DNA from: an uncultured Pseudodesulfovibrio sp.
GTDB taxonomy: Bacteria; Desulfobacterota; Desulfovibrionia; Desulfovibrionales; Desulfovibrionaceae
Assembly (NCBI RefSeq): GCF_963677845.1
Contig: NZ_OY782498.1
Coordinates: 2,487,518 to 2,551,517, forward strand
Direction: 5' to 3'
Length of the DNA: 64,000 nt
Within the stretch, counting starts at the first letter, position 1. The number at the start of each line of letters is the position of its first letter. Positions 1-64,000 of this stretch are shown one piece after another. Position numbers and translations under genes: made by a program. A model generated the notes under the pieces. It did no database searches. It was not told the origin of the DNA and worked only from the letters and a program-made list of their open reading frames with translations.

Positions 1-68
1 GGAACTCTCCAAAAATGAATGGAGAGTACAAAGTTACAATAACAGAGAAATAGCAAGAGGAGGACGCC

Positions 69-374
69 ATGAGTGACTATGAATACTATTTCAAAAAAGC
101 ACTGGAAATACTCCTTGAAATGGATGTCCTTGATGACAATGCCTCGATTGGTGTTGCTAAACAGATTATCGGCCAGGGCCTCGGCAGTCTATCTGAAAGG
201 CAATTCAAGGTATATCAACACTCTTTGTGCAATGAGGTTGAAGAACTCCAGGAATGCGAGGGATGCGGAGAAGACATTCCCCTTGAGGACTTGCAGGCAG
301 CATATGAATACGATTCTGACAAATTTATGTGCGTCGATTGCCGTGAGACCGACTGGAGAATTAACAACAGCTAA
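69..374 (+). CDS. Small zinc-ribbon-like hypothetical protein
   Basis: I do not recognise this 101-residue protein. The start is backed by a strong ribosome binding site (AGAGGAGG, 6 nt before ATG). The N-terminal 60 residues are predicted helical. The C-terminal part has two CxxC pairs (C63/C66 and C88/C91), which suggests one zinc-binding knuckle. A short hairpin (ACTCTCC/GGAGAGT, 4-27) lies upstream with no T-run. The next small gene is on the same strand 60 bp downstream. No function can be assigned; the length, zinc knuckle and setting are typical of accessory-region small proteins. Confidence 0.6.
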   Translation: MSDYEYYFKKALEILLEMDVLDDNASIGVAKQIIGQGLGSLSERQFKVYQHSLCNEVEELQECEGCGEDIPLEDLQAAYEYDSDKFMCVDCRETDWRINNS

Positions 375-434
375 CTGCCCAAGAGCCTGCCCGACGCTTA
401 ATTTGTGACAATCAATTAACACTCTGGAGTGACC

Positions 435-701
435 ATGCATCGCAAAGAAAAATTGACAAAAAAACTTTTGTTATCTCTGAGAACTGGAAATATCCTTTCG
501 TCAAATATCTATGATCGCAATAGCGATGACAGCTACCAAAGCGCAACGCTTGATATAGTGCCGGATCACAGTGACAGAGAAGCCCTATGGCAAGAGATAA
601 AACGCAAGAAAACCAACGGGCGACTTTGTTATATATACGACAGCAACGAGGCCTACGAGGAGCACCAGAAAGAACTTAATGCGATTATGGGGAAATCCTA
701 G
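435..701 (+). CDS. Hypothetical protein, 88 aa
   Basis: An unrecognised small soluble protein rich in charged residues. GTG at 429 is possible, but ATG at 435 is favoured because GGAG at 426-429 sits 5 nt before it and would overlap a GTG start. No membrane segment, signal peptide or metal motif is visible. It follows the zinc-knuckle gene on the same strand and is followed by a terminator at 782-820, so the two may form one short transcript. Coding status rests on the ribosome binding site and context only. Confidence 0.5.
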   Translation: MHRKEKLTKKLLLSLRTGNILSSNIYDRNSDDSYQSATLDIVPDHSDREALWQEIKRKKTNGRLCYIYDSNEAYEEHQKELNAIMGKS

Positions 702-781
702 ACACCGCACAAGGTAGCATAAAAAAAAAGTTGTTTTTGAACGGGATAAACGGGCTAGTGTTTAATAGCCCTAGAACTGAA

Positions 782-820
782 AAGGACATTACCCAGATCG
801 AGTAATGTCCTTGTTTATTT
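782..820 (+). terminator. Rho-independent terminator-like hairpin
   Basis: A perfect 11-bp stem, AAGGACATTAC (782-792) with GTAATGTCCTT (802-812), encloses a 9-nt loop and is followed by the T-rich GTTTATTTTAT. It ends the short plus-strand unit 69-701. Confidence 0.65.
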
Positions 821-955
821 TATGGCGTAGTTGATACCCCACGAACTCGCGGCCTCCGACGCAGCAAAACTTCAGCCATTCTACACTTAACAACTGATCA
901 TAAATATTACATCATATGGACACATTAGATCACATGCAGGACACATTGCGTCCAA

Positions 956-1336
956 CTAATCTTTTTTTATCACAGTGCAGTCAGGGTCAGCTTCACACTT
1001 TGCTAAAGCTTCCTTGACATCATCTGGCATTATATCGCGAACAATTGAATTTATTGCGGGCTCATAGGTTATCGTAGAGTCTGCATCGAACAGCTCCTCC
1101 CCTTCTTGGAAAGAGTTCACCGAGATAGCCCTGTAGAAATATTTCCCATCAGGAAACTCGTAAAAACCTTCTTTAAGCTCGTAGGATTTCCCCCGTTCGT
1201 CAGTGAGGGTAAATGATTTTGCAGTCCTGCCAGGATCCTTAAGAACAAACTGATGTGTATGAGTTATTTCTTTTGCAGCACACCCACACAATGCAACAAG
1301 AAAAACCAACATGACAGCAGTAAAAACAGACTTCAC
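956..1336 (-). CDS. Small exported lipoprotein
   Basis: This 126-residue protein begins with a lipoprotein signal: a basic start (MKS), a hydrophobic stretch and the lipobox LCGC, with the acceptor cysteine near residue 19. The mature part has no recognised domain; it looks like a small beta-rich domain (FTLTDERGKSYELKEGFYEFP). Two cysteines near the C-terminus (ADPDCTV) may pair. It lies between a plus-strand pair and the Mrr-like gene with no operon partner. Function unknown; membrane-anchored location is a safe inference. Confidence 0.65.
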   Translation of the reverse strand: MKSVFTAVMLVFLVALCGCAAKEITHTHQFVLKDPGRTAKSFTLTDERGKSYELKEGFYEFPDGKYFYRAISVNSFQEGEELFDADSTITYEPAINSIVRDIMPDDVKEALAKCEADPDCTVIKKD

Positions 1337-1480
1337 ATTAACTCCTTCATTTAATGAATTTAATTATGACAGCAGTAACAAATATTTTTCAGATTCTTGG
1401 CAAAACCCTTTTAATGTCGTACAGCTATCGACACATTCGCACATTGCATATCATTTATCAAAGCCTTTGAGAGGTCCCAG

Positions 1481-2335
1481 ATGGCTGGTCCGAAATTCAT
1501 CAAGTACATTCCACCTGTTGTCGCTGCCCTTCAAGAGTTGGGAGGGTCTGGAACCCCTTCTGAAGTTCGAGATATCATCATTCGCAATTTGGAGATTTCA
1601 GAAAAGGCTCTGGGTGAAAAGCTGAATGATGGCACTTCCCGATTTGAGAACCAGGTTGCTTGGGCTCGTTTTTACCTTGTTCATGCGGGGTACATTGGAT
1701 CCTCCAAGCGGGGGATATGGACATTGTCAGAGCAAGGGCTGGACGTTGAAAATGCAAAGGCAATAGATGCCATGCATCTCTTCAAAAAGGTTCGGGACAA
1801 GTTCGAAAAAGAGAAAAAGAAAAACGTTGCTGACTCCGAGGAAATCTCTCCGGAAGATGCAAGCCTGGGGACCGGGAATTCATATAGAAAGAAGCTGCTG
1901 GACAAAATTAAGTCCATGTCCCCTGGGGGATTTGAACGTCTGTGCCAAAGGTTGCTGCGGGAGTCCGGTTTTCAGAAAGTCGTTGTCACCGGTAAAAGCG
2001 GCGATGGCGGCATTGACGGCCATGGGATATTGCAAGTTAACCCGTTCGTCAGCTTTAATATTCTCTTCCAGTGCAAACGGTATAAGGATTCAGTTGCAGT
2101 CTCTCATGTACGGGACTTTCGTGGGGCGATGATGGGCAGAGCTGACAAGGGAATCATCCTCACGACCGGCACGTTTACCCATGACTCCAAGATGGAAGCC
2201 TCGCGGGATGGTGTGCCGCCCATCGAGCTTGTTGACGGGGAGAAGCTTGTCGAGATGTTCGAAGAGCTTGAATTAGGGCTTATCCCGAGAACAGTTTACG
2301 AGGTAGACGACGACTTCTTCGATGAGTTCGAATAG
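1481..2335 (+). CDS. mrr: Mrr-family restriction endonuclease
   Basis: This 284-residue protein has the two-part layout of Mrr, a modification-dependent (type IV) restriction enzyme. Residues 1-95 form the Mrr N-terminal winged-helix DNA-binding domain. Residues 145-265 form the PD-(D/E)xK-like catalytic domain, with FERLCQRLLRESGF, then GDGGIDG (174-180, metal-binding D179) and FQCKR (Q197, K199). A charged linker joins them. The length matches the family (~300 aa). It converges, with no gap, on the last gene of the type I restriction operon. That places a methylation-targeting nuclease beside a methylating system, so the two must tolerate each other's sites. Confidence 0.85.
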   Translation: MAGPKFIKYIPPVVAALQELGGSGTPSEVRDIIIRNLEISEKALGEKLNDGTSRFENQVAWARFYLVHAGYIGSSKRGIWTLSEQGLDVENAKAIDAMHLFKKVRDKFEKEKKKNVADSEEISPEDASLGTGNSYRKKLLDKIKSMSPGGFERLCQRLLRESGFQKVVVTGKSGDGGIDGHGILQVNPFVSFNILFQCKRYKDSVAVSHVRDFRGAMMGRADKGIILTTGTFTHDSKMEASRDGVPPIELVDGEKLVEMFEELELGLIPRTVYEVDDDFFDEFE

Positions 2336-3079
2336 TTACTCATTCAATAACATTTCAGACAACCCATCAAGCTTTGCCTTGACCGACTTCCATTCAGGCA
2401 TTTGACTAGCAAGAAGTTGGTAGTATTGAGGGCTGTGATTGTGCTCTTGAAGATGACAGAGTTCATGGAGCAACACATATTCAATGCAATCTCGTGGCGC
2501 CTTAATCAGGTGAGGGTTAAGAGAAACGATTCCTTTTGGAGAACAGCTCCCCCACTGCTTTCGCATTACCAGCAATCGCCACCTGGGCGGAGTGGCTACC
2601 CAGGGCAACCTCTTTGCCATAAGATTCATACGACGAGTGAAATACTTCTTGGCGTGAGCCCGGTACCATCCTGCTAACAACTTCTTCACGCGATCAATAC
2701 TGACATCCTCGGCTTCGACTCTAAGCTGACCCCGAGTTAGTTTTACACCGCCCTGCCCCCCATCAATGCGGACCACTTTCAGTTGGTAACGCCGTCCCTG
2801 ATAAAAATGACTTTCACCACTCACATATTGCCGTGGAAGAACAGATTCTCTTAGCTTCCTGGCATTCTCAATATGCCCCATCACCCATCGGGCTCGCTTT
2901 TGAACTGCTTGTTTAATCTGATCCAGTGCAGCATCTATTGGGGCATCAACCTGAACGGCACCATCGGGATGGACATGGATTGCTACTTTCTCCAACGGGC
3001 TTGGGACATAGCAGACTTGGTAACGAATACGCTCGTCACCATAGGTTAAAGTCTGCATGAGGCGACGGCTAGTTTCCAT
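2336..3079 (-). CDS. YgjP/SprT-like zinc metallopeptidase (DUF45)
   Basis: A 247-residue protein of the YgjP-like M48-related metallopeptidase family. The hallmark HELCHLQEHNHSPQYY (from residue 205) gives the HExxH zinc site plus the third histidine of the NHSP motif. The WGSCSPKG motif before it is also typical. The start overlaps the hsdR stop by 11 nt, so it is the last gene of the restriction operon. An internal ATG at 3058 is an alternative start. This family is often found as a type I restriction operon accessory; its substrate there is unknown. Turnover of HsdR is a tempting but unproven role. Confidence 0.85.
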   Translation of the reverse strand: METSRRLMQTLTYGDERIRYQVCYVPSPLEKVAIHVHPDGAVQVDAPIDAALDQIKQAVQKRARWVMGHIENARKLRESVLPRQYVSGESHFYQGRRYQLKVVRIDGGQGGVKLTRGQLRVEAEDVSIDRVKKLLAGWYRAHAKKYFTRRMNLMAKRLPWVATPPRWRLLVMRKQWGSCSPKGIVSLNPHLIKAPRDCIEYVLLHELCHLQEHNHSPQYYQLLASQMPEWKSVKAKLDGLSEMLLNE

Positions 3080-6000
3080 TGCTTAACCGAACTCGCGTAA
3101 TCTGGATGATATGTGCAAGCACCTCGTTAGCCTTCTCCAACCCCATCATTTTAAATAACCTTGGGAGAAGTCCCGCTTTAATGGCAGACTCTCTTGATTG
3201 ACGATTCACAGAATTCTCCTGAACCGCGTTGCCAACAATTGAATCAGCAGCCTTTGCCTCTTCGACAAGTTGCCCAACCTGCTCCGGCTCTAAATCCTTA
3301 AAATAGTCCTCACCGAGCACCAAGCGGAAGGTTCCGTAGTACGCTTTGGCAGCCTCACTGTCGCCAAGCTCGCCGGGTATGCCAGTGACGTCACGCTGTT
3401 TAACTTTTTCCTCAAACTCCTTGAGCAACGCATATTGCTTGTAGGGGTGATCGAACATCTTTTCAGCTTCAGAAATAGCTTCACGCAGAAGCTCGGAAAA
3501 CACTTTTTGCGCGTACGGATCATCTCCGAGACTCTGCTCAATTGTCTTCTTGACGCGGGTTCGAATGATATCTGTTTCGTTACGGGTCTTTTCTTTTGAC
3601 CACTTGGTTGGGTCTTCAATCTGCCCCATCTCATTGATAAGGTACCGCTCATCACTTTCATGGATTGTGTTACCCACGACTTGCTTATCTACCAAACGGC
3701 GAATCTGTTCTTCATAGACGCTATAGTCAACAGTCTCCTGTGCGTCCTGTCGAGCGATTTTACGAAGGTTTGTGAAGAAGCGGAGGTCCTTTTTGTAAAG
3801 AACAATATCCTTTTCGCTAAAGCTGCCATCCTCATAGAATGACCGCGAAGCCAAAGCGACCTTGAGGCACATACCGAAATCAGTCAGAGCCTGATAGAAA
3901 TCCTCTCGTACCTTCTGACGGGTATCGATGCTTGTACCCTCATCGTCATCCTCAAACTGAGGCATAAGCACCTGACGGTACTGCTCTTGGTCGTGTCTAT
4001 TCTTGACGCCTTTGAAGATACCCCACAACCGTTCATGGTAATGCGGAAGCTTCTTGTACTCTGTGTTGACCTGACTATAGAGCCCTTCGATATCATCAAC
4101 TTCGTACCCGGCCTGTGTTCGCTCCTGTAAGTCTTGATACTCCTTGAGGGTCGTATCAAGCTCCTTGAGAATACCCCGATAGTCAATCAGCAAGCCGTAG
4201 TCTTTGGCTTCATGTAAACGGTTCACACGTGCAATGGCTTGAAGCAAATTGTGCTCTTTGAGCGGCTTGTCGATGTACAGGACTGTATTTCTAGGCTCAT
4301 CAAATCCAGTGAGGAGTTTGTCTACCACGATAAGAATATCGACACCTTCATCGGTGGCGAAGCCCTCTACTACATCCCGCTCATACTCTTCTGGATTCGA
4401 CTTGCTAAGAACATCCTTTTTGTACCACTGCTGCACCTCAGGCAACGTTGATTCATCCACCTCGGAATTACCTTCTCGAGTGTCAGGAGGCGAAATAACA
4501 ATGGCACTGGTGACAAGCCCAGTCTGATCCAAATACTTCTTAAATCGAACAGCCGAGAGTTTGGAATCCGTCGCAAGATGCCCTTTCAATCCCATCTGCA
4601 TTGGCTTGATGTTGTCGGCAAAATGAGTGGCTATATCCCAGGCAATGAGTTCTATGCGGTTCTCCGATCCATATACCGCGCCCTTGTTGGCAAACTTTCG
4701 CTTAAGGTCTGCCTTCTGCTTCTCTGAAAGCCGTGCGGTGATCCTATCGAACCAGTTGTCTATGGCTTTCTCGTTGACATCAAGGCCGGGTTGCCGTTCC
4801 TCGTAAAGAAGCGGCGTGACTGTCTCGTCTTCCACTGCCCGCTGCATGGTGTAGGCATGAATAATCGGCCCAAATTTGTTCTGGGTCTTGTCGCCTTTTA
4901 AAAGCGGTGTCCCCGTGAATGCGATGTATGCGGCGTTCGGAAGCGCATTACGCATACGCTCGAAGGTTTCGCCGCCAGTACTGCGATGGCCCTCGTCAAT
5001 CAGGACAATGATCTTGTCGCTGGGATTATGACATTCGGGCAATTTCGTCGCTGTGTTGAACTTGTTGATAATGGAGAAAAGGATTCTGTCATCCCCCTGC
5101 CCAATTCGTTTGGCAAGTTCACGACCAGAACGGACCTTGGCCTTTTCGCCTTCCTTCTTGGTGGCGATAGCAGAGCCAAAAGCCCCACCAGTCAGAAACA
5201 CCTTGGCTAGCTGCTTCTCAAGGTCCACACGGTCAGTCACGATAAGCACTCGACAGTCACGTAAACCCGGCTCAAGCAGTAGAGCCTTGCTTAAAAAGAC
5301 CATGGTGAACGACTTGCCCGACCCTGTTGTATGCCAGATAACACCGCCGCCTCGGCTTCCGCTTTTGTCCAAGTGATTGACTCGTTTCAGCATGGCCTTA
5401 ATGCCGAATCCCTGCTGGTAACGGGCGACAATCTTGCCTACGCGTTTATCGAAGAGGATGAAATAACGAACCATCTCAAGTAGACGGTCTTTCTTGAGCA
5501 GGCTGACCAACAAAGTATCTTGCTCGGTAGGCAAAACCTCTTCAGACCAAAGAGCCTCAAAATACCTACGCATGTGAGCTGGACGATCAGCGAAAATGGC
5601 ATCCATTGTCTCTGGAGCAAGCGACATATTCTTAGTGTCATGGAAAATCTGCTTGTCGAGTTCCTCTTCCCTCCACTTGGACCAGAACTTCTTGGGCGTC
5701 ATGGTTGTGGCGTAACGGCCATCTGTGTTGCTGATGGCCATGAGGATTTGAGCGTAAGCGAATAGGTTTGGAATCTCGTCAATGCGCTGGTTACGGAGAG
5801 TCTGACTTATGCCTTCCTCGACCATATGCTTGTTCGGATTGCCGGAGTCAGGACGCTTGGCTTCAATGACAACCAACGGAATACCATTCACGAAGCAGAT
5901 AATGTCTGGAATACGCTTATGCGTTCCAGCAGAGGAGATAATTTCCATCTCTTCGGTGACGTGGAACAGGTTGTTTTCGGGGTTATCCCAATCAATGATT

Positions 6001-6359
6001 TGGATGGTAGCATTATGCTGTTTCCCGTCAGGCATGAACTCGGTGACTGTGATTCCCTGGTTCAGCTTGTCGTAGATATCCTCGTTGGCAGAGAGGAGCC
6101 CTTTGTCTTTGGATACAGTCAGACCGCTGATGGTCTGGCGGATACCACCGGCAGACGGCTCATACATTTCGCCCTTGTATTCAAAGCGTCTCGCTTGGAG
6201 GGCCCGAACCAGCTCATCCTTGAGCAACACCTCGCGATTGGAGCCGCGCTTGGAAAGGCATTCTCCGGGCGGGACATAGGTCCAGCCAAGATTGCAGAGC
6301 ATCTGCAAGGCAGGAATCTTGGCGCTATATTCTTCTCTGGTCTCAGGGGTCTGGTGCAT
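3069..6359 (-). CDS. hsdR: Type I restriction enzyme R (motor/nuclease) subunit
   Basis: The 1096-residue translocase and nuclease of the type I complex. The N-terminal nuclease domain shows PDIICFVNGIPLVVIEAKRP (D152, E166, K168: PD-(D/E)xK). The SF2 helicase motor follows with Walker A TTGSGKS (~344-350), DEGH Walker B (~455-458), the FTGTPLL motif and a C-terminal helicase lobe (LLTGFDEP, ARVNR). The C-terminal ~350 residues would dock to HsdM/HsdS. Length and motif order are complete, so it looks intact. It starts 9 bp after the DUF4917 gene ends, supporting co-transcription. ATP-driven DNA translocation and cleavage of unmethylated DNA is the known family role. Confidence 0.95.
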   Translation of the reverse strand: MHQTPETREEYSAKIPALQMLCNLGWTYVPPGECLSKRGSNREVLLKDELVRALQARRFEYKGEMYEPSAGGIRQTISGLTVSKDKGLLSANEDIYDKLNQGITVTEFMPDGKQHNATIQIIDWDNPENNLFHVTEEMEIISSAGTHKRIPDIICFVNGIPLVVIEAKRPDSGNPNKHMVEEGISQTLRNQRIDEIPNLFAYAQILMAISNTDGRYATTMTPKKFWSKWREEELDKQIFHDTKNMSLAPETMDAIFADRPAHMRRYFEALWSEEVLPTEQDTLLVSLLKKDRLLEMVRYFILFDKRVGKIVARYQQGFGIKAMLKRVNHLDKSGSRGGGVIWHTTGSGKSFTMVFLSKALLLEPGLRDCRVLIVTDRVDLEKQLAKVFLTGGAFGSAIATKKEGEKAKVRSGRELAKRIGQGDDRILFSIINKFNTATKLPECHNPSDKIIVLIDEGHRSTGGETFERMRNALPNAAYIAFTGTPLLKGDKTQNKFGPIIHAYTMQRAVEDETVTPLLYEERQPGLDVNEKAIDNWFDRITARLSEKQKADLKRKFANKGAVYGSENRIELIAWDIATHFADNIKPMQMGLKGHLATDSKLSAVRFKKYLDQTGLVTSAIVISPPDTREGNSEVDESTLPEVQQWYKKDVLSKSNPEEYERDVVEGFATDEGVDILIVVDKLLTGFDEPRNTVLYIDKPLKEHNLLQAIARVNRLHEAKDYGLLIDYRGILKELDTTLKEYQDLQERTQAGYEVDDIEGLYSQVNTEYKKLPHYHERLWGIFKGVKNRHDQEQYRQVLMPQFEDDDEGTSIDTRQKVREDFYQALTDFGMCLKVALASRSFYEDGSFSEKDIVLYKKDLRFFTNLRKIARQDAQETVDYSVYEEQIRRLVDKQVVGNTIHESDERYLINEMGQIEDPTKWSKEKTRNETDIIRTRVKKTIEQSLGDDPYAQKVFSELLREAISEAEKMFDHPYKQYALLKEFEEKVKQRDVTGIPGELGDSEAAKAYYGTFRLVLGEDYFKDLEPEQVGQLVEEAKAADSIVGNAVQENSVNRQSRESAIKAGLLPRLFKMMGLEKANEVLAHIIQITRVRLSNGN

Positions 6360-6368
6360 GGCGAATCC

Positions 6369-7430
6369 TTATGGGGTCTCCCACACTGCTGCGGAGGAGC
6401 TGTCGTAGAAATGGACCTCAAGATTTTCACGGCGTCGGGTCATGTTCTCAGCTCTGGCAATGATCGCCTGGCTACGATCCGATTCAGGATCGCCGTGCAA
6501 GCCGATGAAGAGTTTGCAAATCTTGCCACGCTCAATGGTCCTCAAAATATGCTCGTCATTTGGGGACAAAGACATACCGTGGATGAATAGGACGCCAGTA
6601 ATATTCGTGAAGCTACGGAGAGCCTTGTGGAGATAACCGCTATGCTCAATCTTCATCATTTTCTTATCAGCACTCCCCTCAGAGACGAAGAGCGGGAACA
6701 TACCGTTGTTGATTGCTTCGCGGGATTGATCGACGAGAGCCTCGTTGGTTCGGTTCCAGGTATACTTCCGCAGTTCGTGCCCAGCATCGAAGAGATGTAA
6801 CGCGCCGTGAAGGTAATAAACATTCTGATTGCGGGACTCTCCATTGTTCCAGATCACATACGGCGTATCCGGGTCGTCCATGTCACTCCGAAAGCCGTCA
6901 TCAAAATCAAGCTTCAACTCTTCGCCAAGCTCTGCCTTCTTGCCTTTCATGAGAGCCCAGTAAAGCAGGATGTCATAATTCAGCGTGTAGATCTTCCCGC
7001 GAGCATCGAGAAAGTTCTTCAAAAACCCAATGCAATGCGCGTACTGGTCATCAGTGATGTCAAAAGGCCGCTCAGGATGTTTCCCGGCAATGGTTTCAAC
7101 CAGAATCTCCTTGATGGCCTGGGCGTCCTCGGCCATCTGCCCAACAATCTGATCGCTCCCGTCTTGATAGCAGGGCAGAATCGTTGCAGCCCGCTCAAGA
7201 GCCCACACGACTTCTTCAAAATCAGTAGTACCCAGCCGATCGAACACGCCCTGGACGGCGGGCATATCGGCAAAGTTGGCTTCCGAGAACAGCGAGGTGT
7301 AGGTGAAGATATCCGGCCTGAGTGCGATACTGAAACCGTTACCCACCAGAAGGTGAATTTTGGCAGGATTATTCCTTACTCTTGTGGCCTGAGCCTGGGC
7401 CATGGCTTCTTGGAACGTGATTACGGGCAT
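6369..7430 (-). CDS. DUF4917-like protein with Sir2-like motifs
   Basis: A 353-residue protein matching my memory of DUF4917 (start MPVITFQEA, then LLVGNGFSIALRPDIF). Its motif series resembles the Sir2-like NAD-binding fold of phage-defence proteins: GNGFS (30-34), TLNYD (149-153), YLHGALHLF (206-214) and FIHGMSLSPNDEHIL (282-296). These correspond to the G-G-G-S loop, the TTNYD-type motif, the HG motif and the G-S-x-x-D motif. It sits between hsdS and hsdR in one operon. If the fold is right, NAD binding or NAD cleavage is possible, but no activity can be shown from sequence. Alternative: a nucleotide-sensing accessory without catalysis. Confidence 0.7.
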   Translation of the reverse strand: MPVITFQEAMAQAQATRVRNNPAKIHLLVGNGFSIALRPDIFTYTSLFSEANFADMPAVQGVFDRLGTTDFEEVVWALERAATILPCYQDGSDQIVGQMAEDAQAIKEILVETIAGKHPERPFDITDDQYAHCIGFLKNFLDARGKIYTLNYDILLYWALMKGKKAELGEELKLDFDDGFRSDMDDPDTPYVIWNNGESRNQNVYYLHGALHLFDAGHELRKYTWNRTNEALVDQSREAINNGMFPLFVSEGSADKKMMKIEHSGYLHKALRSFTNITGVLFIHGMSLSPNDEHILRTIERGKICKLFIGLHGDPESDRSQAIIARAENMTRRRENLEVHFYDSSSAAVWETP

Positions 7431-7456
7431 TAGGAACTATCCTTCTTAATGTAACA

Positions 7457-8689
7457 TCAGCTATGTGCAGTCCGGCGTTCACCAGATATGAGCTGCTGCA
7501 TAAGAGCGTACTTTTCTATCTCGATTAGTTCTTTTTTCTTTTTCAAGGCTTGTATTCTCAAATCAGCACTTCTTAGAGCTTTTCCAATTTTAATCATATT
7601 GTCTTGACTAGGGGCCTTGAACTTTACTTTTTTGAGAGCACTCATTGAGAGAACTGTCTGAGAAGTTCCCACGCTATATGAACCGACTTGCCTTTCTTTT
7701 AATTTCAGCAAACCCAACAGGAATTCATCAACACCGCCAACGACTTTGAAGACTGGATAATATATGCTTACAATACCTGTTATCCCCAAGTGATTTTTGT
7801 TGAACCGAAAAACACCATCATCGCTCCTTGAGCGATAGGTAATGTATTCGGGAGGGAGAATGTTGAACCCTATATTATTCTTCTCAGCTAATCGCCTGTT
7901 TCTAAAGTATGCATTCTGGCGAACCAAGCCCTCTCTAGAGGATGTGAGCACTTCATATTCGTCTTGAATTTTTGACTTATCTCTGTGCTCCTCTATAAAT
8001 TCAGACAACTGAACTGGCCGCCATATCTCATTGTCGCTTGGAAATTTTCTTTTTCCCTCTAAGAGCTGCTGCATCAGGGCTTTCTTCTCAAGCAGACAGT
8101 TCTTGATCATTCCATCCATGGCCCCAACTGCTCGATCCCATGTCGATAGGATTTGTGAAATTCTCTTCTGTTCAGCTATGGGGGGCAGATTAAACTCCCA
8201 CTTAAGCCACTGATCTAGCTTGAATATCATCTTCTCAACATGGACACCGATGCTTGAATGGAAGCATGTCTGTTGAAAGTATATTGAGTGAGAAAGGTAT
8301 TTCAGGAAGTCTAAATCTAATGCATCGCCAGCCTCAAGTACGGCATATTCGTTTGAAACAATGGCTTGATCCAATTCATCAGGAACCAACGCGCAAGCAC
8401 CATGGACTATTTGACGTTTTGAAATCAAAAAATCATTTGGCTTCACATAAAACTGAGATTTAACTTTAATATCTCTGCCAGTTAAAACACTCCTCTCTTC
8501 AGCCCCCCCTCGGCTTCGCTTCACCGTTACCAATTTGTATTCAGCGTCATCAGTCATATCTACGGGCCGCTTTACCTCGCACAGATGTGCACCAAGAGGC
8601 TCACGAGTCCAACCACTAGGCGTCTCGTAAAGCTTCGGGATGCCCGGCTGGACACTTTCCGGGAAGCTGCCATTTCTCTTCTTTGCCAT
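7457..8689 (-). CDS. hsdS: Type I restriction specificity subunit (full length)
   Basis: A 410-residue specificity subunit with two target-recognition halves, each ending in a coiled-coil spacer. The first half ends in the conserved LPPIAEQKRISQILSTWD motif followed by a helical stretch with MQQLLEGKRKFP. The second half is less canonical but ends in an equivalent repeat, YALMQQLISGERR. These twin repeats let one HsdS bridge two HsdM subunits and read a bipartite site. It lies between the KTSC gene and the Sir2-like gene. The first recognition domain begins with PSGWTREPLG, typical of the family. The recognition sequence cannot be deduced. Confidence 0.9.
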   Translation of the reverse strand: MAKKRNGSFPESVQPGIPKLYETPSGWTREPLGAHLCEVKRPVDMTDDAEYKLVTVKRSRGGAEERSVLTGRDIKVKSQFYVKPNDFLISKRQIVHGACALVPDELDQAIVSNEYAVLEAGDALDLDFLKYLSHSIYFQQTCFHSSIGVHVEKMIFKLDQWLKWEFNLPPIAEQKRISQILSTWDRAVGAMDGMIKNCLLEKKALMQQLLEGKRKFPSDNEIWRPVQLSEFIEEHRDKSKIQDEYEVLTSSREGLVRQNAYFRNRRLAEKNNIGFNILPPEYITYRSRSDDGVFRFNKNHLGITGIVSIYYPVFKVVGGVDEFLLGLLKLKERQVGSYSVGTSQTVLSMSALKKVKFKAPSQDNMIKIGKALRSADLRIQALKKKKELIEIEKYALMQQLISGERRTAHS

Positions 8690-8731
8690 AGGTATTTAAT
8701 CTCTTTTACGATTAACGGTCTTATTCAGCCG

Positions 8732-8935
8732 CTAGCATTGGTAATGGTCTTTAATATTGTTTTGATAGTAACGACCTTTTGACCCGGCATGGAGCAGCCT
8801 TTCAAAGACATGCTTAGGGACACCACAAAACGAGTACGGCTTGGAAGAAGATTTAAAGACAATCTCCATCCGCATGGAAGCCTCGTCATACCCGACAGAC
8901 TTAATTGCACTTGATGACACTGCGTGATGAATCAT
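8732..8935 (-). CDS. KTSC domain protein
   Basis: A 67-residue single-domain KTSC protein: SSAIKSVGYDEASMRMEIVFKSSSKPYSFCGVPKHVFERLLHAGSKGRYY is given here only by its key parts, namely SSAIKSVGYD near the start, the YSFCGVP turn and the SKGRYYQNNIKD end. This family is a small beta-rich domain of unknown function seen in mobile and phage-related loci, sometimes fused to nucleic-acid enzymes. It lies between the HEPN-like gene and hsdS, in the same direction, so it is likely part of the operon transcript. Confidence 0.8.
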   Translation of the reverse strand: MIHHAVSSSAIKSVGYDEASMRMEIVFKSSSKPYSFCGVPKHVFERLLHAGSKGRYYQNNIKDHYQC

Positions 8936-8947
8936 ATGGCGCTCCCT

Positions 8948-9856
8948 CTATTTCGAGATGCTCGTAAAAATGTTGTTCACTACAATCTTCAACAGCTGAA
9001 TCGACGTTTTGACGTCATCAACAGATATGGGAACCTTCCTCCCCTCAAGCTCCGGCGAGCAGCCTGTCTTGCAGATGAACTCTTCATCCACAATTCCCAT
9101 GCGGTGGGCCAGGAGATGCCTTTTCTGAAATTGTTCGCAAAGAAAATCCCACTGATCGGATGCCACGCCATCGGAGATGTCCACTCCAAGCTTTGATGCC
9201 AGCTTATCCTTAGCAGCAGATATGTTTTGAAAGGACACCTTTGGAGCAGCAGCCGAACAGTGCTCCCGGCCAAATCCATCGAAGGCAGACACTGCATCCT
9301 CCAGGGCGTTCTCTATGAGTTTTGACTGCACGTCATCTTCGGCCTGAGAAGCTAGCTCAACGATCTTCAGCGCCAGGTCAAAATTGGCATTGACGATCTG
9401 CGACGAGTTATGGACACCGCAGTCAGGGCAATATCCGAAGGCACCATATATTGTGTACTCAAGGGTACACCCGGCACACGTCACACGCTCCTCCAATTCC
9501 TCCTCAGTATAGTGAACTATCGGAGTCGGAGACCCTTCAACAGTGATCCCGATTGAAATGAAAGCATTCCTGTCAGGCTTACGCTCCAGCTTTTTCAGTT
9601 GCCCTAATAGCTCACCGGAAATCTGATTGAGCGCGACTGACTGGGCATACTCTATTTGCTGTTGCGTCCAGTAATGATCATGCGGATCGACATTATTGCA
9701 ATAAGGGCAATGACAATCCGTTGCATCAAGAAGGCCGGTCCCATTTTTGACCTTAAAGTACTTCTCGCATTCAGGGCATTCCCGGCCAATGTATCCGTCT
9801 TCATCCGACTCAATAGACACCGAGAACTCCATCAGTTCGCTATCATCACTCGTCAT
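8948..9856 (-). CDS. Zinc-ribbon protein with HEPN-like C-terminus
   Basis: An unrecognised 302-residue protein. The N-terminal half has two zinc-ribbon-like clusters: C27/C30 with C48/C50/C53, and C127/C130 with C143/C146 (CPDCGVHNSSQ). The C-terminal ~120 residues are helical and carry KRHLLAHRMGIVDEEFI, where R246-x4-H251 matches the RX4-6H motif of HEPN domains (the RHxxxHxxGxVDxxy form). The start codon shares one base with the hsdM stop (TAATG), so translation is coupled. HEPN domains are common RNases in defence systems; RNase activity here is inference. It could instead be a DNA or RNA sensor that only uses the fold. Confidence 0.65.
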   Translation of the reverse strand: MTSDDSELMEFSVSIESDEDGYIGRECPECEKYFKVKNGTGLLDATDCHCPYCNNVDPHDHYWTQQQIEYAQSVALNQISGELLGQLKKLERKPDRNAFISIGITVEGSPTPIVHYTEEELEERVTCAGCTLEYTIYGAFGYCPDCGVHNSSQIVNANFDLALKIVELASQAEDDVQSKLIENALEDAVSAFDGFGREHCSAAAPKVSFQNISAAKDKLASKLGVDISDGVASDQWDFLCEQFQKRHLLAHRMGIVDEEFICKTGCSPELEGRKVPISVDDVKTSIQLLKIVVNNIFTSISK

Positions 9857-11379
9857 TAGGCACCGTCCTCACTAAGAAACCCCAGCTCTTTCAGATAGCC
9901 TTCCATTTCAACTTCCAGCCCTTCCAGTTCAGCCTTCAACTTCTTACGCTCAGCCAAAACAGCCATGAGGTCGATTTCCTCTTCCTCTTCGAAGGTATCC
10001 ACGTACCGGGGGATATTCAGGTTGAAGTCGTTTTCCCTGATCTCCTCCAGATTGGCGAGATAGGCATACTTGTCCACGGTCTGGCGGGCCTCAACGGTAG
10101 CGAGTATCTTTTCGATATGCTCATCGAGCAGGAAATTCTGGTTCTTGCCGTCCTTGAACTCGCGGGAAGCATCAATAAAGAGGACGTCTTTGTCCTTCTT
10201 ATTCTTGCGGAACACCAAAATGGCGGCAGGAATACCCGTGCCGTAGAAGAGCTTCTCCGGCAGGCCGATGACGATGTCCAGGAGGTTCTCCTCGATCAAT
10301 TTTGTGCGAATCTTACCCTCGGCAGCCCCACGAAAGAGGACACCGTGAGGCACAACAACCCCCATGCGTCCCTTCCCAGGCTTGAGCGTCTCAATCATGT
10401 GAAGAATGAAGGCATAGTCCCCTTTGGTCTTGGGTGGTGTCCCGCGACGGAACCGTTTGAACCTGTCACTTTCAGCAGATTCATGCCCCCACTTGCTGAG
10501 AGAGAACGGCGGATTTGCCACCACAATATCGTAATGCTTGAGCTCGTCTTCACTATCCAACAACTTAGGAGTACGCAGGGTATCACCCCATTCAATGCGG
10601 TGGTTATCCTCGCCATGAAGGAACATATTCATCTTCGCTAACGCCCAGGTAGAGCCAATGGCCTCCTGTCCGTAGAGCGCGTACTTCTTGGTGCCGTAGT
10701 TTTCCTTAACCAGCCTGCCGCATTTCATGAGCAAAGAACCGGAACCACAAGCGGGGTCGCATATCTCATCATTCTCTTGAGGCGCAACCAACCGGGCTAT
10801 GAGCTGAGATACCTCTGGCGGCGTATAGAATTCGCCAGCCTTCTTACCGGACGTGGCAGCGAAGTGCTTGATAAGGAATTCATAGGCATTCCCGATAATA
10901 TCCAACTTACCGATCCGTGAGGGGCGAAGGTTCAGCTCTGGCTTATTGAAATCCTCCAGCATGTGCCGCAGGATGTCGTTCTTCTGCTTGTCATCCCCGA
11001 GCTTGGTCGAGTTGAAACTGATATCCTGAAACACATCGGCCAGCTTGCCCATGTTTGCTTCTTCAATGGCATGCAGAGCCTTATCAATGCGCTCACCATT
11101 CCCAGGCTCAAAACGCTTTTCATAGAGAAAATAAAACCCCGCCTCAGCAGGAAGAACAAAGCGCTCGTTCTTCATCATCTCTTCGATAAGTTCTGGGTGG
11201 TCGCCGTATTCCTCTTTATATTTATCGTAGTGATCCTGCCACACATCACTGATGTATTTCAGAAACAGCATCGTCAGCACATAATCCTTATATGCACCGG
11301 CATCGACGACCCCACGGAAGGTGTCGCAGACGTTCCAAACGGCGTCGTTCACTTCTTTCTGACTGACTCGGGGATTCAT
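9856..11379 (-). CDS. hsdM: Type I restriction modification methyltransferase subunit
   Basis: A 507-residue N6-adenine DNA methyltransferase subunit. The N-terminal helical HsdM_N domain (residues ~8-150) is followed by the catalytic domain, with SAM-binding DPACGSGS (208-215), the family motif GEFYTPPEV and catalytic NPPF (289-292). The C-terminal helices (AELEGLEVEMEGYLKELGF) would bind HsdS. It begins 5 bp after the half-HsdS stop and is coupled to the next gene. The products methylate the host site and, with HsdS and HsdR, form the restriction complex. All key motifs are intact. Confidence 0.95.
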   Translation of the reverse strand: MNPRVSQKEVNDAVWNVCDTFRGVVDAGAYKDYVLTMLFLKYISDVWQDHYDKYKEEYGDHPELIEEMMKNERFVLPAEAGFYFLYEKRFEPGNGERIDKALHAIEEANMGKLADVFQDISFNSTKLGDDKQKNDILRHMLEDFNKPELNLRPSRIGKLDIIGNAYEFLIKHFAATSGKKAGEFYTPPEVSQLIARLVAPQENDEICDPACGSGSLLMKCGRLVKENYGTKKYALYGQEAIGSTWALAKMNMFLHGEDNHRIEWGDTLRTPKLLDSEDELKHYDIVVANPPFSLSKWGHESAESDRFKRFRRGTPPKTKGDYAFILHMIETLKPGKGRMGVVVPHGVLFRGAAEGKIRTKLIEENLLDIVIGLPEKLFYGTGIPAAILVFRKNKKDKDVLFIDASREFKDGKNQNFLLDEHIEKILATVEARQTVDKYAYLANLEEIRENDFNLNIPRYVDTFEEEEEIDLMAVLAERKKLKAELEGLEVEMEGYLKELGFLSEDGA

Positions 11380-11383
11380 AACC

Positions 11384-11962
11384 CTATCTCCTCGTATTCA
11401 ATATTTTTGAAGCCACCGAACTAAGCATCTGCCTTCGGTTGGCGATGAGTTTATTATGAGCTTCAACCTCCAGGCGAACGGCGTCCGCCAGGGCGACAAC
11501 ACTCTTTTGTGTCTCAATGTCAGGGACGGCCAGATGCAAGACCTCAAGGACTCCGCGACGAATGCTTCTTTGCCTCGACCCTTCAGCCGATGTGTCGAAA
11601 TACCGCCGAGCTGGCTCCTGATTCAACTGCCACGCCAGAAAGCCTGGAAGCAATTGAGCAGAGGGCTTTACCCGGAGAAGAAAAAAATGCGGGGAGGCAA
11701 CCACAGGAAAGGGGCTTTCTCTCAGCACCAAGGCATAGTTGTTATTACCCCTGAGCAAAAACAAAACGTCATCAACCTGAAGCCAATCAGGCTCTTTTCT
11801 ACCCTTGAGATCAGTAGAAATAAGCCCATCCCAAAACACATAGCCAGACTCATCAACGTCCTTCATCTGGACAACACGAGCCTGTCCGCTCGGGACCTCG
11901 GCAACTTTCCCCCTAAAGGGATAACCAGGACGAATGTCTACCAACTCAAGCAACTTCTGCAT
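11384..11962 (-). CDS. Half-size HsdS-like specificity protein
   Basis: A 192-residue protein resembling one target-recognition half of HsdS: an N-terminal recognition domain (LVDIRPGYPFRGKV, then QMKDVDESGYVFW), the conserved turn LLRGNNNYALVLRESPFPVVAS and a C-terminal helix after LAVPDIETQKSVVALADAV. ATG at 11962 is chosen because GGAGAAG precedes it; an in-frame TTG at 11965 is weaker. It is the first gene of the operon, just before hsdM. Half-size S proteins can dimerise and give an alternative specificity, so this may be functional and not just a remnant of a longer hsdS. Confidence 0.75.
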   Translation of the reverse strand: MQKLLELVDIRPGYPFRGKVAEVPSGQARVVQMKDVDESGYVFWDGLISTDLKGRKEPDWLQVDDVLFLLRGNNNYALVLRESPFPVVASPHFFLLRVKPSAQLLPGFLAWQLNQEPARRYFDTSAEGSRQRSIRRGVLEVLHLAVPDIETQKSVVALADAVRLEVEAHNKLIANRRQMLSSVASKILNTRR

Positions 11963-12163
11963 CAAATCACTTCTCCATTCTCAATGATGCAAAAATTATC
12001 ACAAAACCACTACGTGTCAACTAAAATATTTCACCATCCTCAATGGTGCACAAAACCTCTTGCCAACACCACCACTCCAGGCATCACCTTTGCCGTGACC
12101 GTCCGCCTCATCGCGGATATTTTTATGATTGTGTTTGGATTTCAAAAGCTAAGGAGCATCCTC

Positions 12164-12550
12164 ATGGACAATCAAAATCACAACATCATTTTTTCATACA
12201 CCCGCGCCCAGGCCCTAGCTGACGGCGTACTCATCAACGTGACTGCCCAAGCCAGTGGAACCGGCTTCCTTGTGCCTGTTGCAATCTCTGATCATCTCTA
12301 CAATGGATACATCGTGCCACCTGCCGGACTCGACGGCGAGGGCCAAAGCATCGAAGGCCGTCTGCATGACGTGCTCATGATGACGCGCTATGCAGCTAAA
12401 GATCGGTGGGATGGATCGCGAGTCTACTTCGAGGTGCTCTTTCAAATGGAGGGAGGGCCACGCTTCGAGAAGGTGCAGTGCGTGGCGATTATCGGCCCTG
12501 GCGACGAAGGCGAGGCCGTGATGACAATCTGTCTGCCAGAAGATGAATAG
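12164..12550 (+). CDS. DUF6573-like protein
   Basis: A 128-residue protein matching a family found on integrative elements and plasmids: YTRAQALADGVLINVT near the start, then KDRWDGSRVYFEVLF and the acidic end. The start is set by AAGGAG (12151-12156) 7 nt before ATG. A much longer open frame upstream (from 11456) only overlaps the half-HsdS gene on the other strand and is rejected. The family function is unknown. It is followed by a repeated GGACATC motif region. Confidence 0.75.
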   Translation: MDNQNHNIIFSYTRAQALADGVLINVTAQASGTGFLVPVAISDHLYNGYIVPPAGLDGEGQSIEGRLHDVLMMTRYAAKDRWDGSRVYFEVLFQMEGGPRFEKVQCVAIIGPGDEGEAVMTICLPEDE

Positions 12551-12584
12551 TTTTTTCTGGAGCGATACCCAAGGATAGAAATCT

Positions 12585-12652
12585 GGGACATCCAGGACAT
12601 CGGGGAAACCCGCCAGGGATTATAGGCTTTGCCTGAAAGGTCCCAAATGTCC
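12585..12652. repeat. Repeated GGACATC motif, copy 1
   Basis: The 17-mer GGGACATCCAGGACATC (12585-12601) contains two GGACATC units 9 bp apart. An inverted half (ATGTCC, 12647-12652) follows. The same 17-mer occurs at 21538-21554, also just after a short gene, so the pair flanks the XRE, six-gene operon and primase segment. Possible iteron, regulator or processing site; function unknown. Confidence 0.55.
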
Positions 12653-12665
12653 GAGAAAATATGGG

Positions 12666-12986
12666 CTACACCAGGATGGCCCGAACAACACGCTGGAGCG
12701 TCACAAGCTGTTCATCACTGGCACCTTTGATGAGTCGAATAAGAGAGTCTTCCGTCTGCTTGCGATTTTCATCCAGATCGAGGACGAGCAAATCACGAAG
12801 CTCGACGTTAAGACCAGACGCCACCTTGTCGAGCACCTCGACGGAAACCTTGCTCACTCCGCGCTCAACTTCGCTCAAGTATTTGTCGCTGATACCGGCT
12901 TCCTGGGCCAACTGCTCTTGGGTCTGCCCACGCCCTTTCCGCAGCTTCCTTATCCTTCCACCCAAACGTTTTGTGAGGTCGTCCAT
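12666..12986 (-). CDS. XRE-family helix-turn-helix regulator
   Basis: A 106-residue regulator with a Cro/C1-type HTH in residues 7-65: LGGRIRKLRKGRGQTQEQLAQ, shown here across helices 1-2 only in part, then AGISDKYLSEVERG as the recognition helix region. A short C-terminal tail follows. ATG 12986 is preferred to the longer frame (to 13037) because AAAGGAGC precedes it. It is divergent from the six-gene operon starting at 13142, with a 155-bp shared upstream region that contains TCGAAAGGCAGAATATTCGA, an imperfect palindrome (13074-13093). Control of that operon, and of itself, is a reasonable inference. Confidence 0.85.
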   Translation of the reverse strand: MDDLTKRLGGRIRKLRKGRGQTQEQLAQEAGISDKYLSEVERGVSKVSVEVLDKVASGLNVELRDLLVLDLDENRKQTEDSLIRLIKGASDEQLVTLQRVVRAILV

Positions 12987-13141
12987 ACATTGCTCCTTTG
13001 GACAACCATTTTGACCGCCTATCGGTGGGGTATACACAAGCTTAAGACTGAATTTTTACTTGATTTTTCTGTCGAAAGGCAGAATATTCGATAAAAATTC
13101 TATGTAACGGTATTCTTCACACTCAACAAAAGGAAACACAC

Positions 13142-13441
13142 ATGGGATTCTTCAAGAAGCTATTTTCCAACGGCGATTCAGCTCAGACCATAGGCAACCT
13201 GGCACAGCAAATTCGCCTTGAACCCAATGGCGATGTCTGCGTTTATAATGAGGTCGGCTACAAGCTGAAACCTCTCCTCGCATGTTGCGATCAAGGCAAC
13301 AGAGAACTGCAAATTTATGACAACAAAATTTATCTGCTCAAACATGATCGACGAGTGATGGTCTACACCTTGGAAGGAAAGCATCTAAATTCCTACTTCG
13401 CCAACAACAACCCGAACGCCAGTTGGGTCAAGAACATCTAG
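13142..13441 (+). CDS. Hypothetical protein, first gene of six-gene operon
   Basis: An unrecognised 99-residue soluble protein starting MGFFKKLFSNG. The body looks beta-rich (NGDVCVYNEVGYKLKPLL, then LQIYDNKIYLLKHDRRVMVY), perhaps a WD/beta-propeller-like or PH-like fold. The start follows AAAAGGAAAC at a good spacing. It leads a compact series of six plus-strand genes with gaps of 0-20 bp or overlaps. The basic amphipathic N-terminus might touch membranes. No function can be assigned alone; context suggests a membrane-linked accessory system. Confidence 0.65.
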   Translation: MGFFKKLFSNGDSAQTIGNLAQQIRLEPNGDVCVYNEVGYKLKPLLACCDQGNRELQIYDNKIYLLKHDRRVMVYTLEGKHLNSYFANNNPNASWVKNI

Positions 13442-13449
13442 GAGCGATC

Positions 13450-13950
13450 ATGACGACGACAGCCGTAGCAGTTCAGCAGTTGAATACATGGGAATCCGAA
13501 TTTGTCGATATCGACAAGGTCAAGGCTGGAGCCCTACTCCAAAAGATGGGTGTCCCGTTCCAGATCATCGAAGTGATGCTCGACCTATGGGACAACACCA
13601 AAGAGATCGGTAAAAAACTGGTCAATGTGGGTAAAATTGTCTGCTGCAAAATCCTGGAATTCATTCAGCGTCACCCAAACCTGTCGCTCGGCTTGGCACT
13701 GGGGGCGTCAGTGAGTCTGCTGACAGGCATGATTCCCTGGATAGGGCCGATGCTCGCGCCGCTGGTTGCTGCCATTGCCATTCCCTATGCCGGTATTGTC
13801 GGTATGATGATTGATCTTCGTGAAAAGGGAGAATCCACAGACAACGCAGTCATGGCTGCATGGTTGGCTGCAAAGGAATTTTTCCACCTCCTGGTCGAGA
13901 TATTCAAAGCAATCAAATCAACCTGGAAGGAGGCCGACAATGCCTCTTGA
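13450..13950 (+). CDS. Membrane protein of six-gene operon
   Basis: A 166-residue protein beginning at ATG 13450, after GGAGCG. Residues ~75-120 contain two hydrophobic segments (LALGASVSLLTG and PLVAAIAIPYAGIVGMMI) separated by a proline/glycine turn, so it is likely a two-pass membrane protein or hairpin. The N-terminal part is soluble and acidic, with FVDIDKVKAGALLQKMG. The C-terminus is an amphipathic helix. Its stop overlaps the next gene by 11 nt. I do not recognise the family. Confidence 0.65.
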   Translation: MTTTAVAVQQLNTWESEFVDIDKVKAGALLQKMGVPFQIIEVMLDLWDNTKEIGKKLVNVGKIVCCKILEFIQRHPNLSLGLALGASVSLLTGMIPWIGPMLAPLVAAIAIPYAGIVGMMIDLREKGESTDNAVMAAWLAAKEFFHLLVEIFKAIKSTWKEADNAS

Positions 13951-14290
13951 TCTCTCATCCGTCACCACGGAGGACATGGACAAGTTCAAAGACCGGGCAA
14001 AGAAAAAGCACAAACGAACCTTACTTGGCTCGGCTGCAAACTTAATCGGTGGGGCCGCAGGTGGAGCCGCCGCTGCCGGTACGGTTGCAGGTGCGGCAGG
14101 AGCAACGACCTTGCTCGGTTCTTCGGCCCTGGCAAGTGCTTTGGGTGGAGTGTTCGTGGCAAGCACTCCGGTTGGCTGGACAGTCGGAGCCGCTGTCGCC
14201 GGAGCTGCCGTGGCTGGACTGGCCGGGAAAGCCATCAAATCCGGCATATCGCGCGATCACAAGAACAAGGAATTATACGAGGACAAATAG
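13940..14290 (+). CDS. Glycine-zipper membrane protein
   Basis: A 116-residue protein with a long glycine/alanine-rich hydrophobic core (residues ~35-100) of the glycine-zipper type: GGAAGGAAAAGTVAG, then GWTVGAAVAGAAVAGLAG. The start ATG at 13940 follows AAGGAGG by 5 nt and overlaps the previous gene. The N-terminus is charged (TEDMDKFKDRAKKKHKR), the C-terminus basic. Such zippers occur in pore-forming, colicin-related and phage tail proteins. A membrane-inserting role is inferred from composition. The next gene starts one base after this stop. Confidence 0.65.
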   Translation: MPLDLSSVTTEDMDKFKDRAKKKHKRTLLGSAANLIGGAAGGAAAAGTVAGAAGATTLLGSSALASALGGVFVASTPVGWTVGAAVAGAAVAGLAGKAIKSGISRDHKNKELYEDK

Positions 14291-14686
14291 ATGCAGGACA
14301 ACAACGACCTGACTAGAACCGAAGCCAAAGCATATCTATCCTACCTGCTGAAAATTGCCGAAGCAGATGGTCATATCGACGACAAGGAACGGGAGTACAT
14401 CGCCTTGCAAGCGGAGATATGGGGTGTTGCAACCGAAGACCTGGATCAACCAGTACCACAAGATCATCTCAAAAACATCTCGTATGCAGCAAAAATGTCT
14501 CTGCTGCGGGACAGTATCACTCTCGCCCATATCGACGGTGATTATGCCGACTCCGAGAGACAGCGCATTGAAGACTTGGCGGCTTTCATCTCCATACCCA
14601 CAACCAAATTGAAAGAACTCGAAGACTGGCTCCAGGACTATTGGCAGGTCTTGGAGCGAGGTCAGCTACTCATGTTCAACGCCTAA
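14291..14686 (+). CDS. TerB-like protein
   Basis: A 131-residue all-helical protein with two TerB-type repeats: KIAEADGHIDDKEREYI (~21-37) and a second one, AHIDGDYADSERQRI, later. These acidic DG turns with a following E are the signature of TerB (tellurite resistance) metal-binding domains, often found with membrane-associated stress and phage-defence operons. It directly abuts the glycine-zipper gene. There are no TerC/TerD genes nearby, so tellurite resistance itself is not supported; a Ca2+-linked sensor for the membrane partners is a hypothesis. Confidence 0.7.
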   Translation: MQDNNDLTRTEAKAYLSYLLKIAEADGHIDDKEREYIALQAEIWGVATEDLDQPVPQDHLKNISYAAKMSLLRDSITLAHIDGDYADSERQRIEDLAAFISIPTTKLKELEDWLQDYWQVLERGQLLMFNA

Positions 14687-14705
14687 CGATCACACAGGAG
14701 CTGCC

Positions 14706-14969
14706 ATGCTGAAATGGTTGAAAGAGAACATCGCAGAAGGAACAAAGATTATAGGCGATACCATCGCGGAGGAAAGGGCCAAGAAGCAAAAAAAGGCGGA
14801 TGAACATGCCGCCAAGCAAGGATTCACCGTGGTAGGCACCTGCAACTCATGTGGGAAGACAAACACCAGGGTCAAAAAGAATGACTTCATATCAGGCAAA
14901 GAGAACGAGAACATCTGCTACAAATGCTATAAAAAACTTATGATTTTATCTCAAAACAGGAGAGGATAA
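14706..14969 (+). CDS. Small protein with C-terminal zinc ribbon
   Basis: An 87-residue protein with a charged helical N-terminus (ERAKKQKKADEHAAK) and a C-terminal four-cysteine knuckle: C46/C49 (TCNSCGK) and C71/C74 (ICYKCYK). The start follows ACAGGAGCTGCC. It lies 19 bp after the TerB-like gene and 4 bp before the next one, so it belongs to the same operon. The ribbon would bind zinc and could contact nucleic acid or protein; the family is not recognised. Confidence 0.6.
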   Translation: MLKWLKENIAEGTKIIGDTIAEERAKKQKKADEHAAKQGFTVVGTCNSCGKTNTRVKKNDFISGKENENICYKCYKKLMILSQNRRG

Positions 14970-14973
14970 ACCC

Positions 14974-15171
14974 ATGCTCACGCTTATTGTTCTGGTCCTG
15001 GCATTTCTCGTTACAGCCATCATCGTAGCCCAGATAGGCGCTGGTAATCTCCCTACATTCATCGGCATATATTTGGCGGTGGCGTTCTTGCTGTTCAAAA
15101 TAGCGAATTGGATGTTCCCACCAGAAGAACCTTCTTGGTGGATGCAACTGGGCGGAGCTATAGCCGGATAG
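14974..15171 (+). CDS. Small two-helix membrane protein
   Basis: A 65-residue hydrophobic protein with two predicted membrane helices: LIVLVLAFLVTAIIV at the start and FIGIYLAVAFLLFKIANW later, and a short C-terminal tail rich in P/E/W. GGAGAGG precedes the ATG by 6 nt, so it is likely translated. It ends the six-gene operon. The convergent 417-aa gene begins to read toward it from the other side. No known family; its size and position resemble small membrane effectors or their partners, but this is speculation. Confidence 0.55.
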   Translation: MLTLIVLVLAFLVTAIIVAQIGAGNLPTFIGIYLAVAFLLFKIANWMFPPEEPSWWMQLGGAIAG

Positions 15172-15202
15172 GGGCGCTGGTTGGCGGCCGGTTAGGTAGC
15201 GA

Positions 15203-16456
15203 CTACGTACCGGCCCCTTCCTGCCGCTTTATCTTCTCGGCCTCATACCTCTCCAAAGTCTTTCGGTTTGCGTTAAGCAAATGAGGGCAAGCACTCTCCA
15301 GAGGCGGCTCTCCGACAAAAGGGCAGTTCCCATTTTTGCAGATAGACGTGGTCATTTTATCGACAAACAATCGCTCTTCCACCCATACTTCTAACTCGGC
15401 AACTTTTCGAGCAATACGTTTGCAGTTTCGTTCACGGCAACGGGTGGAAACCTGGCTGGCATGGCAAGATTGTTGGCAGTTGGTGCCGTATTCACTTGGG
15501 CAAAAGAAGCCACGCTCCGGGCCACCACGAGGAGCGTAAAAAATCTCACGACAATGTCTGCAAAGCCGCAACTTCTTGAAATCATCCAGGTAATCAATCC
15601 AGGTCACGAGGAGCGACTCTAGGAATTCCGGGAGTCCTTCCCATACGCCGTTGAAGATGCTTACAATTTCCTTTTCGGAGTACGACACGGTTTGGTGGTC
15701 CGCAAAATCACAGAACGAAACTCCGCGCTTTTCCTTATCCACAAGCACTTGGTATTTGACCAGTCTCTGGTAGTAGTGGTCCGGGGCATAAAACCCAAAT
15801 CCGTCACCGTAATGCTCTTGGGTGCGCTCATAGTTATTCTTGGAAAGTATCGTGAAAGAATACGGGACAGGCTCACTTGTCTCATCCAAACCATCCTGCC
15901 CGGAAGCGATATCACGTTTCACGGCAGCAAACATCTTGTTGAACGTGTCGATGTCCGCATAGCTCACACCAAAGGGGAGTTTCTGGGAGTGAGGAAAGTG
16001 CGGTTCATGCACATCCTTCACCTGTGACGGAGAGAGGCGCAGGAGGAAATCTTTATCCTCAGGCCAGTAGGTCGTGTTAACCATGTCAGGAGCCTCGCCA
16101 CGAACCTGCTCGTATATCTCATCTATATTATCAGGCTGCCCGGAAGGGCGTTGCATTTGGGGCTTATCCTTTGGATCGCAACACTGCACCTCGGCATAGA
16201 GTTCAGAAAAAATCGCAGCGATCATATCCACCGGAAGCGGAATGTCCCCATCATGGTCCACGCCAAAGAACCGCTTCACCCCTTCCTCGTCATGAAAAGG
16301 GCCTTGCTTCTCAAAATACTCTTGGTAGACAGCCATCCTCTCGGCATAGGGCTTTAAACAGGTCTCCCAATGGTACAGCCTGGTCACTCTATACAGCGAT
16401 ATCGTTTTGCTCAGTAGAGCCTTGAGGACTTTCTTTCGATCACCTCTCCCTGCCAT
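15203..16456 (-). CDS. Hypothetical protein with cysteine-rich (CGNR-like) zinc region
   Basis: An unrecognised 417-residue protein. Residues ~300-360 contain a dense cysteine block, CRHCREIFYAPRG followed by FFCPSEYGTNCQQSC and a later CRERNCKR, resembling the CGNR/DUF6076-type zinc fingers that end otherwise poorly known proteins. A second cysteine group (SICKNGNCPF) lies near the C-terminus. The N-terminal 280 residues show no known domain. It is convergent with the six-gene operon and separated from the DUF5131 gene by a 185-bp gap. DNA or RNA binding is suggested by the zinc region only. Confidence 0.6.
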   Translation of the reverse strand: MAGRGDRKKVLKALLSKTISLYRVTRLYHWETCLKPYAERMAVYQEYFEKQGPFHDEEGVKRFFGVDHDGDIPLPVDMIAAIFSELYAEVQCCDPKDKPQMQRPSGQPDNIDEIYEQVRGEAPDMVNTTYWPEDKDFLLRLSPSQVKDVHEPHFPHSQKLPFGVSYADIDTFNKMFAAVKRDIASGQDGLDETSEPVPYSFTILSKNNYERTQEHYGDGFGFYAPDHYYQRLVKYQVLVDKEKRGVSFCDFADHQTVSYSEKEIVSIFNGVWEGLPEFLESLLVTWIDYLDDFKKLRLCRHCREIFYAPRGGPERGFFCPSEYGTNCQQSCHASQVSTRCRERNCKRIARKVAELEVWVEERLFVDKMTTSICKNGNCPFVGEPPLESACPHLLNANRKTLERYEAEKIKRQEGAGT

Positions 16457-16641
16457 ATCTTTTCTCCTTCCTGCGTGGGTGGCACGTCAATTCGTATCAA
16501 GATGTCTTTACGATATCTAGCAATATTCCTTCTTTTTTAACCAGACATAGTGATTCACGGCATAGCCACCAATAATCTACATGTTCAGGCGTAGATGGCG
16601 AATTGCAGCCGTCACAACATTAACCGACATAGGAGATTATT

Positions 16642-17403
16642 ATGTCAAAATCGAAAATCGCCTGGACAGGTCAGACTATCACCAACATCACTTCATGCAC
16701 GAAATTCTCTCGTGGCTGTGAAAACTGCTACAGCCTCGGACAGAGCAATCGCATGAAGGCGCTTCACCCGGCAAAATACGGCGCGAACCCCAAAGTAGTA
16801 TGCCACACTGGCATTCTTGAACGCATTCTTGATCGCAAGAAGCCGACCACAGTGTTCCTCAATTCCATGTCAGACACGTTCCATTCCGAGGTCTCGACCA
16901 GTTTCCTCGAATACACCTTCGGCATCATGCAGACGGCATCGCAGCATACTTTTCAGGTTCTCACCAAACGTGCTGAGAGACTGGCAGAAACCGCTCCCGT
17001 CCTCCCCTGGCCGGAGAACATCTGGCAGGGCGTGACCGTAGAGGGGAACGACTATTTGCATCGCATCGAACTACTCAAGCAGGTACCTGCGAATGTCCGC
17101 TTTATCTCTGTTGAACCCCTCCTTGATGAGCTGACCGACCTCACACCTGAAAAGCTGGATGGAATCGATTGGGTGATCGTGGGTGGCGAGTCCGGGCACC
17201 ACGCTCGCCGCATGGAATTGGATTGGGCGCGTTCCATTATGGAAACCTGCCGCATCGCCAAGATCCCCTTCTTCTTCAAGCAGTGTGGTTCTGCCTACGG
17301 CAAGCACAAAGGCGGAGACAAACTGGACGGCAAGGTCATCCAGCAGTGGCCCAACCTGAAGATGATCAAAGCTCGTGGTCCCCGCTGGCAGCCGGAGGCA
17401 TAG
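16642..17403 (+). CDS. Phage Gp37/Gp68-like protein (DUF5131)
   Basis: This 253-residue protein matches the Gp37/Gp68 (DUF5131) family: SKIAWTGQTITNITSCTKFS near the start, with three cysteines in CTKFSRGCENCYS, MSDTFHSEV, then VTVEGNDYLHRI, FISVEPLL and WVIVGGESG. The barrel-like pattern and three-Cys motif suggest a radical-SAM-like or related fold. It usually comes with a three-Cys-motif partner (TcmP), which I do not see in the neighbouring genes. The start follows TAGGAGAT. Length is typical (~250 aa). Its role in phages and elements is not known. Confidence 0.85.
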   Translation: MSKSKIAWTGQTITNITSCTKFSRGCENCYSLGQSNRMKALHPAKYGANPKVVCHTGILERILDRKKPTTVFLNSMSDTFHSEVSTSFLEYTFGIMQTASQHTFQVLTKRAERLAETAPVLPWPENIWQGVTVEGNDYLHRIELLKQVPANVRFISVEPLLDELTDLTPEKLDGIDWVIVGGESGHHARRMELDWARSIMETCRIAKIPFFFKQCGSAYGKHKGGDKLDGKVIQQWPNLKMIKARGPRWQPEA

Positions 17404-17687
17404 CAATGCATCTGTATGATAAATCAAAAAATGGAGCGATTATTATCCAGACTTACTGAATGACACCAAACCTGGATTCTGTATTCTGAATCCCTGTTGC
17501 CGGGAATCGGCATAGCTCTTTGAAAGTCACATAGGGTCACGAAAAAAGATCAAAGCGCACACCGTACAATCCATACCAAGTCGGCGGCGCGTAGCCCCGA
17601 CCTCCAGTACTATTGTCCTGCAATTGCATCATCGACAGCAACCGGGGAACGGCAGGCACCCCACAATTACATCTGGAGGATAGAATA

Positions 17688-18038
17688 ATGCCAAAATTAC
17701 TAGTGAAGAAAGAAGCTCTAAAGCTCCTACAAGATTTGGGAGCCATGGATGCCAGAGAAGACTTACGAACCGCGCCGGTTTATCGAACGGATCGTTACTG
17801 CTACTATGCAAAATCTGACCTGGCGGATCTCGCAAACGGGGTAGAAGTGAAAGGTGGGATCGAGAAAAAATACTTTCTTCTCCCTGTGCACATCATTGAA
17901 GAGTATTACCCGGAACTTAAGAAAAGTCTGTTAGAGCGTTTCATTGACTCTCGCGTCCCGGTTTATCGCAGGGCCGACAAAGAATTCATACGGTTCCCTT
18001 ACGATGACGTCATTTCCTACGTGATCAAGCACTCCTAA
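17688..18038 (+). CDS. Hypothetical protein, 116 aa
   Basis: An unrecognised soluble protein starting at ATG 17688 after GGAGGATAGAATA. It is charged and has no membrane segment. A YRTDRYCYYAKSDLADLANG stretch resembles the DNA-binding wing of MerR/excisionase-like proteins (the Y-x-x-x-DL-DLA pattern), so a small DNA-binding role is possible. It lies 150 bp before the primase-helicase gene, on the same strand. An upstream frame extension to 17613 has no ribosome binding site and is not used. Confidence 0.55.
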   Translation: MPKLLVKKEALKLLQDLGAMDAREDLRTAPVYRTDRYCYYAKSDLADLANGVEVKGGIEKKYFLLPVHIIEEYYPELKKSLLERFIDSRVPVYRRADKEFIRFPYDDVISYVIKHS

Positions 18039-18097
18039 CCGCAGCAACCCTGCTCCTTACATTATTGGCGCAAGCCACCCCTATTCATATGCCCCAC

Positions 18098-18122
18098 GCC
18101 ACCGATCTAGCCCCCCGGTGGC
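18098..18122. other. Inverted repeat before the primase-helicase gene
   Basis: GCCACCG (18098-18104) and CGGTGGC (18116-18122) form a 7-bp stem with an 11-nt C-rich loop, 70 bp before the primase-helicase start. There is no T-run, so a leader structure or protein site is more likely than a terminator. Confidence 0.4.
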
Positions 18123-18191
18123 GGAGGGGAATTTCCATCAATTGTCAAGAGGCCCGGGGCTTTATTCATCTGAAATATAAGGAGACCAATT

Positions 18192-21100
18192 ATGGTCCAA
18201 ACAAGCAATGTGCCTCAGAACGCAATAGGGGCACGCACATTCGTAGATGCCCTGTTCCAAAGCGCCGAGGGTAATCTGATCCTGTTCACGGCAAGCAATA
18301 AGCAAAGTCAGTCAATGGCATATGATGTCACAGACACCGAAAGTATCATAGCAGCGGCATTGGCCAAAGCTCCGACGCACAACGTGTATTACGGACTTGG
18401 ATTGCAAGCGAAAGCGCCCGCACCGGGCAAACGCGGCAAAGCCGAGGACGTGACCTGTATCACCTGCCTATGGGTTGAAATCGACGTCCAGGGAGACGGC
18501 CACAAGGCTGACAACCTCCCCCCGACAATCGAAGAAGCCCTCGCACTGGCCTACCGATTCCCCGTCCCTCCTTCTATTATAGTAATGAGCGGCGGAGGCA
18601 TCCACTGCTATTGGTTATTGGACAAGCCGCTCGTCTTCAGCAACGAAGAGGAACGAGAAGCCGGAAAGACCACTGTACGCCGATTCCAGGCCACCATCCG
18701 TGACTATGCGGCAGAAAATGACTGGAAGGTGGACAACACCTCCGACATCTCCCGAGTGCTGAGAGTACCGGGGACGCTGAATCACAAGAGTTCACCCCCT
18801 CTGCCGGTGCGCATCAAGGAGATTCACGATGATCGCCGCTATTCGATCGAAGAATTGGAAAAGCACTTCATTGAGGTGCCGACCAAGACGATGAAGGCTG
18901 CCAAGGCGACCAAGAAGGCTGACGGCTATACTCTGGCTGATGACTTCCCGCCTGCGGACGCTGAGGCCATTAGCAAACATTGCGAATGGTTCCGCCATTG
19001 CCGAGACGACGCCGAAACCCTGCCCGAATCCGAATGGCAGGAGATGATGGTGATGCTCGGAAAATGCGAAAACGGTTCAAAACTCGCGCACGAGTTCAGC
19101 AGCCCGTACCCCGGATACTCCGAAGCGGAGACCACCGAGAAATACGAGCTGAACAAGGGCTACTCGCCCAGACGATGCGAGACGATCCAGTTGGACTTTG
19201 GCTCCGAGCATTGCGCGGACTGCCAGTTCAATGGTCAGATCAAATCCCCTGTTCAGTTGGGTGATCCGAGACCGAAGCAGAAGGCTGTGATCAGTTTGGC
19301 GGAGGTGCTCAATGCGATCAAGGATGACAAGGATGAAGTCTATTCTGACGACAACCTGGATAAGCTCTATGGAATCCAGCGAGAACGAAAAGACCTGTTC
19401 CAGCGCTTCCTCACAACCTTTAAAGAGGCGGGCGGCGGAGTCACGCAATTCTCAAAGATATTTGCTGACCACGCCCGCGCCAAGTTGCTGTTGGGAGGTT
19501 CTCCGTACCGCGTAGATAACAACTCCATGGTTTGGGACCGTGCCAGCAATGCCGGTGTCTCAACCACTGTCCTGAGCAACTTCTATGCTGAGATCGTGGA
19601 GGAGATAACCAAAGATGACGGCGTGAACACTGAACTGGAGTTCAAGCTCGCCGGTGCTTTGAACACGGGAGTCCCACTCCCTGCCATAGCCGTCAAGTCG
19701 GGCGAATTCACTTCGTTAAACTGGATCGTGGATAAATATGGCGCTCGCGCCATCTACTATCCAGCTTCGAAGGATCACCTCCGAGCTGCCATTCAGTCAT
19801 GCAGCAACGCGATCAACTACCGCACGATATACAGCCACTTCGGTTGGCGACAGATCGGCGGTGCCTACTACTTCCTCAGCGCATCCGGCGCATTGGGAGA
19901 AGCGGGACTGAGGACTGAAGTCGAAGTCGACCCGGGTTCGCCCACTCTGGCGGACTATAGCCTTACGAATCCACCTGCGGGTTCCAAGCTGATCCAGGCC
20001 GTCCGCACAAGCTTAAAACTGCTTGAACTTGTCCCCAAAGACATCGGATACGCCGTTCTCGGCTCTATCTATCGCACTCCGTTAAACGAAGCAGTGGCAG
20101 TTGACATGTCACTCTTCCTTTTCGGCTCCACAGGTTCTGGCAAGTCGGAACTGGCAGCAGTTGCGCAACGCCATTACGGCAGCGGCTTCAAGGCCAGCAA
20201 CCTTCCGGCAAATTGGTCGTCTACTGCAAATGCAAACGAGAAATTGGCCTTCATCGCCAAGGACTCCATATTGGTAGCGGACGATTTTATTCCTAAGGGG
20301 ACCCAGACCGATATTGCCAGAGCGCATCGAGAAGCAGAACGTTTATTACGCGCCCAGGGCAACAAGGCCGGACGAGCCCGACTGAACCAAAGATCGGGAT
20401 TCCAGACCACAGCCTATCCTCGCGGGATGATCGTTGCCACCGGGGAAGATATCCCCAAAGGACAAAGCCTCCGTGCCAGAATGCTGATTCTCGAACTGGG
20501 CAGCGAGGATGTCGATCTGAACGTGCTCACGGAATTGCAGCGCGAAGGTGATGATGGAGTGCTGGTCCAGTCCATGAGCGGCTACTTACAATGGCTCGCT
20601 CCGCAGATCGGACAGTTCAAACTATCGCTTCCTGAACGTAAGCTTGAGTATCGCAAGAATGCTATGGGACTGGCCTCAATCCATGGCCGTACGCCTGACA
20701 TGGTTGCCAGTTTAATGATTGGACTGGAGACCTTCTTCCGTTTCGCGGGAGAGGTGAATGCCATCACCCCACAGGAAGTTGAGAAGTACCGCGTCGATGC
20801 CTGGGACCACCTTTTCCTTATCGCGAGGAAGCAGGCTCGCTACCAGGACGCAGAATGCCCGGTGACGGTGTATCTGACGCAGTTAGCCTCGGCATTACAG
20901 GCGGGCGTGTGCCACCTCCAGGACTTCACCGGAAGTTGTCCGCTCAACCCTGACCATTGGGGTTGGCGTCCTGATCCGACAGATCAAACCGGTCAGCAGT
21001 GGAAGCCGCACGGCATCCACGTCGGCTGGATCAACGGAACCGATGTCTACTTGAACGCTCAGGCCGCTTTTAGCGCGACCCAGAGCATGGCCCAAAAACA

Positions 21101-21269
21101 AGGCGCTGCCATCAATGTCGGACTCAAGACATTGAACAAGCACCTCAAGGAAAAGAAGAAACTCAAAAGCCGTGGCAAGGATGGCAACACCATCCAGAAA
21201 CGCATCAACGGCAAGAAAAAGCCGGTACTCCATCTGGATGCTGCCGACTTGGGTTTAAACGAAAAATAA
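18192..21269 (+). CDS. Primase-helicase replication protein (AEP-like)
   Basis: A 1025-residue protein joining an archaeo-eukaryotic-type primase domain to a helicase. In the N-terminus, WVEID (94-98) fits the catalytic acidic pair, SGGGIHCYW (133-141) the sxH-like motif and RVLRVPGTLNHK (188-199) the third motif seen in RepB-like and PrimPol primases. A Walker A motif GSTGSGKS (about residue 645) and a Walker B-like VADDF (about 695) mark the helicase. A C-terminal basic tail follows. ATG after AAGGAGACCAATT. This is the replication engine of a mobile element. It has no nearby cognate partitioning gene. Confidence 0.8.
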   Translation: MVQTSNVPQNAIGARTFVDALFQSAEGNLILFTASNKQSQSMAYDVTDTESIIAAALAKAPTHNVYYGLGLQAKAPAPGKRGKAEDVTCITCLWVEIDVQGDGHKADNLPPTIEEALALAYRFPVPPSIIVMSGGGIHCYWLLDKPLVFSNEEEREAGKTTVRRFQATIRDYAAENDWKVDNTSDISRVLRVPGTLNHKSSPPLPVRIKEIHDDRRYSIEELEKHFIEVPTKTMKAAKATKKADGYTLADDFPPADAEAISKHCEWFRHCRDDAETLPESEWQEMMVMLGKCENGSKLAHEFSSPYPGYSEAETTEKYELNKGYSPRRCETIQLDFGSEHCADCQFNGQIKSPVQLGDPRPKQKAVISLAEVLNAIKDDKDEVYSDDNLDKLYGIQRERKDLFQRFLTTFKEAGGGVTQFSKIFADHARAKLLLGGSPYRVDNNSMVWDRASNAGVSTTVLSNFYAEIVEEITKDDGVNTELEFKLAGALNTGVPLPAIAVKSGEFTSLNWIVDKYGARAIYYPASKDHLRAAIQSCSNAINYRTIYSHFGWRQIGGAYYFLSASGALGEAGLRTEVEVDPGSPTLADYSLTNPPAGSKLIQAVRTSLKLLELVPKDIGYAVLGSIYRTPLNEAVAVDMSLFLFGSTGSGKSELAAVAQRHYGSGFKASNLPANWSSTANANEKLAFIAKDSILVADDFIPKGTQTDIARAHREAERLLRAQGNKAGRARLNQRSGFQTTAYPRGMIVATGEDIPKGQSLRARMLILELGSEDVDLNVLTELQREGDDGVLVQSMSGYLQWLAPQIGQFKLSLPERKLEYRKNAMGLASIHGRTPDMVASLMIGLETFFRFAGEVNAITPQEVEKYRVDAWDHLFLIARKQARYQDAECPVTVYLTQLASALQAGVCHLQDFTGSCPLNPDHWGWRPDPTDQTGQQWKPHGIHVGWINGTDVYLNAQAAFSATQSMAQKQGAAINVGLKTLNKHLKEKKKLKSRGKDGNTIQKRINGKKKPVLHLDAADLGLNEK

Positions 21270-21279
21270 CGTTTAACAC

Positions 21280-21299
21280 GAGGGGGCTTCGGCCCCCTC
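21280..21299 (+). terminator. Stable tetraloop hairpin after the primase-helicase gene
   Basis: GAGGGGGC, TTCG, GCCCCCTC forms an 8-bp stem with a UUCG tetraloop 10 bp after the stop. There is no T-run, so it may act as an RNA 3'-end stabiliser or attenuator before the next small gene at 21315. Confidence 0.5.
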
Positions 21300-21314
21300 A
21301 TCGAGGATAAAAAT

Positions 21315-21503
21315 ATGAACAATGGTTCGAATGCAAGCACACTGATTTTCGGCCCTGATGGCGATACCGACAAGGTAGCGCAAGAGGTTACGGACTGGCT
21401 CTCGACCTGCTCCAAGGAAGAACTCGAAGCCAGCCTTCATGACCCGGAGCTGGAAGTGGCGCAAAAGATGAAACAAGCAAAAGTTGATGACCACGAGGAA
21501 TAA
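21315..21503 (+). CDS. Small acidic hypothetical protein
   Basis: A 62-residue protein just after the primase-helicase and its hairpin, with start ATG after GAGGATAAAA. It is acidic (KEELEASLHDPELEVAQKMKQ) and lacks recognisable motifs. Its short length and position suggest a linked accessory of the replication module, but no family is recognised. The gene is followed by copy 2 of the repeated GGACATC motif. Confidence 0.45.
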   Translation: MNNGSNASTLIFGPDGDTDKVAQEVTDWLSTCSKEELEASLHDPELEVAQKMKQAKVDDHEE

Positions 21504-21537
21504 CTTTTTTCCAGGGCCATCGCTCTAAAACGGATCG

Positions 21538-21575
21538 GGGACATCCAGGACATCTGTTCCTGGCCCCGATGTCCC
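21538..21575. repeat. Repeated GGACATC motif, copy 2
   Basis: GGGACATCCAGGACATC (21538-21554) is identical to the 17-mer at 12585-12601. The inverted half GATGTCCC (21568-21575) follows. The duplication of a 17-base word 9 kb apart, each with inverted halves, is unlikely by chance. Confidence 0.55.
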
Positions 21576-21620
21576 GGATTTCCTGAATTCCTCCAGGGAT
21601 GGGGGACTGGTAAAAAAATG

Positions 21621-21646
21621 GGGGGATAGCGATTGTGCTATCCCCC
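21621..21646 (-). terminator. Hairpin, terminator-like on the minus strand
   Basis: GGGGGATAGC (21621-21630) pairs with GCTATCCCCC (21637-21646) around a 6-nt loop. The preceding TAAAAAAAT on the plus strand makes it terminator-like on the minus strand. There is no minus gene directly upstream, so its role is uncertain. Confidence 0.4.
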
Positions 21647-22193
21647 TCACCTTTTGACAACGCCCGGGCTTTGCCTTGCCCTTGAAGGTGGTCCGCCAGC
21701 GTTATGAGGAAGACACGGGCAACTGCCTCCTCATGCTGCTGGTCGGGTGCAGGCATACCGGATGAAGAAATTCTCCAGCCCGAGTAGCCCACGATGGCAA
21801 GCCGGTTACTGGCCACTAGTCTGATTGCCATCATTATCTATATATTAAGGTGTTAGCTACTTTTCCATATCCCTACCATGGTAAAGGGTATCAACTTTTG
21901 GGTAGAACCAGCAGACCAGAAAATCGTCATCCTCATCCCAATGGATTTCAGCTCCAAAACCCTCCCTCCAAAATTTGGGACTGGGGATTTTTCTTCCAAA
22001 AACAACCCCTCCTGGGATTTTTCGGGGTTGGCTATGGGTACTGGCCCCCAAATCCTCAAACGGGCTGGAAATCAAATTTTTCAAGCCAGCCACCGTTTCA
22101 TCGCCATGGGACCTCTCACCAACGGAAATTGAATTATTAGAAATTGATACAGAAATATATCTGGTAGTATCAACCCTAACACTGGAGTACCAG

Positions 22194-22583
22194 ATGGTTA
22201 AGAAAGACACTGCCAAAGATGGCAAGAAGGTATTCGAATCCAAGTATGATGCAATTAAGCTTCGTAAACTTATTAAGTCGGGTAAAAATGCTGATCAAAT
22301 CCAGCAGGAACTCGGTATTGCGTCGAAACAGTCACTTCGACAACACATACTTAAACTCATCAATGAGGACCGTACCTTCTATGAGGTACCGGGGCTGTAT
22401 GTGCGCAACCAGAAGCTGCCCATGATCAACTTTAAGAATGAGGTCAGATTGACAAAAAAAATGATCGAATTCGAGGACAGCACCTACGCCTACGGTGATA
22501 AATTTGAGGTTGATGCTGACAATGAACGGATCATACTCACCCGTCTGGTCGCCACTAACAACGAGGAAGAACAGAAGGAATAA
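22194..22583 (+). CDS. Hypothetical DNA-binding-like protein
   Basis: A 129-residue protein starting at ATG 22194, after GGAGTACC. The N-terminal part is basic and has a possible helix-turn-helix (QIQQELGIASKQSLRQHILKL). The C-terminal part contains YAYGDKFEVDADNERIILTR, which resembles the swapped-hairpin AbrB-type fold. A two-part regulator is plausible but not established. It is followed by a terminator at 22596. An upstream frame extension to 21975 has no support. Confidence 0.55.
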   Translation: MVKKDTAKDGKKVFESKYDAIKLRKLIKSGKNADQIQQELGIASKQSLRQHILKLINEDRTFYEVPGLYVRNQKLPMINFKNEVRLTKKMIEFEDSTYAYGDKFEVDADNERIILTRLVATNNEEEQKE

Positions 22584-22595
22584 TGATCCAACAAC

Positions 22596-22624
22596 AGCCG
22601 TGTCTTCGGATGCGGCTTTTTTTG
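22596..22624 (+). terminator. Rho-independent terminator
   Basis: AGCCGTGTC, TTCG and GATGCGGCT form a 9-bp stem (with two wobble pairs) followed by TTTTTTT. It ends the 22194-22583 gene and faces the convergent serine recombinase. Confidence 0.75.
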
Positions 22625-22639
22625 CGGCGGAAAGTCGAA

Positions 22640-23245
22640 TTAGGCAACGATCCGGGTCTTCACAAAGTAGTGCATGGCCTGCGGCGTGACACCGAGTAGC
22701 TTGGCGATAGCAGTCTTACTCACACCCTGCTCCACCATCGCCTTGATCGTGGGAAGCTGTTCGTCCAACTTCGACGACCTGGAGTCCTTCGGGCGGCCTA
22801 CGTGCTTGCCTGCTGCCTTTGCCCTGGCAACCCCCATCTTGGTCCTTTCGCTGATGAGGTCACGTTCGATCTCGGCCATGAGTGCAAAAAGCGTCATGGT
22901 GGTTTTAGACGTGATGTCATGCTCGCCGTTCAGGTTCATGCCCTGCTTCACAGAGATGAAGGTCACGCCCTTTTCGATGAGCTTGTCAATGATGGCAACG
23001 ATCTGGGACAAGGAACGCCCCAGGCGGCTCAGTTCGCTGACGATGAGGGTGTCCCCTTCCGAGAGCCCGTCCAGGAGTTCGTCGATACGGCGGTCCTTCA
23101 TGGACTTGCGGGAGGACATTTCGATCTTGAACCAACCATCAATGGTAATACTGTGGGAACTGGCGTACCGGAGTAACTCAAGCTCCTGATTCTCAACGTC
23201 CTGCTTCGAAGTACTGACGCGCATGTAGGCTATCATCTTGGTCAT
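22640..23245 (-). CDS. Serine recombinase (resolvase/invertase family)
   Basis: A 201-residue serine recombinase. The N-terminal catalytic domain shows YMRVSTSKQDVENQ (Ser at 11), ELSRLGRSLSQI, then the E-helix region (LFALMAEIERDLISERT). The C-terminal domain is a small resolvase-type HTH (VSKTAIAKLLGVTPQAMHYF). ATG 23245 is chosen over 23257 because GGAG precedes it by 6 nt. Such enzymes catalyse inversion or resolution on short crossover sites. I found no clear pair of inverted sites, so the direction of the reaction is open. It probably belongs to the mobile element. Confidence 0.9.
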   Translation of the reverse strand: MTKMIAYMRVSTSKQDVENQELELLRYASSHSITIDGWFKIEMSSRKSMKDRRIDELLDGLSEGDTLIVSELSRLGRSLSQIVAIIDKLIEKGVTFISVKQGMNLNGEHDITSKTTMTLFALMAEIERDLISERTKMGVARAKAAGKHVGRPKDSRSSKLDEQLPTIKAMVEQGVSKTAIAKLLGVTPQAMHYFVKTRIVA

Positions 23246-23441
23246 GATTGGCTCCAAATTTTGGGTCTGTAAAAGAAATCCCCTTACCTGAATATTTTTT
23301 CATGTATTTTAAAAAGAAAAGCACGCCGTTTTGCTTGAAAAATTTCAAATAAAACCGTTCGTTATTCCTTGAAAGACCATGTGTGTAATCACTGGGGATA
23401 TACAGAAATGAAAAGGGTAAACATCTAACAAGGAGACTGAC

Positions 23442-23729
23442 ATGTCACTTGGAAAAGGAATTCTCTTGGTTGGTGGAACCCTCATCGCTGCCGGGGCCCT
23501 GGCATCATCGCCTTTGGTAACGGTTGCCTCCCCATTTCTGTGGTGGGGCGCAAAGACCATAAAGGTGTCGAGTGCTGCCGTAGCCGGTATTGGTGCAGCA
23601 GCCATGGCCGGAGCATCGGCGGGAAAGATCACAGGCTCCACCGGAACTGCCCTCATGGTCCAGTCGCTGGATGACATATCCAAGGGCCTGGCCGAAAAGC
23701 TCTCTGCAAAGCCGAAGCAGGAATCCTAA
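23442..23729 (+). CDS. Small glycine/alanine-rich membrane protein
   Basis: A 95-residue hydrophobic protein: two glycine/alanine-rich membrane segments (GILLVGGTLIAAGALASS, and VAGIGAAAMAGASAGKI), with an amphipathic C-terminal end (LDDISKGLAEKL). Composition resembles the glycine-zipper gene at 13940. The start follows AAGGAGACTGAC. It has its own terminator at 23737. Function is unknown; membrane insertion is inferred. Confidence 0.6.
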   Translation: MSLGKGILLVGGTLIAAGALASSPLVTVASPFLWWGAKTIKVSSAAVAGIGAAAMAGASAGKITGSTGTALMVQSLDDISKGLAEKLSAKPKQES

Positions 23730-23736
23730 CTTCAAC

Positions 23737-23764
23737 ACCCGGAGCAATCCGGGTTTCTTTTTCT
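23737..23764 (+). terminator. Rho-independent terminator
   Basis: ACCCGGA, GCAA, TCCGGGT forms a 7-bp stem followed by TTCTTTTTC. It ends the small membrane-protein gene. Confidence 0.7.
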
Positions 23765-23870
23765 TTTCTCCTTTTTTCAGGTGCTTATAAGGTCCCATCT
23801 GAAATCACCAGATTTTGGCACGCGCTGTGCATTAACCATTATAGATGATTTACAAAAATTTTATTACACC

Positions 23871-23902
23871 TGGGTAAGACCTAGGTAGCCAATTATTACC
23901 CA
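23871..23902. other. Inverted repeat upstream of excisionase-like gene
   Basis: TGGGTAA and TTACCCA face each other around the CCTAGG core region (23871-23902), ~90 bp before the excisionase-like gene. A possible site for the recombination machinery or its regulator. Confidence 0.35.
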
Positions 23903-23988
23903 TATTATTCATGACCCTATTCAACGGGGGCCGCATGTGGCGGCATTCAAATCCATTGCAAGCATTAAGACTCCAAATGGAGTGAACA

Positions 23989-24240
23989 ATGGGAACCCCA
24001 AACTCAAAGGAGTTTCAAGGAACTCACGGCCCGTATTTAACGGCCAGACAGGCTGCGACATTTTGCGGATACAGCTACGATCACTTTCGCCACCTGATTA
24101 CGGAGTACGACATTCCACGATGTGGCCCGGCAAAAAACCGCTTCTCACAGCTCGATCTCGACACGTGGATGCAAAACCCCATCCAATTTAAAATTAGGGC
24201 TTTTACAAATCGGAAACGCCTTAAAAAATTGGAGGTTTAG
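23989..24240 (+). CDS. Excisionase-like helix-turn-helix protein
   Basis: An 83-residue protein with a MerR/excisionase-type DNA-binding domain: YLTARQAATFCGYSYDHFRHL is the HTH, followed by the wing pattern IPRCGPAKNRFSQLDLDTWM. It directly precedes the tyrosine integrase with a 1-bp gap, so the two form the recombination unit. The start ATG follows GAGTGAACA, a weak ribosome binding site. A role in directing excision is inferred from the position. Confidence 0.75.
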   Translation: MGTPNSKEFQGTHGPYLTARQAATFCGYSYDHFRHLITEYDIPRCGPAKNRFSQLDLDTWMQNPIQFKIRAFTNRKRLKKLEV

Positions 24241-24241
24241 C

Positions 24242-25261
24242 ATGAGCGTACACAAGCGAAAAAACAACGGCACCTACTACGTCAGCTATCGCGATGACCA
24301 TGGGAAACAGCGAACAAAAAGTTTCGGCAAGGGTGCAGCGGGAAAACGAGACGCAGAAGCATTCGATCACGAGGTCAAAAGCAAAAAACTTCGTGGGCAG
24401 AAGGTCATGCCACCGAACAACGGTATGTATCTGGATGAGCTGGCCCAGGCATGGATCAACGTCAAAAAAGCTGAGGGAAAAGGCGGGCGATGGCTCAAGG
24501 ATTGGGCATCCATCCTCAACAACTCTTTCCTGCCAGGATTGCCCACCGTTCCGGTGAACGCTTTGACGCAGGAAGACATCCTGAGCTTCGTGATGAAGCG
24601 GTACGCTAAAAGGTCCCATACGACCCGCAATCGATACTTATCCTACCTGAAAGTCATGTTTAATTTTGGATTGGACCACAACCTCATCGACTCAAATCCA
24701 CTTGAGAAGTGGAAGAAGACAAAGGAAAAACCAAGACAATCCACCCTGACTTTCCGCCAGCTCAAGAAGATCAAGAAGCATGCTGCTCCGCATCTGGCTT
24801 GGGCATTGGATGTAGCCTTCCACCTCGGTGTCCGCACCGGCCAGAGCGAACTACTGTCGCTTCGGTGGGAGAATGTAGACTGGGAAAACAACGAGGTCCG
24901 TATATTCGCGACAAAGACCAACACATGGCGCGTGGTGCCGGTCTCTGATTTCTTTCTGGGAGAATTGAACCGCAAACTGAGGGAAGCGAAGACGGCTTAC
25001 ATCGTCGAGTACCGAGGCCGCCCGGTGAAGTCCATCCGCAAGGCATTCCGAACTGCCTGCACCAAAGCAGGTATCGAAGAATCGGTCATCACCTACGACA
25101 TTCGCCACCTCTTCGCCACATCACTCTTAAATAAGGGCGGCGACTTAGCGAGTGTGTCTGCAATGATGGGCCACGCATCAACCAAGATGACTGCGGACCA
25201 GTATTATCACTCACTGAAGTCGGAGAAGACCCGCACCATCAAGTTGTTGCCGAACCTGTAG
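24242..25261 (+). CDS. Tyrosine integrase
   Basis: A 339-residue tyrosine recombinase. The N-terminal region (1-160) has arm and core-binding parts. The catalytic domain holds R198 (LGVRTGQSELLSLRW), K225 (TKTNTWRVVP), YDIRH (Y285-H289, with Tyr in place of the usual first His and R288 as catalytic), H311 (MMGH) and nucleophile Tyr321 (QYYH). The start ATG 24242 follows GGAGGTTTAGC. It catalyses site-specific insertion, probably at the tRNA-Ala gene 1.8 kb away. The GVRTG form and YDIRH variant are typical of delta-proteobacterial element integrases. Confidence 0.9.
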   Translation: MSVHKRKNNGTYYVSYRDDHGKQRTKSFGKGAAGKRDAEAFDHEVKSKKLRGQKVMPPNNGMYLDELAQAWINVKKAEGKGGRWLKDWASILNNSFLPGLPTVPVNALTQEDILSFVMKRYAKRSHTTRNRYLSYLKVMFNFGLDHNLIDSNPLEKWKKTKEKPRQSTLTFRQLKKIKKHAAPHLAWALDVAFHLGVRTGQSELLSLRWENVDWENNEVRIFATKTNTWRVVPVSDFFLGELNRKLREAKTAYIVEYRGRPVKSIRKAFRTACTKAGIEESVITYDIRHLFATSLLNKGGDLASVSAMMGHASTKMTADQYYHSLKSEKTRTIKLLPNL

Positions 25262-25295
25262 TGGGACCTCGGCATAGGTTGTACCTAAAAAAAAG

Positions 25296-25326
25296 CCAGC
25301 CTTCACTACGGAGGCTGGTCTTCATA
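25296..25326. terminator. Bidirectional terminator between integrase and cargo gene
   Basis: CCAGCCT (25296-25302) pairs with AGGCTGG (25312-25318), with TCTTCATATTTT after it on plus and an A-run before it (25287-25294) for minus. It separates the integrase from the convergent cargo gene. Confidence 0.65.
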
Positions 25327-25335
25327 TTTTAACCA

Positions 25336-26049
25336 TTATCTATCTTCAGCTTCTTTGAAACCGATCTGCCTCAATAGCAACCGCCCAAGCAGAGTTGTTT
25401 GCTGTCCCCAAGTTTCTGGCTCGCCTGTTATCTTATTATAAACAGGTAGGCCATCGTGGTCTTGTCGGACTCTGCCCTTAATTAATCCTAAATTTTCAAG
25501 GTGTATTTCATAACTGTCCTGTAAAGCCCCTTTATCGCGAGTCTCAGCATCACTCCCCATGGTCACAACAGCCCTATCAAGAACGGCTTTATGCTTCTCA
25601 CGAAACTCTTGATCGCCACCAATTGTTGGATCGAGATATGAACGAAGCCAAATAATTTCAACATCGCTTAGTTCATCCAGCAAATTCATTAGATACCTAG
25701 ATTCACTGTACTCAATCTGCTCGCTCGTCAAACCAGTTCCAAGAATGGATGCAATATATTCACGTCTTTCATCACTAGTTGCTTTTGAAGCCTGATAAAA
25801 TGCCTCCTCAAACAACCTCACACACTCTTCGTCTTCAAAGACGGCACTTGCGTTTTTGAAAACACAACCTTCCAGTTTTTGGTCTAAGGTCTTGGCGAAT
25901 TTTTCAAGCCTTTCAATACGCTGATTCGGAACAATATTTCCGACAAGCTCAGTCAACATCGGACCTACGACAGGTAGCGGCCCAAAAACAGATTTCAACG
26001 CAGACGCTATGGTGTCTGGACTTTTAGGACCAAGCTCCAACTTGCTCAT
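25336..26049 (-). CDS. Hypothetical cargo protein
   Basis: A 237-residue unrecognised protein between integrase and tRNA-Ala. ATG 26049 is used because GGAG precedes it by 7 nt; a start at 26061 is possible. The N-terminal region has a hydrophobic stretch (FGPLPVVGPMLTELVGNIV), perhaps membrane-associated, and the middle is helical (EYIASILGTGLTSEQIEY, then DELSDVEIIWLR). This layout is seen in small cargo proteins near integrases, some linked with phage defence. It cannot be named with confidence. Confidence 0.55.
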   Translation of the reverse strand: MSKLELGPKSPDTIASALKSVFGPLPVVGPMLTELVGNIVPNQRIERLEKFAKTLDQKLEGCVFKNASAVFEDEECVRLFEEAFYQASKATSDERREYIASILGTGLTSEQIEYSESRYLMNLLDELSDVEIIWLRSYLDPTIGGDQEFREKHKAVLDRAVVTMGSDAETRDKGALQDSYEIHLENLGLIKGRVRQDHDGLPVYNKITGEPETWGQQTTLLGRLLLRQIGFKEAEDR

Positions 26050-26166
26050 TTCACGCTCCATTAACAGAGGTAAGTAAATAATATATCAAGCTACCTCACC
26101 ACTTCAAATTATTGCAAGCCTACTTTTTTCTCCCAATGCTACCGACAGGAATCCACTGACAACCAA

Positions 26167-26886
26167 CTAGATGGCCCTCTCAATTGTAGTAGGGTAAATA
26201 TAGCCGTTAATAGTCAGAATAGGTTCTACTCCAGGCCTTACTAACAGATCATATTTTTCAATATTATTTGCTGAAGTAAAGGTTTCATCCACGTATGGCA
26301 GCTCTGCAAACACATCGGCGGAAAGATAAGGGCGACATGCATCTGCGACATGGTTGGTTATGTTGTAAATGCACTTAAACAAATCAAATCCAAGTTCTAC
26401 CGTTTCGCCGTCACAACGCAACCATGGTTTTTCCGCCATAATATCTATGTGCTCAAGCAAGGGGCGACAGTCATGAATCTCTGTTATACGCTTGAAGTCT
26501 TTCTTAACTTTCTTAGCATGCTGTCTTTGTCGCTTTTCTGGCCCCCCATTAAACTTATCCCGATAATTTATCAGAGCTTTTGCCACACAAGAAACGGGAA
26601 TTACAATTTGCTGAAGAGCGGAGGGCACGGCTTCAGGAAAAGCACTCCAGAAATGGATATGTTCTACGTCACCAACGTGATGAAAGTAATTTCGAATTTC
26701 ACGCAACAATATAAATTCCGGATTCGATGCAATGTCGATGTCAAACTGTCCCTTCAGCTTGTCACGAGTTGCGTGAAGGCTATCAAGATAGTTGAAAAGC
26801 AGTGTAATATCGCGCTCTTCAACAAGCCTAATATCGAGCAACTTGGCTGCATTGAGGAAATAAATTTCCAAAAAAAGACTATTCAC
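26167..26886 (-). CDS. Hypothetical protein with HEPN-like RX4H motif
   Basis: An unrecognised 239-residue protein. The first 100 residues are predicted helical and contain LLREIRNYFHHVG, where R65-N66 and H70 fit the RN-x3-H form of the RX4-6H motif of HEPN ribonucleases. The C-terminal part (ETVELGFDLFKCIYN and later VDETFTSANNIEKYD) is unlike known domains. The start follows GGGGAGATTGTGA. It is the last gene before the tRNA and with 25336-26049 makes a two-gene cargo pair. RNase function is only a suggestion from the motif. Confidence 0.55.
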   Translation of the reverse strand: MNSLFLEIYFLNAAKLLDIRLVEERDITLLFNYLDSLHATRDKLKGQFDIDIASNPEFILLREIRNYFHHVGDVEHIHFWSAFPEAVPSALQQIVIPVSCVAKALINYRDKFNGGPEKRQRQHAKKVKKDFKRITEIHDCRPLLEHIDIMAEKPWLRCDGETVELGFDLFKCIYNITNHVADACRPYLSADVFAELPYVDETFTSANNIEKYDLLVRPGVEPILTINGYIYPTTIERAI

Positions 26887-27051
26887 AATCTCCCCTTTTA
26901 ATACTCGCTACCTCGAACATTGGTTGGCCGCCATGTGCTTTGATTCTGTCAAGAGTATGCAAAAAGCCGAATGACATAGCAAACCTAAGGCTCCCAACGA
27001 ATCTCGCAATCCCAGGCTAACCGCAAATGTTATCCAAACGGTTATCCACAC

Positions 27052-27087
27052 AAAAATAGGTTAGCAACATAAAGTCGCTAACCTATT
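27052..27087 (-). terminator. Terminator of tRNA-Ala
   Basis: On the minus strand an 11-bp stem, AATAGGTTAGC with GCTAACCTATT (27077-27087 and 27055-27065), is followed by TTTTT. It lies 9 bp beyond the tRNA 3' end. Confidence 0.8.
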
Positions 27088-27095
27088 GAAATCAT

Positions 27096-27171
<76 letters not shown>

Positions 27172-27190
27172 ACGCTGTTGGGTGAAGGGG

Positions 27191-27219
27191 GAAATAGCCA
27201 AGGCGAGAGGCAATGTCAA
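27191..27219 (-). promoter_or_regulatory. Promoter of tRNA-Ala
   Basis: Minus strand: -35 TTGACA (27214-27219), 17-nt spacer, -10 TATTTC (27191-27196), placing the start site just upstream of the tRNA. Confidence 0.7.
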
Positions 27220-27314
27220 CTGAAAATCTCATTGTAAGGGGAAAGAGTTGTCCATTGATTCATGGCTCGTCTTGCAGTAAGAATAACGGACGGTTGGAAT
27301 TATATGGAGAATAG

Positions 27315-28310
27315 ATGGCACACGTTCTGAAACGGATACTTATCAAACTGCTGTGGGTGGGCGTGGTGTTTCTCGGCATCACGGTTATCAGCTTCTGGGT
27401 TATTCATCTGGCCCCCGGCTCGCCCACAGATCTTCAGACCACGTTGAACCCCGACGCCGGAATTGAAGCACGTCTCCAGCTCGAAAAGCTCTACGGTTTA
27501 GATAAGCCTCTGCATATTCAATACGCCAGCTGGCTGAAAAGATTGGTACAACTCGACTTTGGTCAATCCATGTCCGGCGACCATCGCCCGGTCTGGGACA
27601 AGATCAAGGAACGCCTACCTTTAACCTTTGGTATGAATGTGGCTTCCATGGTGCTGACTCTGCTCATCGCGGTTCCCATAGGGGTAACTGCGGCATGGTG
27701 GCGTGGTGGCGTTTTTGATAAACTGTCAACCGTGGTCGTATTCATAGGCTTTGCCATGCCCGGATTCTGGCTGGCCCTGCTGCTCATGCTCTGGCTCGGC
27801 ATTTCCTGGCCCATCCTTCCCATCTCCGGCCTGACATCCATGGGGTTCGACTCCATGTCGCCCATGGGTAAGGTGTGGGATGTGACCAAGCACCTCATCC
27901 TGCCAATCTTCATCTATACCTCCGGCTCATGGGCAGGCATGTCTCGATTCATGCGATCCTCCATGCTTGAAGTCCTACGTCAGGACTACATTATGACCGC
28001 ACGCGCCAAAGGGTTATCCAGTCGCGTCGTCCTGTTCAAACACGCTCTGCGAAACGCACTCATGCCGGTCATCACCATTCTCGGCCTGTCGGTTCCGGCC
28101 CTGATCGGCGGCTCTGTCATCATCGAATCCATCTTCGCCTTGCCCGGCCTTGGACAACTTTTCTATCAGGCGGTCATGTCCCGCGATTATCCACTCATCA
28201 TGGGATCGCTGGTACTAGGTGCCATATTGACACTTATCGGGAACCTGTTGGCGGATATTGGTTACGGCCTTGCTGATCCACGCATCCGCGTGGGACAGGG
28301 AGGCAAATAA
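27315..28310 (+). CDS. ABC transporter permease, DppB/OppB type
   Basis: A 331-residue integral membrane permease for di/oligopeptides or nickel. It has an N-terminal membrane helix (LWVGVVFLGITVISFWVI), the typical loop LAPGSPTDLQTTLNPDAG, further helices, the EAA-type loop TARAKGLSSRVVLFKHALRNALMPVI and the signature LPGLGQLFYQAVMSRDYPLIMG. Length fits the family. Its stop shares a base with the next start (TAATG), so the two permeases are co-translated. No substrate-binding protein or ATPases are adjacent, so the substrate is unknown. Confidence 0.95.
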   Translation: MAHVLKRILIKLLWVGVVFLGITVISFWVIHLAPGSPTDLQTTLNPDAGIEARLQLEKLYGLDKPLHIQYASWLKRLVQLDFGQSMSGDHRPVWDKIKERLPLTFGMNVASMVLTLLIAVPIGVTAAWWRGGVFDKLSTVVVFIGFAMPGFWLALLLMLWLGISWPILPISGLTSMGFDSMSPMGKVWDVTKHLILPIFIYTSGSWAGMSRFMRSSMLEVLRQDYIMTARAKGLSSRVVLFKHALRNALMPVITILGLSVPALIGGSVIIESIFALPGLGQLFYQAVMSRDYPLIMGSLVLGAILTLIGNLLADIGYGLADPRIRVGQGGK

Positions 28311-29152
28311 TGAAACGAAAACCACTGAAACGAGTCTCCCCATGGGCACGGCACGCCCTACTTATTTTAGGAGGTCTCATTGTAGGGCTGATGTCTCTGG
28401 CCGCAATCTTTGCTCCACTCCTTGCGCCATTCGATCCCAGTCTCATCAACGTGGATACGTTACTCTTGCCTCCGTCAACAACCCATCTTATGGGAACCGA
28501 CGCTCTGGGCCGCGATGTCTTTTCACGCATTCTGTTTGGTGGCCGCGTCTCACTCTGGGTCGGTTTTGTTGCCGTGGGTATCGCCACTTCCATCGGGCTG
28601 GTCCTCGGCCTGACCGCTGGCTATTTTGGCCGTATTGTGGATGAAATCATCATGCGCGGCGTGGATGTCATGCTCTGCTTTCCATCCTTTTTCCTCATTC
28701 TGGCAGTCATTGCTTTTCTGGAACCAAGCCTGACCAATATCATGATCGTCATCGGCTTGACCGGCTGGATGGGCGTCGCTCGACTGGTCCGCGCCGAGAC
28801 CCTGACAATCCGCGAGCGGGATTACGTACTGGCTGCACGAGCTGCCGGTGCTGGGCCAATCCGCATCATTTTCCGACATATCATGCCCAACGCCATCGGT
28901 CCGGTACTCGTTTCCGCCACCCTTGGCGTAGCTGGTGCCATCCTGACTGAATCCTCGCTGTCATTTCTGGGCCTCGGCGTACAGCCGCCGGATGCTTCAT
29001 GGGGCAACATGCTTATGGAAGGCAAAGAAGTCTTGGGAATCGCGTGGTGGTTATCTGTCTTTCCCGGCCTCGCCATTCTATTCACCGTGCTTGGGTACAA
29101 CCTGCTCGGCGAATCTTTACGCGACTTGCTCGATCCAAGGCTAAAACAATGA
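28310..29152 (+). CDS. ABC transporter permease, DppC/OppC type
   Basis: The 280-residue partner permease. It has the OppC_N leader segment (HALLILGGLIVGLMSLAAIFAPL), the motif HLMGTDALGRDVFSRILFGGR, the EAA loop RAAGAGPIRIIFRHIMPNAIGPV and LTESSLSFLGLGVQPPDASWG. This set is diagnostic of the family. It forms a heterodimer with the upstream permease. The stop overlaps the alginate-lyase-like gene by ATGA, coupling the two. The missing ATPases and binding protein must lie elsewhere if the transporter works. Confidence 0.95.
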   Translation: MKRKPLKRVSPWARHALLILGGLIVGLMSLAAIFAPLLAPFDPSLINVDTLLLPPSTTHLMGTDALGRDVFSRILFGGRVSLWVGFVAVGIATSIGLVLGLTAGYFGRIVDEIIMRGVDVMLCFPSFFLILAVIAFLEPSLTNIMIVIGLTGWMGVARLVRAETLTIRERDYVLAARAAGAGPIRIIFRHIMPNAIGPVLVSATLGVAGAILTESSLSFLGLGVQPPDASWGNMLMEGKEVLGIAWWLSVFPGLAILFTVLGYNLLGESLRDLLDPRLKQ

Positions 29153-30363
29153 CCGGGGTCGTTGCCCGTCATCTGTTCCTATCATTTCTGGCCATAATGC
29201 TGGCCGTCCCGGCTTTCGCTGGCGCCAACCGACCTGATACCATCGTACTCTCGCCAGCCATTTTGTATCAAACAAAACGCCAAATTCTACAACGAGATCC
29301 TGCCATTCGTCCGGCGTATGAAAATTTCATCAACGAAGCCAAACAGGCCTTGGATGCCCCCATCGAATCCGTTACCTTGAAAAAAAAGGCTGGCCCAAGC
29401 AACGATCGCCATGATTACTGGTCGCTCTCGCCAGACTGGTGGCCAAACCCTACGACCAAAAGTGGCTTGCCCTATGTGCAACACCCCGGGGAAGCCAACC
29501 CCGAAGCTTCATCTGACATTTATGACCGCTCTCGACTTTCTCACATGGCAAGGCAGGCAATAACACTGGCTCTTGCATGGTATTTCACAGGCGACGAACT
29601 ATACGCCAGCAAAAGCACCGCGTTGATCATGGCGTGGTGTAGCGATCCCTCAACCCGAGTCAATCCGAACATGCTCTATGCCCACTCACGCCCCGGTGTC
29701 GCAGAAGGTCATCATACCGGCATCATTGAAACACGCGACCTCATCCGCGTGGTGGATGCGGCCCTCATACTTGAACCGTCACACGCGTGGTCAAAGACGA
29801 CCAGTCGAAAAGTCAAAAAATGGTTCTCCGACTATGTTCAATGGCTGATGCACAGCAAATTCGGTCGCCGCGAGGCAGAATCCCGTGACCATCATGGCAC
29901 TTGGTTTGACGCACAAGTTGCCGTATATGCCCTGTACACAGAAGATATAGACCTAGCCCGAGCCATCATACGTACGGCCGAACGACGGCGTATAGTACGC
30001 CAAATAATGCCTGACGGGTCCATGCCCTACGCGCTAAAACACCCCCGATCACGCAACGCCACCTTTTCTACGCTTGAAGCATACGCAATTCTCTCCAGTG
30101 TGGGCGAACGCCTGAGGCTTGATCTCTGGAACTGGGCAGACCCCGTAGGACCATCCATCCGGCAAGCCCTCGACTTTGCGGCCCCATATATCAATCCACA
30201 AAAGGACTGGCCGCACGGCACAACAGGAGCATTCGATCCGTACCGTTACGTTCCCCTTTTCCGCAGGGCCGCACTGGTGTATAAGGACAATCGTTATCTT
30301 GATTATTTAAACGAGCTACCCGAGGCCGATGGCGCACGGGATCGCTCGATACTTTTTTACTAG
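29149..30363 (+). CDS. Exported alginate lyase-family protein
   Basis: A 404-residue protein with an N-terminal signal peptide (LFLSFLAIMLAVPAFAGA). The mature part matches the alginate lyase (PF05426-like) toroid: DYWSLSPDWWPNP, LPYVQHPGEANPE, LAWYFTGDELYASKST, SRVNPNMLYAHSRPG-like positions (here TRVNPNMLYAHSRPG), GIIETRDL and DHHGTWFDAQVAVYALY. A catalytic Tyr/His set is plausible but was not assigned. It would act in the periplasm on an acidic polysaccharide or wall-like polymer. ATGA coupling to the permease gene supports a shared task, perhaps uptake of the released product. Confidence 0.8.
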   Translation: MTGVVARHLFLSFLAIMLAVPAFAGANRPDTIVLSPAILYQTKRQILQRDPAIRPAYENFINEAKQALDAPIESVTLKKKAGPSNDRHDYWSLSPDWWPNPTTKSGLPYVQHPGEANPEASSDIYDRSRLSHMARQAITLALAWYFTGDELYASKSTALIMAWCSDPSTRVNPNMLYAHSRPGVAEGHHTGIIETRDLIRVVDAALILEPSHAWSKTTSRKVKKWFSDYVQWLMHSKFGRREAESRDHHGTWFDAQVAVYALYTEDIDLARAIIRTAERRRIVRQIMPDGSMPYALKHPRSRNATFSTLEAYAILSSVGERLRLDLWNWADPVGPSIRQALDFAAPYINPQKDWPHGTTGAFDPYRYVPLFRRAALVYKDNRYLDYLNELPEADGARDRSILFY

Positions 30364-30374
30364 GCTGGAGCTTC

Positions 30375-31988
30375 ATGCTTGAACTGTTACGGATCAAGAA
30401 CCTTGCCCTCATAGAAGACGTGGAACTGGAATTCTCTCCGGGGCTGAACACGCTCACAGGTGAAACTGGTGCGGGTAAATCCTTTATCATGCGGGCCGTG
30501 GACTTTCTCATGGGTGAACGCATGGATAAAAAACTGGTCCGTCCCGGCAACACCAAAGCCTCGGTAGAAGCATTGTTTGTACTGCCCGAAGGTGAAACAG
30601 TCATTCGCCGTGAACTTTCCGCCGAGACAGGTCGCAGCCGTGTCTACATCAACGACACATTGTCATCTCAGCCGACAATTCGCGACATGCGAACGCGACT
30701 TATCATCCACACCAGCCAACATGGACAGCAAAAGCTGCTTTCTCCGGCCTTTCAGTCGGAAATCCTCGACTCCTTCATTCCTGACCAATCCATTCTGATT
30801 CAACGCAACGATAAACTCGCAGTGCTCAAGGATGTGCTGGAACGCAAACGTCATCTCAACGAAAAGTACGACGACATAGAAAAACAGCGTGATTTCCTTG
30901 AGTATCAAAAAAAGGAAATTGACGCTGTTGATCCGCAGCCGGATGAAGAAAACGAGCTTGAGGAACGCAAAAAAATTCTCAAGGACCGGGAACGTGCCGG
31001 AGAATGTCTACAAAATGCATTGGACATCCTGCACGGTGAAATCGGCATGCTCGACAATATGACATTGCTCACCCGTGAAATGGAAATTATCGCTCGGCTC
31101 TTCCCCGGATTCGACGAAGACCGCGAAGCCATAGAGGAATTGCGCATCCGGTTGCATGATCTCGACTCGCGACTCCGACGTGGACCGGGAGATATGGAAG
31201 ATGACGACCCCATGTCTCTGGACGACATTGAAGCGCGTCTTTTCGAATTGGCCAAGCTTAAACGAAAGCTTCGACGCAATCTGGATGACATTGTCTCCAT
31301 GAAAGCGGAGATAGATGAAAATCTTTCCTTCCTCGACGCCTGTGCTCTGGACATGAAAAACTTGTCCCGCGAAGAGGCCGCAGCTGCCGCAAATCTCCAA
31401 ACTACACTTGGCGAAGTCAACAAGGCTCGAAAAAAAGCGGCAAAGGAACTTTCCATCCGCATCGTGGATGAATTGTTCGACCTCGGGTTTTCCGAACACA
31501 TCAAAGTTCATTTCGAATTTGATGCACGCGAGTTGTATCCCGGTTGTGATGATATGCGGGGGCGCCTCATGTGGGTGCCCAACCCCGGCCAGCCAGCCCA
31601 GCCCCTCGACAAAATTGCCTCTGGTGGAGAACTGTCACGATTCCTGCTTGCGCTGGTCACCATGCGCGGTGACAACACCAAGGAACACGATGCCCTGCCA
31701 TCACTTATTTTTGATGAAGTAGACGCCGGAATTGGAGGCTTGACACTCAACTCGGTTGGCGGCAAACTCCGCGCCCTTGCAGACCGCCAGCAAATGTTGC
31801 TCATTACACATTGGCCGCAACTGGCAGGCAAGGCCGATCGCCATTTCTTCATCAAGAAGGAAGTGGTGGACGGGGAGACCTACACCCGCTGTAACCGGCT
31901 GGAAACCGATGCCATCATGGATGAATTATCCCGCATGGCAGGCGGCGGAGAACAAGGTCGAGCTTTGGCTGAAAAACTCGTTAAGTAG
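30375..31988 (+). CDS. recN: DNA repair protein RecN
   Basis: A 537-residue SMC-like ATPase. Residues ~27-36 hold Walker A (LTGETGAGKSF). Long coiled-coil arms occupy ~150-370 (EKQRDFLEYQKKEIDAV, ARKKAAKELSIR). The C-terminal head has the ABC signature SGGELSRFLLAL, Walker B LIFDEVDAGIGG and the LLITHWPQLA motif. Length matches RecN. It starts 12 bp after the alginate-lyase-like gene with CTGGAG. Its known role is in double-strand break repair, holding ends for RecA-dependent processing. SOS control is likely from other bacteria, but no clear LexA box was assigned here. Confidence 0.95.
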   Translation: MLELLRIKNLALIEDVELEFSPGLNTLTGETGAGKSFIMRAVDFLMGERMDKKLVRPGNTKASVEALFVLPEGETVIRRELSAETGRSRVYINDTLSSQPTIRDMRTRLIIHTSQHGQQKLLSPAFQSEILDSFIPDQSILIQRNDKLAVLKDVLERKRHLNEKYDDIEKQRDFLEYQKKEIDAVDPQPDEENELEERKKILKDRERAGECLQNALDILHGEIGMLDNMTLLTREMEIIARLFPGFDEDREAIEELRIRLHDLDSRLRRGPGDMEDDDPMSLDDIEARLFELAKLKRKLRRNLDDIVSMKAEIDENLSFLDACALDMKNLSREEAAAAANLQTTLGEVNKARKKAAKELSIRIVDELFDLGFSEHIKVHFEFDARELYPGCDDMRGRLMWVPNPGQPAQPLDKIASGGELSRFLLALVTMRGDNTKEHDALPSLIFDEVDAGIGGLTLNSVGGKLRALADRQQMLLITHWPQLAGKADRHFFIKKEVVDGETYTRCNRLETDAIMDELSRMAGGGEQGRALAEKLVK

Positions 31989-32027
31989 AGATGTGACCGG
32001 TAAGCCTACCGGCGGTCTCTCCGAGGG

Positions 32028-32057
32028 CTCAAGAACTTTTTGAAAAAGGTTCTTGAG
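32028..32057. repeat. Intergenic palindromic element
   Basis: CTCAAGAAC-TTTTT and AAAAA-GGTTCTTGAG form a nearly perfect long stem around a short loop, followed by CCCAAACTTTTTG and a small GC hairpin (TGCGCTTCGCGCA). It sits after recN and before marC. It may be a dispersed repeat or a bidirectional terminator; only one copy is in the window. Confidence 0.5.
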
Positions 32058-32102
32058 AATCTCCCAAACTTTTTGTGTGCGCTTCGCGCAGGGGTGACCA
32101 TT

Positions 32103-32696
32103 GTGACCAACCTCTTCATCTCCCTTTATATCAAGCTGTTTTTCCTGCTGACGCCTTTTTTCGTTTTGTCAGTATTCCTGTCATTCATCGAAGACATGGA
32201 CGTAATTGAGCAACGGAAACTGGCAATACGAGTAACCATTTCCGTCCTGGTTATTGTCCTGATACTCTATTTTGCCGGGAACCCCATCTTTTCGACATTG
32301 GGCATTACGCTGGATGGATTCCGCGTAGGAGCGGGAAGTTTGCTGTTCCTGTCTGCCGTGTCATTGGTCTCCGGCAAACGTTCCCGACCGGAACCGGAAG
32401 ACGATACCGATGTGGCAGTGGTCCCCTTGGCTATCCCCATCACCGTGGGACCAGCGACCATTGGTACACTGCTTATTCTTGGCGCGGAACTTGGCGGAGC
32501 CACGGAACAGATTATCGGAGCAGCTTCTTTGGTTGCAGCCTGCCTGACCGTGGGCCTGATGCTCTTTGTCGCTCCGGCCCTGAAACGGGTCATCGGTTCC
32601 ATGGGGCTCGCAGTTCTGACCAAAATAACCGGCCTGATCCTATCGGCTATGGCCGCTCAAATCGTGTTTACAGGCGTGGCCAACTTCCTGTCATAA
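32103..32696 (+). CDS. MarC-family membrane protein
   Basis: A 197-residue protein with six predicted membrane helices typical of MarC: LFFLLTPFFVLSVFLSF, VTISVLVIVLILYFAGN, the loop LGITLDGFRVGAGSLLF, VVPLAIPITVGPATIGTL and a final VLTKITGLILSAMAAQIVF. An open frame from 32040 would begin inside the palindromic element and has no signal, so the GTG at 32103, after AGGGG, is used; GTG 32094 is an alternative. The family's function is unclear despite its name. It is likely in the inner membrane. Confidence 0.85.
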   Translation: MTNLFISLYIKLFFLLTPFFVLSVFLSFIEDMDVIEQRKLAIRVTISVLVIVLILYFAGNPIFSTLGITLDGFRVGAGSLLFLSAVSLVSGKRSRPEPEDDTDVAVVPLAIPITVGPATIGTLLILGAELGGATEQIIGAASLVAACLTVGLMLFVAPALKRVIGSMGLAVLTKITGLILSAMAAQIVFTGVANFLS

Positions 32697-32788
32697 TAAC
32701 CATCAATCTATTTATCCCCATAAATCGAGCATACAATTTTGATTGAAAGGCGCTGTACGAATTAACAGTTTTCCGTTAATTTCTTTAC

Positions 32789-33493
32789 ATGAGGTATTTC
32801 ATATCACTGATACTCACCCTGCTCATGGTCTGTCCGGCAATAGCAGGACAGACCATGCTTTTTGCCATGGGAGCCGACGATACCAAAGCTGCCATGGGCA
32901 TACTCGCCATCCTCAAAGCAGCATACTCAAAAATGGGTATAACGGTTGAAGGCAAAATACTTCCTGCAAACCGAGCACTGGTTGACTCCAACACCGGCTT
33001 TACTGATGGAGAATTGTGCCGAATCGCCGACATTGAGTCAGAGCACCCGAATCTCATTCGTATTCCCGTACCAGTCATGACTGTTGAAATCATGGCCTAC
33101 ACTGTTGACAACACCTTCCCGATCAAGGGGTGGAAAAGTTTTGAAAAACGACGAATCGGCATCAAGGCAGGCATCAGATACACAGAGATGCAGACGCATG
33201 GAATGCCAAACGTTCTCCGTTCAACAAATCACGACACCCTGTTTAAACTGCTTGCCGCTAATCGGCTTGATGTCGTTATTGCTACGCGAAGCATCCACCC
33301 CGCCCAAGGTGGAAAGGAATACATCGAAACATTTTACATCCATGAACCGCCACTTGCAAAGCTGCAACTCTACCACTATCTCCATAAAAAGCATGCTGAA
33401 TTAGTCCAACCCATTACAGATATCCTTTCTCGCATGTACGAGAACGGAAAAATGGACGAGATACGAAACAATGCCGTGCAGACAAAAGAATAG
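32789..33493 (+). CDS. Periplasmic solute-binding protein (family 3-like)
   Basis: A 234-residue exported protein with a signal peptide (FISLILTLLMVCPAIAGQ). The mature part resembles the SBP_bac_3 fold: MGITVEGKILPANRALVD near the first lobe, then IGIKAGIRYTE and NRLDVVIATRS as in the second. It is short compared with classical members (~250-280). No permease genes follow, so it may act as a sensor part or an orphan receptor. An acyl-ACP thioesterase gene starts 6 bp downstream. Confidence 0.7.
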   Translation: MRYFISLILTLLMVCPAIAGQTMLFAMGADDTKAAMGILAILKAAYSKMGITVEGKILPANRALVDSNTGFTDGELCRIADIESEHPNLIRIPVPVMTVEIMAYTVDNTFPIKGWKSFEKRRIGIKAGIRYTEMQTHGMPNVLRSTNHDTLFKLLAANRLDVVIATRSIHPAQGGKEYIETFYIHEPPLAKLQLYHYLHKKHAELVQPITDILSRMYENGKMDEIRNNAVQTKE

Positions 33494-33498
33494 AACAC

Positions 33499-34260
33499 AT
33501 GACATCATCCAACGACCTCACTCTTGAGCACCAGTACAACATACGCTCTTACGAACCCCGCACAGATGGCCGTATATCCATTTCATCCGTGTGTAATTAT
33601 CTACAGGATATAGCCTCTCGCCATGCCGACTCGCTTGGATTCGGGTTGCGCGATCTCCGCCAAAATGGTCATTTCTGGGTATTGGCTCGACTCCATGTCA
33701 TGATGGATCGGATGCCTGAATTTGGAGAACAGGTCAGCGTACGAACATGGCCCTCAGAAAACGAACGACTGGTAGCCCTTCGAGACTTCCTCATTCACGA
33801 TACTGACACTCTCATAGGACGAGCCACCTCTTCCTGGGCCACCATCAATGTCGAGACACACCGCCCGGACAAACCCGGTTCTGTGCTCAACGAACGGTTC
33901 ATCCCAAAACGTGACCACTCCATTGTCTTTTCATCCAAGGCCGTCACCCGCCTCAAACAAGGTGAGTATACCGTGGAAATCATGGCCCGCAAGGCCGATA
34001 CAGACATCAATGGTCATGTAAACAACGTAAAATATATTGAATATTGTATGGAAGCCGTGCCACTAGAATGGGACAATGCACACAGGTGCATGGGACTGGA
34101 CATTCAATTCAGAACCGAGTCCTTTGCTGGTGAAACGTATCAGGCGAACTGCACTCAGGGTGAACCCGACAACAACATGGATACCTTCATGCATTCCCTG
34201 ACACGCCTTTCAGACAACCGAGAAATAGTCCGCATGAAAACATGGTGGAAACAGGCATGA
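33499..34260 (+). CDS. Acyl-ACP thioesterase
   Basis: A 253-residue two-hotdog thioesterase of the FatA/FatB type. The N-terminal half starts with YNIRSYEPRTDGRISISSV and contains HADSLGFGLRDLRQNGHFWVLAR, matching the plant-like family in part. The second hotdog has ADTDINGHVNNVKYIEYCME, where the NGHVNN sequence is the family signature with catalytic N/H. It releases free fatty acids from acyl-ACP in the cytoplasm. The stop overlaps the GNAT gene (ATGA). Confidence 0.85.
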   Translation: MTSSNDLTLEHQYNIRSYEPRTDGRISISSVCNYLQDIASRHADSLGFGLRDLRQNGHFWVLARLHVMMDRMPEFGEQVSVRTWPSENERLVALRDFLIHDTDTLIGRATSSWATINVETHRPDKPGSVLNERFIPKRDHSIVFSSKAVTRLKQGEYTVEIMARKADTDINGHVNNVKYIEYCMEAVPLEWDNAHRCMGLDIQFRTESFAGETYQANCTQGEPDNNMDTFMHSLTRLSDNREIVRMKTWWKQA

Positions 34261-34688
34261 GCGATGATATAAAACTACGATTTGACACGACCGGCGTGGA
34301 CTGGGCTGTGGCCGCCACCGTTTTGGAACGAGCACCTCTTAGCACTCGTGAACCACACAAAATACAAACAGCTTTTGAAAACAGTGATCTGATTTGCTTT
34401 GCATGGCACGATAATGAACTCGTGGGGATGGCTCGCGCCCTGTCAGATGGAGTATATCAATCAGTTATCTATGACCTGTGCATTTTACCAGAGCATCAGG
34501 ACAAAGGTTTGGGAAGTCGCATAATGAAAGCACTGACCAAACGGCTGAACACCCCCAGCGTGGTTCTATGGAGCGTTCCGGGCAAAGAAGGATTCTACGC
34601 ACGACTTGGTTTCAACCCTATGCTTACCGCCATGGCTCTCGTCGAAGACCCTGAACGGACTGCAAAAAACGGGTATATTCAACTTTAG
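34257..34688 (+). CDS. GNAT acetyltransferase
   Basis: A 143-residue GNAT enzyme. Acetyl-CoA-binding motif A is ILPEHQDKGLGSRIM; the beta strands before it (DLICFAWHDNELVGMARALSD) and the ending YARLGFNP motif complete the fold. ATG 34257 is used; the ATGA overlap with the previous stop couples translation. The substrate is not deducible. Neighbours suggest a small metabolic role. Confidence 0.85.
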   Translation: MSDDIKLRFDTTGVDWAVAATVLERAPLSTREPHKIQTAFENSDLICFAWHDNELVGMARALSDGVYQSVIYDLCILPEHQDKGLGSRIMKALTKRLNTPSVVLWSVPGKEGFYARLGFNPMLTAMALVEDPERTAKNGYIQL

Positions 34689-34700
34689 GACCAGCATCCC

Positions 34701-35567
34701 GTGATTCGCCGCCCACACTTTCATTCCCCCAGTATGCTTAATTTATCGATAGGCGTACTCTTTCTGCTTCTGGCGGTACCAACCCCTTCTGCGGCAAAAC
34801 TAAAACCAAAATTGATCGTAACACACGACTCAAACTACGAACCTTTGGTCTACATAAACGCACAGGGCCTTCCACAAGGATATTTAATCGATTTCTGGAA
34901 ACATTTCGGTGAAGTCAACAACATCGATATCCGCTTCAAATTAGGTGACTGGCAAGAAACTCTGGACTGGGTGCGTACAGGTCAAGCAGATGTCCACGGA
35001 GGGCTCTTCTACACCGAAAAACGAAATGAATATCTTGACTTCGGGGAGCCGATCACCAATCTCTCGGCAGCCATCTATATTGCCAAGGGGCTAAATTGGG
35101 ATGATATCACAAGATTACCAATCGGTGTTGTCGCTGGTGGATACACTGAACATTTCATGCAGCATTCATGGCCAAGCCGCCCCATACGACCGTTCCCGCA
35201 GGCCAAAGACATGATCAAGGCCGCCGTCGACGGGGACATCAAAGCCTTTGTCGCCGACCAACCCATCGCAGTCTTCTACTTACGAAAATTCAAGGCCCAA
35301 AACCAGTTCCTCAAATATCAAGACGCATACAAAAACACTCTGAGGGTGGCCACAGCCGATGGTCGAAATGACCTGCGCGCCTTAGTGCAAAATGGATGGA
35401 AACGGCTGGATGCGAAAAGACTCAACTACATTCGCAGTAAATGGTTTCTGGAATTGGAGTCCGACAAAGGGTGGGCCTTGACCGGCATACTCATGGTTGC
35501 AGTGGTTATGTTCATAGGCTTACTTTGTCGCATTCTTGGCCGACGATATACTCCACCCGAAGAATAA
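34701..35567 (+). CDS. Solute-binding domain protein with C-terminal membrane anchor
   Basis: A 288-residue protein with an N-terminal signal/anchor (LSIGVLFLLLAVPTPSAA), a full SBP_bac_3 domain (PKLIVTHDSNYEPLVYINA-type start, GYLIDFWKHFGEVNN, GLFYTEKRNEYLDFGEPI) and a C-terminal membrane helix (WALTGILMVAVVMFIGLL) followed by 10 residues. The layout equals the input half of a sensor kinase or diguanylate cyclase whose signalling domain is missing. The GTG start at 34701 is weakly supported. It may be a truncated receptor or one acting with a partner. Confidence 0.8.
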   Translation: MIRRPHFHSPSMLNLSIGVLFLLLAVPTPSAAKLKPKLIVTHDSNYEPLVYINAQGLPQGYLIDFWKHFGEVNNIDIRFKLGDWQETLDWVRTGQADVHGGLFYTEKRNEYLDFGEPITNLSAAIYIAKGLNWDDITRLPIGVVAGGYTEHFMQHSWPSRPIRPFPQAKDMIKAAVDGDIKAFVADQPIAVFYLRKFKAQNQFLKYQDAYKNTLRVATADGRNDLRALVQNGWKRLDAKRLNYIRSKWFLELESDKGWALTGILMVAVVMFIGLLCRILGRRYTPPEE

Positions 35568-35570
35568 TGC

Positions 35571-36587
35571 CTATACCAACGCCTTAGCTCCATCCATCCA
35601 GCCCCCTTCAGCCAAAGCTTCACCGAGAAGCTTAATCAGGGTCGGTTCGTACTTCTTCTTGTCCTTAATCAAGGCAATGGCTGCTTCGGCCACATCTTTG
35701 GACGATCGATAAGGACGAACGCCTATCATGGCGGAAAAGGAATCCGCCACAGCACAAAGCTTTCCGGCCATGGAAATATCCTTGCCAAAACGCCGGTCGG
35801 GATAGCCGGAGCCGTCATTGCGTTCATGATGTTGGCGCATACACTCCAACACAATTGGATCAGCAATTTTAAGCCGTTGCAACATTTTCAATCCGGCATC
35901 GATATGATTCTCAATGGACTCCCGATCCCGCCGTACCAAAAACTGTTGCTTATCTCTTATAAAACGAGGCACTTGCGTCATTCCAAGATCATGCAGAAGT
36001 AATCCGAGAGCGACACGAGCCAAACCGTCCTTCTCTACAGCCCGTCCTGCGGCATGAACATGCAAGGTCAACCCGATAAACATCGAGTTGGTTGAGTGAA
36101 CAGCCAGACTATACTCTTTATCCAGAGTCTGAGTTAAAAATTCAACCCGGCTAGGATCTATCCAAAGGTATTCAGCCAATACGGAAATATCCTTAACCAA
36201 TAACTCAAGCATACCTTTTTGCGGTTGCTCAAAAAACTGTTCCATACGATCTCGAAAGGCGAGAAAAAAGATTTCTGCCACTTCCACGGGACTAAAACCT
36301 TCCTCTACCAACAACAAGCCAAGGCGCTTGCTCAAATGGCTGGCATAGATTCTGTAATCATCCCTGAGTAAAAAAAGACGCCCTTCTGTGGCGATTAGTG
36401 CGGCTTCCGCCTGTCCATCCGTGGCCAAACGAGCTTCGGCCCTGTGAAACTTCTTTATCTGCTCCACTGAAGGATCAAATACATACAAATCCACTGGCGG
36501 GCGAAATTTTGGAAAACTTTCCAGAATAGTAGAGCTGATTTGCAGATAGGTCTCTTCAAAAGTGTCAGTCGCCAAAAAATCCGTCAT
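35571..36587 (-). CDS. HD-GYP-like phosphohydrolase
   Basis: A 338-residue protein whose C-terminal half matches HD-GYP: LLLHDLGMTQVP (HD residues), HIDAGLKML, then HHERNDGSGYPDRRFG (HHE...GYP). The N-terminal ~150 residues are an unassigned sensor-like region. HD-GYP enzymes hydrolyse cyclic-di-GMP in the cytoplasm; the HD and GYP motifs are present, so activity is plausible. It stands alone, convergent with the solute-binding gene, 4 bp from its end. Confidence 0.85.
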   Translation of the reverse strand: MTDFLATDTFEETYLQISSTILESFPKFRPPVDLYVFDPSVEQIKKFHRAEARLATDGQAEAALIATEGRLFLLRDDYRIYASHLSKRLGLLLVEEGFSPVEVAEIFFLAFRDRMEQFFEQPQKGMLELLVKDISVLAEYLWIDPSRVEFLTQTLDKEYSLAVHSTNSMFIGLTLHVHAAGRAVEKDGLARVALGLLLHDLGMTQVPRFIRDKQQFLVRRDRESIENHIDAGLKMLQRLKIADPIVLECMRQHHERNDGSGYPDRRFGKDISMAGKLCAVADSFSAMIGVRPYRSSKDVAEAAIALIKDKKKYEPTLIKLLGEALAEGGWMDGAKALV

Positions 36588-36672
36588 ATAAAATACACAC
36601 CTTCATTAGTTCATCAATATTTGCAGAATAGCCTGATTCATGCACACTTTTCAAGGTGAGGAGCGACCGGAT

Positions 36673-36704
36673 AAAAAAAGGGACTCGTCATAACAACGAG
36701 CCCC
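36673..36704 (-). terminator. Terminator of the low-complexity exported protein
   Basis: On the minus strand, GGGGCTCGT and ACGAGTCCC (one mismatch) form the stem (36680-36704), followed by TTTTTTTAT. Confidence 0.65.
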
Positions 36705-36737
36705 ATTCAAAGTTCAAAAAGATTAAGTCAGCAACAA

Positions 36738-37649
36738 CTACTTTTTACCGCCACCATTGCCGCCACCGTTACCACCGCCATTACCGTTGTTACCGGAGTT
36801 ACCCTTTCCGTTACTTCCAGAATTACCATTCCCGTTACTCCCGGAATTACCCCGGCCTCCCGAGGATGAAGAGCTCTTGGAGGACTTGGACCCCTTGGCT
36901 CCAGACTTGGCTTTACTGGAAGCTCGGCTCAATCCCACAGCCTTGGACCCTTTGCCACCGGAGACTCCTGGAGTCTTGGCAACACCGGACTTAACGTTAC
37001 GATTGGTCTTGTTGACCGTCTTGCCATACGCAGCTGCCACATGAACATTTGACGCAACACCCACGTTCTTTGTCTTTTGCTGATGCTGCTTTTTGTGACC
37101 CAATCCCAACGTGCTGGGATGTACGCCCAGTTCATGGGCAATCTCACCCCAGCCCATGCCGGCAGTCCGCATGGACGCGATGCTATCAACATCAACGGAG
37201 GCAGCGCTGGCAATAGCCTTATCCGCAGCAACCTGCTTTTCAGTCAAAGAAGCCGTTGCAGCCTCTAACGCGGCCATGGCCTCTGCTTCTTCCGGAGAAT
37301 CTTCTTCCGCAGCATCGACGGCTGCCTGTGCTTGAGCCACAGCAGCTTCAGCTTCGCTGACAGACTGCTCGGCATCGGCTACAGCCTGTGCTCCAGCTTC
37401 AGCGACAGCCTCGGCCAAAGATTCGGCCTTGGCAGCTTGAGCCGGATTAGCAAAGGTTGATGTGTCATCGGCTGATTCATCGGCATCACCAGTATCACCA
37501 GTATCACCAGTATCACCGGTATCCGTAGCGACATCCGTATCACCGGTGCCTCCGTCATCCGTCTGAGCAAATGCAACAGGGGCAGCCAACAACGCCATCA
37601 AAATAAAAACGACACAAAAAATATATATTTTATTCATTATTTTTAACAT
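36738..37649 (-). CDS. Exported low-complexity repeat protein
   Basis: A 303-residue exported protein with a signal peptide (FCVVFILMALLAAPVAFAQ). Next comes a DTGDTGDTGD acidic repeat, then a helical alanine/glutamate region (~60-150), a short conserved block (MRTAGMGWGEIAHELGVHPS, HTH-like in look), a basic lysine/serine block and a C-terminal glycine/asparagine repeat (GNSGSNGN). GGAG 8 nt before the ATG supports the start. Likely surface or periplasmic, possibly matrix-binding; the function is unknown. It is co-directional with the TPR lipoprotein gene 18 bp upstream. Confidence 0.7.
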   Translation of the reverse strand: MLKIMNKIYIFCVVFILMALLAAPVAFAQTDDGGTGDTDVATDTGDTGDTGDTGDADESADDTSTFANPAQAAKAESLAEAVAEAGAQAVADAEQSVSEAEAAVAQAQAAVDAAEEDSPEEAEAMAALEAATASLTEKQVAADKAIASAASVDVDSIASMRTAGMGWGEIAHELGVHPSTLGLGHKKQHQQKTKNVGVASNVHVAAAYGKTVNKTNRNVKSGVAKTPGVSGGKGSKAVGLSRASSKAKSGAKGSKSSKSSSSSGGRGNSGSNGNGNSGSNGKGNSGNNGNGGGNGGGNGGGKK

Positions 37650-37666
37650 AATGCATTCTCCAACAG

Positions 37667-38623
37667 TTATTGAACTTCAGTAACAAATTTCACCGAGCGT
37701 TCAAGCGTAAAGGTCTTTTTACCGTAATCAATCGACTCGGCGGTCCCAAACCAACTCAAAAGCAGCCTTGAAGAATCAATATCTGAATGTCCTCGTAAAA
37801 TGGCATCTCGAACGGCCTTGGCATTAACCTTGGCCCGTTCCGCATCACCTTGTTGAAAGGAGACGATGTGCAATGACAGCTGTTCATTGGCAAGCATCAT
37901 CGCGCTCAACACGTTCAACGAAGCCCGACTATCGACATCCAAAGAAGTTGTTCCCGGTTTGAACGTCATGCTCTTAAGCGTAACATTGCGTTTTCCAATG
38001 ATAAAATTACGATAGAGGAAGTTTCCTTGCAGATTGAGTTGCACCGTAGCCTCCATGGCCAGGCTCCCATCAGGGTAATACTCAAGAAACTTCTTCCAAG
38101 CCGCAATTTCCTCCGAGGTCCGTCCCAGTCCGTCCAGAGCAACAGCCCGATTATACAGGGCCTCGGGATTATATTTATCCAGTGCAACAACCTTGTCGTA
38201 CTGGGCCAAAGCCTTGGTCCACTCTCCCCGATCAACATATCCGTGACCAAGGTAGAGATTTGCCGAAATATGTTCCGGGTTAAGGCGCAGAGTCTGTTTG
38301 TACGCGGCCTCTTCCCGTTCAAAATCAAGTGTTGCCCAGTAGCCTACACCGGTCCAAAAAACGTAGTCAGCGTTGTCCGGCTCCAAAGACACGGCCTTTT
38401 CTAAATAAGGAAGACCTTGCTCAGGCTTATCTAATGCCAAATAATATCGCCCGACATAGTAGGCTGAAGATGCGTCATCTGGATTTTCTTGAAGATGCTC
38501 TCCAAGAATTTCAATCCCATCTGCATACTTTTCCTGTTCAAGATAGTACGGGCCAACGACTTTGGCACACCCCGCCATGCCCAACACAATCAAAACCAAT
38601 AATAAAGCTATAGAACCTTTCAC
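37667..38623 (-). CDS. TPR-repeat lipoprotein
   Basis: A 318-residue lipoprotein (lipobox LGMAGC, start MKGSIALLLVL) with several TPR repeats in residues ~30-200 (PDDASSAYYVGRYYLALDKPEQGLPYLEKAV; later repeats LGHGYVDRGEW). The C-terminal ~100 residues have an unassigned domain with TSLDVDSRASLNVLSAMMLANEQLSLHIVSF, reminiscent of the OmpA-like peptidoglycan-associated fold. It is anchored in the envelope and probably scaffolds other proteins. It precedes the repeat-rich exported protein. Confidence 0.8.
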   Translation of the reverse strand: MKGSIALLLVLIVLGMAGCAKVVGPYYLEQEKYADGIEILGEHLQENPDDASSAYYVGRYYLALDKPEQGLPYLEKAVSLEPDNADYVFWTGVGYWATLDFEREEAAYKQTLRLNPEHISANLYLGHGYVDRGEWTKALAQYDKVVALDKYNPEALYNRAVALDGLGRTSEEIAAWKKFLEYYPDGSLAMEATVQLNLQGNFLYRNFIIGKRNVTLKSMTFKPGTTSLDVDSRASLNVLSAMMLANEQLSLHIVSFQQGDAERAKVNAKAVRDAILRGHSDIDSSRLLLSWFGTAESIDYGKKTFTLERSVKFVTEVQ

Positions 38624-38724
38624 TCAAAAAACTCCCATGGAATTATCGCGATTAAAACCATTCCTACTAACAATATACCCAGACCCACTGGATCAGGTCA
38701 CAAAATACCGCAAAACTTCTGAAA

Positions 38725-39483
38725 TTATTTTTTCCCGGTCATGCTGCGACTGGTAAAACCAAGACGAGCCGACACATCATTCACTGTCCCCATCTCGGAT
38801 AGCACGCCAGACGAAACTTCACCGATGACGTTATCCGAAATACCGCGCTGCCTAGCTATAAGAACGACTCGCACAAGATACCGCCACTGCGGAGTCAAAC
38901 CGCCAGAGGCAAAACCGGCTTTAAGCATGGAACGAGTCTGTTCTGGATCAAAGTCAATCTGACCAAGCAAAGAAATCATCTCTGCTCCGGTCAAAAAATT
39001 TTCTGGAGGCTGCCCATAAAATTTAGCCACATACGCTTCGAAGTCATGTTCAGAAACACCTCTGGAAAGCCCCTCCCCCACAATAATCAGAACATCTGAA
39101 GCAACAGGTTCCAAATATCGATTCAAGAGGTGACGAGCATTCTCATAAGCGTCTAATTTCACCTGCAAAGCTTGCCCGATACGTAAAGGCGCAACTTGCT
39201 TCGCCAAGCCTTCAGCCAATTTATCCTGTAATGGCGCAATTGGCAGTTTTTTTTCACATGCCGCAAGCAACGGGGTAACAAGAGCTGCCCCTTCATCATC
39301 AGAAAAAGTTCCGGTTTTCACCAGTTCTCCGACCTCATTGAGAACTTCTGCCGAAACTCCACACTCCACGGCGCGCTCTTTCATGACAACAAATGGATCG
39401 CTTTCGGCTCGGCTTGGTTGCACACCGAAAACAACCAATACGAAAAGAACACTCGCTAAAATTACCTTATAAAGCTTGTTCAT
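38725..39483 (-). CDS. Exported protein of the ECF sigma operon
   Basis: A 252-residue exported protein with a signal peptide (VILASVLFVLVVFGVQPSRAE). The start ATG at 39483 is used; longer frames begin inside the CBM48 gene. The mature part is helical, with an ANSE/C-rich beginning (KERAVECGVSAEVLNEVG) and no known domain. It overlaps the preceding CBM48 gene by 17 bp and so is the third gene of the sigma operon. It could be a periplasmic sensor or regulator of that system. Confidence 0.7.
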   Translation of the reverse strand: MNKLYKVILASVLFVLVVFGVQPSRAESDPFVVMKERAVECGVSAEVLNEVGELVKTGTFSDDEGAALVTPLLAACEKKLPIAPLQDKLAEGLAKQVAPLRIGQALQVKLDAYENARHLLNRYLEPVASDVLIIVGEGLSRGVSEHDFEAYVAKFYGQPPENFLTGAEMISLLGQIDFDPEQTRSMLKAGFASGGLTPQWRYLVRVVLIARQRGISDNVIGEVSSGVLSEMGTVNDVSARLGFTSRSMTGKK

Positions 39484-40039
39484 TATTCTGCACCACAAAC
39501 ATAATGGAATTTCTGTTTCCAAAGCCATCATCACGCGTCAACGGCGCCAATGGGTCTGGCACAAGGTTCTTTCCATTCACCAAAAAAAGATATTCATGAT
39601 CGCCAGGCGGCAACTCCGCCTCAAGCACCCATGCTCCAGCTTCAACGCTATACCACATGACAGAACTGTCTGATTTCCATCCATTGAAGGACCCAACTAC
39701 CGAAACATTCTGAGCGGACATTCCCCCGTCATACATGACAAATTTAACTGTCGACAATTCAAGACCGTCCGTACCCGGTGCCGGATTCATCTGAATAAAA
39801 GCAAAGGCCAACAATGCAACGGCCAATGTGACCACAGGGATCACCTGAAACGGACGAATCGTCATGACCTGCGGTCGAACCAACCATAAATATATTCGAG
39901 TCCAAACAGAAGGGGTCTTCGGGGAAAGCCCTTCCATGACACGCTCTGAAAATCCTTCAGGCACAGCCGTTTCCGGTGCACGCCGAATACTTTCAATAAT
40001 AGCATCTTCCATCAGTATTTTCTTTTGTTCATCAGTCAT
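39467..40039 (-). CDS. Membrane protein with CBM48-like domain, putative sigma partner
   Basis: A 190-residue protein: an N-terminal cytoplasmic region of ~75 residues, one membrane helix (FQVIPVVTLAVALLAFAFIQ), and a C-terminal domain of the AMPK/isoamylase E-set (CBM48) type (NVSVVGSFNGWKSDSSVMW, then PPGDHEYLFLVNG and PDPLAPLTRDDGFGNRNS). The start ATG 40039 overlaps the sigma gene by 8 nt. The layout fits an anti-sigma factor with a sensory carbohydrate-binding tail, but the usual zinc anti-sigma motif is absent. Neighbour and topology are the main support. Confidence 0.75.
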   Translation of the reverse strand: MTDEQKKILMEDAIIESIRRAPETAVPEGFSERVMEGLSPKTPSVWTRIYLWLVRPQVMTIRPFQVIPVVTLAVALLAFAFIQMNPAPGTDGLELSTVKFVMYDGGMSAQNVSVVGSFNGWKSDSSVMWYSVEAGAWVLEAELPPGDHEYLFLVNGKNLVPDPLAPLTRDDGFGNRNSIMFVVQNNEQAL

Positions 40040-40589
40040 TTGAATCCTCGTTGAATTGGTGTCGGACCATGTCCAACCCTCTGCTGAGACGCATTTTCGC
40101 CCCACTGACCGAAATCTCCAACGTTTCTGCTATTTCACGTACAGAAAAATCATATTTATATCTGAGAATCAAAGCTTCACGATATTTCACATCGAGCTTC
40201 TGCACGAGAATGAAGGCTTTGGCCCCATCCAGTCGGGCGTGTATAGCCTGTTGTTCGTCAATCAAATCTTCATTTCTGACCATAACGGCGGCATCATCGA
40301 CAAAGACATGCATGTCACGGCCTCTTTTCCGAAGCCAATCCCGAGCCACGTTCAAAGAAACTGAATACAACCAAGGGAAAAAACGTTTCCTTACATTAAA
40401 GGTTCCGAGTTTCTCATAGGCACGAGTAAAGGCTTCTTGGGCAAGATCAGCTGCCATATCGGCATCGCCCACCATGCGCAGCATGAGATTATACACCGGC
40501 CCTTGGTACTCTCGCACCAGAAGCCCAAATGCTTGGGTGTCCCCCAAAAGCACTTCACGTACTATTTCCGCTTCGCGTATGTCTTTCAT
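40032..40589 (-). CDS. ECF-type RNA polymerase sigma factor
   Basis: A 185-residue extracytoplasmic-function sigma factor. Region 2 spans FGLLVREYQGPVYNLMLRM and DLAQEAFTRAYEKLGTFN. Region 4 is YREALILRYKYDFSVREIAETLEIS with VSGAKMRLSRG. The length fits. It leads the operon with the CBM48 membrane protein and an exported protein. It should direct RNA polymerase to envelope or carbohydrate-response promoters; the trigger is not known. Confidence 0.9.
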   Translation of the reverse strand: MKDIREAEIVREVLLGDTQAFGLLVREYQGPVYNLMLRMVGDADMAADLAQEAFTRAYEKLGTFNVRKRFFPWLYSVSLNVARDWLRKRGRDMHVFVDDAAVMVRNEDLIDEQQAIHARLDGAKAFILVQKLDVKYREALILRYKYDFSVREIAETLEISVSGAKMRLSRGLDMVRHQFNEDSND

Positions 40590-40729
40590 TCAAATCCTGA
40601 TGGTCCAAACATGAACTTCAACTCATCTGCACTTAATTATACGCCGCCCAAACCTCATTGGTCACAAAACTTGCCCGTCTCTCCGTCCTAAGCTAAATAC
40701 ATACACTCACTATGAAGGAGAACACAATT

Positions 40730-41251
40730 ATGAACATACATGAGAATCCGGTCCTTGATGCCATATTTTCTCGCCGGTCCATTCGTAAATACACGGAAGA
40801 ACCTGTTTCACGGCAAGACATCACGACTATCCTCGAAGCCGGTCAGTGGGCTCCCAGCGGACTGAATAATCAGCCTTGGCGTTTCTTGGTCATCACCCGC
40901 GGAGATCCACGTCATTCCAAACTGGCCGAATGCACCAAATATGCGCATATAGTCCGCGCTTCTGCAGCAAGTATCTGCGTCGTGCTTGAAAAAGAAGCCA
41001 TGTATAGTGAAATGAAAGACCATCAAGGAGCAGGAGCATGCATCCAGAATATGATGCTGGCCGCTCATGCACTCGGTGTAGGCACGGTCTGGCTTGGTCA
41101 GATCGTCAACGATCAGGCGGCCTCTCTCGGCGCTCTTGAAGTCAATCCCGAAACATACGAACTCCAGGCAGTCATCGCCCTCGGTCATCCCGATCAAAAG
41201 GGAAGCTCTAAGCGCAAAGACTTGTCTGAACTCATGCTGGAGGCATTTTAA
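40730..41251 (+). CDS. Nitroreductase family protein
   Basis: A 173-residue flavin-dependent oxidoreductase of the nitroreductase superfamily: RRSIRKYTEEPVSRQDI, then GQWAPSGLNNQPWRFLV as the FMN-binding region, and IALGHPDQKGSSKRK near the end. GAAGGAGAACAC precedes ATG 40730. It is the first gene of a coupled operon (nitroreductase, MBL hydrolase, selenoprotein candidate, flavoprotein, comF). Its electron acceptor is unknown; it likely uses FMN and NAD(P)H. Confidence 0.9.
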   Translation: MNIHENPVLDAIFSRRSIRKYTEEPVSRQDITTILEAGQWAPSGLNNQPWRFLVITRGDPRHSKLAECTKYAHIVRASAASICVVLEKEAMYSEMKDHQGAGACIQNMMLAAHALGVGTVWLGQIVNDQAASLGALEVNPETYELQAVIALGHPDQKGSSKRKDLSELMLEAF

Positions 41252-41871
41252 TGACCATAAAGACATTCAATCTTGGCCCGCTTCAAACCAATTGTTACGT
41301 TCTGTCGAACGAAAATGAAGCCGTGGTTATCGACCCGGGCGGCAACCCCGACGAAGTCGTGGAATACCTCAAGACCAACAACCTCACCGTGACACATATA
41401 TTGAATACCCATCTGCATTTCGACCACACTGCTGGAAACAGAAAGCTGTCAGAAATTACAGGTGCCCCGATACTGTGCAGTGAAAAAGACGCCGATCTGC
41501 TGGACACATGGCTTGGTCGAGGCGGCGAAAACGGACTGCCGCTTCTGGACTCCTACGAATGGCGGAACGTGGAACCGGGAGAGACACAGTTTGCGGGTTT
41601 CGATTGCACGATTTTCCACACTCCGGGTCATTCCACTGGCAGCCTGACCTTCTATTTCCCCGAGGCCAGAGCAGCCTTTGTGGGCGACTTGATTTTCTAT
41701 CGCTCCATCGGACGCACAGACTTTCCAGGCGGGGATTTGGACGAGCTCAAGCGGTCCGTAATCGACCACATCTTCACGCTGCCCCCCGACACGAAACTGT
41801 TGTCCGGCCACGGCCCGGAGACCACTGTTTCCGACGAACAAAACCACAACTCATTTTTCTCGGAGTTCTAA
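41251..41871 (+). CDS. MBL-fold hydrolase (glyoxalase II-like)
   Basis: A 206-residue metallo-beta-lactamase fold enzyme: NTHLHFDHTAGN (HxHxDH metal ligands), FHTPGHSTGSLTFYF, FVGDLIFYRSIGRTDFPGGD and LSGHGPETTVSDEQNHNSFF. This is the YcbL-type glyoxalase II-like set, shorter than classical glyoxalase II. It hydrolyses thioesters such as S-lactoylglutathione in known relatives; the true substrate is unknown here. The start is coupled to the previous stop (TAATG), and the stop lies directly before the next start. Confidence 0.9.
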   Translation: MTIKTFNLGPLQTNCYVLSNENEAVVIDPGGNPDEVVEYLKTNNLTVTHILNTHLHFDHTAGNRKLSEITGAPILCSEKDADLLDTWLGRGGENGLPLLDSYEWRNVEPGETQFAGFDCTIFHTPGHSTGSLTFYFPEARAAFVGDLIFYRSIGRTDFPGGDLDELKRSVIDHIFTLPPDTKLLSGHGPETTVSDEQNHNSFFSEF

Positions 41872-42117
41872 ATGGGTGAACCAATTCTCATAGATATTCG
41901 CGACAAATGTTGAGGCGTGGGCATGGAGATAGGTTGGTATCTCCGTTTCGCCAAGGCTGATGTCATCGAAGCCAAGGTTTCCCTCAAGGGAGCAGCTCAA
42001 GTGCGTCATGACGAAAATATCTTCCCTGACTGGGAGTTTGCATTCGAGGAGCATGAAGATCATGTAGTCGCACGATTGACCCGCAAAAAACCCCTTTTTG
42101 ACAAAGAGGACTCATGA
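41872..42117 (+). CDS. Putative selenoprotein with in-frame UGA (Sec14)
   Basis: An 81-residue product if the TGA at 41911-41913 is read as selenocysteine. The frame starts at ATG 41872, directly after the MBL-gene stop, with GGAG (41862-41865) 6 nt upstream. It reads through DIRDKC-U-GVGMEIGW to the stop at 42117, which overlaps the flavoprotein start by ATGA. A bacterial SECIS-like hairpin lies right after the UGA (see 41914-41952). Conventional callers would start at GTG 41917 or ATG 41923, which lack a good ribosome binding site. The C-U vicinal pair after a beta strand and before a helix resembles TusA-like folds (DLRG-x-CP-type), but this is inference. Function is unknown; redox or sulfur/selenium transfer is likely from the pair and neighbours. 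Confidence 0.8.
41914..41952 (+). promoter_or_regulatory. Bacterial SECIS-like element
   Basis: Exactly 11 nt after the UGA, a 7-bp perfect stem (GGAGATA 41925-41931 with TATCTCC 41938-41944) closes the loop GGTTGG (41932-41937). A lower GGCG/CGCC stem (41914-41917 with 41949-41952) adds length. Distance and the G-U-rich loop resemble the E. coli fdhF SECIS, which SelB recognises. The element lies within the coding sequence as in other bacteria. Confidence 0.75.
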
Positions 42118-42719
42118 ACAAAAGCGTGATCTATGCATGCAGCCACAGACAAGGCGGCAACTCGGACCGGACGGCCACCCTGCTTGCTCAGGGCGTGGCC
42201 GAAGCCGGTGGGGAAGCTGATATTCTCTACATTCGCAACCACTCTGTCACGGCCTGCCTCGCTTGCGATTATTGCGCAAAAGCAGAATTCAAGCAGGGAA
42301 AGGCGCGATGTACCCTTGGCCAACAGGACGAAGCATATGATTTGTTCGCGCCGCTGCTCACGGCCCGAACCGTATTCTTCACCTCACCAATCTATTTTTA
42401 TCATCTCCCGTCCCTGTTCAAGACATGGATCGACCGAAGTCAACAATTCTGGGCGGCCAAAAATAATGTCGAACCATGGATTGCAGATCTTCCAAAACGC
42501 ACGGCTCACGTCGTACTCCACGCAGGAAGACCTACCGGGAAAAAACTGTTTGAGGGGGCACAAGTCACGCTCAAATACTTCCTGCACAACTTCAATTTTA
42601 CATTGGCTGAACCACTAATATTCAGAGGTATCGACGAGCAAAATGATATGAAGGAACACCCGGATTTCGAACAGCAGATTATCCAGCTCGGTCGGACGGC
42701 ATGGACTACTGCCCGATAG
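42114..42719 (+). CDS. Flavodoxin-fold iron-sulfur flavoprotein-like
   Basis: A 201-residue flavodoxin-like protein. The start GxSHRQGGNSDRTA resembles the FMN phosphate loop (CSHRQGGNSDRT). VTACLACDYCAKAEFKQGKARC gives a CxxCxxC cluster plus a further Cys, as in iron-sulfur flavoproteins; TSPIYFYHLPSLFKTWIDRS is the family's conserved loop. The start overlaps the selenoprotein stop (ATGA). It likely binds FMN and perhaps a [4Fe-4S] cluster, serving as an electron carrier or reductase. Confidence 0.8.
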   Translation: MNKSVIYACSHRQGGNSDRTATLLAQGVAEAGGEADILYIRNHSVTACLACDYCAKAEFKQGKARCTLGQQDEAYDLFAPLLTARTVFFTSPIYFYHLPSLFKTWIDRSQQFWAAKNNVEPWIADLPKRTAHVVLHAGRPTGKKLFEGAQVTLKYFLHNFNFTLAEPLIFRGIDEQNDMKEHPDFEQQIIQLGRTAWTTAR

Positions 42720-43450
42720 TCATGCCCGAATGGTTCCGTTCTCTGGTTCACAAGGCAGGATTGACTGCCAAACGCTGTCCGGTCTGCGGCGTACTCATGA
42801 ACGGTCCTGACCTGATGTGTGAATCATGTAAAGAAGTTATTCCAATTCGTACCGGCGGGTATTGTCCCACATGCGGGGCCATGTTCGGGCTGACAGACGC
42901 ACCGCCTACCCAATGCCCCGAGTGTCGTCGCAACCCACCGCCATGGGATGCACTCTATTTTCATGGCCGGTATGCGAAATCGTTACGCGAACTCATTATT
43001 TCGTATAAATTTTCCAACAACTTCGGGAAAAACCATGTCCTTTCTGCGCTCGCCTGCGCTACATTCAAAGCCCAAAATAAACGGATGCCAGACATCATTA
43101 TTCCGGTGCCGCTGCACACCCGCAGACTGCTCTGGCGCGGCTTCAATCAAAGTCTGGAAATAGCAAAAGCATTAGGTAAAGCATTTGAAAAACCGGTGCT
43201 GAAGAATGGACTTGTTCGCATTCGAAACACTCCACCCCAAACGCAATTCGGACACAAAGAACGACAGCAAAACATCAAAAATGCATTCGCGGCTCAACAA
43301 AAACATATCGCAGGGCAAACCGTATTGCTCGTCGACGATGTATATACTACGGGCGCAACTTTGCGTGAATGCACCAAAACAGTAAAACGATCCGGTGCGT
43401 TAGGTGTTGACATATTGGTTCTGGCCCGGACACAGCAGGAACCATGCTGA
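42701..43450 (+). CDS. ComF family phosphoribosyltransferase-like protein
   Basis: A 249-residue ComF protein. The N-terminal zinc domain has CPVCGVLMNGPDLMCESCKE and YCPTCGAMF with CPEC (double zinc ribbon). The C-terminal PRPP-binding domain has VLLVDDVYTTGATLREC as its signature and IIPVPLHTRRLLWRGFNQS before. It overlaps the flavoprotein gene by 19 nt. ComF proteins are linked to DNA uptake or recombination; the precise reaction is unknown. Confidence 0.9.
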   Translation: MDYCPIVMPEWFRSLVHKAGLTAKRCPVCGVLMNGPDLMCESCKEVIPIRTGGYCPTCGAMFGLTDAPPTQCPECRRNPPPWDALYFHGRYAKSLRELIISYKFSNNFGKNHVLSALACATFKAQNKRMPDIIIPVPLHTRRLLWRGFNQSLEIAKALGKAFEKPVLKNGLVRIRNTPPQTQFGHKERQQNIKNAFAAQQKHIAGQTVLLVDDVYTTGATLRECTKTVKRSGALGVDILVLARTQQEPC

Positions 43451-43522
43451 CGCAACTATATTGTATGAATTGGCCCAGCAGATAAAAATGACAAAAAAAA
43501 CGCAAAAAAAACACATGAGGGC

Positions 43523-43552
43523 TTGACTTCCACCGGGGGTTGCGGCTAGGTT
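43523..43552 (+). promoter_or_regulatory. Promoter of the rplU-rpmA operon
   Basis: -35 TTGACT (43523-43528), 18-nt spacer, -10 TAGGTT (43547-43552). It lies 30 bp before the rplU start. An A-rich tract precedes it. Confidence 0.5.
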
Positions 43553-43582
43553 GCCTCCTCTTACGAATTGGAGGTTTTTATT

Positions 43583-43894
43583 ATGTTTGCTATCATCGAG
43601 ACCGGCGGAAAACAGTACCGCGTTGAAGAAGGTCTTGAATTTAATGTAGATTTACTCAAGGCCGATGCTGGCAATAGCCTGAGCATCGATTCCGTTCTCC
43701 TGTTTGACAAGGACGGCGACACAAAGATTGGCGAACCCTACGTGAAGGGTGCAAAAGTCGAGTGCGAAGTCTTGGGCCACATCCGCGGTGAAAAAGTCGT
43801 AGTCTTCCACAAGCTGTCTAAAAAAGACGCTCGCAAGACTCAGGGCCACCGTCAGGATTACACTCAACTGAAAGTCAAATCCATCAACGCCTAA
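43583..43894 (+). CDS. rplU: 50S ribosomal protein L21
   Basis: A 103-residue ribosomal protein L21: MFAIIETGGKQYRVEEG at the start, DSVLLFDKDGDTKIGEPYV in the middle and KKDARKTQGHRQDYTQLKV at the end. ATG 43583 follows GGAGGTTTTTATT; a longer start at 43568 is not used. It binds 23S rRNA in the large subunit. It precedes rpmA by 20 bp, the universal arrangement with obg. Confidence 0.98.
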   Translation: MFAIIETGGKQYRVEEGLEFNVDLLKADAGNSLSIDSVLLFDKDGDTKIGEPYVKGAKVECEVLGHIRGEKVVVFHKLSKKDARKTQGHRQDYTQLKVKSINA

Positions 43895-43914
43895 CGGCTT
43901 GAGGGGAGGATACA

Positions 43915-44184
43915 ATGGCTCATAAAAAAGCTGGTGGTAGTTCCAGAAACGGTCGCGATAGCGCCGGACAAAGACGTGGTGTGAAGCGTTTTGGTGGTCA
44001 GGAAGTTCTGGCTGGCAACATCCTCGTTCGTCAGCTCGGCACCAAATTTCACCCTGGCGAAGGCGTTGGCATGGGCAAGGATTACACCTTGTTCGCTCTG
44101 GTCGACGGTCTCGTCAAGTTCGAGAAGTACACACGCAAAAAGGTCGTCAAGACCCGTGTGCATGTACTGCCCGCCGAGGCCTAG
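43915..44184 (+). CDS. rpmA: 50S ribosomal protein L27
   Basis: An 89-residue ribosomal protein L27: [20 protein letters not shown] start, [17 protein letters not shown]-type core and the end motif [14 protein letters not shown]. The start follows GGGAGGATACA. L27 reaches the peptidyl transferase center. The gene is followed by a strong terminator. Confidence 0.98.
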
Positions 44185-44210
44185 TTCTCGTATTTAAAAA
44201 TGCATTTCTC

Positions 44211-44255
44211 GGGCAGGGAGCGTTGCAGAACGCTCCCTGCCCGTTTTGCTGTTTT
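44211..44255 (+). terminator. Rho-independent terminator after rpmA
   Basis: GGGCAGGGAGCGTT pairs with AACGCTCCCTGCCC (14 bp, 4-nt loop), followed by GTTTTGCTGTTTT. It partly separates rplU-rpmA from obg. Confidence 0.85.
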
Positions 44256-44288
44256 CCCGCCGTTCATATACGGCAGAGGTAATGTCTC

Positions 44289-45314
44289 ATGCGATTTGTA
44301 GATGAAGCGACCATCAAGGTCTCGTCCGGCAATGGCGGTAACGGCTGTGCCAGTTTACGGCGCGAAGCCAACATGCCCAAGGGCGGCCCTGACGGCGGAG
44401 ACGGCGGTAAAGGCGGCGACCTGATTTTCCGTGGTTCTTCCCGCCTTATGACTCTGTACGATTTCCGTTTAAAGCGCATGTATGGCGCAAAAAACGGTCA
44501 GCAGGGCATGGGCCGTGACCGCTATGGACGTGCCGCTGAGGATTTGATCGTTGATCTGCCGGTGGGCACCCTGATCTATGAGATCATTGAGGATGAAGAC
44601 GGAACGATTGAAGAAAAACTCATTGCTGATCTGGTGGAAGACGGAACTGAAATCGTCATCTGCCAAGGCGGCAAAGGTGGTCGGGGTAACCTGCACTTCA
44701 AATCATCTACAAACCGCACACCACGCTATGCCGAACCCGGCTTTCCGGGCGAGGAAAAAAAGATTCGTCTGGAACTGAAAATTTTGGCGGACGTCGGTTT
44801 GCTTGGTCTTCCCAGTGCAGGCAAGTCCACATTCATTTCCAAAATTTCCGCAGCTCGTCCAAAAATTGCGGCATATCCGTTCACGACTCTGGTCCCGAAT
44901 CTTGGGGTCATTGAAGATGACGATTTCAACCGCATGGTTATCGCTGACATCCCCGGTCTCATCGAAGGGGCATCGGAAGGACGTGGCCTTGGCATCACCT
45001 TTCTCAAACATGTTGAACGAAACCGCTTCCTCGTACACATCCTTGCTGCCGAAGATGTCAACCGCGATAACCCGATTGATGGATATGACATGCTCAATCA
45101 GGAGTTGTGTGAATATAACGCCGAGTTGGGGGACAAACCCCAGATCAAAGTCATCAATAAAATCGACACGCTCACTGAAGAAGAATTGGCAGACATGAAA
45201 GCCAAAATCGAAACGACTGGCGAAGAAGTGTTTTTCATCTCCGCGCTCAACGGTGATGGAGTTAGTGAACTTCTCGACAGAATGTGGAAGCAACTCGCAG
45301 AACTCAGCGAATAG
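44289..45314 (+). CDS. obg: GTPase Obg
   Basis: A 341-residue Obg/CgtA GTPase. The glycine-rich N-terminal Obg fold (MRFVDEATIKVSSGNGGNG, then GGDGGKGGDLIF) is followed by the G domain: G1 LPSAGKST, G3 DIPGLIEGA and G4 NKIDT. It has the short C-terminus of proteobacterial Obg without the long OCT domain. It acts in 50S ribosome assembly and stress response. It follows rpmA after a terminator with its own ribosome binding site (GGTAATGTCTC region is weak). Confidence 0.95.
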   Translation: MRFVDEATIKVSSGNGGNGCASLRREANMPKGGPDGGDGGKGGDLIFRGSSRLMTLYDFRLKRMYGAKNGQQGMGRDRYGRAAEDLIVDLPVGTLIYEIIEDEDGTIEEKLIADLVEDGTEIVICQGGKGGRGNLHFKSSTNRTPRYAEPGFPGEEKKIRLELKILADVGLLGLPSAGKSTFISKISAARPKIAAYPFTTLVPNLGVIEDDDFNRMVIADIPGLIEGASEGRGLGITFLKHVERNRFLVHILAAEDVNRDNPIDGYDMLNQELCEYNAELGDKPQIKVINKIDTLTEEELADMKAKIETTGEEVFFISALNGDGVSELLDRMWKQLAELSE

Positions 45315-45358
45315 CCCTTTTCCAAATCTTTTCTACTCCCGCTATCCAAGGAGTCCTC

Positions 45359-45388
45359 AAATCCGCCTTTGGCGGATTTGTTGTTTTT
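45359..45388 (+). terminator. Rho-independent terminator after obg
   Basis: AAATCCGCC, TTT, GGCGGATTT forms a 9-bp stem followed by GTTGTTTTT. Confidence 0.8.
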
Positions 45389-45524
45389 GGACCTAAAAAA
45401 ACACAACAACTAATAATCCAATGTCCATGTCAACACATGAGCATATATCCTTCCCTTGTGTTTTTCTCCCGGCCAGGTAGTATTAAAACTCATACAGCCA
45501 ACAAAGACCCTTGGAGGGACAGAA

Positions 45525-46373
45525 ATGGGTAAACTTATCAAAGAAAATGACGAAAAAGGCCGCCTGCACATCGACACCCCCCTGCTGGGCGAATCGCTTG
45601 TTGCAAAAGACTTGCTCAAACGCACTGAGGCCGGTGAATACTTCCGCATGCAACCGGATGTAAACGTGCTTAAAATAGGCGGCCAGTCCATCATGGACCG
45701 TGGCGCAAAAGCATTGTTCCCCATCCTTGAGGAATTGGTGAAAGCCAAGGAAAAACACAAAATTCTGCTCATGTGCGGCGGCGGAACCCGTGCACGGCAC
45801 GTGTATAATATTGGCATTGATTTGGGTATGCCCACGGGAGTGCTCTCCAAACTCGGCGACAAGGTTTCAGCTCAGAACGCTGAAATGCTTTCTGTTCTCT
45901 TGGCAAAACATGGCGGGGCCATGATCGGTCATGGAGCCCACCTTGAACAGTTGCACATGTATTGCCAGCAAGGATACCTGCCCATCACCACTGGTATTCC
46001 GCCTTATGGATTCTTTGAACATCCGGCAGAAATCGGCTCAATCCCGCCGCACCGCACCGACTCGGGCGCCTGCCTGCTCGCCGAAAACATCGGAGCCAAG
46101 TCCCTCATCTATCTGAAGGACGAAAAAGGCATGTACGAGAACGATCCCAAAAAGGGCAACCGGGATACCATGAAGTTCTTCGACAAAATCCACGTGGATG
46201 AACTCATTGAAATGGATCTTGACGACCTCATTGTTGAGCGTCCGGTCCTGACTTTCCTTAAAAACGCCAAGACACTTAAATCATTTCAGATTATCGATGT
46301 TCTGCGTCATCCAGAACACCTGCACGCCGCATTGGAAGGCGAACACGTCGGGACTATTATTTACAAGGATTAA
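45525..46373 (+). CDS. MoSto-like amino acid kinase-fold protein
   Basis: A 282-residue protein of the amino acid kinase/UMP kinase fold, closest in motif order to molybdenum storage protein subunits: VLKIGGQSIMDRGAKA, LLMCGGGTRARHVYNIGIDLGM, LPITTGIPPYGFF, IPPHRTDSGACLLAENIG and LKDEKGMYENDPKKGN. ATG 45525 follows GGAGGGACAGAA. Azotobacter MosA/MosB bind polyoxomolybdate; here only one subunit gene is present. It could store molybdate or tungstate, or be a paralogue with another ligand. A terminator follows. Confidence 0.75.
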   Translation: MGKLIKENDEKGRLHIDTPLLGESLVAKDLLKRTEAGEYFRMQPDVNVLKIGGQSIMDRGAKALFPILEELVKAKEKHKILLMCGGGTRARHVYNIGIDLGMPTGVLSKLGDKVSAQNAEMLSVLLAKHGGAMIGHGAHLEQLHMYCQQGYLPITTGIPPYGFFEHPAEIGSIPPHRTDSGACLLAENIGAKSLIYLKDEKGMYENDPKKGNRDTMKFFDKIHVDELIEMDLDDLIVERPVLTFLKNAKTLKSFQIIDVLRHPEHLHAALEGEHVGTIIYKD

Positions 46374-46392
46374 TAGCCTCTTTATACAACGA

Positions 46393-46426
46393 AAAAAGGC
46401 CGGAAGCATACGCTTCCGGCCTTTTT
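46393..46426. terminator. Bidirectional terminator
   Basis: AAAAAGGCCGGAAGC, ATAC, GCTTCCGGCCTTTTT gives a 15-bp stem, usable by the MoSto-like gene (plus) and the small minus-strand gene. Confidence 0.85.
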
Positions 46427-46439
46427 CACGTCAGGCAAA

Positions 46440-46646
46440 CTATTTCTTTTCGCCTTCCGCCCCTTTGCCGTCGCGGGTGAGATACACAACCTCAGCTCCA
46501 ACGTGTTCGGCAATCTCAGTCAGTTCCACCTTGCGAATACGCTTAGCGTAAATTTTCAAATCACCACCCTGAACTCCGACAACGCGGAAACGAGGCTTTT
46601 TTTCACCTTTGTCTGACCTGCGACGCTCTCTGACAAATATTTTCAT
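46440..46646 (-). CDS. Small conserved hypothetical protein
   Basis: A 68-residue basic protein (start MKIFVRERRRSDKGE) with a beta-rich core (RFRVVGVQGGDLKIY) and a charged C-terminus. The start follows AAGGAGTAAGCT. It is convergent with the MoSto-like gene. It looks like a small lineage-specific protein; no known domain is seen. Confidence 0.55.
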   Translation of the reverse strand: MKIFVRERRRSDKGEKKPRFRVVGVQGGDLKIYAKRIRKVELTEIAEHVGAEVVYLTRDGKGAEGEKK

Positions 46647-46738
46647 AGCTTACTCCTTGGCATTGTGCCTTTGTGGATAATTGACTATACTAGATATATA
46701 TCCTTAAAGCACATAGAGTCAAGAAGGACCTTGCAAAA

Positions 46739-47083
46739 ATGTCAAAAAAAGTTGGTGGCGCCAAGCCACAAAGATACGTCCAGCCCTCCCTGCTCATGGC
46801 TTTGAGCAGCGGCCAGTCATACGGATATCAATTAATTCACTCTATTGGAGAATACGGTTTCCTGCGCGGAGACGCCCCTCCGGGCATGATATACCGCCAC
46901 CTGCGTCAAATGGACGAAGAAGGCCTCGTCACCTCAGAATGGGACGCAGAAGGAGATGGCCCTGCCAAGCGGGTCTACGCCATCACGCCAGAAGGATTGG
47001 AAATCCTCGACGCATGGATTCATCACATGGAAAAACAGCGAAATCGACTCGACAGCTTTATTGCGCGGTACCGGCAAAAGTAG
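46739..47083 (+). CDS. PadR-family transcriptional regulator
   Basis: A 114-residue PadR-like regulator with winged helix: PSLLMALSSGQSYGYQLIHSI (helix 1-2), GMIYRHLRQMDEEGLVTSEWD (recognition helix and start of wing) and KRVYAITPEGLEILDAW. A long C-terminal helix gives dimerisation. It converges on the TiaS-like gene, overlapping by 26 bp at their 3' ends. The target is unknown. Confidence 0.85.
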   Translation: MSKKVGGAKPQRYVQPSLLMALSSGQSYGYQLIHSIGEYGFLRGDAPPGMIYRHLRQMDEEGLVTSEWDAEGDGPAKRVYAITPEGLEILDAWIHHMEKQRNRLDSFIARYRQK

Positions 47084-47828
47084 CGGGGATTTCCTTTTTC
47101 ATACCCGGCCCATGCTTTTTCTTACGTTTGCCGTGAGCAGTCTCCCAGACTCCATGCTGCACGTTGCGTAATTGGAGCATGGGTTGGCCTGCCCAAAGCG
47201 AAGGACGAATCCAGTTGGCATCAATCACCACGTCTTCAGGTTGCGGGACCAACGGATCACGGTCGACCGACACGACACTGATTCCGGCGTCTGTCAGGTC
47301 GTGGACACGTAGACGTGCAGGTAAATCACGAAGCACGCCGTATTCGATGAAGCGCCCACACCAACCGTATTTGGTCAGTCCTACAGCAGCAAGTGCACCG
47401 ATGATGCCATCATTGGTACCACCCAGTCCGTAGAGTTCGATGTCTCCAGCCGTCTGCATGGCATCCTTCTGGGTCACTCTCCGGCTTGTAACCAGTTGAC
47501 CATATGCGACGACATCCGAGGAGATATCTAATTCCTGAACAAGGCACAGCCCCGGATCACTGCCGGGTGCACAATGAATTTCAAGATGTTCTATCGCCAA
47601 ACGCCGTAAAGTTTCGATAGAGGCTGCTTCAGCCATATCAACTATAGCGCAGGCTGAACTGTTATTTGATGTAAACGGAATATTGTCGAGACGGGGAAGC
47701 TGATGCCGAACGATACCCTTCAAGGAAAACCCTTCAGGCAGTCTGTAACCGAATTCCCGCACCAAGCGGCCTGTTCCCATAGGCGCATCGTGATCATCCG
47801 TATCGTCGAAACCAAGATATATCCGCAA
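47058..47828 (-). CDS. TiaS-like (DUF1743-type) domain protein
   Basis: A 256-residue protein starting at TTG 47828 (preceded by GGAGG and 6 nt). Its start RIYLGFDDTDDHDAPMGTGRLV and RLDNIPFTSNNSSACAIV resemble the conserved first domain of archaeal tRNA(Ile2)-agmatinylcytidine synthetase (TiaS), but the length and remaining domains differ. Bacteria use TilS for this modification, so the function must differ. Agmatine- or nucleotide-binding is only suggested. It overlaps PadR by 26 bp in a convergent arrangement. Confidence 0.65.
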   Translation of the reverse strand: MRIYLGFDDTDDHDAPMGTGRLVREFGYRLPEGFSLKGIVRHQLPRLDNIPFTSNNSSACAIVDMAEAASIETLRRLAIEHLEIHCAPGSDPGLCLVQELDISSDVVAYGQLVTSRRVTQKDAMQTAGDIELYGLGGTNDGIIGALAAVGLTKYGWCGRFIEYGVLRDLPARLRVHDLTDAGISVVSVDRDPLVPQPEDVVIDANWIRPSLWAGQPMLQLRNVQHGVWETAHGKRKKKHGPGMKKEIPATFAGTAQ

Positions 47829-48121
47829 AATCAGCCTCCATTTATGCTGTTGCGAGCACAATTCCACAACTCATACAGGGAGGCAAGCGGTGTATTCCTG
47901 CGTCGGAAATGACACTTACAAAGAATGTATCAGGCGAGAACCAGCCGATACAAAGCGCGTTCGTAACATCGCGTTACTCTTGATGCAGCACCATGTGCCA
48001 CACCAAGTGTGCGCAACCTGCAATAGACATGCAGTGGATTGAAGGCGTGTTGCAGCCGGGAACGTAATCCTGTCATGCCTTTCTTATCGACACATGCAAC
48101 GATTAGATTAGGGGGAGGCCG
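47829..48121. other. 293-bp intergenic region, no gene seen
   Basis: I see no ribosome binding site with a believable frame here. GCACCATGTGCCACACC and GTGTGC-type words give weak inverted repeats only. Possibly the upstream region of the TiaS-like gene. Confidence 0.4.
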
Positions 48122-49288
48122 TTATGCCTTAATATTTTTCACACCCAACAGAGCCAGCAGCAAAATAGCAAAGGCGCACACTACCCCTCCGTAAAAGACA
48201 GCATCCATACCGAACAGGGCATAGATCATACCCATAAAAATCGGAGCGATAGTCTGTGCCAGCCGCAAAAGTAATCCATTGGCCGCCATAAACGCGCCCC
48301 GTTGCTCCATGGGGGCGATGGAAGTCAACATGGTCATGATGGTCGGAATGTTCAATCCTTGCGCCAAGCCAAAAAAGATTACCGGCACAATAACATGCCA
48401 CATACCGGGAGCATGAGGCATAAGCACCATGGACAGCCCGTAAAAAACAGAAGCGGCGGCCAAAAGAGCCCGTTGTCCAAACCGCTCCGCAAGCCTGCCT
48501 AGCTGAAAAGACGCTATGCCACTAAAGCCTGAAGCAACCAAAAAGACCATGCCGATGGAGGCAGGAGAAGCCCCGTACCGAGTATCCAATAACAAGGGAA
48601 GATATGTCACGATGGGGCCGTAGAGAATGACAAACGTCAGCAAGGTTGTCGCAAACAGCGAAAGGACTTGTCGCGTCTTCATCTGACGTAGTGCGTCTGT
48701 CATGTAATCCTTGAGACTGCCTGCACTTTTCGGTTCAGGAGCGTCCATATTAAGAATGATAGCGACACCAAGAGGGATAGCTAGCAAGGGAAGTAAAAAA
48801 GGATAATTCCAGCCAAGCAGAGCCAATACTCCACCTAGAGCCGGAAACCCCGCTGTTCCCATAGCGAGGACAGATGCGTTGTAGCCCATGGCCTGACCGC
48901 GTTCCCTGCCCTGATACATATCTCCGATCATGGTTCCGTAAATAACGCCTAACGGCGCGGCTCCCATACCCTGTAAAAAACGCAGAACAAGCAATTGCTC
49001 AATATTCTGCGCAAAAAAACAGGCACAACCAAAACCGCCGAAGACAAAAAGTGAAGGAATCAGGATGGCCTTACGTCCAACTCGATCCGCCATAATGCCA
49101 ACCACTGGCGCAAAAAGTACGCCGGGCAAAGTAAAAACCGAAATAACCAGCCCGATCTTGGCCGGAGTAAACTGCAATCCGGTGATGATATCCGGTAAAG
49201 CCGGAATAATGCTTGAGACACCGAGTACCGCCATCAGCGTGACGCCAAAGACGAACTGCAAATTTTTGTCGAGATATATTTTTCGCAT
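48122..49288 (-). CDS. MFS transporter (DHA1-like)
   Basis: A 388-residue major facilitator with twelve predicted helices. Motif A-like GIMADRVGRKAIL lies between helices 2 and 3, and LRFLQGMGAAPLG is the motif C-type helix. It looks like a drug efflux or small-molecule exporter of the DHA1 class. The start ATG 49288 follows GGATTTC weakly. It is 9 bp from the proB stop, so it may be co-transcribed. The substrate is unknown. Confidence 0.9.
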   Translation of the reverse strand: MRKIYLDKNLQFVFGVTLMAVLGVSSIIPALPDIITGLQFTPAKIGLVISVFTLPGVLFAPVVGIMADRVGRKAILIPSLFVFGGFGCACFFAQNIEQLLVLRFLQGMGAAPLGVIYGTMIGDMYQGRERGQAMGYNASVLAMGTAGFPALGGVLALLGWNYPFLLPLLAIPLGVAIILNMDAPEPKSAGSLKDYMTDALRQMKTRQVLSLFATTLLTFVILYGPIVTYLPLLLDTRYGASPASIGMVFLVASGFSGIASFQLGRLAERFGQRALLAAASVFYGLSMVLMPHAPGMWHVIVPVIFFGLAQGLNIPTIMTMLTSIAPMEQRGAFMAANGLLLRLAQTIAPIFMGMIYALFGMDAVFYGGVVCAFAILLLALLGVKNIKA

Positions 49289-49297
49289 GAAATCCGG

Positions 49298-50458
49298 CTA
49301 AATAGCTGCGTCGAGCAACATGTTGTCCCGATGGACTGCCTCATCAAAGGCAAGAGGACCGAGGATGGGGGCGAGTTCGTCCGTATGTTTTCCCTTAATG
49401 CGGGTGAGTTCGTCAGCCGAGAAATTGGACTGCCCCACGCCAAGTTCTTCACCTTCGAGTGTCTTGATGAAGACCAAAGCACCACGTTCAAAGCACCCGT
49501 CCACGGCACTGATACCGATAGGCAGCAAAGATTTCCCCTTGGTCAAAAGTGCGTTGGCCGCACCTTTATCAACCAAAATGGAGCCAGCCGGATCATCATG
49601 ATAGGCAAGCCAGAATTTCTTGCTGGAAACGACATGTTCACGAGGCAAAACAAGCGTCCCCTTGTTTTCACTTTCCAGTGCGGCCACAATATCAAACTCG
49701 CCCTTACCTGACACAATAAAGGTCGGCACACCCAATTGAGCGGCGCGGCGTGCGGCACGAAGTTTGGAATACATGCCTCCGGTACCAACGGAGGTTTTAC
49801 CGTCACACATGGATTCCAGGTCGAGAGCACATATATTTTCGATGGTCGGCATGGACTGTGCGTCCGGGTTGTTTTCTGGATTTTTGTCGAACACCCCGTC
49901 AGCCGATGTCAGATTGATAAACAAATCGGCACCGACCAATCCCAGACACATCGCGCCCAGAGTATCATTATCTCCAAACTCCAACTCGCGCGTGGAAACC
50001 GTATCATTCTCATTGACGATGGGGATTACTCCCCACTCAAGCAACCGCTCCATCGTGTTCCTCGCATTGAGAAACCGACGGCGAAACTTGAGGCCACTTC
50101 GGGTAAGCAGCATCTGCGCCGTGACCTTTCCATGAGCAGCAAAAGCTTCGTCATAGTCGTGCATCAGTCGCCCCTGGCCAATGGCCGAAGCGGCCTGACG
50201 CGTTGCCATGTCTTTATAATCCTTGCCATGTTTGCAAGCATTATCTGCAATGCGCTGTCGACCGGCTGCGACTGCGCCGGACGTAACAAGAACCACGTCC
50301 ATACCGCTATCGCTCAATTCGGAAAGTTGTTTCGCCAATCGTTCAATGGCATCAGGATTCAACCCGTGCCCTGTCGTGACCACGGCAGAACCAACCTTGA
50401 CCACTACACGCCGGGCTTTGCCAAGCAGGGAGTGTCTGTTTACATCATTCTTCGTCAT
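49298..50458 (-). CDS. proB: Glutamate 5-kinase
   Basis: A 386-residue ProB. The N-terminal amino acid kinase domain has VVVKVGSAVVTTG, VLVTSGAVAAGRQRI and EWGVIPIVNENDTVSTRELEFGDNDTLGA; a C-terminal PUA domain follows (KSLLPIGISAVDG, CFERGALVFI). It catalyses the first step of proline synthesis from glutamate. The start at 50458 is preferred over a GTG at 50467; neither has a strong ribosome binding site. No proA is adjacent. Confidence 0.95.
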   Translation of the reverse strand: MTKNDVNRHSLLGKARRVVVKVGSAVVTTGHGLNPDAIERLAKQLSELSDSGMDVVLVTSGAVAAGRQRIADNACKHGKDYKDMATRQAASAIGQGRLMHDYDEAFAAHGKVTAQMLLTRSGLKFRRRFLNARNTMERLLEWGVIPIVNENDTVSTRELEFGDNDTLGAMCLGLVGADLFINLTSADGVFDKNPENNPDAQSMPTIENICALDLESMCDGKTSVGTGGMYSKLRAARRAAQLGVPTFIVSGKGEFDIVAALESENKGTLVLPREHVVSSKKFWLAYHDDPAGSILVDKGAANALLTKGKSLLPIGISAVDGCFERGALVFIKTLEGEELGVGQSNFSADELTRIKGKHTDELAPILGPLAFDEAVHRDNMLLDAAI

Positions 50459-50549
50459 GGGGGGCACGGTACAGCAACATCATAGGTTTGAAAAGTGTTC
50501 GCTTTGAGCAGCGGGCCTGAAGAACGAAGAATAAATGACGTCTTTTTTT

Positions 50550-50870
50550 GTGGGCGTTGCGTGCTTCGCAGTGAAAACGCAAACGGTATTATTGCAAAGG
50601 TTTCGCCTTTACGGCGACCTGCTTTTTTTGAGGCGAAAAAAAGGAGGCAAAAAACGCCTTCTTCGCTGTGAGCCTGATAGCGGACCTAAGAAACTGTACG
50701 CGGCTTTACTGCCCGACAGGATTGTCTGTGGTACAGACTCGGTCGGGCCACGCTTCGCCGCGCGGGACAGGCTCTAAGGTTCGCTATCAATTGTCCGTCG
50801 ATGTAAGGGGCTTCTCGTTGTAGGTACTTTTTTGATTCTAGGTTCTTCGATAATCATAAATATTTTTAAA
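50550..50870. repeat. Long direct repeat, copy A
   Basis: Bases from the GTGGGCGTTGCGTGC word at 50550 to about 50870 recur almost unchanged 440 bp later (copy B). The repeat holds AT-rich and GC-rich blocks and a long stem-loop (50675-50789). The two open frames covering it (50535-50777 and 50939-51217) share an implausible protein (multiple RRKKGGKK, no ribosome site), so they are treated as byproducts. Confidence 0.85.
50675..50789. ncRNA. Putative structured RNA or DNA element, copy A
   Basis: A 115-nt nested stem: TGATAGCG-G-ACCT (50675...) pairs with AGGTTCGCTATCA (ending 50789), CTGT with ACAG and CGCG with CGCG inside, and an inner hairpin GCCCGAC...GTCGGGC enclosing GTCTGT/ACAGAC. 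The transcribed direction is not known. Compared with copy B, changes mostly lie in loops and bulges. Confidence 0.5.
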
Positions 50871-50989
50871 AGGTTAACGCCTCAACAGCATTTTATCTCC
50901 AAAGGTACTTTTTTCCCCAACAAACAGAAGATTTAAAAATGATAGGGGAAAAGAGCAGTAAAGAAAGAAAAGAGGGGTTAATATTTTTG

Positions 50990-51310
50990 GTGGGCGTTGC
51001 GTGCTTCGCAGTGAAAACGCAAACGGTATTATTGCAAAGGTTTCGCCTTTACGGCGACCTGCTTTTTTTGAGGCGAAAAAAAGGAGGCAAAAAACGCCTT
51101 CTTCGCTGTGAGCCTGATAGCGGACCTAAGAGCCTGTACGCGACTTTACTGCCCGACAGGATTGTCTGTGGCACAGACTCGGTCGGGCTACGCTTCGCCG
51201 CGCGGGACAGGCTCTAAGGTTCGCTATCAATTGTCCGTCGATGTAAGGGCCTGCTCGTTGTAGTTGCTCATCTTTGATTCTAGGTTCTTCGATAACCATA
51301 CTTAATTTTT
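50990..51310. repeat. Long direct repeat, copy B
   Basis: The second copy, offset 440 bp from copy A, with only scattered changes until about 51290. A third trace of the 3' tail (CTTCGACAACCAT near 51346) follows. The tandem layout suggests duplication with recent homogenisation. Confidence 0.85.
51115..51229. ncRNA. Putative structured RNA or DNA element, copy B
   Basis: Same fold as copy A, but with GCCTGT in the 5' arm, which pairs fully with ACAGGC, so copy B forms a longer stem than copy A (where AACTGT pairs over only four). The inner loop differs by one base. Stem-preserving or stem-improving differences support structure as the selected feature. Confidence 0.5.
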
Positions 51311-51399
51311 AAATTTTACTTCATCCCCTTTTTTTACTCAGACTCTTCGACAACCATGAACAATTTCACGATAATTAACATTTCAATGCTATCTTTCCC

Positions 51400-51850
51400 T
51401 CAAAGGTTCTTTCTCCCAATCAAACACAAACTTAATCAACTCTTCGCTCACCATAGAGGGCCTTGGGGTGCTCCAGCACCCCAACACCGCTCTCCCTCCA
51501 AAGACGATTTCTTTCCCGCCCAACCAGACGAAGACGGGACCCAGCCCTTAATCGACGGCTTAGAAGCTGACCAATCGAAGGAGGCGGCTCTCGTCAGGGA
51601 ATCAGGCAATTTGTCTTAAACTGAAGGATGATGTGAAAGGCAAGGCTTATACTTTTAATAGGGCGGAGCCGACTCGATTGGATCAGATTCTTACCGCCGA
51701 TCAAGGGGACGGCCAAGCTAGCGAGCCGAGTTTTTTGGATCTTTTTGGGGCGGCTCAGCCAAAAAGATCCGCCGCCCGCGCAGGGCATGGAAAGCCTTGG
51801 GTGCTTCAGCACCCAACAATGACTCTCGCCGAAGGCGTATTTTTCAAAAA
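51400..51850. other. Non-coding region with several hairpins
   Basis: No gene is supported. Hairpins seen: GGGGTGCTCCAGCACCCC (51466-51483), TTGGGTGCTTCAGCACCCAA (51798-51817, the same GTGCT-xx-AGCAC core) and GGATCTTTTTGG with CCAAAAAGATCC (51737-51770). CCAATCGA...CGGCTC recurs in inverted form (51570-51587 and 51666-51681). The two GTGCT hairpins resemble each other and may be related elements. Confidence 0.45.
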
Positions 51851-51855
51851 AAAGG

Positions 51856-51879
51856 CCGCTTCCAAAGCGGCCATCCTTA
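51856..51879 (-). terminator. Terminator of the MOT1-like transporter gene
   Basis: On the minus strand GGCCGCTT, TGG, AAGCGGCC forms an 8-bp stem followed by TTTTTTTT, just after the transporter stop. Confidence 0.85.
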
Positions 51880-51900
51880 CTTCTTAACCTCAACAAACAA

Positions 51901-53094
51901 TTATACAGTAATCCGACCTTTACGAAGCAGATATTCCAAGGCAATGGCAACCCCAAAAGCCCAAGCCAAATTAGCGGCCAATGTAATCCCCAGCATAATG
52001 ATAATAATAAAAAGATCAGTTCGCGCTTCCACATCCTGTATGGTCAAGGCAAGCTGCGTCCCCGAAAAAAACAACAACACCCCAAGCACTCCCATTGGAA
52101 GCAGATGAAGCACACTAACCGACCCCGTGCCAAGCAACACAGCCAACGCCACAAAGAATCCACCAATAATGAGATTCGAACCGGGAGTCCGTGCGCCAAA
52201 GGCATAATGAGCAGCCAGCCCCCCTGCCCCATGACAGACCGGCATACCACCAACCAAAGCGGCAAAAACATTCGACAGCCCCATGGAAATACACAATGCG
52301 CGGTCAGTGACCCGACGGCTTTCCTTACCGAAATATTCAAAACTCAAATCCCGATTGGCGATAACCGCATTCCCCATAGTCATAGGAATTTGAGGCAAAA
52401 CCAGAGCGAACAAGGCATACGAAAAATCTACCCCCGTAGGAAATCCGAAAGGCAATATCTCCGGGAAATGCAAGCCAGGTTGAATCGAAGTCAATTCCCG
52501 CCATGCTCCAAATGCAGCCCCAAAAATCGCCCCGCAGACAACGACGACCAATCCAGCCGGATACCGATGACTCCGCAACAAAAAAAGTGTGATGATTCCA
52601 AAGATCACTCCAGACACCACAGACATAGGCACCGGACCAAGGCTTTGGATAGTCATGAACGGTTCGACTGCACCTCGCATGGTCTGGAAAGAATTGGTCC
52701 CGACAACCAGAGATGCGCCTTTGGATAAAAGCAACACACCTGTTGAAAGCTGAACACCACGAATAACGGACTTGGGAACGATTTTGGCAACAACTTTGAC
52801 CAACCCAGTCGCACCGAGAATAAGCAGAAGCGCGGCCAGCAGCATACCAGAAGCAGTAATCACGCCGGGAGTCAGGGCCAATGCGATACCATAGGCCGAA
52901 ACAACCTTCATCGGCTGCACGGCTATAGGCACCCGATAATAGGAACCGACCACGATGTACATAAGTCCCACAGTCAAAAAAAGGCCTGTAGCAGACAGAC
53001 CATTAATCATGATCATACCAAAAGCCAGAGGCAATAATGTCCCCAAATCCCCCACCGAACCGGCCCATTCCATTCTATTGAAGCTGATTTTCAT
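51901..53094 (-). CDS. MOT1-like molybdate/sulfate transporter
   Basis: A 397-residue membrane protein with about ten helices, matching the MOT1-type branch of the sulfate/molybdate transporters: MEWAGSVGDLGTLLPLAFGM at the start, GLMYIVVGSYYRVPIAVQPMKVVSAYG with the QPMK motif, then LPQIPMTMGNAVIANRDLS and PVCHGAGGLAAHYAFGARTPG. ATG 53094 follows AGGATAATACC; longer frames lack signal. The QPMK and PVCHGAGG motifs are typical. It imports molybdate or sulfate; the MoSto-like gene and moeA nearby favour molybdate. Confidence 0.8.
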   Translation of the reverse strand: MKISFNRMEWAGSVGDLGTLLPLAFGMIMINGLSATGLFLTVGLMYIVVGSYYRVPIAVQPMKVVSAYGIALALTPGVITASGMLLAALLLILGATGLVKVVAKIVPKSVIRGVQLSTGVLLLSKGASLVVGTNSFQTMRGAVEPFMTIQSLGPVPMSVVSGVIFGIITLFLLRSHRYPAGLVVVVCGAIFGAAFGAWRELTSIQPGLHFPEILPFGFPTGVDFSYALFALVLPQIPMTMGNAVIANRDLSFEYFGKESRRVTDRALCISMGLSNVFAALVGGMPVCHGAGGLAAHYAFGARTPGSNLIIGGFFVALAVLLGTGSVSVLHLLPMGVLGVLLFFSGTQLALTIQDVEARTDLFIIIIMLGITLAANLAWAFGVAIALEYLLRKGRITV

Positions 53095-53152
53095 GGTATT
53101 ATCCTGCTTATTTTTCATATGGTATGAGGAATTTACAGATTCGACACAATGA

Positions 53153-54142
<990 letters not shown>

Positions 54143-54149
54143 GATATTC

Positions 54150-55403
54150 ATGAACCACGGTTTCTTCACTATTATCAGCCGAGAAGAATTTGTCGGCCTG
54201 CTCAAAGGATTTTCTCCGCTCGCACCAGAGACAAAAAGCCTGACACGCGCTTCCGGCCGCGTGCTGGCCGACGACATCATCGCCCAACATGACTGGCCTC
54301 TGCTTGACCGGTCCTGCATGGATGGATTTGCCGTCAATGCACGGGATATATTCGGAGCCACGGAATCCAACCCGGGGTATCTGGAATGTGTGGCTGCCCT
54401 GCCCATCGACAAGATGCCGGAAATCGAACTGAATCCCGGCGAATGTGCTCGGATTGCTACAGGTGGCGTACTCCCGAGCGGCGCAGACAGCGTGGTCATG
54501 GTGGAACACACTCAGGCCATGGAAGCAGACACTGACATGGGAACCATTGAGATTCGCAAAAGTGCAGCTCCCGGCGAAAACGTCATGCAACGGGGTGAAG
54601 ACGCCAAAAACGGCGCAGTGGCTCTAGCTGCCGGCACGCTCATTCGCCCACAGGAAATTGGTCTTGCGGCAGCCTTGGGCTTTGAAGAGATTTCTCTACG
54701 TCGTCGCCCTCGTGTGGGTATCTTATCCACGGGCGACGAACTCATTGAAGTCGACGAGACACCAAAGCCGGGGCAGGTCCGGGATGTCAACTCCCTGACC
54801 ATTGCCGCATTGGTCAAACAAGCCAATGGCAAACCGACCCGCTATGGCATTATCAAGGATGATCTCGAAAGCTTGAGTCGTGCATTGAAAAAAGCCATCG
54901 AAGACAATGATATGGTTCTGTTGTCCGGCGGCAGTTCCATCGGTGTCCGCGATCTGACGGTTCAGGCCATCGAATCCATGAAAGAGGCAGAAATTCTGGC
55001 GCACGGTGTCGCCCTGAGTCCGGGCAAGCCAACCATTTTGGGACGTGTGGCTGAAAAGCCGGTCCTGGGTCTGCCGGGACAGGTGACATCCGCCTTGGTG
55101 GTCATGCACGTTCTGATCCTGCCGCTTATTCGCCACCTTCAAGGCGATGACCGAGGATTCACGGCAATGAACCGCACAAAGCGTAAAGCTGAACTGGCCC
55201 GAAATGTGGCATCAAAACCGGGCCGGGAAGACTACATCCGTATCCGACTGGAAGAACGGGATGGGGAATTGCCTTTGGCTCATCCGGTCCTCGGCAAATC
55301 AGGTCTGCTCCGAACCATTGTCCAAGCCCAAGGATTAGCCGCCATCCCAGCGGACTCCGAAGGGGTGTACCAAGGAGAAATGATTGACGTGTGGATTATC
55401 TAA
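54150..55403 (+). CDS. moeA: Molybdopterin molybdenumtransferase
   Basis: A 417-residue MoeA. Domains: DRSCMDGFAVNARD near residue 50, GGVLPSGADSVVMVEH, the MoaB/MogA-like core (VGILSTGDELIEVDE, VLLSGGSSIGVRDLT, GVALSPGKPTILGRV, GLPGQVTSALV) and the C-terminal SH3-like domain. It inserts molybdenum into molybdopterin. ATG 54150 follows AGGATATTC. It fits with the MOT1-like transporter and MoSto-like genes of the same region. Confidence 0.95.
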   Translation: MNHGFFTIISREEFVGLLKGFSPLAPETKSLTRASGRVLADDIIAQHDWPLLDRSCMDGFAVNARDIFGATESNPGYLECVAALPIDKMPEIELNPGECARIATGGVLPSGADSVVMVEHTQAMEADTDMGTIEIRKSAAPGENVMQRGEDAKNGAVALAAGTLIRPQEIGLAAALGFEEISLRRRPRVGILSTGDELIEVDETPKPGQVRDVNSLTIAALVKQANGKPTRYGIIKDDLESLSRALKKAIEDNDMVLLSGGSSIGVRDLTVQAIESMKEAEILAHGVALSPGKPTILGRVAEKPVLGLPGQVTSALVVMHVLILPLIRHLQGDDRGFTAMNRTKRKAELARNVASKPGREDYIRIRLEERDGELPLAHPVLGKSGLLRTIVQAQGLAAIPADSEGVYQGEMIDVWII

Positions 55404-55427
55404 CCAGCTGATATCAAAGATTTCTGA

Positions 55428-56390
55428 TTAAAGTTCTTCCATTTGCCCATCCAGTTCGAGGATTTTCCATCCGTCGTTCCCTTTCATCAGGGCAAACACG
55501 GAATCCTCTTCCAGATTCTGGTCCAGATCAGCCACTTGTATTCGATAGGTTCCAAAAACACGGACCTCGGCCACGTCCTCTTGCAAATAGACAAGATCAA
55601 ACCTCAATCCTGCCGGGTCCACTTGTGCAGTACGCAATATCTTATACGTTCCACGCTGACGTTGTATTTGCTTGAACACTTCAAACTGAAAGTCAAACCG
55701 ATCACGCACATGCTGTGCGAACAAAGTGTGATACTCATCAGCAAGAGAGCTTTGCATTATATAAAACGTTCGCAGCAATTCTTTAATTTCATCTGGCACT
55801 TCATTGGTCAAATCCGCTGGAGGCAACACCGGAACTCGAACGTTTTCAGCACTCTCCCCTGAAATGCCTTCTGTAGGAGCTGCCATAAGGGTCAAATAGA
55901 ATTTGATCTCGGAAACTGCTAATTTCTGCTTACCGACTGCTCCGCCCTTGGGAAACACCTCATCCACGATCACCCTGAAGGATTTAACCGGCTTGGATCG
56001 ACATTCGATAACCTGTTCGCCAGCCTCATCTCGTAGCCAAAACGGACTTTCCGATCCATCGGGATACACAATACGCCCGGAACGAATACGCCGAAATTCC
56101 TTGAAACGCCCTTCTTCCTGATGACCATTGAAGATACCGAGCCGAGTCACCCTGACCGGTACGGGAAACGCAAAGTCCATCCACTGACCAGTACCGGAAC
56201 TGATACTTCCACCAACCCAAGCAGTCGAAGGATCTCCATCAAGAAGGTTTCCGGGAGCATATGAAAAGGCATGGTCCACCTTAAAGCTGGAAACTGAAAC
56301 TTCAACTTCCAATGCAAAAGCAGGGGTGGATACCATAAACATGAAAAAAAGGATCGAAAGCAAAATAAGATAGCGCATGAATATTCTCAT
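55428..56390 (-). CDS. Exported protein with discoidin-like domain
   Basis: A 320-residue exported protein. After a signal peptide (YLILLSILFFMFMVSTPAFA), residues ~35-160 resemble the NADase-type/F5-8C glycan-binding (discoidin) fold: AFSYAPGNLLDGDPSTAWVGG, QWMDFAFPVPVRVTRLGIFNGHQEEGRFKEFRR. The rest (LLRTFYIMQSSLADEYHTLF and later) is an unassigned domain perhaps ending with a nuclear-transport-factor-like fold. The start is uncertain: 56390, 56402 and 56378 are all possible. It is divergent from the solute-binding gene. Confidence 0.7.
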   Translation of the reverse strand: MRIFMRYLILLSILFFMFMVSTPAFALEVEVSVSSFKVDHAFSYAPGNLLDGDPSTAWVGGSISSGTGQWMDFAFPVPVRVTRLGIFNGHQEEGRFKEFRRIRSGRIVYPDGSESPFWLRDEAGEQVIECRSKPVKSFRVIVDEVFPKGGAVGKQKLAVSEIKFYLTLMAAPTEGISGESAENVRVPVLPPADLTNEVPDEIKELLRTFYIMQSSLADEYHTLFAQHVRDRFDFQFEVFKQIQRQRGTYKILRTAQVDPAGLRFDLVYLQEDVAEVRVFGTYRIQVADLDQNLEEDSVFALMKGNDGWKILELDGQMEEL

Positions 56391-56526
56391 AACACAACTC
56401 ATGGCAGCCAGTCCTGCACAAAAAACACACCTGTTTGCGCGAAATTTCATACAAAACCACCCATTATTAAAATACATTGCCATGTATTCCTTTGTAAAAT
56501 TGGCTCTGTTGCTATAATACATTCTT

Positions 56527-57309
56527 ATGAAGTGTAGATTCCTCATACTGGCTTTTGTCCTCACCCTCTCCATTGGGATCGGAACAGGATTTGGTGTTTC
56601 CTGTTTTTCTGTAGAAGCGGCTGAGACAACCATCACAATGTTTGTTCCTAACACAGACTGGCCACCTTATCTGATGGATAACCCGGAATATCCTGACGGA
56701 GGCGTATTCGTTGAAATTTTACGGGCTGTCGCCGCACCACTCGGACACTCCGTAAAGACCATTCCCCTTCCCAACCAACGGGGATGGATGATGCTTGAAA
56801 ACGGCTCAGTTGATGTTCATGCCAAGGCGATTGAATGGGTGCCAAATGCAGAGGACTTCCTGTGGACCGAACCTTTCATGCAAAGCGAAGACGTACTTCT
56901 TTATCCGACCGACAAACCACTGAAATATTCTTCGCCCCAAAAGCTTTATGGCAAATCAATAGCCGCAATAAAAGGGTTCATCTATCCAGTACTTGAATCA
57001 CACTTCGGCCCAGATAAAATCCAACGGATAGATGTTGCTTCACCCTATGCAATGTTGGAGCTTCTCTCCCTTGGCCGAGCTGATGCGGCTCTGGTCAACC
57101 GAACTGAAACACAGTGGTTGCTGCGTAACAAACCGGAACTCAATCCAAAACGCTTCACCCTTGACGACACGCCGTGTGACAGTGCCAGTTACCGATTCGC
57201 ATTTACCCGAAAAGGACACTGGAAACCTTTCATCAAAGAGTTCAACAAGACTCTTAAAACCATGCAAAAAGACGGAAGACTTCAAGCCATCCTAGACAAA
57301 TACCGGTAG
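56527..57309 (+). CDS. Periplasmic solute-binding protein (family 3)
   Basis: A 260-residue exported protein with a signal peptide (LILAFVLTLSIGIGTGFGVSC). The mature part has the SBP_bac_3 fold: TDWPPYLMDNPEYPDGGVFVEILRAVAAPLG, NGSVDVHAKAIEWVPN, IAAIKGFIYPVLESHF and a closing ALVNRTETQWLL. No transporter genes are adjacent. It may be a sensor or an orphan binding protein. Confidence 0.85.
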   Translation: MKCRFLILAFVLTLSIGIGTGFGVSCFSVEAAETTITMFVPNTDWPPYLMDNPEYPDGGVFVEILRAVAAPLGHSVKTIPLPNQRGWMMLENGSVDVHAKAIEWVPNAEDFLWTEPFMQSEDVLLYPTDKPLKYSSPQKLYGKSIAAIKGFIYPVLESHFGPDKIQRIDVASPYAMLELLSLGRADAALVNRTETQWLLRNKPELNPKRFTLDDTPCDSASYRFAFTRKGHWKPFIKEFNKTLKTMQKDGRLQAILDKYR

Positions 57310-57340
57310 CCACCCTTTTTCGTCCACATACCACAAAAAA

Positions 57341-57366
57341 AGAGGAGCCAAATGGCTCCCCTTCTT
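57341..57366. terminator. Bidirectional terminator
   Basis: GGAGCC, AAAT, GGCTCC within AGAGGAGCC...GGCTCCCCTTCTT gives a stem usable by the solute-binding gene (plus) and ahcY (minus). Confidence 0.7.
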
Positions 57367-57386
57367 ATTCATTACGTCCTCAAGAA

Positions 57387-58817
57387 CTAGTAGCGGTAGT
57401 GATCCGGCTTGAACGGGCCTTCCACTTCCACGCCGATGTAATCAGCCTGTTCCTTGGATAATTTTTCAAGCTTCACACCAAGGCGTTCAAGGTGCAAACG
57501 GGCAACTTCTTCGTCCAACTTTTTGGGCAGAATCATCACCTTGGGATCGTACTCATTCTTGGCTAGATCGAGCTGCGCCAACACCTGATTGGTAAAGGAG
57601 TTGGACATCACGAAGCTGGGGTGGCCTGTGGCGCAACCGAGGTTGACCAGACGACCTTCTGCAAGAACGATAAGAGACTTGCCAGAAGGCAGAGTCCATT
57701 TGTCGACCTGCGGCTTGACCTCTTTCTTGACGCACTTGGGGTTGCCTTCAAGGTGCAGCATTTCAATCTCGGAATCGAAGTGACCGATGTTGCAAAGAAT
57801 GGCCTCGTCCTTCATGGCATCCATGTGTGCGCCAGTGACAACGTGGTAGTTGCCGGTGCAGGTGACAAAGACATCACCACGAGAGGCAGCGTCATCCATG
57901 GTGGTAACTTCAAAACCTTCCATGGCAGCCTGAAGTGCACAAATGGGATCAATCTCGGTGACAAGCACACGAGCGCCAAAACCGCGCATGGACTGAGCGC
58001 AGCCCTTACCGACATCGCCGTAACCAATAACAACCACAACCTTACCCGCGATCATGACATCGGTAGCACGCTTGATGCCGTCAGCCAAAGATTCACGGCA
58101 ACCATACAGGTTGTCGAACTTGGACTTGGTCACGGAGTCGTTGACGTTGATGGCCGGGAAGAGCAGGTCGCCGTTGCGCTGCATCTCGTAAAGACGGTGC
58201 ACGCCGGTCGTGGTTTCTTCAGACACGCCTCGAATAACCTTGGCAATTCTGGTCCACTTCTGCGGATCGGCAGCGTAGGAAGCCTGCAAGCGGTCCATGA
58301 CAATCTGAAATTCCTGAACATCATATTCCTTGTCGAACAGGCTGGGGTCCTTTTCGCACTTCACGCCCTGATGGACGAGCAGAGTCGCGTCACCGCCATC
58401 ATCGACGATAAGATCAGGACCGGAACCGTCAGGCCATGTCAAAGCTTGTTCGGTGCACCACCAGAACTCTTCCAGAGTCTCGCCCTTCCACGCAAAAACC
58501 TTGGCCATGCCGGACTCGGCAATGGCTGCAGCAGCGTTGTCCTGAGTGGAAAAAATATTGCAGGACGCCCAACGCAGATCAGCACCCAGTTCGTACAGGC
58601 ACTTAATAAGCATGGCGGTCTGAATAGTCATGTGCAGAGAGCCCATGATTTTAAGACCCTTAAGCGGTTTTTCCTCACCGTATTTATCAATAAGAGCCAT
58701 CAGGCCGGGCATTTCACGCTCGGACAACTGCATTTCCATGAGACCCCATTCAGCCAAAGACAGGTCAGCGACCTTGTTCTCGCACTTCGGGTCAACGGGC
58801 ATAACGTTCTTGGACAT
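57387..58817 (-). CDS. ahcY: Adenosylhomocysteinase
   Basis: A 476-residue S-adenosylhomocysteine hydrolase: [53 protein letters not shown]-binding [21 protein letters not shown] and the C-terminal KPDHYRY. It breaks SAH into adenosine and homocysteine. ATG 58817 follows GGAGGAAGTA; a TTG at 58829 overlaps that site. It is downstream of sahR (28-bp gap), in one operon under SahR control by analogy. Confidence 0.98.
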
Positions 58818-58844
58818 TACTTCCTCCAAATAGAGTGTTGATTT

Positions 58845-59756
58845 TTATTTTTTCTCGGCCTCGTAGAGTACAACCACGAGTCCCATATTAACTTCAAATT
58901 CAGTGACGGATTTCACGTCAAACCGCGCCTTTTCCAACCAACCGACCATCTTCTCACGGGGGATACCGAGTCGACGATCGCCGTATTCACTCCGCATGAG
59001 TTCATTCTCATGCTGATCGAACTCGGCAATGATCAACCGGCCACCGATCTTGAGTACACGCCCGGCTTCCTTGAGAGCATCAATAGGCCGCGCCAAATGG
59101 TGCAACACCAGAGATACAACAGTACAGTCAGCTTCCCAATCACGCAAAGGCAGATGGGTCATCTCGCCTATACGCAAGGACATGGACGCGTCTTCCGAAA
59201 AACGTTCCTCAGCCAGTTCCAACATCTTGGGAGAGTTATCAACACCGATAACAGAATCCGATGTTCTGGACAAAATTTCGAGCATATCACCCGGTCCGCA
59301 GCCAATATCGGCTGCACAGGAACATTGAGGCAATCGAGCCTGAATTTCCTTCCCAAGGTTGAGGTCGCCAAGGACTTCGGCTGTCATACGGTCCCAATCA
59401 GAAGCAATGTCGTCGAAGAACTGACGAGTAGCAGCCGTCCGCTCACGAATAACCTTGTCAGCTCGATTTTGATCACGCTGCAAATCGGATTCTTCAGCCA
59501 TCAACAGGCTGATACCGTCAAGGAACATACGCCCCTGACCTTCTTCACTGGCTCTGTAAAAAGCCCAGAGTCCATCACGACGGACGTCCACCAGACCAGA
59601 CTCTGATAAAATTTTCAGATGCCGGGAAATTCGGGACTGCCCCATTTCCATAACCTGTACGATTTCACCAACATTCAATTCGTATTCCAAAAGAACGTTG
59701 ACCAGTCGCGCCCGAGTGTCGTCAGATAATGCTTTGCAATATTTAATAATTTCCAT
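58845..59756 (-). CDS. sahR: SahR: ArsR-type regulator with methyltransferase domain
   Basis: A 303-residue fusion. Residues 1-90 are an ArsR winged-helix domain (YCKALSDDTRARLVNVLLEYE, MGQSRISRHLKILSESGLV). Residues ~110-300 are a class I SAM-dependent methyltransferase fold (CAADIGCGPGDMLEIL, LIIAEFDQHENELMRSEYGDRR). This architecture is the SahR regulator of the SAM cycle in Proteobacteria, which responds to SAH. It precedes ahcY in the same operon. The upstream 22-bp palindrome is its probable operator, giving autoregulation. Confidence 0.85.
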   Translation of the reverse strand: MEIIKYCKALSDDTRARLVNVLLEYELNVGEIVQVMEMGQSRISRHLKILSESGLVDVRRDGLWAFYRASEEGQGRMFLDGISLLMAEESDLQRDQNRADKVIRERTAATRQFFDDIASDWDRMTAEVLGDLNLGKEIQARLPQCSCAADIGCGPGDMLEILSRTSDSVIGVDNSPKMLELAEERFSEDASMSLRIGEMTHLPLRDWEADCTVVSLVLHHLARPIDALKEAGRVLKIGGRLIIAEFDQHENELMRSEYGDRRLGIPREKMVGWLEKARFDVKSVTEFEVNMGLVVVLYEAEKK

Positions 59757-59767
59757 GTCTCTTGCTC

Positions 59768-59789
59768 TATATCAGGATATCTTGATATA
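59768..59789. promoter_or_regulatory. SahR-type operator palindrome
   Basis: TATATCA-GGATATCT-TGATATA is a 22-bp inverted repeat with one mismatch pair (G75/T82). It lies 12 bp upstream of the sahR start, where binding would block transcription. Similar ATATC...GATAT sites are known for SahR. Confidence 0.7.
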
Positions 59790-59904
59790 CGGAATAAAGA
59801 CTACCTACCCCAAGTAACGGCAACCGGTCAAGTCCTGAAGAACGACTTTCCGTTGCCCTGTTCAGTGGCATAGACTATAGGGGTTCTATACTACTACCGG
59901 AGGA

Positions 59905-60681
59905 ATGATGAAAAGATACACTCGAATTGCCCTGTCCCTTACTCTGGCAGCACTTCCCCTTATGGGTTGTGGCGTCGCAACACAAAACATCCCTGTATCC
60001 AGTAACCCCAGTGGTGCACAGGTTTTTGCCGACGGCATGCAAACATGTACCACTCCATGTTCCGTAGAACTGGAAAAGACTCAGGCACACATCCTTACCT
60101 TGAAGAAACCCGGTTACAAACAGGCCGATGTCCAAATATCTCAAAAATACGACACAGGCGGCGTGACGCGTGATGCCGTCCAGTCTGGCATGTCCAGTTC
60201 ATCCATGGGCAGCTCTGTCGAAGGTTCCATTACCAATGCGCTCCTTACTGCAGAGCAGGATGAAGCAAGCGGTAATGCATATGTCCTGACTCCAAGCTCT
60301 GTCGTCGTTTCTCTGGTCCCAGAGAACGGGACGGCTCCTGCCGCTGCTACCACACAATCTCAACAGGCAACGGTAAAGACAACGGAACCGGCTACCATCG
60401 GTTCCGCCATTGAAGCTGACCCGGCAGGTGTTGGCGAAGAGGTCCTCAAAGAAGCCGCCATTGCTGCACCAACCGTTGGCACTGAAAAGGAAGTAAGCCA
60501 TCATTCGCATACTTCCACTCATTACAACAAAGACGGGTCCATGTCGCAGCATTCCTCCTCCAGTTCCACCAGCGTGGGTGTTCACGTGAACCCCGTCGCA
60601 GCCGGATTGGATGCTCTCGAATTCCTGGAAGGTGCTGAGAAGAAGCACGAAGCAGAAGAGGCCACTGAAAGCGCACAGTAA
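59905..60681 (+). CDS. PEGA-domain lipoprotein
   Basis: A 258-residue lipoprotein (lipobox LMGC) with a PEGA domain (NIPVSSNPSGAQVFADG, TPCSVELEKTQAHILTLKKPGYK). After it comes an unassigned middle region and a histidine-rich stretch (HHSHTSTHYNKDGSMS). ATG 59905 after GGAGG; ATG 59908 is possible. It resembles the shorter lipoprotein at 61779 in the PEGA part and in KPGYK/KEGYA ends. The role is unknown, likely surface or periplasmic. Confidence 0.8.
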   Translation: MMKRYTRIALSLTLAALPLMGCGVATQNIPVSSNPSGAQVFADGMQTCTTPCSVELEKTQAHILTLKKPGYKQADVQISQKYDTGGVTRDAVQSGMSSSSMGSSVEGSITNALLTAEQDEASGNAYVLTPSSVVVSLVPENGTAPAAATTQSQQATVKTTEPATIGSAIEADPAGVGEEVLKEAAIAAPTVGTEKEVSHHSHTSTHYNKDGSMSQHSSSSSTSVGVHVNPVAAGLDALEFLEGAEKKHEAEEATESAQ

Positions 60682-60703
60682 AAAAATTTAATCAATATCA
60701 AGG

Positions 60704-60738
60704 GAAAGCCCTGCTTCGGCAGGGCTTTCTTTTTTTTT
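60704..60738 (+). terminator. Rho-independent terminator
   Basis: GAAAGCCCTGC, TTCG, GCAGGGCTTTC gives an 11-bp stem with a UUCG loop, followed by TTTTTTTTT. Confidence 0.9.
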
Positions 60739-60877
60739 GGCATCGTGGGTGACACTGGCCGCAATCATCTGATAATGTTTGTCCTACTCCTATGGAATTG
60801 CGACAGTAACAATGGACACCGTCAAAGCCGATTGACGGTATGCAGAAACGACACCTCGGCGACGCGATGGAGGCAAT

Positions 60878-61768
60878 ATGTTCAAGAAAATACTTCTGGC
60901 AGTGACCCCTCAGATCGACACACAAACCGCACCCAAAGCGGCCTTTGATCTTGCCCGAAAACGCGGGGCTGAATTGATTCTGTTCCACGCCCTTCCTCTG
61001 GGCAAAGACGCATGGTGTTCCTTTGAGGAAACCATCCCGGAAAAGGAACTCATTGAATCCACTCGAAACAAGATCGCCGAGTATTATGCCAAAGATCTCA
61101 AAGATATTCCCAACCACTCCATCAGGGTGGTTGCCGGCACCGTGGACGAACAGCTTCTCAAGATCATCCATTCGGAAGGCATAGACTTAATCGTCATGGG
61201 ACATCACACATCAGACATGCACCGCCCGGATCGCATGTGGGGAGTGGTGGACACCTCCATCCGCAAGGTTTGCGCCAACGTTTTCTGCCCTGTCATGGTC
61301 GTAACCAATGAAATGCCCAAAGGGGCGGACATCAAGCGTATCCTCATGGCAACCGACTTCTCTACACCATCGGATTCAGCACTCTGTTATGCGACACAGC
61401 TCGCGCGAACCAATGACGCGCATTTGGACATCTTCCATGTACTCGATGTGGGACAAACCCGCCCCACCCCCAAATATTACATGCAGGAAATGGATATATT
61501 CATCGACAAAGCCATAGAACGCATGAAGAAACGGTACGCCAAAGCCCTTGATGGAATCAGCCACACTTACCACTGCTGGGAAGGCATCCCGTACACGGAG
61601 ATTCTCAAACAGGCACGGTGGGATGAATCCGATATCATTATCATGGCGCAATATTCCTCCAGCGAGGAACCAGCGCAACCTTCAATCGGGTCCACAACCA
61701 TTCAGGTCGCGTTGTCCCCCGGATGTCCGGCCATTATCGTCAATTATCGCGCCAGAGTGTGCATGTAA
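60878..61768 (+). CDS. Tandem universal stress protein
   Basis: A 296-residue protein with two USP domains: the first starts MFKKILLAVTPQIDTQ with DLIVMGHHTS, the second IKRILMATDFSTPSDSA with DIIIMAQYSSSEE and STTIQVALSPGCPAIIV. The second has a G-x(n)-GSTT-like ATP-binding end (IGSTTIQVA), the first a less canonical one (VVDTSIRKV). It acts in the cytoplasm in stress response. It lies between two PEGA lipoprotein genes. Confidence 0.9.
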   Translation: MFKKILLAVTPQIDTQTAPKAAFDLARKRGAELILFHALPLGKDAWCSFEETIPEKELIESTRNKIAEYYAKDLKDIPNHSIRVVAGTVDEQLLKIIHSEGIDLIVMGHHTSDMHRPDRMWGVVDTSIRKVCANVFCPVMVVTNEMPKGADIKRILMATDFSTPSDSALCYATQLARTNDAHLDIFHVLDVGQTRPTPKYYMQEMDIFIDKAIERMKKRYAKALDGISHTYHCWEGIPYTEILKQARWDESDIIIMAQYSSSEEPAQPSIGSTTIQVALSPGCPAIIVNYRARVCM

Positions 61769-61778
61769 CGGGGAAAAG

Positions 61779-62183
61779 ATGAAAACACTTGGCATCATTT
61801 CGACCTTGGCCTGCCTGTATATGCTGGCTGCCTGCGGCCCACCCAAACAAAAAATACCTGTCAGCACCGACCCCATCGGTGCTGACGTGTATGCCGATGG
61901 CAAAAAAACATGCACCAGTCCCTGTTCAGTCAATCTCGACAAACAAGGGGATCATCTCATCACCATTGTCAAGGAAGGGTACGCGCAGGAAGAAATCATC
62001 ATCCGCCGACAATTCAAACCGGATCGCGCCATACGTGACGGCGTCATTTCCGGCATCATCAAAGGCGGTGACCCCAAGGATGTGGCCGGAGAAACAGCCA
62101 AAGAAATTGACGAACAGGAACGATCCGGCGAGGCGTACGAGTTGAAACCGTCTATTGTCATCATCGAGTTGCACAAAAAATAG
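61779..62183 (+). CDS. Small PEGA-domain lipoprotein
   Basis: A 134-residue lipoprotein (lipobox LAAC) with PEGA domain (KIPVSTDPIGADVYADG, TSPCSVNLDKQGDHLITIVKEGY). It is similar to the first half of the 258-residue protein at 59905, down to the spacing of the conserved cysteines (KTCTSPC versus QTCTTPC), suggesting duplication. The start ATG 61779 follows GGGGAAAAG. Both are probably anchored in the envelope. Confidence 0.8.
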   Translation: MKTLGIISTLACLYMLAACGPPKQKIPVSTDPIGADVYADGKKTCTSPCSVNLDKQGDHLITIVKEGYAQEEIIIRRQFKPDRAIRDGVISGIIKGGDPKDVAGETAKEIDEQERSGEAYELKPSIVIIELHKK

Positions 62184-62335
62184 ATTTTCAACGACCACAG
62201 AACGACTCTTCAACCAGTAGTTATTCTCATTAAATCGGTGGTTATTCCGCTCATTGTTTGTTTCCTCACTTTTTGTAATAATTGACGCTGTCCTACCAAC
62301 GGGTCCCGATAAACCACAAGAAGTGAAGATCACCA

Positions 62336-62827
62336 ATGCGACGCAACCGGAGAAAATACAACGAGTACACTCCCAAGGCTGGTCCGAAAAAGACGAGTGA
62401 TCTAATGCCACGTTTTTTGGACAAGCTCGACACCACGGGTGGAGCCGCTCTGGTCAGGCTGTGGCGTGCGTGGGATGACATCATGGGAGAAATGGCCCCC
62501 ATGGCCCGACCTCTCGGCCATCGGGGTACTAAAATCATCCTCGCAGCCGGGGACCCCATCATCATGCAGGAAGCCCAATATCTGGCTCCGATGTTACTCC
62601 AAAAAATAAACGCATTTCTGGGCGAAGAAGTCTTTGACAAAGTCGTATTTGAACTGCTAAACGGCAGAGTTCCTTTGGACGAAGATATTCGGCCGGAGGC
62701 TCCCGAGCCTCCGAGGAAACTTAAAAGACCTAAGAATTTAGGTCGATTAAAAGATGAGCTAGACCCGAACTCCCCTGTGGGGAGATGTTACCGGGCCTAC
62801 CGGCGAATGTTTGACGATTCAGAATAA
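62336..62827 (+). CDS. DUF721/DciA-like protein
   Basis: A 163-residue protein of the DUF721 family: LVRLWRAWDDIMGEMAPMARPLG, KIILAAGDPIIMQEAQYLAPMLLQKINAF, then LLNGRVPLDED. DciA relatives load or recruit the replicative helicase. The basic N-terminus (MRRNRRKYNEYTPKAGPKK) is expected for DNA contact. The ORF is on the plus strand and ends 35 bp before the next gene. Assignment to helicase loading is by family. Confidence 0.8.
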   Translation: MRRNRRKYNEYTPKAGPKKTSDLMPRFLDKLDTTGGAALVRLWRAWDDIMGEMAPMARPLGHRGTKIILAAGDPIIMQEAQYLAPMLLQKINAFLGEEVFDKVVFELLNGRVPLDEDIRPEAPEPPRKLKRPKNLGRLKDELDPNSPVGRCYRAYRRMFDDSE

Positions 62828-62861
62828 CATTTCGCCTCAGTACATTTTTAAGGAGTACACC

Positions 62862-63212
62862 ATGAGTGAAGAAGTAAAAGAAATTTCTTTTGACGAGCTT
62901 GGCCTGACCAAGCCCCTGGAAAAGATGACTGCCAAAGAGCTGCGTGCTCTGTGCGTGGCCAAGCTTCCCATGATCACCGGCGCATCCGGTAAAGACAAGG
63001 ACGCTTTGGTTCAGGAAATCAAGGATGTCTTCGGTATCGTCGAAGAAGAACAGGTTTCCCCTTACAAGAAGCAGATTGCCGAGATCAAAAAACAGATCAG
63101 AGCCCTTCGCGTTGAAAAAGAGGCCATGGAAGATCGCGCTAAACGTGATTACATTCGCCGCAAAATCAACAAGCTGAAGAAACGTACACGCAAACTCGCC
63201 CGCGCAATCTAA
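62862..63212 (+). CDS. Rho-N/SAP-like small protein
   Basis: A 116-residue protein with a Rho-N-like helix-extended-loop-helix motif: MTAKELRALCVAKLPMITGAS, then DKDALVQEI. The C-terminal half is a long charged helical region (KKQIAEIKKQIRALRVEKEAM, RRKINKLKKRTRKLARAI) like a coiled coil and basic tail, so nucleic acid binding is likely. ATG 62862 follows AAGGAGTACACC. Function unknown. Confidence 0.7.
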   Translation: MSEEVKEISFDELGLTKPLEKMTAKELRALCVAKLPMITGASGKDKDALVQEIKDVFGIVEEEQVSPYKKQIAEIKKQIRALRVEKEAMEDRAKRDYIRRKINKLKKRTRKLARAI

Positions 63213-63230
63213 AAAAAAGCAAAAAAGAAG

Positions 63231-63258
63231 TTGACATTACGGGGCCTAGCTCTTAAAT
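63231..63258 (+). promoter_or_regulatory. Promoter of the tRNA-Gln/tRNA-Glu unit
   Basis: -35 TTGACA (63231-63236), 16-nt spacer, -10 TTAAAT (63253-63258), 14 bp before the tRNA start. Confidence 0.7.
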
Positions 63259-63272
63259 CATCTTCTCGCTGC

Positions 63273-63347
63273 TGGGCTGTCGTTCAATTGGCAGGACGAC
63301 GGGTTCTGGCTCCGTTAATCAAGGTTCGAGTCCTTGCAGCCCAGCCA
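63273..63347 (+). tRNA. tRNA-Gln(CUG)
   Basis: A 75-nt tRNA: acceptor TGGGCTG with CAGCCCA, anticodon loop TTCTGGC with anticodon CTG, T-arm GGTTCGAGTCC and encoded CCA. It reads CAG. It is followed by tRNA-Glu after an 11-bp gap. Confidence 0.95.
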
Positions 63348-63358
63348 ATTAAATATGC

Positions 63359-63436
63359 GTCCCCATCGTCTAGCCTGGTCCAGGACGGCGGCCTTTCACG
63401 CCGTTAACAGGGGTTCAAATCCCCTTGGGGACGCCA
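63359..63436 (+). tRNA. tRNA-Glu(UUC)
   Basis: A 78-nt tRNA: acceptor GTCCCCA with TGGGGAC, anticodon loop CTTTCAC with anticodon TTC, T-arm GGTTCAAATCC and encoded CCA. It reads GAA/GAG. It is the second gene of the two-tRNA transcript. Confidence 0.95.
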
Positions 63437-63446
63437 AGACCAGAAT

Positions 63447-63482
63447 AAGAAGCAATCACAACCGTGGTTGCTTCTTTTTTTG
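63447..63482 (+). terminator. Rho-independent terminator after tRNA-Glu
   Basis: AAGAAGCAA pairs with TTGCTTCTT around a loop that can itself pair partly, followed by TTTTTTT. It ends the tRNA unit. Confidence 0.85.
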
Positions 63483-63713
63483 TGCCCGACGCATTTCCTC
63501 TCCCCCCGCCCGATTGTCTTTCTAAGCCGCACACAGGCGACGACAACACAGACCTAACTCCTTTCACTTGTTTCCCCGACAAAGCTTTCCTTTTTTTCTG
63601 AACAGAGTGGACTCATTCGGCTGACGCGTGTACAGCATAGAGTATCCCATATCAGGCGTCCGACCTCCGTCATGGCGGCTTCGGATTAAAAACGGAAAAA
63701 CAAGGAAGGCAAT

Positions 63714-64000
63714 ATGATGAAACGATGGCTACTCACCTCTTTGTGCCTCATGCTTTTTTTGACGATGCTTGCCGCATGCGGATCTGACTCCGACACGCAG
63801 GAAGAGAAAACATCAGAAACGACTATTTCAAGCCCAACACCGGCACAACCTGAGACTCCTGTGGCGGACAAGTCAGAACAACCCGCTACCGAAGCATCCC
63901 CGGCAGCAACAGCGACGTCCACCGACAAACCCAATATCGTCGTCATCTGGGGTGACGACATCGGCCAAAGCAACCTCAGCGCCTACACCAATGGCATGAT
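63714..64000 (+). CDS. Sulfatase-like lipoprotein, truncated by window end
   Basis: The first 95 residues of an exported protein. It has a lipobox (LAAC), a linker rich in Thr/Ser/Pro/Glu (SSPTPAQPETPVADKSE), then KPNIVVIWGDDIGQSNLSAY, the start of an arylsulfatase-type fold with the metal-binding DD pair. Two ATGs (63714, 63717) follow GGAAGG. The gene runs past the window; the formylglycine site (CxPxR) is not visible. It likely acts in the periplasm on sulfate esters. Confidence 0.75.
   Translation, partial: MMKRWLLTSLCLMLFLTMLAACGSDSDTQEEKTSETTISSPTPAQPETPVADKSEQPATEASPAATATSTDKPNIVVIWGDDIGQSNLSAYTNGM

Follow-up and report, generated by a model that had tools for sequence, protein, structure and literature searches.

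Gene, reading frame and start

Whether a TGA triplet inside a small gene of an uncultured Pseudodesulfovibrio sp. is an ordinary stop or a codon for selenocysteine (Sec), and what a Sec-containing product of this kind might do, are the questions raised by the locus described here. The gene lies in a stretch of 64,000 nucleotides that was analysed as a whole (the window); the host genome is a single contig of 3.70 Mb, and among named relatives the closest one found is a MAG of Pseudodesulfovibrio (L001), whose version of the protein is 93% identical. If the TGA at 41911-41913 is read as Sec, a single and otherwise open frame runs from 41872 to 42114 and encodes 81 residues (Table 1). The original prediction had placed this TGA in frame behind a TGT codon, in a gene with an ATG start and a stop shared with the next gene, and the sequence bears this out: the stop TGA 42115-42117 overlaps the ATG of the following gene (42114), and the TAA of the preceding MBL gene (41869-41871) stands immediately before ATG 41872. 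The accompanying claim that an inner start would have no ribosome binding site was inexact, as a Shine-Dalgarno-like GAGG (41912-41915) precedes the inner ATG 41923 by 7 nt. Residue 18, the inner Met, is Met in 41 and Leu in 69 of the 149 TGA-bearing loci and is thus not conserved. Three further explanations, namely a translational restart within the gene, a pseudogene and an error in sequencing, were rejected, because the frame is conserved on both sides of the TGA in 149 loci.

Table 1. Features of the selenoprotein locus in window coordinates; counts of neighbouring genes refer to loci that each reach only about 1.5-2 kb to either side.
Feature	Position	Strand	Basis or occurrence
Nitroreductase-family protein (PF00881), upstream in the same gene run	40712..41251	+	In 88/149 loci
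MBL-fold hydrolase (PF00753)	41251..41871	+	Near 114/149 TGA loci, <=150 nt upstream in 83
Shine-Dalgarno-like GGAG, 6 nt before ATG 41872	41862..41865	+	Sequence
Selenoprotein gene, 81 residues, MGEPILIDIRDKCUGVGMEIGWYLRF...	41872..42117	+	Frame read; 149 TGA-bearing loci
Cys13 codon TGT, vicinal Cys-Sec pair	41908..41910	+	Cys in 148/149 TGA-bearing loci
Sec codon UGA, residue 14	41911..41913	+	Aligned TGA in 108/109 loci
Bacterial SECIS hairpin GGAGATA - GGTTGG - TATCTCC	41925..41944	+	Folding, conservation, redraws
Flavodoxin-fold / FMN reductase-like protein, CxxCxxC	42114..42719	+	Downstream of 123/149 TGA loci
Phosphoribosyltransferase-domain protein (PF00156), which we take to be ComF-like	42701..43450	+	In 118/149 loci

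Homologues and conservation of the Sec codon

Within the family of the window organism, the P0001 search returned a match in 108 of 199 genomes, with a TGA inside 107 of these matches and no stop in the remaining one (G182). When the codon aligned with the window TGA was read in the 108 family loci and in L001, it was TGA in 108 cases and TGC in one, L116 of G182, which falls in the clade of a Cys paralogue in the tree; L116 is counted in this 109-locus alignment and excluded from the TGA sets, no TGA motif having been found in it. Two motifs were found in L079, and the family motif was retained. A profile built from 44 members matched 144 of 247 sampled Desulfovibrionales genomes, and a hand count from the table gave an in-frame TGA inside the match in 140 of them. 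The four genomes with no TGA in the match are G630, which holds a Cys orthologue, and G028, G060 and G083, which hold the distant Cys paralogue only. In a draw of 395 genomes across the phylum there were 6 matches, all within the window's own family, and no relative could be confirmed among the viral contigs scanned.

For a closer reading, 40 order loci (L154-L193) were picked from a list of profile matches that already showed stops, 31 being listed with TGA and nine without a stop; in each of the 31 the aligned codon is TGA, whereas the nine are eight paralogues and the G630 orthologue (L156). Outside the window's family, 28 of the 35 matching genomes were read in this way, and the other seven are each listed with one TGA. 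Another ten loci, chosen after having been listed with TGA, were added for the RNA counts (L130, L136, L137, L140, L148, L150-L153 and L200), and the 149 TGA loci comprise these ten, the 31 order loci and 108 from the family reading; the unselected counts are those of the 109 aligned codons and of the 144 matching genomes. Among the 149 loci, Asp8, Sec14 and Leu24 are invariant and Arg10 is present in 138, while the single exception at Cys13 is a Gly in L190, where the TGA is retained. Most members have Cys-Sec-Gly, the residue after Sec being mostly Gly. Homologues hold Sec or Cys at residue 14, a check for which the original prediction had asked, and UGA that is either conserved or replaced by Cys is the pattern looked for in bacterial selenoproteins. 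In seven loci (L056, L060, L061, L067, L069, L083 and L089) the protein has a long C-terminal tail with a GGGRHTGGHGKE-like ending, which is possibly metal binding.

The RNA hairpin

The hairpin behind the Sec codon is as originally described, with a 7-bp stem (GGAGATA 41925-41931 and TATCTCC 41938-41944) and the loop GGTTGG (41932-41937), beginning 11 nt after the TGA. The limits for bacterial SECIS elements (bSECIS), as given in a 2026 review, are a loop of 3-9 nt, a stem of 4-16 bp, a G in the first two loop positions, a loop 16-37 nt after UGA and an energy of at most -7.5 kcal/mol (PMC13188914). The window hairpin lies within them, with a loop of 6 that starts with GG, 18 nt after UGA, and an energy of -10.6 kcal/mol for the 9-bp hairpin. 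The hairpin exceeds what chance would give: among synonymous redraws of its sequence, equal stability was reached in 2 of 3000 and the full set of seven pairs in 132 of 20000, and the bSECIS test is passed by 39 of the 2487 TGA triplets of the window, the Sec codon being among those scanned.

Across the family, the RNA counts were made on the 129 distinct 42-nt stretches that follow the TGA in the 149 loci. When the hairpin is taken by itself, 111 of the 129 pass the bSECIS limits at an energy of -7.5 kcal/mol or below, and the hairpin is weak in five; all seven pairs of the window are formed in 90 and at least six in 118. Residue 20 is Ile, Val or Ala, and at residue 23 most sequences have Tyr or His. 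The letters that pair in the stem change together, with codon choice compensating: an A at the start of codon 20 (Ile) is accompanied by a T at the end of codon 23 in all 45 cases, and a G at the start (Val or Ala) by a final T in 30, C in 53 and G in one. Codon choice at position 20 is likewise skewed, as GTA makes up 44 of 74 Val codons and ATA 38 of 45 Ile codons in the family, against a background of 17% and 12%, respectively, in eight genes of the window. A quick protein tree from which residues 20 and 23 were left out calls for 15 changes at the first letter of codon 20. Supported branches supply six independent pairs, in which the partner letter shifted in the pairing direction 3.9 times on average and in the opposite direction 0.0 times; the tree-corrected covariation has the right direction, but with too few pairs it falls short of significance (sign test, median p 0.125). 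A second covarying pair, the first base of codon 23 with the third base of codon 20, showed too little variation on supported branches. Two genera depart from the usual layout: in g297 (L169, L174, L176, L178, L182, L183 and L188) the stem is shifted to GATGCC-AGTT-GGTATC or similar with the protein frame still aligned, one of these having been folded, and in g21 (L190, L191, L192, L110, L111 and L114) Ser-Phe replaces Gly-Trp in the loop region of the SECIS.

Selenocysteine machinery and a natural exchange to cysteine

The host genome encodes selA, selB, selD and a tRNA-Sec, as the original prediction of a selenoprotein would demand, and all score above the curated cut-offs (SelA 615, SelB 398, SelD 342 and tRNA-Sec 81.8 bits). 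Its selD (L250, G000:C1:3423424-3424353) has an in-frame TGA of its own. In the family sample, with a strong tRNA-Sec match defined as E below 1e-14, 105 of the 169 genomes that have such a match also yielded the gene, one of the 105 (G182) being the paralogue, as did three of 30 with weak matches only; this association gives a Fisher p of 1e-7, which is not corrected for lineage. The three genomes that hold the TGA gene without a strong tRNA-Sec match are 75-84% complete. SelB was above the cut-off in 13 of 15 chosen genomes, and eight of these 13 have no TGA copy among the family and order matches; the gene is dispensable and not universal where Sec is used.

A natural replacement of Sec by Cys occurs in G630, the only one of 141 genomes with an orthologue in which the residue is Cys, the other Cys relatives being remote. 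The orthologue (L156, G630:C7, around 1980-2190, minus strand) reads QACPCTLTRDTSWYLRF, with Cys-Pro-Cys, and the hairpin stem of the sister genomes is broken. No SelB match in G630 reaches the cut-off, and the best tRNA-Sec match, at 46.8 bits, falls just short of the cut-off of 47, a score that resembles cross-matches by other tRNAs (for instance 45.5 bits in G584); since the genome is 85% complete, these absences are no proof. The sisters G584 and G632 have CUG with TGA, tRNA-Sec matches of 79.3 bits and SelB matches of 374 and 383 bits.

Neighbouring genes

The position of the Cys-Sec product between an MBL hydrolase and a CxxCxxC flavoprotein, which had been noticed in the window, proved to be conserved (Table 1). 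The neighbouring MBL proteins retain HxHxDH in 113 of 114 cases, and the downstream flavoproteins have CxxCxxC in 122 of 123. Within the 1.5-2 kb or so covered on each side, 26 of the 149 loci have neither of these partners (L052, L058, L064, L084, L094, L105, L108, L112 and others) and differ in their surroundings, and a fixed partnership is therefore not universal.

Predicted fold and likeness to known proteins

The TusA-like fold suggested for the product from the start gained support from a structure model and structure searches, and weak support from profile comparison. The best AlphaFold model, made from a single sequence, has a mean pLDDT of 80.9, a pTM of 0.70 and the order beta-alpha-beta-alpha-beta-beta, and the remaining four models have pLDDT values of 54-66. 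Foldseek matches of this model include the SirA-like 3hz7, TusA 3lvj and 3lvk, and TsuB/YeeD 8k1r, with TM scores of 0.56-0.66; the TusA/SirA entries have E values of 0.014-0.09, IF3-C, SpoVS and Alba folds score alike among the first 30, and no match reaches E 0.001 or better. Comparison with TusA profiles of related genomes gave probabilities of 49% for the selenoprotein and 43% for its paralogue, neither of them significant. On the model, the product may well have a TusA-like fold, which we consider likely with moderate confidence. PF01206 is absent among the eight Pfam families listed for the 44 members at E up to 1, and by sequence we do not assign the selenoprotein family to PF01206.

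The family resembles TusA/SirA/YedF (PF01206) in size, in the predicted order of strands and helices and in a reactive residue that stands six after a conserved Asp, at the predicted start of helix 1: Asp8-Sec14 here, mostly D..GL.C in the TusA rows of related genomes and mostly D.....C in the paralogue. It differs from them in having Sec for Cys, an extra Cys before it and mostly Gly for Pro after it, in the weak profile match and in the lack of a PF01206 match; the Cys-Pro-x-Pro motif of TusA is absent from the family, and the TusA rows of related genomes read CPQP or CPMP. If the TusA-like fold is true, the question why a site of the sulfur-carrier type uses selenium becomes testable. Mammalian thioredoxin reductase also has a vicinal Cys-Sec pair followed by Gly, in a C-terminal Gly-Cys-Sec-Gly for which a selenenylsulfide is expected, but it is an unrelated protein with the pair in its C-terminal tail. 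Adjacent Cys and Sec are shared, too, with families of motif CU in the 2026 catalogue (PMC13188914), such as SaoL, SaoC, HgcA, MbdU, KCU-star and the Csac_0668 family, which have other domains, and none of their NCBIfam models is among the matches of the 44 members.

A cysteine paralogue

A second, stop-free relative with the motif DxxxVxCGLVP was found in 14 of 15 genomes by a loose-threshold search (E 4e-8 to 0.42), and 25 copies were gathered from several searches. Profile comparison with hhalign gives a probability of 99.1% that this paralogue and the selenoprotein are homologous, over the full length, while the paralogue differs in forming a separate clade (support 98 in a quick tree with few columns) and in its mnmE neighbour. 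An invariant Cys faces Sec14 in all 25 loci tried and a second Cys stands at position 13 in six of the 25 copies, which suggests that the reactive role of position 14 is older than that of position 13; L190, with Gly at 13, is a TGA member that lacks Cys there. The gene lies directly downstream of mnmE in 14 of 25 loci, and three copies tested had no Pfam match. The paralogue is perhaps a second small TusA-like family with a role in tRNA U34 modification. In the host genome it is found at L214 1411-1680 on the minus strand (G000:C1 near 550280-550459), 2 nt behind an mnmE gene (L214 1683-3074), the identity of MnmE being confirmed by NCBIfam and Pfam.

Proposed role and alternative readings

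The frame, its conservation, the SECIS, the Sec machinery and the Sec-to-Cys exchange are established computationally, and Sec insertion at UGA 41911-41913 is close to certain. We consider it likely that 41872-42117 is, taken as a whole, a genuine selenoprotein gene with a TusA/SirA-like product, most likely a sulfur or redox carrier. SelB and tRNA-Sec would decode the UGA with the aid of the hairpin 41925-41944, and the Cys13-Sec14 pair would lie where the first helix starts, with Sec14 at the place of the sulfur-carrying Cys of TusA (Asp plus six residues). Sec14 would then accept sulfane sulfur or attack a disulfide-type substrate, Cys13 would resolve the product as a Cys-Sec selenenylsulfide, the co-encoded CxxCxxC flavoprotein would reduce this selenenylsulfide, and the adjoining MBL hydrolase would act on the same substrate chain. 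Both this role and the partners are inferred, and for the carrier function we put the chances at about even. It is a more tentative suggestion, to which we give somewhat less than even weight, that an order of sulfate reducers uses a Sec-dominated TusA-like sulfur carrier, with Sec14 carrying or reducing sulfane sulfur for the MBL hydrolase and the iron-sulfur flavoprotein.

Other readings of the TGA fit parts of the evidence. An ordinary stop, with a shorter protein made from GTG 41917 or ATG 41923 and an accidental piece upstream, would agree with the GAGG 7 nt before ATG 41923 and with the 66-aa ORF that the standard code gives from GTG 41917. It is nevertheless very improbable, as protein conservation extends to the part ahead of the TGA (Asp8 in 149, Arg10 in 138 and Cys13 in 148 of 149 loci), the inner Met is present in just 41, and column 14 of the loci read holds TGA or a Cys codon, with Cys in a genome where SelB was not found. 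Selenium-free use of the UGA, be it readthrough by insertion of one of the standard amino acids or a regulatory stop, deserves hardly any weight: readthrough would keep the frame open just as well, but the hairpin of bSECIS geometry, the Sec machinery and Cys as the replacing residue all speak for selenium.

A different alternative accepts the selenoprotein and changes its task, in that Cys-Sec would bind a metal or carry selenium (delivery to SelD or tRNA selenation) and would shuttle neither electrons nor sulfur for the neighbours. TusA acts in tRNA thiolation, the paralogue lies directly behind mnmE, a gene of tRNA U34 modification, in 14 of 25 loci, and both neighbours are missing in 26 of 149 loci, all of which is in line with this alternative; against it, 123 of 149 loci have the flavoprotein immediately downstream, and all but one of these flavoproteins (122 of 123) retain CxxCxxC. 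We regard this alternative as rather unlikely.

Relation to earlier catalogues

The original prediction called the protein undescribed, and against the selenoprotein lists and the Pfam and NCBIfam models checked it remains so. The window protein has no Pfam or NCBIfam match at E up to 1, single members among the 44 give chance-level matches (best E 0.0058 in Pfam and 0.032 in NCBIfam release 20 of June 2026), and a sequence search of the PDB returned one match, with E 1.7. A TusA-like or DxRxxCUG family does not appear in the available part of the 119-family catalogue of 2026 (PMC13188914, Table 1), nor does such a protein in that of the 2006 selenoprotein lists for two Desulfovibrio species (PMC1794560), and no paper was found that links selenoprotein, Desulfovibrio and TusA. 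The family may already have been described under another name, for example in Haft and Tolstoy 2025 or in the supplements of deep-Sep; this is improbable, as the 2026 review table, which includes families credited to Haft and Tolstoy 2025 and cites both that work and deep-Sep, lists no such protein in the part available (PMC13188914), and as the 44 members have the above chance-level matches only in NCBIfam release 20. The gene thereby adds a selenoprotein family found in 140 of 247 sampled Desulfovibrionales genomes that lies outside the standard annotation models.

Standard searches look for longer genes with close Cys homologues and may for that reason have missed the family. According to the deep-Sep report, Cys-containing homologues now seem to exist for every known selenoprotein, and selenoproteins that lack them may be lost at its homology filter (PMC12013277). 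In neither Desulfomicrobium orale nor Salidesulfovibrio onnuriiensis, with 6 and 10 'known' genes, did that work report a new selenoprotein (PMC12013277). The genomes in our sample that we take to be these two species carry a TGA-bearing match, which in the first was also read.
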